Source: Owenia fusiformis (lineage: Eukaryota; Annelida; Polychaeta; Sabellida; Oweniidae). From it: DNA of 64,000 nucleotides. Numbering within the stretch: the first letter of the stretch is position 1; every line of letters begins with the position of its first letter. The notes under the pieces were generated by a model. That model was not told the origin of the DNA. It searched no databases and was given only the letters and a program-made list of their open reading frames with translations. The stretch covers positions 7,631,375 to 7,695,374 of the forward strand of contig CAIIXF020000005.1 in the NCBI GenBank assembly GCA_903813345.2. The letters are read 5' to 3'. Of this stretch, positions 1 to 64,000 are shown piece after piece. A program made the position numbers and the translations under genes.

Positions 1-205
1 AAAGTATTCTCAGAGTCAGTAAATTAGTTTCTGTGTTATGTTACCATTTTTGGTACTTTCCCATTTAAGCACTTGCGCATACACATTCTGCGTAAGCCCC
101 TTTTGGACTGGTGTCTAATTTGTTAAGATCTTGTAATTTAAATGTGTATGTGTATTTGGGATTTTCTGAGTAAAGTCCTAATATCAAAAACAAAATTGAT
201 TGCAG

Positions 206-3200
206 GTATAAAGATATGAGAAGAGAAACAGGCTTTGAAATCCGGTCAATGTGGTTCAACCTTGGACACAACAAAATTCAGTTTGTACCCAGCATGGTTG
301 GCCCTCTCCTTGAGATGACTCTTCTCTCAGAAAATGGTATGTACTTTATATGTATTTTTAATATGTGTTTTTCATGCAAGAATTTAGTGTTTAAATTTTT
401 GAATTCTACTGGTACCTAGAATTCTTGGGGTTTACCTCAGATGACACTTCTCTCAGAGAGGGGTATGTACCTACTTTGAACATGGGTTTTTCAGTCAAGA
501 ATTAAATGTTTTCACTTATGAATTGTTAAACCTAGCACGTTATTATTTTCCTCATTTCAGAGCTAAGGAAGGCTACAATTCCTATATTTTTTGACATGAT
601 GCAATGTGAATTTACTCAAAGTGTAGGAGGAAAACTCAAATCTATTAAAGGCAACTTTGAAGAGGTAAGTAATATAGTGATTGATTATTTAATCATTGAA
701 GCTAATCGGTGAAGAATGTGAATCTCAATTACCCAAGAAGGGTTCCATCTATGTTGAACTAATTCTATTGGGCTTGACTCTTCTAATGATCACCCACCCC
801 TAGTAGGTTAAGTTCACCAGGGCTTCTCTCTTAAATGATAGATTCATAAAGATGAAGAAATTAACTATATGTATTTTGGCTATGGTACTTGCCCATTGTA
901 TATTCTTTAAGGAAAGTTATGATATCTTGTTTCAGGTGGAGCATGAGATAATAACCCAGTTAGATATCCTGATAGAGGGTGGCAGGGGAGATACGCAATA
1001 CAAAGATCTCTTTTACAAACTGTGAGTATAAGTGCAGCAACGAAATATGAGGAGATTAGTCACTGTTTTCATGCCTTAAAAAGAAATACATGTAGTAGCT
1101 TCAGCTAAGATCAAGACTAACAGCCATTTAGTTATCACTCTTTCTAACTCATCGCCAAATGACCACAGATCATCCATATATTTGGCATGTCTAGTGAGGT
1201 CTAGTGATAAGAAAGTTATTGCTTCAGTAAAAAGATGTCATCTCTTAACAGCATTTTATGTCACCACCGGAAGTTTTTGCTTCTGTTAAAAGATGGCACT
1301 CCCTTACAGCAATTCTCTTTCAACTAATTCCAGCTCTAATAGTGGTTTCAAAAAAATGATTAGCAAGTCAAAGCAATTTAGTTAGTTCAACGAACTGATC
1401 ATAATGGTTTAGAAAAAATTATCTCTATGTAAGCAACACACCACAACAGAACTGTAACAGCTACTTTGAATAAGTGATTCTTTGATGTTGAGGGAAATTA
1501 TTATGTTTTTGTAATATGATCGATTCTTATTCAATAATAGGATGCATGGCCAATGTGAGAATCATTCAACGATGCGTGAACAGGGCCTGGTCTTTGTTGA
1601 AATTGTCAAAAACTTGCTGCAACGTCTTTTAGAATATCGTGATGTCATCGATGATGAAAACAAAGAAAATAGGATGATGTGTACAGTCAACCTGTTGGTG
1701 AGTGTTTTTTTGATTTTATCAATTTATATGTTTTTCACTGGCTTTGATTTTTTTTAAGTGTTGAAGACTCACAAGGACACAAGATGTATGTGTACGATAT
1801 AGTGTTAAGCTAAAACAAAAGACAAAGTTTGCCAATAGAATTCTTCTTATTTAATTCTTCATATGTCTTCATGAAGAGCACTGAATCTGAATGTTAATTA
1901 TATTGAATACATTTTTCATGTATTGAAAAATTTAGATATTGATTTCAAAAAGTGTGAACTTATAAATATTCCCTGAAAGATTATACTCACTATGAATCAG
2001 AAGTTTTATAATTATATATAAATCACAATTTCATTTCAGAATTTCTACCACGATATCAACCGTCAAGAGATGTACATCCGCTATCTGCACAAGTTATGTG
2101 ACCTCCATCTGGAATGTGATAATTACACTGAGGCAGCTAACACTTTAATGCTCTATGCAAAGCTACTCAAGGTGAGTGGAACTTGGGAACAAAATATTCT
2201 GCTCAATACAATTTGAAAATGAGGATGATAATTGACAGTTTTTAGTAAGTTTTGAAAAAGAGCTATATTTTGGGTTTTTATATCACCACTTGTGGTGGAG
2301 ACATATCGTAGTCTCCAACTTTTTTGTGGACACTGTTTAGTGGTTGGTGTTTGGCATCCGGTGGTTGGTGTTTGGTGGTTGGTTTCTGTAACAAATAGCA
2401 TTCTCTCTCCTGTAGCAGAAAGCTTTCCTTATTTTGTTGAAATATGAGAAATGTATTTTTAGAGAAACCTTGGAAACCATAGAAAAAACATGGCTTAAGC
2501 AAAAAAGTAAATTGTGTTATGATTATTATTTTATTTCAGTGGTCTAATGAGACTCTCCCTACAATGTTTGTCAGTGATAGGCACCCCAACTGTAGGTCAC
2601 ATAGAAGCCTCAAGGAGGTGCTATATTATGACATCATAGGCTATTATGACAAAGGAAAGGTAAGCCTCACTAATGTCTTTTAGAGAAAGATGGGATAGCT
2701 TTTAGTTGAAGCTTTGCGATCGTTTCATCATTTTCGCTTATCAGTAGTTTTTATTTATTTTTTTAAAAGCAGTCTGCATATCATTTAGATAACTAGATTC
2801 TCAAAATAAAAACATGATTTATTAAAATTCCTATGTTTTTTATTTCTTTTGTTTTTGGCTCACACAGTGATCATATGGGATAGACTAGACATCATTCAGG
2901 GAATGTAACACAATATTGAAAAATACATATTTAATATGATTACTGCTAGGTCCTTGATACAACTAGGTATTAGCAATATGTTGTAAGTTTATAAATCATT
3001 GAAAATACTAGTAGATATAACATATATTCATTTTTTCAATGAAATAAGAATACAACTTGTAAACCCTAAAATTGAACATTTCAGATGTGGGAAAGAGGAA
3101 TTGAATTGTGCAAAGAACTGATTTCACAATATGAAGAAGAGACATTCGACTACAATCAACTTAGCAAACTACTGGTGAGATACAAATACATTAAAGTTTT

Positions 3201-6200
3201 ACCATTCCAGAAATGCAGGATATTTTCGTCAGCTTGTTTGGTGGGTTAGTACTGATAGTTGGGCAGGTTGCAGTGATTTTAAAGTTTTCTTTTCAGCAGA
3301 TTTTCTACTGCTGAATGAATTGATTTGAAATTTTCATTGATGTTTTTTAGAATGGAAATCTAGAGGTGATTATCTTTTAAATTTCTGGGTAAAGGCAGTT
3401 ACTTTCATTTTTTGACTCAATGTTGTTTATCCCGTGCCTTGTTACCCTACATAAGATTTTGTTGCATACTTTGATGCACTATAGTGAAAGATCCAACAGG
3501 AGCTTGATCATCGATTTTTCCATCTTTAATCTTACACAATTTGTGACACTCAAATTGATGATGCTTATGAAGTTTGTTTATGCAGTCTTAAAGGGATAAG
3601 CTGAATTTAAGTCAGTTTGTTTGGTGCATCCCCCTGGAAGTGGCACATTTATTCAAAGTCTGTTGCCTCAATGCATCCTGAGCGTGGCATCCCTGGAGCT
3701 ACTGCTTGGAGGGTGTATTTCTGGTCAAGAGACTGGAAGACTTTGATGTGGATAAAGTGGATATCACCAGCATACTTCACTTTTAGCTGAAATTAGAGGA
3801 CATGTTTTAAAAATGTTATTCATGGCATTCATGGTTACGTTTGAAGATTGGATTGTTGATTTGTTGTTGAGGGTGATACTATAAACATTTAAATGATAGG
3901 ATATATAGGTGTAAAATATGGCCAATTTAAGAAGCTTTGAACCATATAAATAGATGGCTCTCACCTCAAAGGATCTTACTCAGATTTTTGTGTGAAAAAT
4001 AAGTATGTGCTGGACAATATGGTCTCAGACATAATACCATAATATTACATATGACATGACGTGACATGACATGACATGAGATGACATACTAATTACTAAC
4101 TTTCAAGTAGTAGTTAACTCCAGCCACAACTTGAGTTCTGTATTTCCTCACTTTCCACTTGAGTATAAGAACATTCCCCAATCGTGCAGCGACATCATCA
4201 ATCACCTTTCCACAGAGTAAAGAAAATCAATTATTGCCACTGCGCTGATTGACATGGCATGACATGACACAATTTGACATGACATGACATAACATAACAT
4301 ATTATTATATACCCCATATGCATTCTATATGCTCATTGGCTTATTCATGATCACATGATATGAAATAGATGAACTAATTCCCTGCAAAGTTCTAAATCAC
4401 TGCTATCAGGGAAGATGAAATGTTCTAATCACCAGTTAGGTCATGTGACCAGTAATTAGTATGTTTTATCTTCCCTGATAGTTGAGATTATAGGAGTTGA
4501 CAGGCAAAACACCTTTAAATGCCAATAATAACCTGTCAACATTAAATGTTGGAATGAAAAATTTTGTTCTTGTTTACAGAGTACATATGGGGTATACAAT
4601 AAAACAAATAGTGACTACTTACATCATCAATCACATGGTGGTAAAAAATTGAAACATGTAATGCTATAAGAGGTATCTGTGAAGTGGGATACCTTATAAA
4701 TGGAACATTTTTCAAAGTCCTGTCACTCGTTTAGTTTTGATTGAACCACTCAAAGTGGATTACTTTATTAATAGTTGAACATTAATTTGAGGTACCATTT
4801 TAGGCTTTCTTGGTTTTTCTACTAAAAAAATAAAATGGTTCTTTCAGTTGCATGCTTCCCTTGTTCAGATTGAACTTAGAAAGAACTTAAAATTGATATG
4901 ATAAATTCAATGGTCCTACCGCTTGTACTACTCTCTGACTGACATCATCTGGTTTCTTATATATGCCTAGGCCCCCTGGCATCCGTGTGATGGGGCAGTG
5001 TATTTTCACGCCTTCAGCAGCATTGCATACATATGCAACTCCAACAACTAGGAGGGCTATCTTCAACATGGCTATGTATAAAATGATTTAAATGTTTATT
5101 TTCAGAAGGTTTTGATCATTGAGTTGTAGCTTTGAGCATGTCACATGTAATAATGCATTCATTGATTTGCTCAATGAAGGTTGATATACAGAAGCCTTGC
5201 TTCTTTTCTTAATTCGTAAATTGTTATGCTTCATTCAAGTAAACTCAGATATAACATTTCCCTCAATGAGTATATCCTTTAATTTTTGAAATTTGTTTTC
5301 TTGTCCTAGTAGTCTATAGGGTCACAGTTAGTTTATTAGAATGTATGCCCATGAAACTGTATAAAATTACAGTAACAATTGCACTTTGGGAAGCAACTTC
5401 TAACTTGTGCGAAGATCTGATTAGGTCTTAGGTATGCTGTCTAAACTACATGGTGCTGCAAATTGACCAACTTTTTTTAAATTGTCCAAAAGTTCTCAGG
5501 AGTTTAAATCTGACCCTAGATTTGAGATTTTACCTTTGGTTGATCTTCAGTAACCTTAGAAAGGTCAAAAAGTTGCTTTTTATTATTAAATTGATTATTA
5601 GGATTCAAATTTAGGTCGGTTTAATCCCAAAAGACCTACCGAGGTCTGAAATTTTCAAGGTCAATGGTCAAGGTCGAACTAGGTCACAAACGATGTTATT
5701 TTATTTTCTCAAAGTTTGAGACTACAAATCAATTCTTGTCATCAAAATTACAGGAAACTGCTAAACTCTTCAAAGTGCGATATTTATCACAATTTGTCTT
5801 GTTACATCAATTTATAGCCGCCATTTTCCTGTGACTGGTGTTTAACCCTGTCAGTGTCTTTGAAAAGTTGATACTTTTTCTTTTGCCATAACAGTGGTCA
5901 TGTTATTACTTGTCCATGTTTGGTCATGTTATTTGTTCATGAATGAGGTGGGTCAAATATAAATATTTTTGTAATATTAACCTATCGACCTAGTCCCCTT
6001 GTAACAATTGCTATTTCTGGATTCCAAAAAATCTTAGTCATAGCATGGGCTTTCTCTTGAAAGCCTATGATCATAGCCATAAGACATAGAGAATCATAGA
6101 TATTCTAGAGTAATATTAAATTATCTTACCATTTAGGTTACTCTGAAATCCTTTTCCGTAATGGTTTGTTAAATGAAGGCAATACAATTGAAATGATTTC

Positions 6201-9200
6201 TTTTGATTGTCATAATGATAGCCATTATTACTTATATGTCACAGTTGGCTAAGCGTATGATAGATAAAAACAATACATATTTGAAAGATAAATATCATAG
6301 CTTAACTAAATCGTATTAGAATACTATACCATATACTCTGTATACATTTTCTATAGTTTATAGGGCTTGATATCAAACTCAAAATTTTTAAAAATAATTG
6401 CTGCTTAGTTTAGCCTACCTGTGTTGTTTGTATCCTTGACGGTTTCAATGTGAATGTTAATCAGTAATGTGTTAATCTATCGCAGGCGTAAGTTCATTCG
6501 ACATGCTCTCATAACATTTGTTCACTTCAGTAGAATTGAAAAGAAGGTCGGAGATTGAATTGAATTAATGTTTAGAGGATACGTCAGTCTCTTGTTTACT
6601 AGAAATATTATAATATTCATTATGTCGTCAATGTAATAGTGTTGTTGACATTTTAGAGTAATTCATGTTTTTTCAACATTATCTTGGAATTGGTATGTGA
6701 TATCTTGCAAGAGAATAAAAACAATTTAAGAGATTCAACTTCATGATAATATTATTTAGGGTTTTTGTGGAGGTCAATCTCCAACATAAACCTAGAATAT
6801 TGATATGTTAATGTTGAAATGTCATATAAATATGAATTATATTTGATTTGAATATGATAAAACAAACATTAAATTGTTATGACATTAATAAAACTAAATG
6901 GAAAAAACTACAAAACAATATCTGGATTCTTTTTTGAAAAGGATATAAGTCATGGATAGTAATGAAAAAAATTGATGCAATATTGATTGCTATTAAGTCA
7001 AATGTTATCTGTATTTACATGTACGTCAGGGCTTGTTTCATTTTTTTAGATCTTATCATTGAAATGTTGATATTAAAAATTAATATGTTTTCTATTTGTT
7101 AACCTAGAAAATATGTCACCTTTTTAGAAAATCAGTCAGTATTTTTTCTATTAATTTTTGACACATGCTCTTTGAATTTACTTTTTTTTATTTAAATAAA
7201 TAAATATAAAAATAAGTTTATGTATGTATACATCGGAGAGACTGAGTGTCAACAAGAAGATATATTACATTTCAAAAATGTTTAATTTACATGATCACGT
7301 ACTTGTGTAAAAGCAACAAATAGTATTTCATACAGTGTAATTATCCCATCGAACGAAGTTCGGAGGGATATAGGGAACGCCTCCGTCCGTCCGTCCGTAC
7401 GTACGTACGTCCGTCCGTATGTATGTCCGTCCGGGCAATAACTCAAATACCGTTAGCCCGATTTTGTTCATATTTTGTACACATATACCCAATGGGGGTA
7501 GAAGTTCTGCTGGAAAACCGATTTTCAAAATGGCCGCTCATTTAAAAATGGCGGCGATTTTAGTGCCGATTTTACAGTAATTTAGGTACTGCATATAAAA
7601 CTGTAATAGCAATATGTTTTAAATGTAAAAAAAGTTATATAGGACATTGATTAAGCTAGAAATGTAAATACAGAAGAAATACCTGGCAGCCATCTTGAAA
7701 AATGGCTGCCTCTGCACGTCTTTTTACGATATTTGCTGTAACTTGAAAAGTAGTGGAGCGATTTTGTTCATATTTGGTATGTGAATACTTTAAGCATGGC
7801 ACAATGTCTGATGACATTTTTGGTAGTAGGCGGCCATTTTGAAAAATGGCCGCCATTTTTACGTGTGTTATTTAACATTTTTTACTGTAAGTCAAAAAGT
7901 AGTGGAGCGATTTTGTTCATATTTGGTATGTGAATACTTTAAGCATGGCCCAATGTCTAATGACATTTTGGGTAGTAGGCGGCCATATTGAAAAATGGCC
8001 GCCATTTTTACGTGTTATTTTACATTTTTTACTATAACTTAAAAAGTAGTAGAGCGATTTTGTTCATATTTTATATGTGAATACTATAAGCATGGCACAC
8101 TGTCTAATGACACTTTGGGTAGTAGGTGGCCATTTTGAAAAATGGCCACCATATTTTACGTTTTTTACTATAACTTGAAAAGAAGTAGAGCGATTTTGTT
8201 CATATTTGATATGTGAATACTTATGAGCCTTGCACACTGTCTCATGACACTTGGCGTAGTAGGTGGCCATTTTAAAAAATGGCTGTCATTTTTACATTTT
8301 TTACTATAACTCAAAAAGTATTGGAGCGATTTTGTTCATATTTGATATGTGAATACTTTAAGCATGGCACATTGTCAAATAAAACTTAAGGGAGTAGTCG
8401 GCCATTTTGAAAAATGGCCACCATTTTTATGTGTGTTATTTTACATTTTTTATTATAATTCAAAAAGTAATAGAGCGATTTTGTTCATATTTGATATGTG
8501 AATACTGGTAAGGATTGCATACTGTCTTATGACATTTTGGGTAGTAGGCGGCCATTTTATAAAATGGCCAGCATTTACATGTATGCGTGGGCGATTTTTT
8601 TAAAATTTTATATGTGGCTACTTAAAAGCATATTACTTCTGCTGATGACAACTTGTCTAGTGAGCAACCATTTTGAAAATGGTGGCCTTTCTTATGGGTT
8701 TTATTTTACGATATTTGCTATATATTTTGTTTGTAAAATGCCAGCCATTTCTGTTCGATGGGATTCGCTACGCTTTGGCGTTGCCGTTGTTCTGGTTTGG
8801 AATTGCATGAATGGAGTTGCTGATCATATACACATGTTTGTGTTTACATACTGAACGTTTAACTGGGGTGATGTTAAGTTGGAGTTTAAGATGACATTGT
8901 TTTTCTTGAAACAACAATCTCATGGAGTCATCAGCTAGACTATTTACCTTTAATACAACGAATAAACAAACAGTTCAAGAAATGAATGATAAATAACTGG
9001 TCTTGTATTATTTGCTAATGATTTTAGCAGTAATAATGACTTCACCTAGCTGTACAGTATCCATTTGAAATTGATTTATAACTGGGAATTAACCTTACAT
9101 CCTTTGGTGATTTTTTCAAAAGTATATCTGAACTTAATATCCTTGATTTTTATTACTCAATACATTCTTAATGGAAATATAATGGTTTATTTTCAATGTG

Positions 9201-12200
9201 AAGAAGATTGAAATAACATAAAACTACCCATCCATGAAATAAATAGTTTTATAGTAATTATTCAAATATCAAATAGAGACCGTTTACATTATGTGGAAAA
9301 TAATACAGTATATAAAAATGAAAAGGTGAAAAGGATTGTAATTGTAATTTTTGCATTTTAATTGCTTAAAAGCATTTAAATCATCTTTAAATATTCCATA
9401 AAATTTTACAATTTCAATAAATTGTAGTTTTTTTACATGTAGCAGCTGTCAATATGGAATTTTCTTGAAAAAAGTAGTTTAATGAAGGGTAAGACTCCTT
9501 CCCCTCTTTATTGAACACTTCTTGACATAGATATGGTATTAATGTAAAATTCTGGGAGAATCTTAAGAATCTTTAATTCTTATATTTTCAGTTGCGACAG
9601 TCTCAGTTCTATGACTGCATAATGAAACAAATGAGACCAGAGCCAGAATATTTCAGGGTTGGCTATTATGGAAGAGACTTTCCTCCATTTCTGCAGGTAA
9701 ATGCTAAATATCTCACCACATATTTTCCACCTTACATTTTACTCTTTACATCCACAATTTTGGCTCATTTCCTCCTATTTTATTGTGTGTATGAGTCATC
9801 TCAAGTGGAAACATTTTTTGGGACTGGACTTATATGCATTTTCTACATAATATTCTGTGACATCCTAACAATGGGAAGTATGAAGCAATTGAAAGAAAAA
9901 ATCTATTTATTTGAAGCTGTTTTTATTTGAAGCAATTGAAAGAAAAAATATATATATGTTATAGGACTATGTGAAGCTGGTCTTTTAACAGATAACATCA
10001 TACATGATAAATATTTGCTGAAGGGATTTCACACGCCCCTTTACTCTCCAAATGGTCGCGGTTTAATGATTTACACCCACGAGAACATTTTGCAGACACC
10101 TAGGCCTGATCTCAGTATTGATGGCCTTGATGCAATGTGGGTTGAGTTAAAAATAAAACATAAAAAATTTCTTTACGGGGTCTTTTATCGTTCCCCTTCG
10201 CAATCAGCCAATCAGAGAGATGAATATTTAAACTTGATGAATCAAAAACTCCAACAATTGAACAACATTAATTTCGATGGGATTATTCTAAATGGAGATT
10301 TTAATGCAAAAAGCAAATCTTGGTTCCTCCAGGGAGATGAAGATTACACCGGGAAACTTCTAAATGATATTCTATTTCAAAATGGATTTGACCAAACTGT
10401 TAAAGAACCCACAAGAATTACTCCAACATCATCTAGCTGTATCGATTTGACAATTACCAATTCACCTGGCCTTTTGAACTTTTCCAAGGTGTGTGAACCT
10501 ATAGGCTCAACTGATCACTGTACTCTGTTTACCCAACTTGATGCATTGTTACATAAAGAGGAGTCTGAACTTAAACGTGTATGGAAATATAATTTAGCAA
10601 ATACCGAAGCACTTAATCAAGACATAGAGGATATTGACTGGAATGAATTTTTTAATCAGTCTGAAGATGTAAATATTTTGACTGAAGTGTTTACAAATAA
10701 AATGATGGCATTGTTTACATTGCACATTCCAAGCAAACTCAAAAAAGTAAAAGCCAACGATAAACCCTGGTATAATGAGATAATTGCTCATGCTATTCAA
10801 AAAAAGAAAAAATTATTTTTGAAGTTTAAGTTAAGCAACTCAGAGCAACACTATATGGCTTATAAGGCCCAAGCTGAAGTTGTTAAAAATCTCGTAACAT
10901 CTACCAAGGAAAATTTTACAAATGAACAGGTTGACTCATTGGATGGCCAGACTCATGCCAATGACAAATTTTGGGTACTTATCAAAAAACTTTTAGGCAA
11001 AAAATTTAATAGTCAAATTCCGACATTGGAACAGTCAGGCATAATCTTCAGTTCTAGTCAAGAGAAATCTGATGCCTTTCTTAACTTCTTTGTTGAAAAA
11101 AATCATTCAAATGAAAATGTTGACCACTTTGACACTCCATTTCCTCAGAGGTGCGATAATCTGTTAAGTGATATTACATTTGATAGACAGGATATTACTA
11201 ACATAATAAATAATCTTGACCCTTCCAAGGCCAATGGCCCTGATGAAATCACCATCAAAATGCTCCAAATATGCTCAAATTCAATTTCATTTCCTCTCTA
11301 CATTTTATTCAATAAACTTTTACAGGCAAACACTTTCCCTCAAATTTGGAAACTTGGGAATGTTTGCCCTATACATAAAAAAGATAGCAAAAATAATCTT
11401 AACAATTACAGACCTATCTCTCTCCTTAGCATTGTTTCCAAAATCATTGAAAGGATAGTCTATGATAAAATGTACAAGCACCTTATTGAAAACAATCTAC
11501 TTTACAAATATCAATCCGGATTTTTGAAGGGTCATTGCAATGAAATCCAACTTCTAGCGATTCATGATTTTATTTGGACAAATTTTAGTAATGGCTTCGA
11601 TACTAGGTCGGTCTTTTTGGACATTTCGGCCGCTTTTGATAGGGTACCACACCATCTGTTAATACATAAGCTGAAAGCATATGGCTTTTCAGGAAAGCTG
11701 TTGAATTTTATTATTTCATACCTCTCAAATAGAAAAATAAAGGTCACAGTAAACGGTAAATCATCTCAAACATCCCCGGACAACTATATAAACTGCAGTG
11801 TTCCTCAAGGAAGTATCCTTGGGCCGCTCCTCTTCCTTATATACATTAATGACCTGCCTGATACTTTATCTTCAAAATGCTTCATATACGCCGATGACAC
11901 GTCAATATTTTTGCCAACAAGCCCAAATGACAACCTATCTCATATTCAACTTCAAAATGATATTCAAAAGGTAGAAAATTGGTCTGACATCTGGAAACTT
12001 GAATTTAAGCCAGAAAAAAGCAAAGAGTTGATTTTTTCTAAAAATAATAATGCAAATAATTATCCTCCAATTATGTTAAATGGCCACGCAATCACAAGAA
12101 CTGACACCCACAAACATCTTGGCTACTACTTTGACAATAAGCTATGTGGATCAGTTCACATCAACTATTTAGCCTCTAAGATCCAGACAGCACTTAATCC

Positions 12201-15200
12201 AATGAAAGCTCTGAAAGGAAGACTTAAGTCCAAACATCTCAATATCATGTATAATGCCTATATCCAGTCACTCTTTGACTACTGTGATGTTCTATATGAT
12301 GGTGCAAACCAAATTGACCTAAAAAAGCTTAGTAGTTTACAGTACCAAGCTGGTCTAATTGTGTCTGGAGCTCTGTCAGGATCAAGTGCCTGTAAAGTAT
12401 TCAAAATTTTAAATTGGTCTTGCTTACTTGATCGTAGAAATTTTCATTTTAAGAGTCTTATGTATAAAGTCGACAATGCCCTCATTCCATCATATATAAC
12501 AGACATATTCATTCCTTATAAAAGAGTCAATATTAGAAATACGCGTTTTAACAGAGACTATATCATGCCTATTAATTATCCCAGAAAATCACCAATATAC
12601 AAGATGGTCGAGATATGGAACAATGTACAACGTGATCAGCCTTATCTGAAGTCCCTTCCTTCATTGGCCTCCTTTAAAAGGAGACTAAAAATCGAAATGT
12701 TCCCTGGGATTATATCTACTGTGTCCCTTAATATTCTAAATCGCAGGCAAGAGATGTACCTCAACAGAGCCAGAGTCGACCTTATTTTGAAGACCCAATT
12801 GATATCTCACAACTGGAATAATGTTGACTCCCCAAACTGTGAGTGTGGGTCCCCTGAGACCTTTAGACATTTATTTTTTAGCTGCCCCATGAGAATGAAT
12901 AAACTCCATCAATTCAATGAAGCCATTGAGTTAATTGTGGATGATATATCACGTTATAAAACCCAACAGGATAAAATTGATTTATATCTCTTTGGTGATC
13001 CCGAACTCACCCATGATAAATTAGACAAACTATTTCAGTTGACAGCAACATTTCTTTTAGAAAACTGTTAATGGTTGTGCATGGTTGTACATAATCTGAC
13101 TACCTTAGACCCCACTTACTCAACCCCTATGTGTAATTGGTCGCCCCATCTATGTTGCAGCAGGTCCCCGTCAGTACACTTCATTTTTAACATGCCACAT
13201 CTAAACAGTGGGTGTGTTTTATTTTTCTTGAATTTTTCGTATATTTATATGTAACATTGTAATTGAAAGCGGACATAAAATGCCAGAAGGCGATTTGCCG
13301 CATGATTGTGTACTATGCCATGAAAAATATATCAATGAAATAAACCTATTGTTTAAAAAAAAAAAAAAAAGAAAAAATCTGTTTATTTGAAGCTGTTTTA
13401 CAATTTACTCAATTTTGTTATGAAAAAGATTAAAGAATATATGGCGCAAAATCATGAGAAAAACTTTCTTGTATTTGTACCTGTATTAAATCAATGTTTC
13501 TTGATTTACTGCGATAAAGTTTCTTCATTTTGGCTTCGACTTTAAAGAAGAATTGTCAAAGCCAATCAATAATGGATGATCTTGTAAAGGTACTCATCCA
13601 AGAACCTCTATCTGGGATAAAGTTAAGTTACACGTTCAAATGCAAACCGTGAACCTGAACGCATAAGCTCACACTCAAGTATGGGTTTAAGATTTTCTGT
13701 TATGTCACTCGTCTGAAACCATGTAACATAACATGTATTTTACTTCATTACAGTTTGAAGTAAACATTACAGTTTGAACCAAAGCATGTCTTTTGTTTAT
13801 GTAAAGCTTGTACTTTTTTCAGAACATGGCGTTTATCTTTCGTGGAAAGGAATATGAGAGGTTATCAGACTTTAGCGCACGACTGCAGAACCAGTTCCCC
13901 AATGCACAAGTATTTTACTTTCCCCATGGGGTAGTTTGGGTAGGGGGGAGTTGCAATGTCCTCATAAGGTTATGATAAGATATTCAATATATTAGAGCTC
14001 ATTGATTACATGAATAGTGTTTACTGAACTCTATTTTTTTATAAATCTGTTTTTTAAATCTCAAACAAGGAAGTTACTAAAGAAAACTATTATTTTAAAC
14101 AGTACATGTATTGCCAATTTTATTGCAGTGTTTTATAATAAACTTTCATATACAATATAAATCTTCTTGCCTTCAGTTGCTCAAGACTCTAGCTGCTCCC
14201 AATGATGAGGTGAAGGAAGCTAAAGCCCAATGTATCCTTTGTAAATGTTCGAGAATAATAGTCAAGGATCCTATACTATATACTAGGGTCTGTGTTAACC
14301 AAACCCGTCTGGCCCAGTTATCTACTCCCGACCTCGTAGATCTTGGGTTTACATGTAGCCCGATGTTTTGGTTGGATGGCTAATAGGGAATGAATAATAA
14401 GTGATGATTCAGCGACATGTTTTTTCCTGAGTAAATCCCCCCTTTTTTGTCTGGCCCAGATCTACGATATCGAGAGTAGATAACTGGGCCAGACGGGTTT
14501 GGTTAGGTCTGTGTCTGTTATGATCGTAACAATTTCTAGAAAACCATTGAATAATGATTCCAAATTGTAAGATACACGTTTCAAAAGTGGAACAATGCCT
14601 GTCTGAAAAGTTTTTTCTTCTTGTATCCTCTAATCAGCTTCTAATGTTGTTTTATTTGGTCAGGTTTTTCATTTCAAGTGATTCCTTTATTCTCATTTCA
14701 GGGCAAATTTCGGAAACTCTGTCAAATTTAACTAAATTGGATTTATGCAACTTTTTTTGGCTGACGAGGACGAAGGGCTGCACATGTAGCACTGGCGGAT
14801 ATGGGGGGGGGGGGCCCAGGGGCCCGGGCCCCCCCCCCTTGGGTGGGCCCAGAAAAAAAAAATTGTGCCCAAAAAAAATTTTGAGCCAAAAAAGGCTTTA
14901 AGGCCCCAAAAAGTAGGCCTTTTTGGTCATAAATTGGCCTTGTAAGGCCTTATTTGTTAATTCTAGGCCAAATTTTGAAGAAAATGGGCCTCAAAATTTC
15001 AATTGCGCGGAAATTTTTTTCTCAGACCACTAGTTTAGGCCCCCCCCCTTGTTGGTTCCCAGATCCGCCCCTGTGTAGGGTGGATGTATGACTGTATTTT
15101 GCACATTAAGTCTTCATACAACTGAGCATATAAGCATAGACTGTTACACTCATTGATTATTTTTGGTCATCATGTGTGCATCTATTGTCCCTGCACTCAA

Positions 15201-18200
15201 AATTGTCCGGCTACAATACTTTTAAGTTCATTTAGATATAACGATGCACTTTGTTTCCTCCTTAATTATGCTACAGATTTACAAATTAACAGTGTGAACC
15301 CTGTGTTTCAAATCAAAAAACGCTTTGAAGGCAAAAACATAGCTGAACAAATTCTCAAGTAAGTGCCATTTTGCTTTCTTCAGTTATTTAGCATTTGCAA
15401 TGAAATATCACAGAATACTTGGACATTGAAACCAAACTCAGTTTTAACATTTTCATGATTAGAAAACATGATCATTAATTTAAACTCATTTAATCAAATT
15501 GTGGATTTCAGTAAATTGGTGATTTATTTGTAGTATAGTATCAAAATACCAGTAAATATTATTCCCCCTGACATGACTGGGGTCTATTATCACTGCCCCC
15601 AGGATTCCGTGTTTGCAGAGCGCGGACGGAATTTGCCTCTGCCCGCGGAATTGCAGAATCAACTATTTTGGTCAATTTCCGCGGAATTTTCCGCAGAATC
15701 CATATATTTTCCAAAAGTTTAAAAAGTCAGTCTTACCTGTAACAATTTGACACGTTTTCAGTCAAATCCCTTGCAGAAATAACCCAAATTATGCGAAGTG
15801 AAAATTCTAAACGCCATCGTTTGATTTCTGCCGTTAGATGGCAGCATGTATGTAGTGACTGACTACCTGACTATCACGATATTTTCCCGTTTACTGGTTC
15901 GAAAACCATTAATATCCGCGGAATTTCTGCAGAATTAGCCCTTTCTTCTTGCAGAATTCACTAATTTCACTTGCAGAATTGAGCATTTTAACTTGCAGAA
16001 AACTGGGGGGAGTGTATTATGATAAATATATTTTGCAGGTATTACAAAACTAATGAGGTGGACAAGTTTACATATTCCAGAAGAACTACATCTGGTGGAG
16101 ATGTATCGGTGAGTAAACATTTCAAGTTTTGATGAACCCTGCATTTTTTGTAATGCTTTATGGGTGTTTCTTATTTTTTGAATTCTTGATATTATTTTTA
16201 TCCCATCGAACGAAGTTCGGAGGGATATAGGGAACGCCTCCGTCCGTCCTTCCGTCTGTCCATCCGTCTGTCCGTACATCCGTCCGTCCATCCGTCCGTC
16301 CGTACGTCGTCCGTCCATCCGTCCGTCCGGGCAATAACTCAAATACCGTTGGCCCGATTTTGTTCATATTTTGTACACATATACCCTATGGGAGTAGAAG
16401 TTCTGCTCGAAAGCCGATTTTCAAAATGGCCGCTCATTTCAAAATGGCGGCCATTTTAATGTCGAATTTACAGTAATTTAGGTGCAATATGTAAAACTAA
16501 TAGCAATATGTTTTAGATGTAAAAAAATTATATAGGACATTAATAAAGCTAGAAATGTAGATATTAAAGAAGCACATGCCAGCCATCTTGAAAAATGGCG
16601 GCCTTTACTCGTTATTTTACGATTTTTGCTGTAACTCGAAAAGTATTGGAGCGATTTTTTTCATATTTGGTATGTGAATACTATAAACATTGCGCACTGT
16701 CTAAAGACACTTTTGGTAGAAGGTGGCCATTTTATAAAATGGCCGCCATTTTGAAAAATGGCCGCCATTTTAACCTATTTTACTATAACTCGAAAAGTAG
16801 TGAAGCGATTTTGTTCATATTTGGTATGTGAATACTATAAGGATGGCACACTGTCTAATGACACTTTTGGTAGAAAAATGGCTGCCATTTTAACGTATTT
16901 TACTATAACTCGAAAAGTAGTGGAGCGATTTTGTTCATATTTGGTATGTGAATACTAACAGCATGACACATTATCCTATGACACTTTTAGTAGAAGGTGG
17001 CCATTTTGAAAAATGTTTTGAAAAATGGCCGCCATTTTAATGTATTTTACAATAATTCGAAAAGTAGTGAAGCGATTTTGTTCATATATGGTATGTGAAT
17101 ACTGTAAGCATGGCACACTGTCTAATGACACGTTTGGTAGAAGGCGGCCATTTTTGCTATATACTTTGTAAAAATGCCATCCATGGCTGTTAGATGGGAT
17201 TCGCTACGCTTTGGCGTTGCCGTTGTTCTGGTTATTTTTGGGATAAAATTGATGTCATTTAGAGCAAAAAAAGGCCTGTGTATTTGGCTGGTCTTGTGTT
17301 TTTTCAATGTTGTATTTTGAAGCCTTTCAGTCCATTTGCTCATCTATTTATTGCTTTTATAACTGAATACATAATTCTTTGAAGCAACTGCTGGGTATTC
17401 CTCATTGGTTCTTGTCTAGTTCCTTATATAATATATATGCAGTAGAGCAATAATTTAAAGCAATAAAAAAAATTATTTCACATTATTGCGTGGATGTTGA
17501 GGAAATAAAGCAACAAATGGTAAGATGCTTTTTTGTAGAAAATGTGGTTAGAAAGAACGAATATGGTGACAGTGTACGCATTGCCGGGTATTTTACGATG
17601 GTTCCCTGTGAAAGATACACAAGTGGTAAGTATAAATATGATTCAATGCTGAATTCATCTTTAATTTAATTTTTGAACTTTCTCATTGTCATTGATCTGT
17701 AGTTTGTTATACAGTATTTCATCACTTTTGGATGTTCAAATTATTTTATCATATTTCATCATTTTATATTTGAGGATATTGAAGATATATTCTATTGGGA
17801 TTTTAGTTTGAAGTGAGCCCACTGGAGAATGCCATAGAGACCATGGAACTGACCAATCAGAAGATAGCAATGTTGACAGAGCAACATCGACTCCATCCAG
17901 ACATGAGGGTTGACCCCCTAGGGATGACATTAAATGGTGTTGTGGATGCAGCAGTAGCTGGGGGTATCGCAAATTATAAGGTGAATATGTTAAGTATTAC
18001 TCTAGTTTCACTTTCAGCTGATTTTCTTCATAACAATAATGTACATGTTTTTCTGTTCAATGGGCCAAATGATGGAAAAATTAGACTGAAGTCTGAAGCA
18101 ACTTGAGAATCTGAAAAGTAATTCCTGTAAGATGAAAGATCTTATTTATTGGAATTTATTGGAAAATGCTTACAATGATGTCATTATTATTAAAAACAAT

Positions 18201-21200
18201 AGTTTTGTATGTTGGAATTTTTATAATTTCTCCGTTTCACTGTCATTAAGAATTCAGTTTCGAATAAACTCTTGAATTCAGAAGTAACGCATAAATTAAA
18301 AAAGTTTTAATACCAACCATTAGCAAGGTTCCCTCTTCATTCCAGGTTTTTTACACGGATGACTATCTCACAGGTCATGGACAAGACGTCCCCTTAGTTC
18401 GTAAACTAAAGGATGTCACAGCTCGACAGGTTGAGCTGTTGGAAGATGGTTTGTGTATCCATAACATGAAGGCACCAGCAACTCTTCGGCCATTCCATGA
18501 CCACATGGAGAAAAAGTTTGAAGAGATGAAGAATCTGTTAGAGAAAGAATATGGGGTAAAAGTAAGTATTGTAGTACCCTGAATCCAAACCAGTTAGCTA
18601 CACTTCACTCTGACTAAAACAAGTGAAAATACAGTTTTGGTGCTGATTAGATTTTAATAATCACAAATATAGCATCAATAGAATACGAAATGAATTGCAC
18701 TTGTGAATCCCAGACGTCGCATGAAGATATGGATTTTTTAATCCAAATTTAATTGTATTTCTTTATTTAACATGTAGAGGATGTCAAGTTCATGGTTATA
18801 AGGTGTAGACAATCTGAAAAAAATGTTATTATGCTGTGGAATAAAATGAAATGTTTATTTTAGGTTGCGGGTTCTTCACGAGAGGTTAAGCGGACCAGCA
18901 CAATGCCCTCAGCTAGAGTCTCAAAGTTACCCCAATCTCCTGCAGGAACAAGCAATGAGTATGTAGAGCATTGAGTGCCATTTTGTTTTATGTCACCACC
19001 ACAAGTAATGACATGTCAAATTGTTATAGTGTCCAACTTTTATGTGGACAGTGGTTGGTGTTCGGCAATTGGTGGTTGGTGTCTACAACAAATGGTGTCT
19101 GTAACAAATGGCAGGTGGTGACATTATGTATGTTAATGCCTTGTTTGGATTATGTGTTTTCTTTGTGTGTTTGAATATATTATATGGAATAAGCATGTGA
19201 AGAATGATATTGGGCTTTTTAGGCTCTCTGAAATGACCAAATGAATGCTAAAAGATCACTTCACTTTTTGTCATCATGTATACAATATAGAGGACTATAT
19301 TTTACATGAACTGAATTCAACTCAAGCCTCTCTCTTCCAGATTCCAATTGCCTGCTAAGTCCTCGCCAGCTCAAAGATCCCAGTCAGTGTTTTCAAAAGT
19401 AAAATCTGTAGGGGCCCAATACAGGGAGACCACACTCTCATCAAAGTCTCAATTCTACACTGATGACATTCCAGAGCGAGAACCAACACCAGAACGTAAA
19501 TTTTCAGTGCCAAATATGAGCCTAGGGGGTAGTGGAAGTCCACGTGGATCCCAGGCATCAATGTTGAGTGAAACATCGGAAGGCGGCAAACGAGATTCAC
19601 AAATTATAGAACTCAGTCAGCAGGTATGGTATAAGGAACAACTTGATTTTATTGATTGAGAATTTGTGACCCATCTCAGTGATCTTCAGTAGGTCTATTG
19701 AAGTCATAATAAACACTTCAGTCGAAGACACTGATGAATCCAAGTTATTCATAATAATGCAAGTATCTAAATATTTATATCCAAATAATATGTAAAAAGA
19801 AACAATAATCATTCATTACTTTTCGAACTCCCTTTATATTACAAATAAGCCACAGAGGTACAGTACATTACTGTGTAGTAAAGTACAGAGTATATTTTAT
19901 TTAATACGTTTATGGGACTATATTATAATCTGGATTTTCTAAGGGGTCCTAATTTGGTTTTTCATATTCTTATGTCTGCACATTTTATATAAAGCAAATT
20001 TGGAGAAGGAAATCAAGGTAAAATGTAGTTTAGTTCACCAATCAATGATTTTCAGTGTTTATATCATGAATGTATGCTTGTGTTAAACATGTTGATTATA
20101 ATGTGTTATAGCTTACTCCCCAGAGACCTCTACGGCCAAGTAGTAGTGTCACCGCTAACTCCACAAATAGCATTGTGAGCACTTCCGCAAATAGCTCACC
20201 TGCAAGAAGTTTACGTCAGTCGTCCCAGCCGCAGATGTACAGCAGAACATACAGTACCTCACCTCCTACAAGGCTGATGAAACAACAGTACTCCCTCCCT
20301 GAAGTATCTCCAAATAATGGCACCGCTGATTCAAGTAAGCTGCCTGTAATGTTCATCTAATGGCCTAGTCACATAGCCCGGCCGATGTCCGGCATCGGTA
20401 GAGCTCGGTGGATTTTTTTGGTGCCACCGAGCTCTCCTCATCGGAAGCAGAGCTCGGTGACGTGAACGGACTCCGTCCGGACATCTTCAGGCGACCGACC
20501 GAACACCGGCCGGTGACCGTACGGAGTCTGTCTCAAAATGGTAGTTTTTTTCTGCCGATGTGGCAGCAACTACCGGCCGGAGGTCGGCCGGACATCGGAA
20601 GGAATACGGCCGGTACCCGAGCAGGTAACAGGACACCGTGCGATCGCCGGCCGGGTTGTTAACGGGCTTTGAACAGTGACCGGCCGATGCTCTGTCCCAC
20701 ATCGGCCGGAGCTCGGTCGGAGCTCGGCCGCTGTCCGTTAAAAAACCTCGTCCTCTGGTTGTCTCAGATGCACGGGACACCGGCCGATACTCGGCCGTGC
20801 ACCGGCCGACGTGTTTTCCGATGTGGTTACGATGGGGCTGCGATGACATGATGAGGGAGCTCGGTGAGAGCCCGGTGAAATTTAACTCCGAAGTTAAAAT
20901 TTCACCGAGCTACCACCGATGCGGTTTTAAGCAACAAACGCCAAAGATGTCCGGCCGGTGTTTGGCCGAGTTCAGTGAAAATTGCATCGCTGGCCATTAA
21001 AAGACGCTCCATGATAAAGTGATCTGCCATTTTTGCAAAACTAATTTGGTTATTGTTAATTCCTGAAAAACGAAGTTACTTTGTTGAAAAGCAATGAACA
21101 TTTAACTTCGGGAAATTGGGAAATTCATTTTAAAGAACAGGATGTATGATTCTTTGCTAATTAACCTCACAAAAGTGAATAGTCTAACCAAGTCTCTGAA

Positions 21201-21850
21201 GTTCATCATTAATATTGCATTTGACAATACTCAGTGAATACAACCTTGAAATAGTGTTATTGCAATAATGATAAAGAGTTAAAACACAAATTATTGAACT
21301 CTCATTTTTGATAACCATCAGGTCCAGATGATGTGCCACCCCCACTCCCTGAGAAGACCACATCAGACTACTCTAACGTTCTAGATGTCTTAGACAGGGA
21401 TAGTTCAACTAGTCAACCACAAGTGCAAATGAGAGCAAGTACTCTCAGAAATAGTTCCCACAGAAATAAGGTATTGTATTCAGTTTCTTGACAATTTAAT
21501 TTATTGCCATTTGGTGCTGTCCTTTTCAACCAACAAAGTTATTTAGTAGTTTTATACACTAACTGTGTCAGAGCTAGCATTTTGAAATAGACAATTAAAT
21601 CCAAATTGAAGTCAAGGGATAACATACGTTAGACATTCCTACTGTCCCATTTTTGGTGGTGACTTTTTGCATGTTGACACCTTTACTTGTTTACATCTTA
21701 CTTTGTACATAAGGTAGTTAAAACAATATTGATTCTCTGTTTCAGGCCCCTATGCCACTCCCACCGCAGTCCGAACAAGAACCACCACCTGTTGCACCAA
21801 AAAAGAAAATGTCACGGACAAAAACATTTGATGGAACAAACTTATATTAA
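206..21850 (+). CDS. DOCK1: DOCK1-type Rac GEF (dedicator of cytokinesis), 3' half, 20 exons, 5' end outside window
   Basis: Exons: 206-336, 561-664, 936-1021, 1541-1697, 2040-2171, 2540-2659, 3085-3174, 9592-9696, 13823-13909, 14177-14231, 15277-15358, 16039-16108, 17539-17625, 17807-17980, 18346-18561, 18864-18958, 19341-19623, 20112-20334, 21322-21470, 21746-21850. All junctions are GT-AG and in phase, giving 849 residues and a TAA stop. The product is the armadillo-like region, the whole DHR2 (DOCKER) domain and the C-terminal tail of a DOCK-A protein, which activates Rac with ELMO and Crk at the cell cortex. Family landmarks seen include [84 protein letters not shown] and [15 protein letters not shown]. 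The valine of AAVAGG sits where the nucleotide-sensor valine of the family lies. The tail is Ser/Pro-rich with SH3-ligand motifs PPPLPEK and [12 protein letters not shown]1, DOCK2 and DOCK5 are close; the DVPPPLPxK..DY tail favours DOCK1/5. Introns hold a nested cystatin, a LINE and several repeats. Confidence 0.96.
2281..2400. repeat. Degenerate copy of a GGTTGGTG-type short repeat
   Basis: Intronic stretch in DOCK with TATCACCACTTGTGGTGG at the left, a CTCCAACTTTTTTGTGGACA motif and runs of TGGTTGGTGTTTGG, ending near TCTGTAACAAATAGCA. The same motifs in the same order occur at 18991-19123 and, reversed, at 55070-55205. This makes it one member of a dispersed family. Confidence 0.6.
3649..5069 (-). 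CDS. Secreted cystatin (stefin-like cysteine protease inhibitor), nested antisense in a DOCK intron
   Basis: Three exons on the minus strand: 5069-4920, 4205-4101 and 3786-3649, all phase 0 with GT-AG introns, give 130 residues. Residues 1 to about 17 are a signal peptide ([17 protein letters not shown]). The mature part carries the cystatin landmarks: an N-terminal Gly region (MPGGLG), the central inhibitory loop QVVAGVNYY (classical QxVxG), and a third strand IHIKVFQSL matching the stefin VHLRVFQSL. The two mature cysteines (HCP near residue 25, SGC near 124) do not match the four-cysteine pattern of type-2 cystatins, so this looks like a stefin-type fold with a secretion signal. Family members block papain-like proteases. 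The gene lies wholly inside the 6.4 kb DOCK intron 3175-9591 on the opposite strand. The ATG has GCC in front of it, and AATAAA overlaps the stop codon. The short linker at the exon 2/3 join (LKLKVK) is two residues longer than in human stefins. Confidence 0.9.
4046..4303. repeat. Two GACAT pentanucleotide tracts flanking cystatin exon 2
   Basis: Imperfect (TGACA)n tracts lie at about 4046-4091 and 4248-4303. Cystatin exon 2 (4101-4205) sits between them, so each tract is at an intron edge next to the exon. Confidence 0.75.
4308..4596. mobile_element. Foldback MITE, 289 bp, in cystatin intron 1
   Basis: The ends are exact inverted repeats: TATACCCCATATG at 4308-4320 and CATATGGGGTATA at 4584-4596. 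A second nested inverted pair, CTATCAGGGAAGAT and ATCTTCCCTGATAG (about 4404-4485), can form an inner hairpin. No coding capacity is seen. Confidence 0.75.
5100..7340. other. DOCK intron segment with no recognised feature
   Basis: AT-rich DNA between the cystatin gene and the first HINE-like element. I found no exon, RNA gene or clear repeat. GACCTAGTTC/AGGTCAA-like words around 5500-5700 may be an old decayed repeat. Confidence 0.5.
7342..8797 (+). mobile_element. HINE/pearl-like element, copy A (inverted ends + CCGT microsatellite + tandem core)
   Basis: The left end is TATCCCATCGAACGAAGTTC followed by GGAGGGATA, itself a hairpin. A (CCGT/CGTA)n tract follows at 7381-7432. The core is six or more units of 136-149 bp; the motif GAGCGATTTTGTTCATATTT starts at 7756, 7905, 8052, 8188, 8324 and 8473. 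Each unit holds the palindromic GGCCATTTTGAAAAATGGCC. The right end has GTTCGATGGGAT (8753-8764), the inverse of the left ATCCCATCGAAC, then a CGCTTTGGCG hairpin and TTCTGGTT. This layout is that of non-autonomous Helentron elements (pearl in bivalves). The apparent 118-residue frame at 8498-8854 is repeat sequence, not a gene. Confidence 0.8.
8798..9591. other. DOCK intron segment with no recognised feature
   Basis: AT-rich intron between HINE-like copy A and the DOCK exon at 9592. Nothing beyond low-complexity A/T runs is seen. Confidence 0.5.
9925..13370 (+). mobile_element. 5'-truncated non-LTR retrotransposon (LINE) in a DOCK intron
   Basis: The insertion is bounded by an imperfect 30-bp target-site duplication (28/30 identical): 9895-9924 on the left and 13371-13400 on the right (both starting GAAAAAATCT). 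It ends in a 16-nt poly(A) at 13355-13370. The element body starts at about 9958. Bases 9925-9957 are filler that repeats the left flank (GAAGCAATTGAAAGAAAAAA). The 3' UTR after 13071 is about 280 bp. Inserted in sense orientation relative to DOCK. It is not a full element, because the N-terminal part of the endonuclease is missing. Confidence 0.92.
10015..13071 (+). CDS. LINE ORF2: partial endonuclease + reverse transcriptase + C-terminal zinc-knuckle-like region
   Basis: The frame is open from just after a stop at 9937-9939 to TAA at 13069-13071; 10015 is only the first start-like codon (TTG), so no true start remains. Numbering from 10015, residues 1-180 are the C-terminal part of an apurinic-type endonuclease (GDFNAKS at 94-100, GSTDHC near 164-169). 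Residues of about 385-690 are the reverse transcriptase: [58 protein letters not shown] and the catalytic YADD at 625-628. Near the C terminus [17 protein letters not shown] gives the CxC...H...C motif seen in several LINE clades. The type is CR1/L2/Jockey-like; I cannot place the clade firmly. About 1,018 codons remain uninterrupted, suggesting recent insertion, although the TSD copies differ at two positions. Confidence 0.93.
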   Translation: MLKGFHTPLYSPNGRGLMIYTHENILQTPRPDLSIDGLDAMWVELKIKHKKFLYGVFYRSPSQSANQRDEYLNLMNQKLQQLNNINFDGIILNGDFNAKSKSWFLQGDEDYTGKLLNDILFQNGFDQTVKEPTRITPTSSSCIDLTITNSPGLLNFSKVCEPIGSTDHCTLFTQLDALLHKEESELKRVWKYNLANTEALNQDIEDIDWNEFFNQSEDVNILTEVFTNKMMALFTLHIPSKLKKVKANDKPWYNEIIAHAIQKKKKLFLKFKLSNSEQHYMAYKAQAEVVKNLVTSTKENFTNEQVDSLDGQTHANDKFWVLIKKLLGKKFNSQIPTLEQSGIIFSSSQEKSDAFLNFFVEKNHSNENVDHFDTPFPQRCDNLLSDITFDRQDITNIINNLDPSKANGPDEITIKMLQICSNSISFPLYILFNKLLQANTFPQIWKLGNVCPIHKKDSKNNLNNYRPISLLSIVSKIIERIVYDKMYKHLIENNLLYKYQSGFLKGHCNEIQLLAIHDFIWTNFSNGFDTRSVFLDISAAFDRVPHHLLIHKLKAYGFSGKLLNFIISYLSNRKIKVTVNGKSSQTSPDNYINCSVPQGSILGPLLFLIYINDLPDTLSSKCFIYADDTSIFLPTSPNDNLSHIQLQNDIQKVENWSDIWKLEFKPEKSKELIFSKNNNANNYPPIMLNGHAITRTDTHKHLGYYFDNKLCGSVHINYLASKIQTALNPMKALKGRLKSKHLNIMYNAYIQSLFDYCDVLYDGANQIDLKKLSSLQYQAGLIVSGALSGSSACKVFKILNWSCLLDRRNFHFKSLMYKVDNALIPSYITDIFIPYKRVNIRNTRFNRDYIMPINYPRKSPIYKMVEIWNNVQRDQPYLKSLPSLASFKRRLKIEMFPGIISTVSLNILNRRQEMYLNRARVDLILKTQLISHNWNNVDSPNCECGSPETFRHLFFSCPMRMNKLHQFNEAIELIVDDISRYKTQQDKIDLYLFGDPELTHDKLDKLFQLTATFLLENC
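14295..14505. mobile_element. MITE, 211 bp, with 8-bp target-site duplication
   Basis: Exact direct repeats GGTCTGTG flank the element at 14287-14294 and 14506-14513. The ends are inverted repeats of about 30 bp (TTAACCAAACCCGTCTGGCC on the left, GGCCAGACGGGTTTGGTTA on the right), continuing imperfectly through AGTTATCTACTC. An 8-bp duplication is typical of hAT-type transposition. It lies in the DOCK intron 14232-15276. Confidence 0.85.
14786..15076 (+). mobile_element. Poly-G/poly-C terminal foldback element, copy 1
   Basis: Begins CACTGGCGGATATGGGGGGG and ends CCCCCCCCTTGTTGGTTCCC followed by AGATCCGCC. The interior is rich in GGGCCC and AAAATTTT words. The same termini in reverse occur at 49741-50337, so this is a dispersed family. 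No coding capacity. Confidence 0.7.
15591..16014. mobile_element. MITE, 424 bp, with 6-bp target-site duplication
   Basis: Exact TATTAT duplications lie at 15585-15590 and 16015-16020. The ends are CACTGCCCCCAG on the left and CTGGGGGGAGTG on the right (one mismatch in 12). The interior has repeated TTCCGCGGAATT and TTGCAGAATT motifs. It lies in the DOCK intron 15359-16038, finishing only 18 bp before the next exon begins. Confidence 0.82.
16199..17233 (+). mobile_element. HINE/pearl-like element, copy B (same family as copy A)
   Basis: Same left end (TATCCCATCGAACGAAGTTC), a (CCGT)n tract at about 16241-16327, four tandem units with AAAGTAGTGGAGCGATTTTG and GGCCGCCATTTT motifs, and the same right end (GATGGGATTCGCTACGCTTT to TTCTGGTT). 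The right inner repeat reads GTTAGATGGGAT, one change from copy A. It fills most of the DOCK intron 16109-17538. Confidence 0.82.
18991..19123. mobile_element. Short MITE, 133 bp, TGTCACCACC ends
   Basis: Exact 10-bp inverted ends TGTCACCACC (18991-19000) and GGTGGTGACA (19114-19123), with TTA on both outer sides as a possible 3-bp duplication. The interior carries CCAACTTTTATGTGGACA and TTGGTG runs shared with 2281-2400 and 55070-55205. Confidence 0.7.
20358..20999. repeat. GC-rich CGGCCG-type element in a DOCK intron
   Basis: A 640-bp island of high GC in an AT-rich intron, built from variants of CGGCCGATGTCCGG, GAGCTCGGTCGG and ACCGGCCG. Ends TAATGGCC (20358-20365) and GGCCATTA (20992-20999) are inverted. 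Open frames on both strands here come from base composition; none matches a protein I recognise. Confidence 0.65.
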
Positions 21851-22493
21851 ATCAATATGTATGTGTATAGTTCAATGTTGTATCACTAAATAATGAATTT
21901 ATATTAATATTACTCCAATACTGACCTCGATAACTTCTTTTCTAAAGTTTTTCATTCTACATGTATTATATGTACACAGGCCTAGTAAATGGCAACCCTT
22001 GGTTATGTTAACCTTATAGCTGAATCATGGACTGTAAAAAAGGATGTCAATCAGAGCATCCAGCAAATATAAGAGTGAGATGTGATATTTATCGGAATTC
22101 TCTAATGACTCAATTGGGAAACCTTGATGACAAATTATTAGTAATGATGCTACATAAACCAATCAAAATGAAATAATGTATGTCTATTTTGTAATATATG
22201 TAAATCATCTTCCTAATTTTGCCAATTAAATGAATTAAGTGCTTTTAAATTGTGTAAACTGCTGATTTCTTACATCTGTGTATTATATTATCTGATTATA
22301 ACATACGTGAACATTATTTTTAGATGTTTCACTTTTACGTTATCAGTAACAAATTAACAATTATGTATTCATTTGAAATATGCTGTAAATAGAATTTGGG
22401 TGCTAAAATATGCAAATACTGTATATTGTATATATTTTATATTTACAGTACAACTATTGTACACCTGGCTTGATTTAAATCATTTTGAATAAA
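21851..22493 (+). other. DOCK 3' UTR with poly(A) signal
   Basis: AT-rich, non-coding DNA follows the TAA. The best canonical AATAAA is at 22488-22493, giving a 3' UTR of roughly 660 nt. An earlier cleavage site cannot be excluded. Confidence 0.6.
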
Positions 22494-23384
22494 CAATTTT
22501 TATTTTCTGCTGAGAAGACAACAGATATGCATTTTATAAGTTATAACAATATAAGCAATATAAAAGCTTACTGTATAATGTATGTCTTGTGTTTTGTCAA
22601 TTAAATGTTGTACACCTAGTAACCATCAATGTATGAATAATTTACTAAACATAAATGTGATTCTGCCACTTTTTGTCAAAAAATGTAATATTTGATAACT
22701 CAAATACCAGTGGATGGATTTGGTTCTTTATATGCTGATTGTATTGTATTGTATTGTATCCTTTATTACCACATTATTTCTATGTGAGTACAATATTCTA
22801 ATAATATTCAACTCTCATAAATAGAAGGGGTTTATTAAAGATTCGCGCAATCTTTATCCAATCAGCGTTTGCGATGCGAATCGGCTCACGTATAAAAGGC
22901 GAATCCAACTCCAGATTCATGCAGGGGTGTATGAGGTACTCGAATGGGAAAGAGCTCGTGAAATCTGAATTTACATGCACATGGGAAGTGTTTACACATG
23001 TTTCGAGTTATTGAAGAAAATGTGATATGGGGGTGGTTCCGAATTTGAAGTCATTGCTGGAAAATATGATTTTAATACGTGAAATTATATAGAACAGTAC
23101 TAAAATAACAGTACACATGAAGTACATGCATGATTGTGTCCAGAAATGTTTGAAACCCTTACGGAAAATTATGTCTGCATTTTTCACCATTGCTCTTTCT
23201 TCCCTCATTCCAGTGCTATTTGGATGAATATATTTATGAATGCATTTCTAACTAAAATATATTAAATTTTTTTATAAACCACAAACATTTAGATTATAAA
23301 AAAAATTATTCAATACTTGAGTGAGCACGATATGCAAGGGTCACTAAGTTGACACAGTAAATGATTGAACGAAAAGGCAATTTA

Positions 23385-23840
23385 GGCCATAAAAAGTAGA
23401 TTCTTTGTTTTGCGTCCCCTACCCCCCTTGCTTGCACGATTTTGAGAAAATCAGAAAAAAATAAACACATCCAAGTAGCAATCACAGGGGTCTGAAAGTA
23501 CCATCGCATTTCGTTCAATCGGAATCAGAAATGATGGACAATTTGATGTGCGTCAAAATTGACAGTGTCATTGATTACTTTGGCATACATTGTGTACTTT
23601 CTTATTTTGGTTACCTTTGAATAATAGCTATGTTTAAATATATTAATTGTATATGATGTATGGATATTTGTTTGTAATCACTGCAGATTGGTTGTCATCC
23701 CTTTTTATGCCCATAAAATGTATACATTTTTTAAGCAAATAAGTTTGTGTTTTTTCTTGAGTTTGTGTTTGTTTTCCTTGTACCCTTGCATGATTTGGAA
23801 TTTGCCAGGACGCAAAACAAAGAATTTACTTCTTGTGGCC
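23385..23840. mobile_element. Foldback element, about 456 bp
   Basis: Inverted arms GGCCATAAAAAGTAGATTCT with TTGTTTTGCGTCC (23385-23416), and GGACGCAAAACAAAGAATTT through TTCTTGTGGCC (23808-23840). About 28 of 33 positions pair. No duplication of the target is clear. Confidence 0.6.
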
Positions 23841-24385
23841 TTATCGTCTGCTAATACACATTTGCTAACACCCCTCACTTTTATAGTGAAGTGACTAATT
23901 GGTTTATGTTTACGTTTTAATGTGTTTTGTGTTCCTTGTTACAGCAAGGGGGGCCAGTAAAGTAGACTAACATGTTTGCATGGCAAGTTTTGATCGAATA
24001 TGTGAGACACTTTAAGGTAAAATGTAAGTGGCTCGGAAATTTGGAAGCTGGAACATACACTGTAGTGTAAATGAGAATATAGAATTCTAATCGTAACAAG
24101 TGGTGGATAGAAATAATGTTTATATAAAGATGGCAGGACAATCAACTTGTTTAAATATCTTCCAAACAGCATTGGTACCCAGAATTCTTTCATGATCTTC
24201 TAGCAAACTCAACAGTGAGTGGTCAATTCTGGCACACCCCTTTTTGTATGGTCTCAAGGTCACACACGTATGTCTCTTCACTTTGTGAGTATATTTAAGA
24301 CAAAGATACCATCTTCCGATGCTATAATAAAGTTTTTTGGTATTTTCTTTTGCATAAAGGTTTTACAGGGAGGCATAGATGGGTT

Positions 24386-24687
24386 TTAACCCTTAAGTGG
24401 TTAGGCTGAAGAAAATTATACCAAAGGTTAGGGGAAGATATCATTGGAAAGGTTTTTCGATTCCCCAATATATTGAACCATTATAATGAAGAAATTTATA
24501 TTCTAAGAACATATGGCTTGATTGTATCAAGTCAAAACTATTGAAAATTTTAACAAGCTCTACTTTTCCTCCTAGAGAGGTTATAGTCACAAAATTTTGG
24601 GTCAAAAGACCAATTATGAAGAAGATTACTATGAAGAAGTTATCAAAAATCCTCAGGGGGCAGATCCACTAACCGTTTAAGGGTTAA
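24386..24687. mobile_element. MITE, about 300 bp, TTAA-bounded
   Basis: Left end TTAACCCTTAAGTGGTTAG, right end CTAACCGTTTAAGGGTTAA. TTAA lies at both borders, and CCC follows it, as in piggyBac-type ends. A decayed relative with the TTAACCC end, a CAGATC(T/C)AC block and AAGGATTTTTTGATAACTTT is at about 47104-47180. Confidence 0.65.
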
Positions 24688-25468
24688 AATATGTGATGGA
24701 TGCAGGATATAAATGTATGAAACTAAGACCATTTTCTCATGACAATTAAAGAGTGAATCAGATATAGTGAGAAGGCCTAACAAAAAATTGTTTCAATTTT
24801 AGAATATTTCTGGCTCATGTCATTCCTTGTCATGTCTATTTTCTGAAAATCCCCAAAGTGCACACTTTATTTCAGGTAAACTTAAGATTTTTACAATAAT
24901 GTGTTATTTTTCTATAAGAATGGTAACCATTCTTATTATTTGGGAGAATTTAAACATTTTTCACCTATTTCTGCACTTTGAATCCATGATGACTTTACCA
25001 ATTTATAATATATCGTGAATCTTTTTGGAGATATTGTAATTGAGATTGTAAGGAATAGATTGGTGGGTCAATCGTACATGTTGCTTGTAATTTTGTCACC
25101 CCTATATATCTGATTCTGCCTTTAAGTACTTCACTCCACACTGTGAGAGCTTATGAGAACGTTACAGATGACTTAGGCAAACTGTCAACATTTTGTTCAT
25201 TTTGCTATCTATTTTATTCTGAAGTTTATAATGTATTAATAATAGAGAAACAACATGGAATATTGGAAGTGGTATTTTAAGGATGGTATTTTTTCTGTGA
25301 TTTGACAAAGGTATCTGATGGCTAGACTACTTCAGCATTACGGTAAAATAAAACACATGTAGGTGTTATTGTCTGATTGTACATGTATGTCTGTGCAAAT
25401 TGTATTATGATACTACATTGCCTAAAAAATAATATACAGAAACTTATTTGCATGTCCTGTTATATTTT

Positions 25469-26172
25469 TATCGTACCTAACAAGAGGTACTATATTGAAG
25501 TCAGTTTGACAGGCGGCGGGCGGGCGGGCGGCGTCTCACTTTTCAGCTTGTCTACAGGTTTCCAGCCAAACCATTTGAGGGATTCATCTGAAATTTTCAG
25601 GGATGTTTCTACATATCAACGTCAAGAACTGATTAGTTTTTGGGCATTCTGGGTAAATTTTAAGGTGGCCATTTTGGATTTTCCGTCCTAAAATCTTTTC
25701 TTTCAAGACTTGTCTACAGGTTTCCAGCCAAACCATTTGAGGGATTCATCTGAAATTTTCAGGGATGTTTCTACATATCAACGTCAAGAACTGATTAGTT
25801 TTTGGGCATTCTGGGTTAATTTAAAGGTGGCCATTTTGGATTTTCCGTCCTAAAATCTTCACTTTCAAGACTTGTCTACAGGTTTTCAGCCAAACCATTT
25901 GAGGGATTCATCTGAAATTTTCAGGGATGTTTCTACATATCAACGTCAAGAACTGATTAGTTTTTGGGCATTCTGGGTAAATTTTAAGGTGGCCATTTTG
26001 GATTTTCCGCCCTAAAATCTTTACTTTCAAGACTTGTCTACAGGTTTCCAGCCAAACCGTTCAAATTTTTACATATGTTACACAGTGATAAGTTCTAGAA
26101 CTGATTAACTTTTATGCGGCCATCTTGCTTTCTTGGTCAACAAGACCACAATTCTGTGTTTTAGGTACGATA
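25469..26172 (+). mobile_element. HINE/pearl-like element, copy C (different family, 162-bp units)
   Basis: Inverted ends TATCGTACCTAA (from 25469) and TTAGGTACGATA (26161-26172). A GGCGGGCGGGCGGGCGGCG tetranucleotide tract follows at 25514-25532. Then come tandem units beginning CTTGTCTACAGGTTTCCAGC at 25547, 25709, 25871 and 26033, an exact 162-bp period; the last unit is partial. Each unit holds GGTGGCCATTTTGGATTTTC. The sequence differs from copies A/B but the layout is the same. Confidence 0.82.
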
Positions 26173-26282
26173 TTGTTCACGTCTGTGCCTTGTTTATCAA
26201 TATGATAGTTTGAATATACATTTGGTACTTTTTCAAAGATGGCGGACAGCGGACAGTTATTGTCGATTTTGATATTTTTAAA

Positions 26283-26743
26283 TTTCATCGAATTAAACTA
26301 CTTTATAGTTGACGTAATACTTTGATATTTGAACCAAAACAGGTAGGACATAGAAACTCTGGAGTATGATCATTTGTTCAATGCTCATATACCATGCACA
26401 GGCACCACAGTTCAACGATATCTTCCACCGCTTAAGGGAAGGTAACTGGGATTTGGGTTTTACATATGATAGGATAACTGATATGCAGTGATGCGATAAG
26501 GTTATGAGAGTTTATAATGTGGGGTTAAGTTATCCAGTAACCACACAATATTGACATAACATTACTGATACATTTCCAGTAACCTTCCCTGAAGTGGTGG
26601 AAGATATCATTGAACTGCGCTCAGCGCTCAGGCATGTTATATGAACAAATTATCATACTCCAGAGTTCTCATGTCATATAAGCCTGGTTTAGATTAAATA
26701 TGAGAGCATTATGTCAACTATAAATTAGTTTAATTCGATGAAA
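26283..26743. mobile_element. Large foldback element, 461 bp, arms about 170 bp
   Basis: The left arm 26283-26453 starts TTTCATCGAATTAAACTA and includes AACTCTGGAGTATGATCATT. The right arm 26574-26743 is its reverse complement with scattered changes. The palindrome starts about 110 bp after HINE-like copy C. Confidence 0.75.
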
Positions 26744-27494
26744 GTTGGTGAGTTAACCTTACTGGATGATCTTTCAAATGGTATATCACGCTAGATACCA
26801 TCCATTATGGTTTTAGCTGTAGTAGTGAATGGGACCTATTTGACACCCCGTTTTAGGTGAAAGATTGCTGGAATTATTCAGATGCGAGTAAGTAGTTACC
26901 AGTTTCACCACCAGGTGCCTCGTTCGGGTCAGATAGCATGGTGGGTATAGTAGAAAGTTCCCTTTAACTAAATAACATCTGTTTAGGAGTTAAATTTTCA
27001 TATCACCCTTTTGTATCTTATAGTTATGCAAATTAAAACATGTCGAGTAAAAGAAAATCTTATCTGTCCAATATAAAAAAAGATATTTCACTTTTTGTGA
27101 TTTTATAAAATGGGGTCTATGGGGAATCTCCCCGAACTAGAAGTCACATTTTCAAAAAAAATTAAATTTTCAAAGTTGATATACAATTTTCAAGATGTAC
27201 TTTTACATGTAGTGACAACACTTTGAATGAATTTTGAATATTTATGACTTAAATCAAGATCATTTCTACTCGCATCTAGTCTATTACATAAGCAAGCGTT
27301 CAAACCTCAGGTTGCCAAGATCCAATCTTTTGGGGTTAATATCTTACTACTTATCTACTTTTCTGAATTAGATTGCTTCAAATGATGTGGGTTTGAATCG
27401 TGAAACATCTTCGGAATGTCAATTTTTATGATAAAATAAAATAACCTATTTGAGGGCCACTGGTTTCGTTAATACAAAAACAGGAGATGAAATA

Positions 27495-29593
27495 CTTGGT
27501 TACAGTATTCTTTATTTACAATCAAACAATGCATGATCAGATTATATCCTATATACAAATGCATTTCCTAAGGCCCTCAAAATAATAAATACCATATACA
27601 CATAGCACCATTCCTAACTATGAAATGATTATTTTGGAGAAATGAATACAAAGTTGCAATGAATCAATATAATTCATTCCTTCAAGATTTATAGTTCATT
27701 CGTTCAAGCTATGGGGCTTGAAAAAACAATTTTCTATCTGGGGTTCTCAAAGTTCTGCATCAAGTGCTCATATTATCGGCACATAATGTTCTACATGCTC
27801 AGTCTGCAAAGGGTATTGATTAATGGAGTGTTACTTGAGAAATATTATCTAAGTACATGTTATCCAATCAAACAAAACGTGTCGAACAGTCCACTTTTGG
27901 CATGCATCGCCAAGTAAACAAGTATAAACCATCAATTATAATTCATTTTACTTAATCTTTAAGCTCTCTGTTTAATCAAAACAGAACCTGAAATTGTTTC
28001 ATTTCACAACTCTAGAAGTCCTAAGTTGTATAATTTGTTTTCCAACTCGCTTTTATTACAATCAAGATTATTTGAAAACTTCAACATACAGGTTCTCCCA
28101 GTTTCCCCCACTTGATAATATAAACCTACATATTATTTATGTTCCATTAATAACTACTTTCTACCCTGACATTCCATACCATGCAGAATCTACCATACAG
28201 CATGCAATTTTATAAATAAATAGTATGAGTACATGTAATATAAAAGTAAAGTCTTAAAACGACCAACTGATTGTACAATCATATTCTGAAATAACTAGGC
28301 TTATTAAGTTATTAGGCTTCTAAAAACTTCTACAAAATTTTAATTCTAATCTCAGATAAGCCATACGCCAATGAATGTGTTTTCACAATATATATTTTCC
28401 CATATTCAACGATGCAGTTACATTCCCATTATACATATCCAATATCTGTGTGCTCATCTCAGTCTAAGATGGCCCTTAAGAAACAATGTGGGTTCCAAAC
28501 GGAAGTGTGTTATGTAGATTTATCACAGTAAAGACCTTGTGTATGCCATGAAGTATCAATCACTCTCAGTACAGTAAAACCTATGTAAACAGACTGCTCT
28601 TTGTACCTCAAAATAGTGTTTGACATCACAGGTTTTACTGTACTGTTTATGACCCCAGATCCAACAAATTATTGCATAACTATTTGAGGATTAATACATA
28701 TATGCATATGTACACTTATCAAAGAGGCTATTCAGGTGTCAACTCTTGTCCCCTTGCTATTTTCCAACCTCTTTCTACCACTTCCCTCTTTTAGAAGGAA
28801 GGATGGAACCCAAAAATTGCTGTTTGACAATACATCTAACTTTTACAGCTAATTATTTACATTAATTTCTTTTTAAATACATTGAGCTACTCATATATAA
28901 GCTGATCATCTTGTGAAAATATCACACTAAGTTGTCTCCCTTTTTCCAGTTTTCTCAATAATATAATGCAATGATCTCTTCAGAATTGAAACAGTTCTAT
29001 TTATCCTGGGGAGAACACTGGAATATATGAATTCTTGCATACTTTAGATTTCACTGCATTTTCAGCGCATGCAGTTCACCTCCATCTTCATTCACTCCGC
29101 TCCCAGCAGTGAAAACCGGAGCGTGCGAAGATGGTTCACCTCATAGTGTACTACATTCAATGACAATAATAGAGTCACATGTACACACAAATGATTTTCT
29201 ATTAAACGAGTCAGTTACTATAGTGATATACTTCAAATTTCTTGCTTTCAAGAGAATAATATAAATGACCTTTTACATGCTGTACAATGAATTGATTATT
29301 AGCATATTCCTAGACGCATAAATAATTGAAAAATCCACTCACGTAAGATAAAGATTACACATTTATATAAAAGAGATTTTCCAGTGAATTTCAACTTCTT
29401 GAAAATAAATTGACATTTCTATTTATAAACTTTAGCTTAAAGCATGCATTTTGTTCTTATTCAACATTACAAACCATATTGTGCCCATAATGCTTGTGCA
29501 AAATCACATTTCAGCCACACCATACAATAATGTCAGTGAGTTAGCCTAGGCTAATTAATTTCAATAAGTTGCATCTTGTTGTATTGTGTATCC
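27495..29593 (-). other. Probable TEX261 3' UTR, about 2.1 kb
   Basis: Non-coding AT-rich sequence lies downstream of the TEX261 stop on the minus strand, with no competing gene. A canonical minus-strand AATAAA (plus-strand TTTATT at 27511-27516) is a plausible end. It contains a tiny palindromic element at about 28571-28637. Inferred, not proven. Confidence 0.45.
28571..28637. mobile_element. Mini-palindrome with ACAGTAAAACCT ends
   Basis: GTACAGTAAAACCT on the left and AGGTTTTACTGTAC on the right are perfect inverses about 67 bp apart. The same ACAGTAAAACC terminus starts the element at 61599, so this is probably an internally deleted relative. Confidence 0.6.
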
Positions 29594-37677
<8,084 letters not shown>

Positions 37678-37727
37678 TTTCCAGAATATTGCAACGCCGG
37701 TTTATTTTTATTTTTAGTTCCGGAAGT

Positions 37728-40700
37728 CCTAAGTTTTATGCAGTTTTTAAACGAACGTATTGATGCCATCAAAAGAACGAACGGGCGAACGTTCGAGATT
37801 TTATCAGTATCTCGCTGAAAACAATCAGGTTTATAGTTTATATTCATTAAACTTAGTCTATATCATAATGTGTGGGGGAGGGGGCATATGATAAATGGTA
37901 CTTTTGCCAAAATATGTCAAAGCTCCATTTAACACACTGGTCCATTTGTCACTCCTTTGCATTCTACACGTGACTCTCCTCAAGTGCGGCAACCTTAGCT
38001 TGGACTACGTGTTAAAGCCTCTTTACCTTTGAACTTTTATTTACTTAACCTGCGATGAAAATACTTATACTATTGATGGAAACGTAATTTGACCTTATTT
38101 CCAATACCTCCAAATTTTCTCAAACTTTTCCTCAATTACAATGGCCGTCGAAAATTGATGATAAATTTGATGAATTTTTGAAAATCAACATTCCCATGTT
38201 AACCAATGGGAAATGGTAGGTTAGCCGCGAGTCATACAGAATATCCATCACTCAGAGTCTTTGCAAAAATACAAGTTATGTAGGAAATTGAATTTGCCAA
38301 ATTTATTAACAAAAAATTGATACATTTCAGATCTTCAATATCAACAAAGTTACCGTGGAGTTCAGAAGGCGAAAAATGATTTTCAAAAATGACTTTGAAG
38401 CTCAAGTGTAACTTTGTTATTCATCAAGTAAGCCAAATACTTAGTGTAGAAAAAGTTAGACAATTCAATTTTCTATTTAAAAATATTTTTGCTGAATCTT
38501 TTACTGAGTAGATATCCCGATTTCTCATTTGCCCCGAACCCACCATTTCCCATTGGTTTACATCACGGGAAATGACGATTTTCAAAAATTCATCATCAAC
38601 AATTTTCGGCCTATTGTAATTGTTAAAATTTGGGATTGAAACTTATTTTTTTCCATAGGAAATGCCATTCAAAATGACCGATGGAGTAAATTAATATGCA
38701 TATATACTCATATTTGTTACTTCCCCTAGCTTTCCATTTGACAATAGGCTGTGTTACTTTTTCCCACAGGAGGGAGATGATGATCAATAGACTGACTCAA
38801 GATATTCAGAAGAAGCTTAGCTTAATCATTCATGTGCTAGTGCTAGTCCCAGGCTTTCCTTTACTCTCAACCGAATGTATCTTGGCACTCAACAGACCAA
38901 AGGGAAATAGTCCATATAAAACATCAATGGAAAAAAGATCGAACTTAAATCTTTAGATTCTATTTTTAGATCAGTCAGACACTTGGTATAGGGTCAAACG
39001 ACCAGGCCATATAATGATTCACTGAAATCAATATCAACGAACCCTTGACCGAAGAAATTACAAAAATGGAAAGAATCATACTGGAGAAAAAATACATGTT
39101 GGGCATCTTGCAAAAATCTTAAAAAATAACATACACGTATGATAATAAATTATTTTATTTTACATATTTGCATATTTGAGAAAGGTAAAGGCTACAATGG
39201 ATAAATGGAAACTAGAATTTACAAACACTCAAACTGGAGAGAATTAACACTGGAAAACACCGGACGATAGCCATGAACACAGAGAGAGAGATGCATAAGT
39301 AGGCTAATTTATAAGTGACTGGCATTATGGCGGGATCAGCAACTAACCAACATACATACTTAGGAAACTTTCCGGGAAGAATCTACTGTTGATTTATTGC
39401 TATGGTCAAGTGCTAGGCCTGGGGACCATTAAAGTCTTTTGATACAAAATCAATAAATAAACTTTATGTTAGGGTTCAACTAAGGGCATCTCCAAAGATC
39501 CAATAGGAATGGTTTATCTAACCTAAACCACTAACTGGGCACTGACTCTTATGAAAGGTAAATGGTCCATAACCCAATTTTAGGAAAATTGAATTTTTGT
39601 ATTGACTATGAGGTAAGTGTATTGAGAAGTGAGTGGGTGTAATTAGTTCAGCTTCGGTGTACTGCATGTTGCAGGCCAGGTACAGTTTAAAACTTGATTT
39701 CTTTTGTGTTTAGTATTCAACGATTGAATGAGTGATTGAATGGTATAATTAGTTCAGCTTTAGTGCATTGCATGTGACAGTCAATCGTATTTTGTGCCAC
39801 ACTGGTTTTGGATAGCCAAGTGTACATTCTTTAAAAACAATACAAAAAGAATGCACTCCTCGTTGTTACAGCTGGATATTCTGTAGAATGAACTGCAGTT
39901 CATTCTATTGTCTTCCAATCTAAGTGGGGTTTATATACTCTTAACATAGCCGCTATTTTCGTATTAAATGACATGCCCTACCTGGGGACTCGGAAAGTAT
40001 GGTTTGGATAATGATTCTGACTGACAAATTCGTAAAAACTTATTTCAAAACGCGAAATGTACCACCAAGAGAACGCTGAACTTTCCTTGGATAACCTTCA
40101 CTCGGACGAACCATTACCCTTTCGCGAAATTGATGGTTGGGTACAAACATTTCTTTACATTACATAGACACCAGCTTAGATAACAATTAACTGCTAATGG
40201 GGGTAACACAAAACGCATGCGATCTGGATAAATCCTGCACTGAATCGAATTCAGACATACCAAAAAATATATTTGGGTGATCTAGAACTCGTTTTGTCAA
40301 GGCGATCCCTTGAAAGTACTTGTTAAGGTTGTAATGTTGAAATGTTTGCCCATAGCCTAATTCAATTAAATTGACAGAATGAAATCCTATAAATCAATGG
40401 CTAGCATCTACGGCCAGAAAACATGAACATGGACGCTTCTTTTAATTAGAATATAGTTTAGATAAAGTACAATATCTATCTTTCTTCTCAATCAGTAAGG
40501 TAAGTGTTTGACAGATATGATAAATATATATGAAGACATTCTATCTTATCGATGATGGCTTCAATAGCCTAGGGATATTTTGGCGGACAAGAGACATATA
40601 ATGGGTAATAAAGTAAACTAGAGGTCATCCGCCATTTTGTTTCAAAAATTACGTAAAATTAGTCGTACCAGCCATTTTGATTTTGAGTTTAATCAAGCAA

Positions 40701-40911
40701 TAATCCCAGGCATTTAAAAGTAGACGAATTGACAAGTATCAAAAAAATAAATGTCAGTGAAAATGTTGAATAATGATGTCAATACAAAGTTTGATGAATG
40801 TAAAATAAATCTGTTTATGACTGTGATCTTGAACCTGAAGCTACACAGTGGTGTAGAGTGGCTGAATAGCTGAAGGGATTTCAGAAGAGGTGGATGAAGA
40901 AGAACGAGATA
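37728..40911. other. Intergenic region between TEX261 and the chitin-binding/LamG gene
   Basis: No gene recognised on either strand. It contains a foldback element (38090-38665), a duplicated TTAGTTCAGCTT-type block (about 39637-39660 and 39738-39765) and a short palindrome (GAATGAACTGCAGTTCATTC, about 39885-39906). Confidence 0.55.
38090..38665. mobile_element. Decayed foldback element, about 575 bp
   Basis: The left arm has CAATTACAATGGCCGTCGAA, GATGAATTTTTGAAAATC and AACCAATGGGAAATGGT (38131-38222). The right arm has ACCATTTCCCATTGGTTTAC, GATTTTCAAAAATTCATC and TTCGGCCTATTGTAATTG (38541-38623), in inverted order. Confidence 0.7.
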
Positions 40912-43900
40912 ATGGTACACGTGATCTCGCTGTTGTCACTGCTGCTTTCACTGACTGATGCGCAGGGTAAAGTAGGGGTCTTCAGCCTTCCTTGAGACTT
41001 AATTATGGGTGTTCACAATTTCTAAAATCATCACTCAGTCATTTATTCAATGGGTAGGTCAAGTCGACATGATTCAATCTATACAATTTAGTGTGTGATT
41101 TTGACTTTTGTCGAAGCCACCTTTAAAGATATATCCGATAAAAAGATAGGCAAATGTTTAGGCAGGCTATGACCACAGACCAGTTTGCAAATTGATGACG
41201 GACGTGTACCAGAGGTATAAAATAATGGAGTCATTAATGTCAATTTTAACCCCTCTTGTGGGCCTGGAAATAAGATTGCATTGAAATGATATAACAATCA
41301 TAAAAATGCTAAAACATCGGATAGACTCGACCTGGTCACAAAGCTAATTTATAGTTTGACGAAAAGGAATACGTGGATTCATCTTACCTGTTACTCTGAT
41401 AACCAATGTCAACATTTAGTTTAAGTTGATGTTCAATGAGTAAAAGTCATCAACGAAATGACTGAGCGAATGAGGAATGAGGACCCGACAGTGGCCTAAT
41501 GATGATGCAGTGCAACCAATTAAAGTCACGAGCATGTCCATACTGGAATTTAGTCCACTCACTCCGTGAGAGTATTTGTAGAAAGAGCATTACGACCAAA
41601 GTGGAATAACTAAAGATGTCAATTAAAATGGAAGTAATACTTAAAGAATAAAAAGATACTTCTAACTTCTATATTACTGAACATGATCTTTGATTTCTTG
41701 GATTACGGAAGCCAAATGGATAAGATATGGAATACAATAGACAGGTCACACACTAAATTGTAGCCTATTGATCATATACCTGGAATGTCAACAATTCTGA
41801 GTGATATGGAAAGGAAGTAGCTAGTTAATAAACTTTTTTTGTAACATATGTTTCCGTCCAGTATCACGACGGAATTTAAAGGATAGGTTATATAAGGCGA
41901 AAATGAAACTTTTTGTATAAATGTGAATAGTCACAATTATTCGTAGGAAGAATTTACACATTTTGCTTTGAAACGTAAATAGTTCACCACTTCATAAGGG
42001 CGGGGGGGGGGGTATATTTGAGATGCCAAAGAATACACCGGGGTTGATTTTACATGTTATTAGCAATTTTTTATTTAATTTTTTTTAATTACAATAAAGT
42101 TACATGGAAAACGTACATTTTACAATACAGTACTGGTTACACATTAGCAATTTTGTCTCATCCGATATATGTCTGATTCTGTCTTCAACTTTGTATGCTC
42201 ATTGCTCATTAACTCTGTTTTTCTATCTAGATTTACATGTGAATCATGTTTTATTTTCACAGTGTTCACTCCAGAAGAGCTTGGACTAACAGAAGGTGCA
42301 GTTACTACATTACATTCTAATAAGAGTACCATTTACGTCTATAATTGTAACATAATTTTTCAATACTCCTTCCCAATGAATATGTTTGGATAAGTCTGGA
42401 CTTTATTTAATTTTTGAATGGCTTATTAGTATCTCAAGGGCGCTCCAATTTAATGAATACAGAACACATAAGTTATGATATGTGATGATACCTATTTATT
42501 TCAATATTTTTCAGCCGCTTGTAAACCTGGGTACACGAGTGGACCGGATTGTTGCACGTATTACCAATGTACGGGCATTGGGAGCGCAGTGCCCGGCTCC
42601 ATCAGACTGGTCAAGCGCCGTTGTGTTTGGCCTTTGGTCTGGAACGAAGATTCGTGCTCCTGTGACTGGGATGTCTTAGTTCCGCAATGCGTCGATGACC
42701 CCTGCCAAATTGAAAGTAGGATTTGTTGACCTTATCAATCCATCGTTGTTTTAAAATCCATTTGTTCTATTCAATAGCTAATGGCACATCGATGGGCTTA
42801 TCGTTCGCGGAATCCCAGCATCGGCCACATGGACTCGACTCGTTACTACATTGGGGTTTCCATAGATCTTGACTATATTCAAACGGGAATGCGATATATT
42901 GACAAACGACAACAAGGAAAATTACTAACGCAGAACTTTACTAGAACTATGTCAGGTGGGGTCGAGATATAGATACTCTTATTCTAATTTTCAGGCATCG
43001 TCCCTACTGTAGCAGATTGCCCAGACCCCGGGACGCTTAACAATTCATGTAAGATATAATGACTATTTGAGGGTCGATCCTCCCCGTAATCGTGACATTC
43101 CGCGTGAATGCGTATACAGGATATTTTTGAGGACCGACGTTTATTTGCCAATTTTAGAAATTTCGTGCTCTATAATCGATAGCTTGGGAAAAAGAAATTC
43201 AGTTATTACTAGTTTCATTTTCAATCTTTAGATAATCCATTTTTACTCCAGTTATCTGAAGATATAAAATGAAACTAGTAATAACTGAATTTCTTCTTAG
43301 TTTTTCCTTATTTGCTTTAATAATTTTAAAATATTTATTTACTGTAAGTTGTGAAAAAACCGATTTTACTAATATAATGAATAAAGTAAAACGTGAAACA
43401 TCTGTGTAGCAGAGTGCTGTGTCGATGGTGTAGTGTATACAAAGACGGGGGACGAGAGCTACATACGAGGCAATGATGAGATTCCACAAGACTGTCCTGA
43501 AGGTCATGAATTCATGGTAGAATCTTGCAGTTGTGAACATATCACAGGTATTGAAAATGAGTATCACAAATGTTTTCTACAAAGGTCAACGCTGAGAACT
43601 TACAATAAGCATTAAGTCGGTTATTCTAACTTTGCTAAGGCGCGTGTTTAATGGTTTTAGTAATGTAGGGTGAGTACCTTAATATCTTTCTTATGCTAGG
43701 TTCCCCTCGCACCTTAATCCTCGATTCTTACTTTTTACAATATTTGTCATTTATTGTAGGGCAGTTTGGTGACCGATATTGCCTGGTTTGGGATTTTGAA
43801 AACGATTTCATCGACATACACCAGGAGATTCCAGCCTTTGTTACGAACGTGTACATCGCTAAAGGGGAGGGAGTGGGCGGTGGAAATGCGGCTCGGTTCA

Positions 43901-45706
43901 GAGAAGGTGGTTCCCTTCATATATCAGCTTTCCAGAAAGGTAACAAATTCTACGGGTGAATTTGGTCTTGCTTGGTCCTTTTTATCCAAACATAGTTTAC
44001 TGATACAATTGCTATAATTTTCTTGTCCATTCGTTGTCCAGGTTGCCTGGCAATCTTTTAAAACTGAATATTATTATAGGTTATTTCGGTCGTAAGTTTA
44101 GTATTGGGATGAGTGTCAAGGACGAATCAGGAGAGGGCGGCATTCTATTTGACAACGCAGGTACCCTGCACCTCCAACTTTCAAATGGAATGCTGTCCGG
44201 TGGTGTCAAAACAGTTCTGGATGATACAGTAGATGATTTTAATGTAGTAAGTACAGTGGACGAACAGCTTTTTGTGATACGAAGGGCTGCATTTACATAT
44301 ACTGTAAAAACTAATGCCTACTTTAGATTTTTATATAAATGTTTCAATGAAATGTTCAAAAGAGACATGTGTTCATTAGAGAGATGTTAACAAACGAAAA
44401 GTCATTCATAATTTGATAAATTTCTCTAGCCTGTACCAAGTTCAACTGGTAATCGGAAAAAGAGACAAGGTGGTGCTTGGTCAAGTTTTGGGTATGAACA
44501 CGGCAGTCTTCATGTTTACGTAAATGGAATCCTTGTCGCTAATCCTGACCAGCCACGTAAGTAGTAATCCGACGTAAGTTAGCACTCCTAAAGAAAGTAC
44601 ATTTAAAGTTTGACGTAAGCTCTTAAATGTAGTATAGTAAAGAATAGATAGTTACTTGTTGAAGGTAATGTTCAGAATAGTCAAGAGACTTGGATAATTA
44701 TCTATTCAAAGAAATGTACAATGGAAAACTGAATGATATGTATACCTGTATTTCATTCGATTCAACAAACACCCATTGAATTCATTGTTTCATATTTTTA
44801 TTTCATGGTTTACAATCTTAGGTGTTATTTGTGTTTTAGTTGCACCAGTTCAAGGAACTGGGTGTGCTCTAACCATTGGTTCAAACTTCACCGGACTCAT
44901 TGATAACGTGAGTAGTAACTCAAATAAAAGGGCAATAATTCGATTTCCCACAACCAGATGTAGTGACATTGTTCTTGTATGAACTTTTTTGTTGACGTTG
45001 TTCGGCGTCCAGAGTTCGGCGTCCAGGGTTCGGCGTCAAGTTAATGCCTTGTCATGCAAGTTTAGAGAGTACATGACACATAGAATATACTATTTCGTTT
45101 CTATATAACACCGTGATATTCCATACCTACTGAGGTTCTAGGTACATAACGAGCGGGAATATATAGTGTATCTAGGGAGCTATCGCCAAGGTCCGAGACA
45201 GGGATGGATACACGCTATATCCATCCCGGTCCCGCTCCGGAAAGGCGAACTCAATTTAATTTTTACTCAATTTACGAAATAAAGCTTATATTTCAAACTC
45301 ATGCTTAAATTTTAATTCATCATTGATATGCTCCAACAATATGGAACTATCTCCATCGGTCCCTCGGGAGATACACACATTTCCCTTGGAATACACCCTG
45401 TATCCAAAACCTCCCAGTATATAACACTTAAGGCACTTGCATATATAGATACAGATACGTACAGAAAACTGCAAAAATACCTTATTTCAAAAAGACAAAT
45501 GTTATCTCATAACAAATATGGTAATACATATTTTCTAGTTTTTCTTCTGCCCGTTTGAACTGACAGACGAGGAAAGGCAAAAAGTAGTGGGGAATGGAAC
45601 ATTTCCAACAAGAGATGGTAATCTGAATGTCAAGGTGAAAAGTGGGGCAAACAATGGCGAAAATACAGGGGATAGTAATGAAGGAACAGGTGGTTCTGGT
45701 CCATGA
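40912..45706 (+). CDS. Secreted chitin-binding (peritrophin-like) + laminin-G protein, Pif-like shell-matrix type
   Basis: Nine exons: 40912-40966, 42515-42715, 42995-43048, 43410-43547, 43760-43939, 44080-44246, 44430-44556, 44840-44907, 45539-45706. All are GT-AG and in phase; 385 residues. Residues 1-18 form a signal peptide (MVHVISLLSLLLSLTDAQ) behind a good ATG context (ATAATGG). Residues of about 19-80 are a six-cysteine peritrophin/CBM14-like module (CKPGY, CCTYYQC, CSCDW). About 94-147 is a second cysteine-rich module (ECCVDGVVY, CPEGHEF, CSCEH). About 150-330 is a laminin-G-like sandwich with GSLHVYVNG and TGLIDN near its end. The tail is Gly/Asn/Asp-rich. CBM14 plus LamG is the layout of molluscan nacre and shell proteins such as Pif, but the von Willebrand A domain of Pif is absent. 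An RKKR site lies at about residues 274-277. Probable role: extracellular binding of chitin or carbohydrate. AATAAA is at 45788-45793. Confidence 0.88.
40967..42514. other. Intron 1 of the LamG gene
   Basis: Holds a perfect 16-bp inverted pair, ACAATTTAGTGTGTGA (41082-41097) and TCACACACTAAATTGT (about 41746-41761), which may mark a decayed element. It also holds a G-run near 42002-42012. No exon was needed here: exon 1 joins exon 2 in phase. Confidence 0.5.
43194..43293. repeat. 100-bp hairpin in LamG-gene intron 3
   Basis: The first 28 bases (GAAATTCAGTTATTACTAGT onward) are the perfect reverse complement of the last 28, and the stem continues imperfectly to a small central loop. It may be a minimal MITE or a structured RNA. 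Confidence 0.7.
44999..45045. repeat. Three tandem GTTCGGCGTCCAG units
   Basis: A 15-bp motif, GTTCGGCGTCCAGAG-like, occurs three times in the last intron of the LamG gene, the third copy ending GTCAAG. Confidence 0.65.
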
Positions 45707-45787
45707 TCTGCAACAAGATAATACAGCAGCGCCAATCAAAACTTGTTAGGACATCCAAATTAAACAAGCTGTTAAAGCATTTTGTAT

Positions 45788-45793
45788 AATAAA
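45788..45793 (+). terminator. Poly(A) signal of the LamG gene
   Basis: AATAAA 82 bp after the TGA stop. The next gene on this side (LAP3) is on the other strand and converges, so this is the only gene it can serve. Confidence 0.6.
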
Positions 45794-46545
45794 AGCCAAA
45801 TGTAAAATAAACAAAACAAGCATTAAAATTATAACTGTCTTATTATTTATCATTCAGGCAGACGTATTTATCACTTGTTTACATGGTTATAGGTAACTGG
45901 ATTAGAAAATCTTTGTTAACAAATGTACAAGAAATTTTTCGACATTTTAATGAACCATGCCCCCACCCGCCAATTACTAAAAAATCATAATCCAACATAA
46001 TATCAAGTTTCTTTTCCAAGCTTGTATTCAAGAATGTAACTACCGGCTTCCGTCTCGTGATTACATAAACTACATACATAAATTGACCTGTCATTTTGAA
46101 GTCACTGTAATGATAAAAAAGCCCATCGGTTGAATTACCGAATCGTAGGCCATTTTTACTTGCTGCTAAATAAGCAGATTAACCCATTATTTAGTTCAGC
46201 GATTGGGTTTGTCACAAAGCTTCGAGCTACAGGATGCACGGCAGGTACTAGTCATGTATAAATGAGTTTGCCATCAAATTGCTATCAACGCAGTAGCATT
46301 CACGAATACAAGCTAAAGGTACAGGTGGAGGCAGGAGAAAATATAATTTCAAATGAGATTTTAATGCTTTCTTGTACTGTTCCATGTGAGATAACCCTAA
46401 GATGTCTCGCCTGGATAAATACACTCAAGTTTTCAGACAATTCTTGGCATAGGGAGTATCAACTTTGTGTCCACTGCTCTGCACTCACAAGGCCAAGGCC
46501 ATCATTTAATGATCACAAATACATATAAACTTCGGCAAACCATTT

Positions 46546-46551
46546 TTTATT
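46546..46551 (-). terminator. Poly(A) signal of LAP3
   Basis: Minus-strand AATAAA (plus TTTATT) only about 28 nt past the LAP3 stop. The 3' UTR would be very short, around 50 nt. Confidence 0.6.
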
Positions 46552-46578
46552 ATATGAAAGCATGAACATGCCTATCTT

Positions 46579-49500
46579 TTAGGTTTGTTTGGATTGTGCT
46601 AATAATCTGATGAATTCCACAATAGTCCGTGTTGGCCGACCTGAAAGAAAAAAATACATTTACATACTAGATAATAATCTTTAAAGTAAGAGAGTATCAT
46701 TCTACAGAAAGTGAATCCAAGCCGTCTGCTTTGTATCCCAACTTTTTCTTGACCCTTTTTAGCATTAATGCTTGTATGATGCCCTAGCATGGAGCCATAT
46801 TTTGCCAGTGTTTAACCAGAGACATATGTTTTATATGTCTCTGGTTTAACTTAACATTTTAGCCTCGCCTAAAATGCCCTTAATGGCAATTTAGTAAGAT
46901 TTTTGTATTGGCTTTTATAATGTGTTGGATTGTATTGTATTTTGAAATTGACAAATAGATATTGTAGTAAGTAATAAAAAGACACAGGGTGAACAATATC
47001 ACACTCTTGAGTGGAAAAGACAGTTTGGGGATGGAAAGTTCGAAATAGTCACCTTGACTTTAGCCCAGAATCAGAACTAAACTTTCATAAAAAGAAACAT
47101 CCCTTAACCCTTTTAAATGTTTAGAGGACGCAGATCTACCCCCCCAAGGATTTTTTGATAACTTTTTTCTTAGTTGGTTTCTTGACTTGAAACTTTCTGG
47201 CTTTTTTTAAAATTGAACTAGAAGTCCCATGAACACTATATTCATGAATCTGTATAAATGTATGTAACAATGTAAAAATTTTCATCTACTGTACCCTTGA
47301 TTTGGAAGATATTAATTAAATAGTACCACGGGTACTGCGGACAAATGGGAAAACTGTGGGATGCCCACCCACCCACCTGTCCAACCACCTGGTAGATGGA
47401 TAACAATATAGGCTGTTATAATAAAATGAGTAAAAAACCATCATTGATCTGTCCTTTTACCTGCCATTCCCTTGCTGAGGTAGGTAACTTCATCCTTATT
47501 TTCCATGACACCTGCGATATCAAGATGCAGCCATTGGTCATTTGTCACAAATTCCTAAAATACAAATCTTAATAGTTAAAACCACTAATGTACTTTAACT
47601 GATCCCTTTAATTAACAAGTCTATTTAAAGTATATATTTAATATGCTTTAATCATTATAAATCATTTCAAATTAAATATGTATCATCAAAATCATTTGTA
47701 TTTATTTTTATCATAGGGTCCCAGACAAGAAACAGCAGATTGCTATACATGAACAAGTACAACATTAAAGATAACAATTCTGATCATCTTCAAGTTACAT
47801 GGGAATGTAACCCAAGATATATTTCAAATCAGCTGTTGCCTACAGGGTGTTTTGTACATAATTAACATTAAAGTGTGCAAAGGTGAATAAAGCACTACAG
47901 TACATCTATGTATAACATAAAATCGCTTTGACAATTTAAAATACAAGTAGAGAGCAGTTTATTTTTGGAGTTCAGAGTTTGATGATCTGTAGATCTATGT
48001 CCTGTGAATTTTAGCTTTGCTTCAAAACTGCATACTCGTTTCCCAGTTTGATTTTCAATCACACTGGTATCAGTGGACAACTTTTCTATCCGAAAAACAA
48101 ACAAACCATCTGATTGGTGCACGTTAAAACCAGCGCACAATCAGATGATTTGTTTGTTTTACTCTAGGATCTCATTGGTCAGACTCCTTTTAAACCATAG
48201 TAAATGGCCCTTAATTATTGACTTATGAAGTTGACTGATCAGCTTCTATTTACCTTAAACATAAGAATTAGCATAATGTAGTAAGATGATATATCATTCA
48301 TCAGAATCCTCAATCAATGACAAATTAATAGGGTTTTGGGCAGAAATATCAGCCTGATATTCCAAGGTATGAACACATCATACCTTTGAAATCCAAGATG
48401 TCAAGACTGTGGATTCCTTCATATCTACTTCACCAACGAATTGCTTGTGGGGAGGTGTGTACTGGGGGAGGGGGGGGGGGAGTCTCACAAGGGCTTGTAG
48501 CTAGACTAGGAGGATTTCAGTTTCTTTGAAATATTGTTGTTTTTATTTGAAAAATAATTATCATTCAAATTTGGTTTAATTCTGGTAGGGAAGGCCAAAT
48601 CTAAAAGAGCATTATGGACCAGAAACATATCTGCAGCATGTTTAGGAAAATAACAGAACATGAAAATTATTCAGTTTTGACCAGTGGCATCGTAACTCAA
48701 ATGACACATATAAAGTTTGCATACAAGGACTACTTTACATCAAATGGAAGAAGCTTTTCAAACAATGCATATGTAAATACCCTGAGAAATGCTGCCGCTG
48801 TACATGATCCACCAGCCCTGCTGTACTTGCCAATGTTATGCACATCAGCCAGATGGCACTCAGTGACTTGCTTACTGTAGTGCTTGTATAGAGGCATTCG
48901 CCACATTCTGTCTCCAGTCTTGGCACCAGCCTTAAAACACCAAAATAATTTCTATGATGGACAATAAACCGATATAGAAAAAAACATTCAAAAACAATTT
49001 CATGTCAATAAGCCAAGATTAGGCATACTGGTTTGAGTTTTAATGGTTATACACCAAAGCAGGCCAACAGCCAGGGGACTTGTTCGATATCTTCTAAAAA
49101 TGTGGCCCTGTACCTTGTTTGCTTTCTTGAAGGATTTTCATTATATTTTGAGGTAGAAGGTAATATTTGGGCATTGTTTTCTTTAAAGGGTATTGTTTTT
49201 CAAAATTTTGACCCAAATCTTTTTCCCTACAAAAAGCTGGCTACTGGCATGCAAATAAGCAAATGTTGGTCTGCATATTAGTCTGTAATTACTACCACAG
49301 GATCATTTTTTTTGCAACAATTTCTATTAGACGGACAAATTAGAAGAAAAAGTTCTTACTAAGCCATTTTGCAAGGTTATGGCAGATGATGAAATTATGA
49401 TTTTCACTAAAATGTATATTTTTCTTGAGTTAACATTCGTGGAAACTTGAGTGACATGTAATTGACCTATTACAATACAAATACCTGCCTTATGTAAGAG

Positions 49501-52500
49501 ATCCCACATGGGAGAAGAGTTGGTAAACACACCTGTGGCAGCACTGCCCAAGGCGACATCTATTGCACCTATAATAGAAGAGTTGAACATATTATGTGTA
49601 CTTGAAGAGAGTACATGTAAATTTCAAACGATGAATATATAGAGATATATTGCTCAAGTATTTTTTCTGGAATATGAATGTTTAATATCATAAGCTTTAG
49701 CAGTACAGTATACTGTACACTCCATTGTTATTGTTATACAGGAGCTGATCTTGGAACCAACAAGGGGGGCCCATATTTGAAGTCTGGAAAAAAAATTTTG
49801 GGCCCCTAAAACCAAAAAGTGGGCCCAAATTTTGGAAAGGACGATTCTCGGTTTGGAGAACTGTCTCCTGGGCTAATATTTTTTTTCATGAAAAATATAG
49901 AAATATTACCCAAATTAAACTATGAATATTCAAAAGAGGACATTTAAATCTACAAGATGTAAAAATAACAAATTGGTCTGAAGCAGGGATAACGCTCAAT
50001 TAGACCGATTCAATAAAATACAAGTCTCGATTTGGGGAAAAAAGTTCATAAGTGTACTGCGCTAATATTTTTTTGCGAAAAATCTAGAAATATTACCCAA
50101 ATTAAATTATGACTATTCAAAAAGGACATTCAAATCTATATTATGTAAAAAAATCAAATTTGTCCGAAGCAGGGATAATGCTCATTTAGATTGATGAACT
50201 TCGTTCTCCAAACCGAGAATCGTCCTTTAAAGTTTTTTCTTTATAATTTGGCCTAAAATTAAAAACTAATATTTTAAGCCCAATTTTTTTTTCTGGGCCC
50301 ACCCGAGGGACCCCCCTTCCAAGATCCGCCAGTGCATTTCTGTTTTATAGTATGATATCGAAGGCTTTACTTGGTCCTTACATTTTAGTCTAGTCAGTAT
50401 GAGGAGGGAATTTAAGGGACATAACTTTTCATATTCATTTTATGATTTTACATATTTCTTTAAATTAATAGATTTTAGTTTTTCAGCACTTGGATTTTGT
50501 GGCCATTTTATCTCCCTGAGATGCAATTTGGACCCCTGCAATAAAACTAGGCTAGAACTCCTACCATCCATGGAAGGGTTTCGTATTACTAATGTTGTAC
50601 CTGTTAAAGTGGCCATATCCAGGATAAGCCTAGGAGAATATGTGGATTGTACATAACACAGAGCATCTGCCAGGACCAGTCTTCCCTCAGCATCTGTATT
50701 GTCTATCTAAAAAAATAAGTTGAAATAAAGTTATTTTGGCTGTGTAGAGGCTATGGAGCATGCAATGAATGAGTCATCGTAGACTTCTTTTTTTATCATA
50801 TACATATACAGTGTGAAGTGTAAATGTGTATTCTATGAAGGCTAGGGGTCACAGGCCATCAAGGTACATGTAGATTTGTACAAAAAATTATGGTTAAAAT
50901 ATGTAAGAAGATATTTTACAAATGAAATCTTTATTTTTTACAAAGAATGTTTTGTCTGAGACATGCAATGTGCTGCTATTAACCTCTTTTTCTAACATAG
51001 TAGCCTGGCCAGAACAAGTCATGTCTCTATATTTTCTCAATAACTTTCTCATTTTTGAATATTTTTTCATAAAATTTTCACAGAATAAACTTTAAAGAAT
51101 TCCTAACATACAAATTATTTTATATGGTAAATGCCTCATTAATTTCATTGTTACAACCTTTGAAAAGTAATGTCATATTCTGTTGATGGGTCATTTTTGT
51201 CGCCATTTGAAAGCATCTTTTATCTCCATCAAGTATGACAATAGGCGAGTAGTAATGCCTTTTATGGGACGAGCAGTATAGAGGCTTGAGATCATGAGGT
51301 CTTGAAATAGTATGGTGGATTTAGAACACTAAAAAAGATAAATGATCCTCTATCAAAGACTGCAATCAAACTTGTAGACCATATTAGGACAAAATGTAAT
51401 AGGAGATTTTTCGTATCTTTTTAGAAAAAATGGCGACAAAAATGACCCATCAACAGAATATGACATTACTTTTTAAAAGGTTGTAGCAATAAAATTAATG
51501 AGGCATTTACCATATAAGAACAATTGTATGTTAGGAATTCTTTAAAGTTTATACTGTGAAAATTTCATGAAAAAATATTCAAAATTGAGAAAGTTATTGA
51601 GAAAATAGATTGGCATGACTTGTTCTGGCCAGGCTACTATCTTGTATAAAAATAGAATCAAAATGTTTATTGTAATATTCTTTCATGATTGAAGTACCTG
51701 AACAGTTTTTCCATTGCTTGCTGTCACTACATCACCAGGCTTAATAGCAGAACCACTAGGCATATTTTCTGCTAGTGGCATAACACCTAAAATGTAATTG
51801 TTATTTTAATCAAAATAAAATAAAAGAACAATGAATATAATGACATTGAGATGTTTTTATGTAGACATATTATGCTTTTGGAACAGCAGCACCATAACAT
51901 TTATAATGTGATGTGCGTTTACGTATAAAATCACATATTGTCAAACATTTGAATGGAAATAACTGAAACCATATACAAATAAGAAGGATTTTGAAAAATG
52001 AAGTGATTTGTATTTCAGTCTGGTAAATTTCTGCTGAAATTCTAACACTACAACGGCTAATTTGATCGGATTTTCGGAAAAGAAGGGGGTGCGTGCCCCT
52101 GGTGCTCCCCTCTAGATTCGCTAGTGCATTTTAACATTGACTGTTGGTGTGATATAGAGACAAGAGGTTGTCTCATGTTGAACATTGATAGATAGCCAGC
52201 TATAGTTAAAATATCGAGAAAAGGATGTCTCAGTGTCTCACATAATATTGTTGGCAGCTGTAGTTGAGATATAGAGAAGAGGTTGTCTGACATTTAACAT
52301 TAATAGGTAGCTGTAGTTGAGATACAGAAAGGAGAGGTTGTATCACATTTAACAGTAGCTGTATATCAGAAACAAGTCAAATTCTTTACTTCAGAGAATA
52401 TTTTTAATTTATTGAGACTTTCGACTAATATCCCTTAGTCTTTTTTTCAAAATATAACAGCATGTATACATTTATGTGACGTCATAAACAGACAATGGAA

Positions 52501-55500
52501 AATTTAATTATGACGTCACATAAATGTATACATGCTGTTATATTTTGAAAAAGACTAAGAGATATTAGTCATGTTAGTCGAAAGTCTCAATAAATTAAAA
52601 ATATTCTCTGAAGTAAAGAATTTGACTTGTTTCTGATATATTAACCAGAGAGATGAACTTACATAGAACAGTAGCTGTATAGTCTAGCTACAAGCCCTTG
52701 TGAACCCAAAACATCCCAACATCCTGTGTGGGAAGGTGTATAGTCAAGTAGAGGGAGGGGGGTCACAGAGGGATGTAGCTAGACTAGTAACTGAAGATGA
52801 GATATAGAGAAGAGATTGTCTCATATTTAACATTAATAGGTAGCTGCAGTTGAGATATAGAGAAGAGATTGTCTCACATTTAACATAAATAGGTAGCTGC
52901 AGTTGAGATATAGAGAAGAGGTTGTCTCACATTTAACATTAATAGGTAGCTGCAGTTGAGATATAGAGAAGAGGTTGTCTCACATTTAACATTAATAGGT
53001 AGCTGCAATTGAGATATATAGAGAAGAGGTTGTCTCACATTTAACATTAATAGGTAGCTGCAATTGAGATATAGAGAGAAGAGGTTGTCTCACATTTAAC
53101 ATTAATAGGTAGCTGCAATTGAGATATAGAGAGAAGAGTCCCTGCGACACAAGCAGCTCCTCCCATGTCTGCTCTCATGGCCTCCATTCCTGCTGAGGGT
53201 TTGATAGAAATGCCTCCTCTGAAGAAATAGTGGTCAAACAAATAAATAAAAATAAAAAAGTAATGGGGATATATTTAGAATGTGAAAGTATGAAATAATT
53301 TCATAAAATATGAAACATAACTAAGAATATAAATAAAATAAGACAAAATATCCCGATTTGTCGGGGGAACAATGTTTACTCTAAATCCTATATTTCATTC
53401 AAACTTATAAGCATTTTGCTCTAAAGCATTTGCTCTAAAATTCGACCAAATCAAATGAAATAACAAGCTTTTACGCTATCAGAAGTTAGATTTCTTCTAA
53501 AAAATGGAAGCCATTTTGAATTCAGTAGTCATCTTGGAAGATCTGAACCAAATCTATCAACTGATATTTGTGTGTTTTGATGGCTTTTAAACCTTGTTCG
53601 GGTGAGATTATTGAATACAGATTAAAAGCTGAACCAAAAATCTGTAAACTTTCCACAAGTTTAAAATTCAACATGCACAATGGCCATACGTGTCAAATGT
53701 GATACCCTTTCCTACAAGGGCAAGAGGGGCAGATGAATCGTCACTCCCAGTATATGAGACTTCAAGGAATACAGACTCCTCTTGTGATCCTTGCCCAACA
53801 GCCAGAAAGCACCCCATATTCCGTTCTTTTGCCCACTCTGCATTCCTAGAGATAAACAGCAATATTTTGATCAATCAACTTTTCGTTAATCCATGATTTG
53901 GCATTTAGATTTAACCTCTTAAAAAGAGTTTAAGATCAGAGCATTTTTATATTTTGACATTTTACTATAAAATTAATAAACAGCTGATCAATATGGTACA
54001 ATTATTAAAGGGATGAAGACTCATTTCACACATTTTAAAGCATAATTAAATATTTTCAAAGTTATACACATTTTAATGAAAGGTTCAGGTTACAAGGTGA
54101 TCCTATTTGTATTTTGAGGCTTATTAGAAAGGGAATAAGAAATACCAAGGTATTGAAAACACTTATAATTTCTAATATTCTAATATTAGTGATACATATG
54201 AAATCGTAAGTGCCATGATTGAACCACTACTTCAATATACTGACCCCTCATAGTCTTTCCTTGGAAAATACACATTTATGTAAATATCTTAGAGAATAAA
54301 AAATCAACTCTTTTTTTGGGTGATGTTACATGTATGTGTGCAACCTACGTACCTGGGTGTAATCTCAACCCCTTTTATATTTCCTATTTGTTCCTGAATA
54401 GTTTCAGCAAACTTCAGTGGTGTAAGATGATTAGATGGCGTCTCCATTAGCGACCTTGCAAAGTTTTGACCCTCAGCAAGAATTCTCCCAGTTTTCCAAC
54501 CCTGTACTGCTGAACGATCAGTTGAATGGCATTCAATTTCAGGAAGTGGTTTCTTCTCAGATTTATGACGGTCATAATTGAAGAGAGACAGAACTGCCCC
54601 TTCGGCTGCAGCTTCTGCATTTCCACAGGGATCAATCTCAATTTTTTGACTCACATCACGTAATGACCTTACACCAGCTGAAAATATAGAGCATAATTCT
54701 ATTTTCAAGGTAATATGCTTACTCTCTGGCATAGTACAGGGTGGTTAGCACAATGATGGCCACACCTGGAGCATGTTGTTCAAAGGGCTGTAACATTGTA
54801 ACTATCACTCTTATGGTCATGGAATTTTGTAGGCTAATAGGAAATTGAATTATTTACAAACAAATGAGTAAAATATCTAAATTGACATAGATATGAAGAA
54901 AATGCAGGGTTGCCATTTTTTACCACCCTGTACTATTGATCATCACTCTACTTATACATTAATGATAAAGAGAGCATCTACAAAACATGTCAAGCTAAAT
55001 CAAACAGGCATACAATTTTATCTCTATTTGATATTCAAAATATCACACAAACAAGTCATTAATATGCAAAATGTCACAACCTGCCATTTGTTACAGATGC
55101 TGAATGCTGGCTGCCTAATGCTGAATATCGAACACCAACCATCAAATGCTAAACACCAGCCACAAAAAGTTGGAGATGACATGACAATTTGACACAACGT
55201 GTGATGGTGATGTTACAACATAATAGCCCTATTTCCTCTCTATTACAAAGCAGGTGAATTTACACTACTATTTTCTTACAAATTATTTTTTATTTAACAC
55301 TGTAAGTTACACATTCCAGCTAATTTGCATAATGTGCATAACAAACCAGGATCTTACCAGCTATAGCAGATCTGACATTTTCACTTCGGGGATTCCATCC
55401 TTCTGCTTCATCATAGGCTGGCAGTTGAGGCTTCCCTAGTCCAACTAGACTGATGCTGGTGTATGTGTCATCTGCTCCATGAAGAACACGACAAGCCCCT

Positions 55501-57274
55501 TGCTTAAGATCTCCACCACAACTGTAACAAATATTAGAACTATCATATCTCAATCTCAGGCTTCCCTGGTCCAACTAGGCTGATGCTGGTGTATGTGTCA
55601 TCTGCTCCATGAAGAACACGACAAGCCCCTTGCTTAAGATCTCCTCCACAACTGTAACAAATATTAGAACTATCATATCTCAATATCAGGCTTCCCTGGT
55701 CCAACAAGGCTGATGCTGGTGTATGTCATCTGCTCCATGAAGAACACGACAAGCCCCTTGCTTAAGATCTCCACCACAACTGTAACAAATATTAGAACTA
55801 TCATATCTCAATCTCAGGCCTCAAAAAACTTCTTATCCTTTTAATAATTGACTGAATAATTTTGAGAACTGATGAGTGAACATGTGTAGATAAAAAAGGA
55901 CAATAAAGTTATGATATATAGTATAACAGAAATTTAATAACCATCCTTAAATGTAAATTGATAAACAGGAAAACAGGTCAAAGCAAGAACAGCAATTACC
56001 AATTTGTTACTTTTAGTTTAGAGACTTACACTTGAACAAGTTGTGTTAATTTTCCACCAGTCTTTGTATCTATTTCCCTTGCAGTTGGGGTAAGTTCAAC
56101 ATGTTTATCTTCCGTCACATAAGCTCCAACAATCAGCCCCCGTCGAGACTGGAATTTAAGGATGCATGTATATCTATGAATTACAATGAAGTAAAATCTT
56201 ACTAAATTGAGCATCTTAAGTTGTATAGGAAAATTCTCTGGTTTCAGCCAATTTTTTAGAGCCTGGGATTCAAGAGGCTCAAGAGGTTAAGGTTCAGCTG
56301 GAAAGTAACATTTTGGTAAAAAATTGCTATACCTGCACATGTTATTTTCTGGTACAGAATTAAGTATGAAGGCATATGTGTATTTCCTTGCTTTTTTCAG
56401 GAAAGTATCATTACACTGTCTACTTTTAGTAAACCTGGAAACAGGTCAATGGTAGCTCCTGTGTTGTCTGGAAACTTTGAAAGAAAATTTGGAAAAAAAG
56501 AAATTGTGAAATATCAGAATTTCCTGGAGTTCCCATTGAACTCCTACTAGATATTCTTAAAGAAGACAGTGTAATGATACTTTCCTGAAAAAAGCAAGGC
56601 AATTGACACATGTCTTCTTACTTTATTTTGTACCAGAAAATAACATGTGCTGGTATAGCAATTTTTTACCAAAATGTTACTTTCCAGCTGTACCTTAAAT
56701 GCAAACCATTTGTATATTTTGGATTGCTTGTGGTTAAGCTCACAACTTTGCGGCCTATTGTATTTTCTCTAACATTTTATTTTAGAAAAGATCATCATGG
56801 CTAAAATCATAATATACTTCACAGGTTTATGGGGGGTTTACTGCGCATATAATATAGGTTACTCACTTCGTGAGGCATGTTAGATTTTGAAACTTATGTA
56901 TAGCAGAATTAGTCACAGTTATCCCATTCCCGGAACGTCCGGGAACGGGATAAAGTCACAGCCTTTGACATGTCTAGGTTAAATATAGGAATATGGTTAT
57001 TCGGAATGAGTTATATGTTCCTGAAAATAAGACTCAGATTACTTAATCTGGATTTTATTTCTTTGCTGAATTATCACCCACCATTTTTCAAAAAATTGTA
57101 CTACATATATACATGCACTTTAATCAAGTATTTTGTTATCCTTACCGGGCTAGATTCACAGTGGTGTAATCGTTTAACCAAATTACATTTGTTTTTCTTT
57201 GTTATTTGAGCTCGAAAAGCAGCATTTATTGTTTTTAAATGTAAATTTGAAATGTACTTCATGGGCGCTGACAT
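46579..57274 (-). CDS. LAP3: LAP3, cytosolic/mitochondrial leucine aminopeptidase (M17), complete
   Basis: Twelve minus-strand exons: 57274-57146, 56148-56030, 55521-55358, 54677-54353, 53845-53690, 53218-53094, 51786-51698, 50706-50601, 49568-49489, 48930-48781, 47554-47461, 46640-46579. The join is in phase: 532 residues against about 519 in human. The protein removes N-terminal leucine and other residues as a di-metal hexamer. Conserved metal and catalytic stretches are intact: [54 protein letters not shown] and [12 protein letters not shown]. The first exon encodes a basic, hydroxylated leader ([20 protein letters not shown]), compatible with a mitochondrial pre-sequence. An ACTTCCGG ETS-type motif lies 37 nt upstream of the ATG. 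Oddities: intron 9 needs a GC donor, exon 6 has seeded an intronic minisatellite, and part of exon 3 is triplicated. Confidence 0.95.
46810..46850. repeat. Perfect 18-bp stem, 5-nt loop hairpin in LAP3 intron 11
   Basis: GTTTAACCAGAGACATAT, loop GTTTT, then the exact reverse complement. It is the shortest perfect hairpin in the window. Its function is unknown. Confidence 0.85.
49741..50337 (-). mobile_element. Poly-G/poly-C terminal foldback element, copy 2, with an element nested inside
   Basis: The outer ends (GATCTTGGAACCAACAAGGG on the left, CTTCCAAGATCCGCCAGTGC on the right) are those of the 14786 element in reverse. Inside, GGACGATTCTCGGTTTGGAG (49839) and CTCCAAACCGAGAATCGTCC (ends 50215) form a second inverted pair. 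That pair encloses two tandem copies of about 180 bp (GCTAATATTTTTTT to GAAGCAGGGATAA). It lies in LAP3 intron 8 (49569-50600). Confidence 0.72.
51000..51637. mobile_element. TA-flanked MITE, 638 bp, 210-bp inverted ends, in LAP3 intron 7
   Basis: Left GTAGCCTGGCCAGAACAAGT, right ACTTGTTCTGGCCAGGCTAC, paired with few changes for about 210 bp to CATTTTTGTCGCCATTT. TA lies directly outside both ends (50998-50999, 51638-51639). It makes up about two thirds of the intron 50707-51697. Confidence 0.85.
52105..53139. repeat. LAP3 exon-6-derived minisatellite, 53-55 bp units, old and young blocks
   Basis: The young block, 52799-53139, has six full units of GAGATATAGAGAAGAGGTTG-TCTCACATTTAACATTAATAGGTAGCTGCAGTT, then runs into the functional exon edge. 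The old block, about 52105-52345, has about four diverged units. On the minus strand each young unit repeats the codons for [14 protein letters not shown], the AAAT/GTGAGA donor, and an internal TGCAG acceptor-like site. The 3' 45 nt of exon 6 is therefore the end unit of the array. Confidence 0.9.
52364..52638. mobile_element. Near-perfect palindromic MITE, 275 bp, inside the minisatellite
   Basis: The left arm TATCAGAAACAAGTCAAATT runs to ATTTATGTGACGTCAT. The right arm is its reverse complement with very few changes, leaving a spacer of about 24 bp (AAACAGACAATGGAAAATTT). TA is present outside both ends. It separates the old and young blocks of the LAP3 minisatellite. Confidence 0.85.
55070..55205 (-). 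repeat. GTCACAACC/TTGGTG-type dispersed repeat, reverse copy
   Basis: The reverse complement carries CCAACTTTTTGTGGCTGGTG and GGTTGGTGTTCGAT, then CTGTAACAAATGGCAGGTTG, in the same order as in the 18991-19123 element. It lies in LAP3 intron 3. Confidence 0.6.
55428..55816. repeat. Tandem triplication (130 bp) of LAP3 exon 3 5' part plus acceptor
   Basis: TGCTTAAGAT recurs at 55501, 55631 and 55759; the third copy has lost two bases (GTATGTCATC for GTATGTGTCATC). Each copy keeps the minus-strand acceptor TTGTTACAG and about 90 nt of exon. Only the copy nearest exon 4 continues into the full exon and a donor. The two extra copies reach a TGA with no donor. Confidence 0.92.
56291..56694. mobile_element. 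TTAA-flanked MITE, 404 bp, in LAP3 intron 1
   Basis: TTAA is directly outside both ends (56287-56290, 56695-56698), as for piggyBac-type insertions. The inverted ends GGTTCAGCTGGAAAGTAACA and TGTTACTTTCCAGCTGTACC pair for about 130 bp with short gaps (through AAAAAAGCAAGG). Confidence 0.8.
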
Positions 57275-57310
57275 CTTGAAATATTACCCAGAACACCCCA
57301 AAAGATGTAA

Positions 57311-57318
57311 ACTTCCGG
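57311..57318 (-). promoter_or_regulatory. ETS-type motif upstream of LAP3
   Basis: ACTTCCGG on the plus strand (CCGGAAGT on the coding strand), 37 nt before the ATG. This is typical of TATA-less housekeeping promoters. A motif match only. Confidence 0.35.
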
Positions 57319-57527
57319 GTAAAGTTTTTATTCCATTTTTTTCATTATTTCCATTACTTGGCGTTATACAGGCTTCCTAATCACATGTTCATGAGAGGTA
57401 ATAGCATTGGGTACTTTTGAAAATAATTTTACCTCGATTGTAGGTGTAGTTTTGTGTCACATTCAGTTTCAGTGTTCACTCTTACTGTAGATTTTGAATT
57501 TTGAGTCTGAAGCCTCTGAAGCACATG

Positions 57528-58221
57528 CTATCTATTGCAAGACTTACGCCTGCCACAACCGTCACCATGTTAATCAGTGTTTTTTAAGTAGCGCAAGGAT
57601 CCTGCCATGACCGTGGTAGTGTTATCGTGTAAGCCTGGTATAACCGTGACAGGCTGGTATAACCGTGACAATGCTGTATTCTATTGCAAGGCCTGTCATG
57701 ACCCTGGAAGTGTTATCGTGGAAGCCTGGCGCGACCGTAGTTTATTGTGGTTTATAAGCGAATGTGAATATTAATGTATGTAATTTTGATTTTGCCATGA
57801 TCATAGTATTAAACTGTTTAATTGTAATGAGGATCACTTAAAATTGTTAAGGATATTCCTGGCATAATGTCATACATATTTACTAGTCATTGCAATACAT
57901 TATAACGGTCATAGTAGAATTAAGCCTAAATCTCTACATTACCACTCTCATACCTGAACTTGCAATACTATATTACATTGTCACGGTCATGCCAGGCTTT
58001 GCAGTTCTATATTACATTGTTACGGTCATACACCAAGCCTTGCAGAACTATATTACATTGTCACGGTCATGGCAGGCATTGCAATATAATACAGCATTGT
58101 CGCGGTTATACCAGGCTTTCACGATAACATTACCACGGTCATGGCAGGATCCTTGCGCTACTTAAAAAACACTGAATAACATGGTGACGGTTACGCCAGG
58201 CGTTAGTCTTGCAACAGATAG
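57528..58221. mobile_element. Foldback element, 694 bp, with CACGGTCAT internal repeats
   Basis: The ends CTATCTATTGCAAGACT and AGTCTTGCAACAGATAG are inverted with one change. The arms continue through GCAAGGATCCTGCCATGACC for about 100 bp. The interior on the right has five CACGGTCAT(G)CCAGGC-type units about 50-60 bp apart. TA lies at both borders. It sits in the LAP3/ZDHHC16 divergent interval. The 91-residue frame at 57890 is repeat sequence. Confidence 0.78.
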
Positions 58222-58420
58222 GGTCTCGTCTGAAGTTTTGATTTTGACCCATTGACTGTTAGTCTACCAATCATATGTAAATAGTTCACTGTGAGTTCAA
58301 GTTAGAACATCCAACCTGACCAGCCATTTATATATATTAGGGGGCAGTGGAAGAAGGGCCCTGGGGCAAGAGGGCCACCATGTTTGTTTTATTGTTTAAA
58401 ATATATATCACCTGATATTA

Positions 58421-59192
58421 CAGTCAAAACAGAAATGTTTGGGAGTACTTTGAATTTAAAAAATAAGCAATCAAATGACCATATTGAAACAGTTTATGTA
58501 AAAATAGAAACATTTATATTTATCCTAACTTTTGTATATTTTAGTTTGTTTTGTAATTTAGCTATCATATCTGTGTCCTCTAATATTTTGATACTTCTCT
58601 GCCATGTTATTTTCGGAAAAATTAACATGGCTGAAACTCCCTAAATTACAAAAGGCCACAGCTTTGCTGCTACCCTGCGTGCAGAGTCTAGTTAAACTAC
58701 ACTCTGCCTAGTAGAGACCATATTACAGTTTAGTAGCCCCGCCCCCAAGACGGGTACCGGTGACAGTTTGTTTTGACCAACACGCTGACCTTTCTTCCAC
58801 CAATCAGCGAGCTTGAAGAAACATACGCCAAATGTGTTCTAATTAAATATGCACATGTCATTGGTCAATTCCAGCTCAACGATGACGTCAGAAGGAATGA
58901 CCATATATAGAACGTCGGTCAAATTTGGCCGACGAACACTGATTGGCGCAATGAGTTCACAGGTTTATTTTAGTTTGAAAGAGTGAAGACGAAGCTCTTT
59001 TTCAAGAAGTGAAGTCAAACGAATGCAAAGGGTACTTTGCTGCACATTATACACTGATACATTACTATCTGAAATATACAAAAGTTAGGATAAATATAAA
59101 TTTTTCTATTTTTACATAAACTGTTTCATTATGGTCATTTGATTGCTTATTTTTTAAATTCAAAGTACTCCCAAACATTTCTGTTTTGACTA
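58421..59192. mobile_element. TA-flanked element, 772 bp, 125-bp inverted ends, promoter-like interior
   Basis: Left arm CAGTCAAAACAGAAATGTTT, right arm AAACATTTCTGTTTTGACTA, nearly identical over about 125 bp. TA lies outside both ends, and CAGT starts the left end as in mariner-type elements. The interior has the CCATGTTA/TAACATGG hairpin shared with 34679-35670, CCAAT boxes, a TGACGTCA at 58883-58890 and TATATAG at 58904-58910. Confidence 0.75.
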
Positions 59193-59362
59193 TACATGTA
59201 TCTCCTGACAGGGGATCATCATGGCACCGACCTTACCAGCCGTTGATTTTGCTTCATTAAGGCATCAGTTTTATACTGTGGCACTTCCCGAAAGTTGCCC
59301 TTGTTGCCTCATTTCTGTATGTCTGCGGTAAAAACCTATGATTCAAAGTATATGTAGTGTAC

Positions 59363-59566
59363 ACAGGCCCGTAGCCAGGGGGGGTTCGCAGGGTTCGGGC
59401 GAACCCCCCCCTGGCCAAAAATTCTTTCAAAATCATGCAGTTTTTCACCATTTTGAGCACTTTTCAAGTGATTTTAGCCATATTTGGGCCAAAATTGTCA
59501 AATGTGAACCCCCCCTGGAAATTTTTGAAAACTGAACCCCCCTTGGCAAATCCTGGCTACAGGCCT
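59363..59566. mobile_element. Small CAGGCC(C/T)GTAGCCAGG-ended foldback element
   Basis: Left CAGGCCCGTAGCCAGGGGGG, right CTGGCTACAGGCCTG. The interior has GGGTTCGGGCGAACCCCCCC and AACCCCCC blocks. About 200 bp, no coding capacity. Confidence 0.65.
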
Positions 59567-60183
59567 GGTACATGTAGTTATCTGTTAGAACAGTTTTTTT
59601 GTCTAACAGGGGCCTTTTTTTGCCCCATGATTACACAAAATCATTTTTTTCAACAGTGAGAAGCACATTTGCTATTCAGAAATTTATTTCAGAGGGGCCT
59701 TTCAGATACCAAGTATATCAGAGTACCAATGTCAATTGTTGTAATAAACATGGGTTCAGCAGACAGGAATTTTCTCAAAATATTTTATATCACAAGTTGT
59801 GAAAATGAATGCTCTTAGGGGGTCTGTACCGTCCTAATTTCCCCTAGAGATTTATAAAGAGTTATGCTGTCAAAGAACTCATGGGGTACTCGAAGAGGAT
59901 TGAGGACTTTAGATCCATTGGTTGAATGCCATAATTTGTAATATCATTGGAAATCAATTGAATGAATCAGTGTTTCTGTAGACATCTTTTTACAGTGTAA
60001 TATGTACATTACATGTATAACTGTTTCGTTTTACATTTTCCAGTGCAACAGCAAACATGAGCAAAGATGAACAATACATTTACTGAACCATAATAGCTGG
60101 AACTAAAAGATGTCAATCCAATGTGATAACCTTGAGATTTGACACAATTTACATTCTCAAATATAGCTCATACAAGAAATACT

Positions 60184-63100
60184 ATGGCAGTGATACGATG
60201 GAGAGGATGGTCTGTTATTACTCCCTTAACAAATCCACTGAAGCGGGCATGGATGAATCTGAAACTAACACGGAACACATTATTTTATAACTCATTCACC
60301 AACTGGAGTGCTGTGATGGACACTCTTTTCGCACCTATGTTTTGGTGTGTTGATAAGTTTGTTCACTATCTCGGGCCAGTAAGTAAAACTGTAGGTCTTC
60401 TATCGTTAAATGCTAAAATCGTGAACCATCAACAATCGGACATGGTATGTTTTATACCATTATGCTTTTGATGATCCAATAATCCACAATTCAGGTTTTC
60501 ATCATCTAAAAATGTCTCAATGCAATATCCAAAACATATGTTGGACTCAGTTCGGCATGCTTTTGTGTTCTATAAATGTAGGATTGGTGTCCATCATACG
60601 ATAATACCCTTCATTATGTTTAAGTTGTTGTCTTGAGCAACCTGTTTGGGTTATCAATCATCAATGAATAGGTTTTCGGATTATTTTCACATACCGTATT
60701 CTCTGTAATTAGCGCCCAGGGCGTTTAGAAAATTGAAAATACATTATTTAGACCATTCTAATAAGCGCCCATGTATGAAAGAAATCAGAAATCCCGAGGA
60801 ATTTCATGTATGGCAATTTTTCTTGACAAGAATGCATTTCTTCAACATATTTTTATAATAATATGACAAGTGCTGTTATTGGAGAGAATACGGTAAAGAT
60901 CGCTTAGACAATATTGACAGTGGTTGAAGACCCGTCTATGTCTAATTTATTTCCGGCACGCCCACTTTGTCATTATCGCCGATTACCTTCAATATTTCCA
61001 CTAGAGACTGCTGGATATCGATCTAAAGTTATACATTATTTCTAATTTGATGAGAGATCATCATTATTCGTGCAAAAGTCGTGTAAAAGTCGAGAAACAT
61101 TAAAAAGAAACCAGAAAGTTCACGACCTTGACATGCGCAGAACATCTGCGCAGTAGCTTTTGAAATTTCTGAATGCCGATAAAGAACAATTCCTTCATTC
61201 ATTATGGACTATTTGGAGACAATATTAGCATGGTATGGTGTGGGAAGCACCCATCGATAGATATGTATCGAGAGGATGCATAGAATTACAAAACGCGTCG
61301 TGTTTACAGCAGTTTTAGGGTAAGTACTCTATTATCGCCCGCTCCTTGATTTTGAGAAATATTTTTTTCCTGATACATTCTTCAATTCTTGTTGATTCCT
61401 CGATGTTTCTTGAACTTTGTGAAGCGGGGTGGGCGCTTATTAGAGAGTGGGCGGTAATTACAGAGAATACGGTATGTTTTCCTTATAATGGGATTATTTG
61501 ATGATGATTGACTTACATTGTATGTTTATAAATATAAGGTAATTCAAAAAATTATTCAACAAGTCAATCAGTCAAAATACTAATAGGGAACTCATGTACA
61601 GTAAAACCTGTCTAAGTGGAACACATTTGATACCTCTAGAAGTGTTCCACTCATAGATGCTCAATTAACATTAAATCAGTTGGTCTTGGGACTCTGAAAA
61701 GTGTTCCACTAGCAGAAGTGTTCCACTTCTAGAGGTGTTCCACTTTGGTTTCACAGTGTTTATTCAAAGTTAAAGGTATTGTAGGGTGATCCTTTGTCTA
61801 ATACCCAAGCACTGCTTTTTCAGATTTTTGTGCTGCTTGTGGTTGTACTCACTACAACAGTGGTTGTGATATTTTATGTCTGCCTTCTGCCCCATAAGTA
61901 CGACCTCAGCCTGGGATGGACCATATATCACCTTATATTTGGGCATTGGTTGCTTATTAACATTGTGTTCAACTACTTCATGGCAGCCTTTACTGATCCA
62001 GGTCATCCTCCTCAGGTTGGTGTATTTGATAATTTGATTGTGTGTAATTATCTCTATTATTATAAGTGTCTTATTGTCTAATGCTATGATAAATGTTAAT
62101 ATATTTAAAAAAAATATGGTAACCCTTTTCGTCACACACACTCAAACTATCAAATGTGTGTGTTTCAGGCAGTTCCAGAGGTAGTGTCTATATGTAAGAA
62201 GTGTATTGCCCCTAAGCCTCCCAGGGCCCACCATTGTAGTATATGTGATACTTGCGTGATGAAGATGGATCACCACTGTCGTATCCTTTCTTATCAACAA
62301 ATGGATTTACATATAAATCAGCAGGGGATTTGTACATCTTTTTTTATTAACTTTCCTGAAATAAAATTTTTATCTTTATTTATAATTGTTCCCAGCATTA
62401 TAGAAAATGAGGTATTGTTGGAGCTATTGCCAATGTCAGGACAAATATCCATCAAAGGATTCACGCATGGGAATATATAATTCAATTTTTCAAAATTTAA
62501 GATGTTTGATTTTAAATTTTGTTAGCTTTGCATAAAGAAACAATTGGTGTGCTATCCATGTATATGGTCCAAAAACTAAGTATCTCTTCATTATGATATA
62601 CAACTTTGTTATGTTGTTTTCTGAACATTGTAATCCAGCTTGGCTAAATAATTGTGTCGGCCACTATAATCATCGCTACTTCTTCATGTTTTGTACCTAC
62701 ATGTGGATTGGAACGATCTATGTTTGTGTGTGTGCCAAGGACCTCTTCAGGGAACACTTCCTTGGGCCAGAGGTTAAGCACTTTCATTTTATTGAATAAG
62801 GGAAAAGATCAACATGAGGGGATCTGAAAAGATTTTTTTGTTCCATTCAGTTTACTTTATCATAAAATTATATTAGAACTCACCCATTTTGAGCATATGG
62901 TCCAGTTTATACAGATGACTTATTATAATGATTTTGAATGTGAATAAACAGGTGATGGAAAACCATTACAACAGTGAAAAACATTTATAAGTTAAAAATG
63001 TTATCCCCCTTGAAATAACAAGTGAATATCCTGCAATGGTAAAGACATGAATGAAATAAGAAAATATGTAGCACCATTGTCTTCTTGTCATAATTATATA

Positions 63101-63204
63101 ATAACTTATTCCAGGGTTTTGCTGCAGTTACTTTGGCTCCACAGGCCGTGATGCAATATTTGAAGAAAAAAACTCAGATGTATGAACAAATAGAAGAGTC
63201 AGAG
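60184..63204 (+). CDS. ZDHHC16: ZDHHC16 palmitoyltransferase, 5' part (3' end outside window)
   Basis: Exons: 60184-60378, 61824-62015, 62169-62280, 62639-62772, 63115-63204, all in phase; 241 residues so far. The enzyme S-acylates proteins in the ER/Golgi membrane. Residues of about 67-90 and 100-120 are membrane segments ([36 protein letters not shown]). The Cys-rich domain is at about 135-185: [20 protein letters not shown], then the catalytic DHHC at 163-166 split by an intron after the cysteine codon, then [17 protein letters not shown] third membrane segment follows ([15 protein letters not shown]), then DLFRE. The match to ZDHHC16 is close over the whole domain. The ATG has A at -3 and G at +4. 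Further membrane segments and the C terminus lie outside the window. Confidence 0.95.
60691..61474. mobile_element. TA-flanked element, about 785 bp, CCGTATTCTCTGTAATTA ends, in ZDHHC16 intron 1
   Basis: ATACCGTATTCTCTGTAATT followed by AGCGCCC on the left; GGGCGGTAATTACAGAGAAT followed by ACGGTAT on the right. TA is on both outer sides. An extra inverted GAGAATACGGTA occurs inside near 60885. No transposase frame. Confidence 0.72.
61598..61758. mobile_element. MITE with ACAGTAAAACCTG end, GTTCCACT internal repeats
   Basis: Begins ACAGTAAAACCTGTCTAAGT and ends GGTTTCACAGTG. The interior has AGTGTTCCACT four times in one orientation and GTGGAACAC once in reverse. It ends about 65 bp before the ZDHHC16 exon at 61824. 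Confidence 0.65.
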
Positions 63205-63737
63205 GTATGGTTTTCATAATTTATTGTATTTTATTAGAGACACTGTCACTCAGAGGGGACGATTTGGTACCCCCTAATATCTTTAACATTACTAGTAACT
63301 GCCACATTCAAAATTTTATGCAAAATGTGTTGATTTGTTGATGGTTACAACTAATTGATTGAATTAATTTTGGTTCATTGAAAATTCAGTAATTTAGGTT
63401 AATCAATATGTTGAAAACCAACAAAGGTGTTGGTTTGAACTACCTTATATTTTGTACTGTATATTTATCCATTGAGAAAAAAATATTCTAGGATGGAAAA
63501 ATTTAATTCAATCAGTTAGCTCCTTTCAGAGTATGATAAAGTATTTCAGACCATACTGTGCCTGTTGTTTGTTTTGTCCATTAATTTTTTACTCTACTGC
63601 AATTCCATATATTTTAAAAATTATTGTCAAATATTAAGTTCCTTTGTAAGCTCTTTAAAAGATTATCACCAGTAAAAAGTTGTTGCTATTTTGTACTTAA
63701 GAGAGTGGGACTCAAAAATAAAGTGAATACACCTTTC

Positions 63738-63957
63738 CAATAAATCCTGGCACCTTTTGTCACATCAAAGAAACTAAGGTATATGAGTTAGATTGATGAT
63801 GTCATTGGTGGTAGGTAGCAATCTGATCAAGTAAAAATAGCCTTAACTTATTGCTAATTTTGTAGTTTTGTAGCTAAGTACAACCAATGACATCATCGAT
63901 ATAGCCAATATATTATAGCTCCTTTGATTTACCAAAAGGGGGCAGAGTTTATTGGAA
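63738..63957. mobile_element. Small foldback element in ZDHHC16 intron 5
   Basis: Left CCAATAAATCCTGGCACCTT, GATGATGTCATTGGTGGTA; right CAACCAATGACATCATCG, AGGGGGCAGAGTTTATTGG. The pairs are inverted with mismatches, about 220 bp. Confidence 0.65.
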
Positions 63958-64000
63958 AGGTTTATTGCATTGAATTTGCTGATTTAAGGTTGAGCCAGGT

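Follow-up and report, generated by a model that had tools for sequence, protein, structure and literature searches.

The last part of exon 6 of a LAP3-like gene in Owenia fusiformis, together with its splice donor, heads a tandem array that continues into intron 6. We think it probable, and hold the view with good confidence, that this array is a minisatellite of the mirage type, which was born at the exon/intron boundary, has been kept by exchange between its units and is mostly ignored by splicing. Exon-edge duplication is not peculiar to LAP3 exon 6, since like duplications occur at LAP3 exon 3, in a cluster of M17 paralogs and at 12 of 197 exon edges in three other gene families.

On its minus strand, the window, by which we mean the whole stretch of 64,000 nucleotides that was analysed, contains a LAP3-like gene for an M17 leucine aminopeptidase. 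A local tblastn search, with human LAP3 as the query, gave ten matches that are ordered along the window, the last of them at E 0.12. Exon numbers are taken from a first-pass annotation of the window, and the numbers 3, 6 and 7 follow that count; no first exon was located. The boundary of exon 6 was placed by reading frame and splice consensus (a slash marks splice points below), and translation joins exon 6 to exon 7 in frame. The features around exon 6 are the following.

53218-53094, minus strand: LAP3 exon 6, 125 nt, from reading frame, family match and sequence.
53093-51787, minus strand: LAP3 intron 6, from sequence and translation.
53093-53088, minus strand: presumed authentic donor of intron 6, AAT/GTGAGA, its use read from the reading frame.
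51786-51698, minus strand: LAP3 exon 7, with its acceptor at 51787, from sequence, M17 alignment and translation.
52787-53132, minus strand: close array, 53-55 bp unit, ~6.5 copies (TRF period 53, score 586).
53093, 53038, 52983, 52930 and 52877, minus strand: intact array donors; the donor is lost at 52824 (ATGAGA).
52115-52360, minus strand: older diverged units, with donor-like sites at 52346, 52291 and 52241.
52362-52640, no strand: DNA-transposon- or MITE-like palindrome of two long inverted repeats, with 70-nt arms that are 99% complementary.

The first unit of the array is the last 45 nt of exon 6 (53138-53094), starting with CTCTTC at 53138, which agrees with the proposal of the first-pass annotation that the exon end and its donor head the tandem array. 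Successive units of the close array are spaced by 55, 55, 53, 53, and 53 nt. Every close unit had been claimed to retain both the donor and an internal TGCAG; this holds for TGCAG, which is present in 6/6 close units and is followed by a partial seventh unit with TTCAG, but GTGAGA is retained in only five of the six, the exon unit included, and the sixth unit reads ATGAGA. The 19-nt segment that the annotation had described between TGCAG and GT is CTACCTATTAATGTTAAAT. The exon unit and its neighbor (U1-U2) are 98% identical and U1-U6 are 91% identical, and units past the sixth have identities of 52-89% to the others. Older diverged copies had also been noticed earlier. The 53-bp form of the unit (minus 2) is restricted to intronic units and would shift the frame if it were in the exon. 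At the threshold of the unit scan, the final ~330 nt of intron 6 contained no unit.

The transposon-like palindrome, which was overlooked in the first pass, separates the close units from the older ones. Its half (~149 bp) has dozens of matches in the genome at 97-99% identity, among the best 40 of 195 candidates scored, and by eye the palindrome is flanked by TA. Other repeats in the window include satellite-like arrays at 7685-8576 and 16624-17154, with ~120-149 bp units and a GGCGGCCATTTT palindrome, similar units of which are present at two further loci (L029, L032), and a tandem array at 25547-26058 (162-bp x3.2).

The direction in which the array formed is suggested by its coding content. 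Seventy residues of exons 6-7 align ungapped to the M17 enzymes PDB 3h8e and 1lam, and the counterpart of the SQLQLPINV region in 3h8e is '...lelqlpvnlvc...'. Because the exonic unit aligns without gaps and in register to these enzymes, the alignment supports the view that it is ancestral coding sequence and that the array was derived from the exon, as the first-pass annotation had argued from the same peptide.

To place the splice sites of the array on a scale, they were scored with a matrix for which the same genome supplied 73 donors and 73 acceptors. The authentic intron 6 donor scores 6.6, at the 14th percentile of the 73 donors, and the four array donors that follow have exactly the same letters. 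Internal acceptors of units 1-6 fall between the 4th and 22nd percentile of the 73, and those from the fourth unit onward do not exceed the 5th percentile of these real acceptors. Some misuse of the array donors is plausible, because the authentic donor is weak and the next four are identical to it. Translation places a stop shortly past LPINVK when donors 2-5 are used (four were modelled); when 1-4 of the 19-nt segments are included the stop likewise comes within a few codons, which bears out the earlier claim that their inclusion shifts the frame. Since all modelled alternative splices lead to a premature stop, we infer that only splicing at the donor with the shortest resulting exon can yield a functional transcript and that splicing most likely ignores the array, as a neutral by-product.

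A second array lies at the edge of another exon of the same gene and was likewise missed in the first pass. It is the acceptor-side mirror image of the donor-side array at exon 6, and its features are these.

55428-55819, minus strand: second LAP3 exon-edge array, 130 bp x 3 (TRF score 735, and sequence).
55780, 55652 and 55522, minus strand: acceptors of this array; each unit includes an acceptor and ~90 nt of exon 3.
55358-55521, minus strand: LAP3 exon 3; its first part coincides with the last 130-bp unit.

The three acceptors score identically, and either upstream acceptor, if used, leads to a stop codon on translation. A second M17 gene is present on contig C3 as a tandem cluster of four (L006 at C3:15096500-15102500, and L034-L036). 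On the acceptor side, three of its four copies have arrays that could be counted, with 6, 6, and 7 units in 379, 379, and 420 nt, respectively; in the fourth copy the anchor used for counting was not found. Because these copies differ by one unit while the exon edge is unchanged, the cluster shows an array growing or shrinking. A further array in the cluster, with 30-bp units (TRF 16.5 copies), overlaps the start of another exon. Tandem arrays with periods of at least 25 were not detected in a third M17 gene (L007), and thus edge arrays are not universal.

For a wider estimate, three families were sampled without prior view of their repeats, namely Cpn60/TCP1, proteasome, and tRNA-synthetase-1. 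The survey used 49/60 Cpn60/TCP1, 26/29 proteasome, and 27/27 synthetase matches, which gave 102 exons and 197 usable edges; long single-frame matches, a small contig, and scattered single matches outside the stretches examined were left out, and 4/98 Cpn60/TCP1 and 3/54 synthetase edges were unusable. Cpn60/TCP1 and proteasome edges were placed manually and verified for AG and GT/GC, and synthetase edges were set by an automatic rule without correction by eye. An edge was called duplicated when a local duplication reached at least 12 nt on either side of it with a score of at least 28. The counts exclude the M17 paralogs (L006 and L007) and six creatine-kinase exons (L020, L021), at whose loci no array of period at least 15 was found. 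Also uncounted are a second array at L022, the exon of which is outside the match list, and a marginal 30-bp acceptor duplication at L014 with a score of 27. It should be noted that two further loci (L009 and L010) hold mitochondrial-type creatine kinase genes with a single open frame, two close copies that are possibly retrocopies.

Duplicated edges amounted to 7/94 in Cpn60/TCP1, 4/52 in proteasome, and 1/51 in synthetase genes, for a total of 12/197 (6.1%, ~1 in 16). In the first two families, the duplicated edges have scores of 34-60, and the maximum of shuffled sequence was 13 in 252 trials. Boundary-spanning arrays are therefore common in the sampled genes. Local duplications also reached the threshold at 155/1443 non-coding points in Cpn60/TCP1 and proteasome genes and at 65/767 in synthetase genes (together 10.0%), and at 7/168 exon-interior points in the first two families. 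Edges thus do not lie within duplications more often than non-coding points do (6.1% vs 10.0%). An excess at edges is visible only under a null in which founder units are placed at random: among arrays of period at least 25, 11/30 span an edge vs 3.21 expected (pooled P = 6e-5). Most of this comes from Cpn60/TCP1 (7/14 vs 1.47 expected, P = 7e-5); proteasome (3/10 vs 1.23 expected, P = 0.11) and synthetase genes (1/6 vs 0.51 expected, P = 0.42) are not significant on their own. Taken together, these numbers suggest a preference of arrays for exon edges that comes chiefly from one family and is absent in the point counts.

The arrangement of the copies was compared at 14 edges, which comprise 11 of the 12 survey edges, the two of LAP3, and one of the C3 cluster. 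The extra copies lie on the intron side at 14/14. Flanking copies were selected at 22/32 identities or more, and the splice dinucleotide is kept in 53 of these 57 copies. Mismatches affect 4/114 positions of the splice dinucleotides vs 113/1710 elsewhere (Fisher P = 0.24), so that in these copies the dinucleotides are not lost preferentially over other positions. Single genes can have several such arrays. One (L017, C11:134300-143000), which we take to be a CCT2-like gene, has three edge-spanning arrays (28/118 bp, 53 bp x20, and 96 bp x4). Another (L022 and L038, C3:18448600-18452200), presumably PSMB5-like, carries arrays at the acceptor edges of two exons, and in the last of these several 83-bp units are nearly identical.

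The mechanism behind the exon 6 array is most likely an ordinary one. A tandem duplication would have arisen across the boundary of exon 6 and intron 6, and the array would then have grown and shrunk by unequal exchange or slippage, as the relationships between units and the one-unit difference in the C3 cluster suggest. Exchange between units would rebuild the same boundary each time, so that the unit on the exon side continues to work as an exon edge, and the gene may tolerate the array because the boundary is restored in this way. The spliceosome would most likely pick the donor that gives the shortest exon, consistent with exon definition, and the remaining donors and 19-nt segments would, by their translation, produce premature stops if used. 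Units far from the exon decay, with the transposon-like element lying between them and the close units. Similar duplications lie at other exon edges of the genome, on donor and acceptor sides, as the sample of three families shows.

Other origins or roles for the array are conceivable. The spare donors and 19-nt poison exons could tune LAP3 output by way of stop-bearing, decaying transcripts. The serial arrangement of five identical donors and of six TGCAG sites, the premature stop in all modelled alternative products, and the lack of depletion of splice dinucleotides in flanking copies would all suit such a regulatory array, which we nevertheless regard as unlikely: like structures lie at the edges of unrelated housekeeping genes, GT is lost in the sixth close unit and the older units have diverged, and the acceptors from the fourth unit on are among the weakest. 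A still less likely possibility, and in our view a very improbable one, is that intron 6 itself was born from duplicated exon sequence by the tandem-duplication model of Rogers. The array does begin at the exon edge, and by our reading two M17 paralogs have introns elsewhere in the corresponding stretch. However, the Rogers model requires AG/GT at the duplicated point, whereas the boundary here is AAT/GTGAGA and the internal AG is 19 nt off, so that splicing out one unit would leave the frame broken; moreover, at the threshold of the scan the final ~330 nt of the intron contained no unit. A Rogers-type gain at exon 6 was accordingly rejected, given the lack of AG/GT at the boundary and the stop that follows inclusion of the 19 nt.

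We give equally little credence, and even less than to intron gain, to two further explanations. If a pre-existing intronic minisatellite had been captured as exon when an internal donor came into use, the frequent local duplications in non-coding sequence (155/1443 and 65/767 points) would offer ready material, but the exonic unit codes, in register and without insertion, for ancestral LAP sequence, and the 53-bp form is found in intronic units only. Exonization of a minisatellite is thus disfavored by the ancestral, in-register coding of the exonic unit. False tandem copies made during assembly would hardly differ from each other in the ordered fashion observed here, nor would they account for the older units and transposon-like element beyond the close array or for the identical reading of the C3 array in two separate gene copies. 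An introner-like element was also considered and rejected: near-identical copies would be expected in many genes, and a 219-bp probe (exon 6 and the first units) matched the 498-Mb assembly five times at E <= 0.001, each time at the LAP3 locus, in a search that omits very common words and scores the best candidates only. The mirage-type origin at the exon boundary remains our preferred reading.

What makes this reading interesting is how often such arrays occur in the Owenia genome, and that they line up identical splice sites in natural series. Serial identical donors and acceptors in housekeeping genes are ready-made experiments in splice-site choice, for which exon definition predicts the shortest exon and intron definition predicts the shortest intron. 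More broadly, exon edges could be preferred sites of minisatellite birth or survival, with ~6% of them having duplicated splice sites, and could be a widespread, continuing source of spare sites and candidate introns that is independent of amphioxus; we advance this only tentatively and consider it somewhat doubtful. If true, it would provide a natural test of how the spliceosome chooses among several identical sites, and if the frequency across the genome matches that of the sample, the arrays would be raw material for new introns outside chordates.

Several known systems resemble the LAP3 arrays in part. A 1995 study reportedly described a minisatellite in a human interferon-induced transcript that provides multiple splice donor sites; we take this transcript to be IFI6/G1P3, with a 12-bp unit and with several donors in use, and it is like LAP3 in that a minisatellite supplies several donors. 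Tandem-duplication intron gain shares the duplication beside splice signals and differs in its need for AG/GT. In human duplicated genes, minisatellites that span exon-intron boundaries as internal tandem repeats are able to move introns or to create them (PMC2812944); these are primate-specific duplicated genes, whereas the Owenia arrays are in housekeeping genes and a paralog cluster. The nearest annelid case is that of earthworm metallothionein genes, with minisatellite-sized repeats in intron 1, but unlike at LAP3, the available text does not state that they span an exon edge (PMC12783039). Among the matches listed from the open-access literature there was no report of boundary-spanning arrays outside chordates, which does not demonstrate their absence from print.

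The closest counterparts are the amphioxus mirages, described as tandem duplications of minisatellite type that take in an exon/intron boundary, on either side, in Adh3 and the globins BflGb6/BflGb9, with length instability and with AG or GT in many, not all, units (PMC3087553). PGBD5 and troponin C were later added (PMC3902484), and splicing is reported to be undisturbed (PMC3087553, PMC3902484), which, by these accounts, was checked by RT-PCR, whereas the splicing of LAP3 is read here from the sequence. The LAP3 units likewise span an exon/intron boundary at exon 6 and also at exon 3, as placed by frame and consensus; the authentic exon edge is the terminal unit and the extra units are intronic, as at all 14 edges; and GT is kept in 5/6 close LAP3 units, as the dinucleotide is in 53/57 flanking copies. 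As to concerted evolution and copy-number change, LAP3 itself shows a gradient of unit identity, and a change in unit number was seen in the C3 cluster, with 6, 6, and 7 units in three of the four gene copies. The unit lengths of 53-55 and 130 bp are unlike those of the amphioxus mirages, and so is the host, the genome of which does not look cephalochordate. An amphioxus sarcoplasmic Ca-binding protein query had one match in the genome, at 26% identity, and the matched gene scores 2.7e-24 against PDB 1q80/2scp vs 1.1e-6 against 2sas. We take the former to be the protein of the annelid Nereis and the latter that of amphioxus. A COX1 query had no match, presumably since the assembly lacks the mitochondrion, and the GFP family gave 0 candidates, with no signal in control genomes either; neither result, nor the creatine-kinase genes, helps to place the host. 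In the structural features that were compared, the LAP3 arrays agree with mirages.
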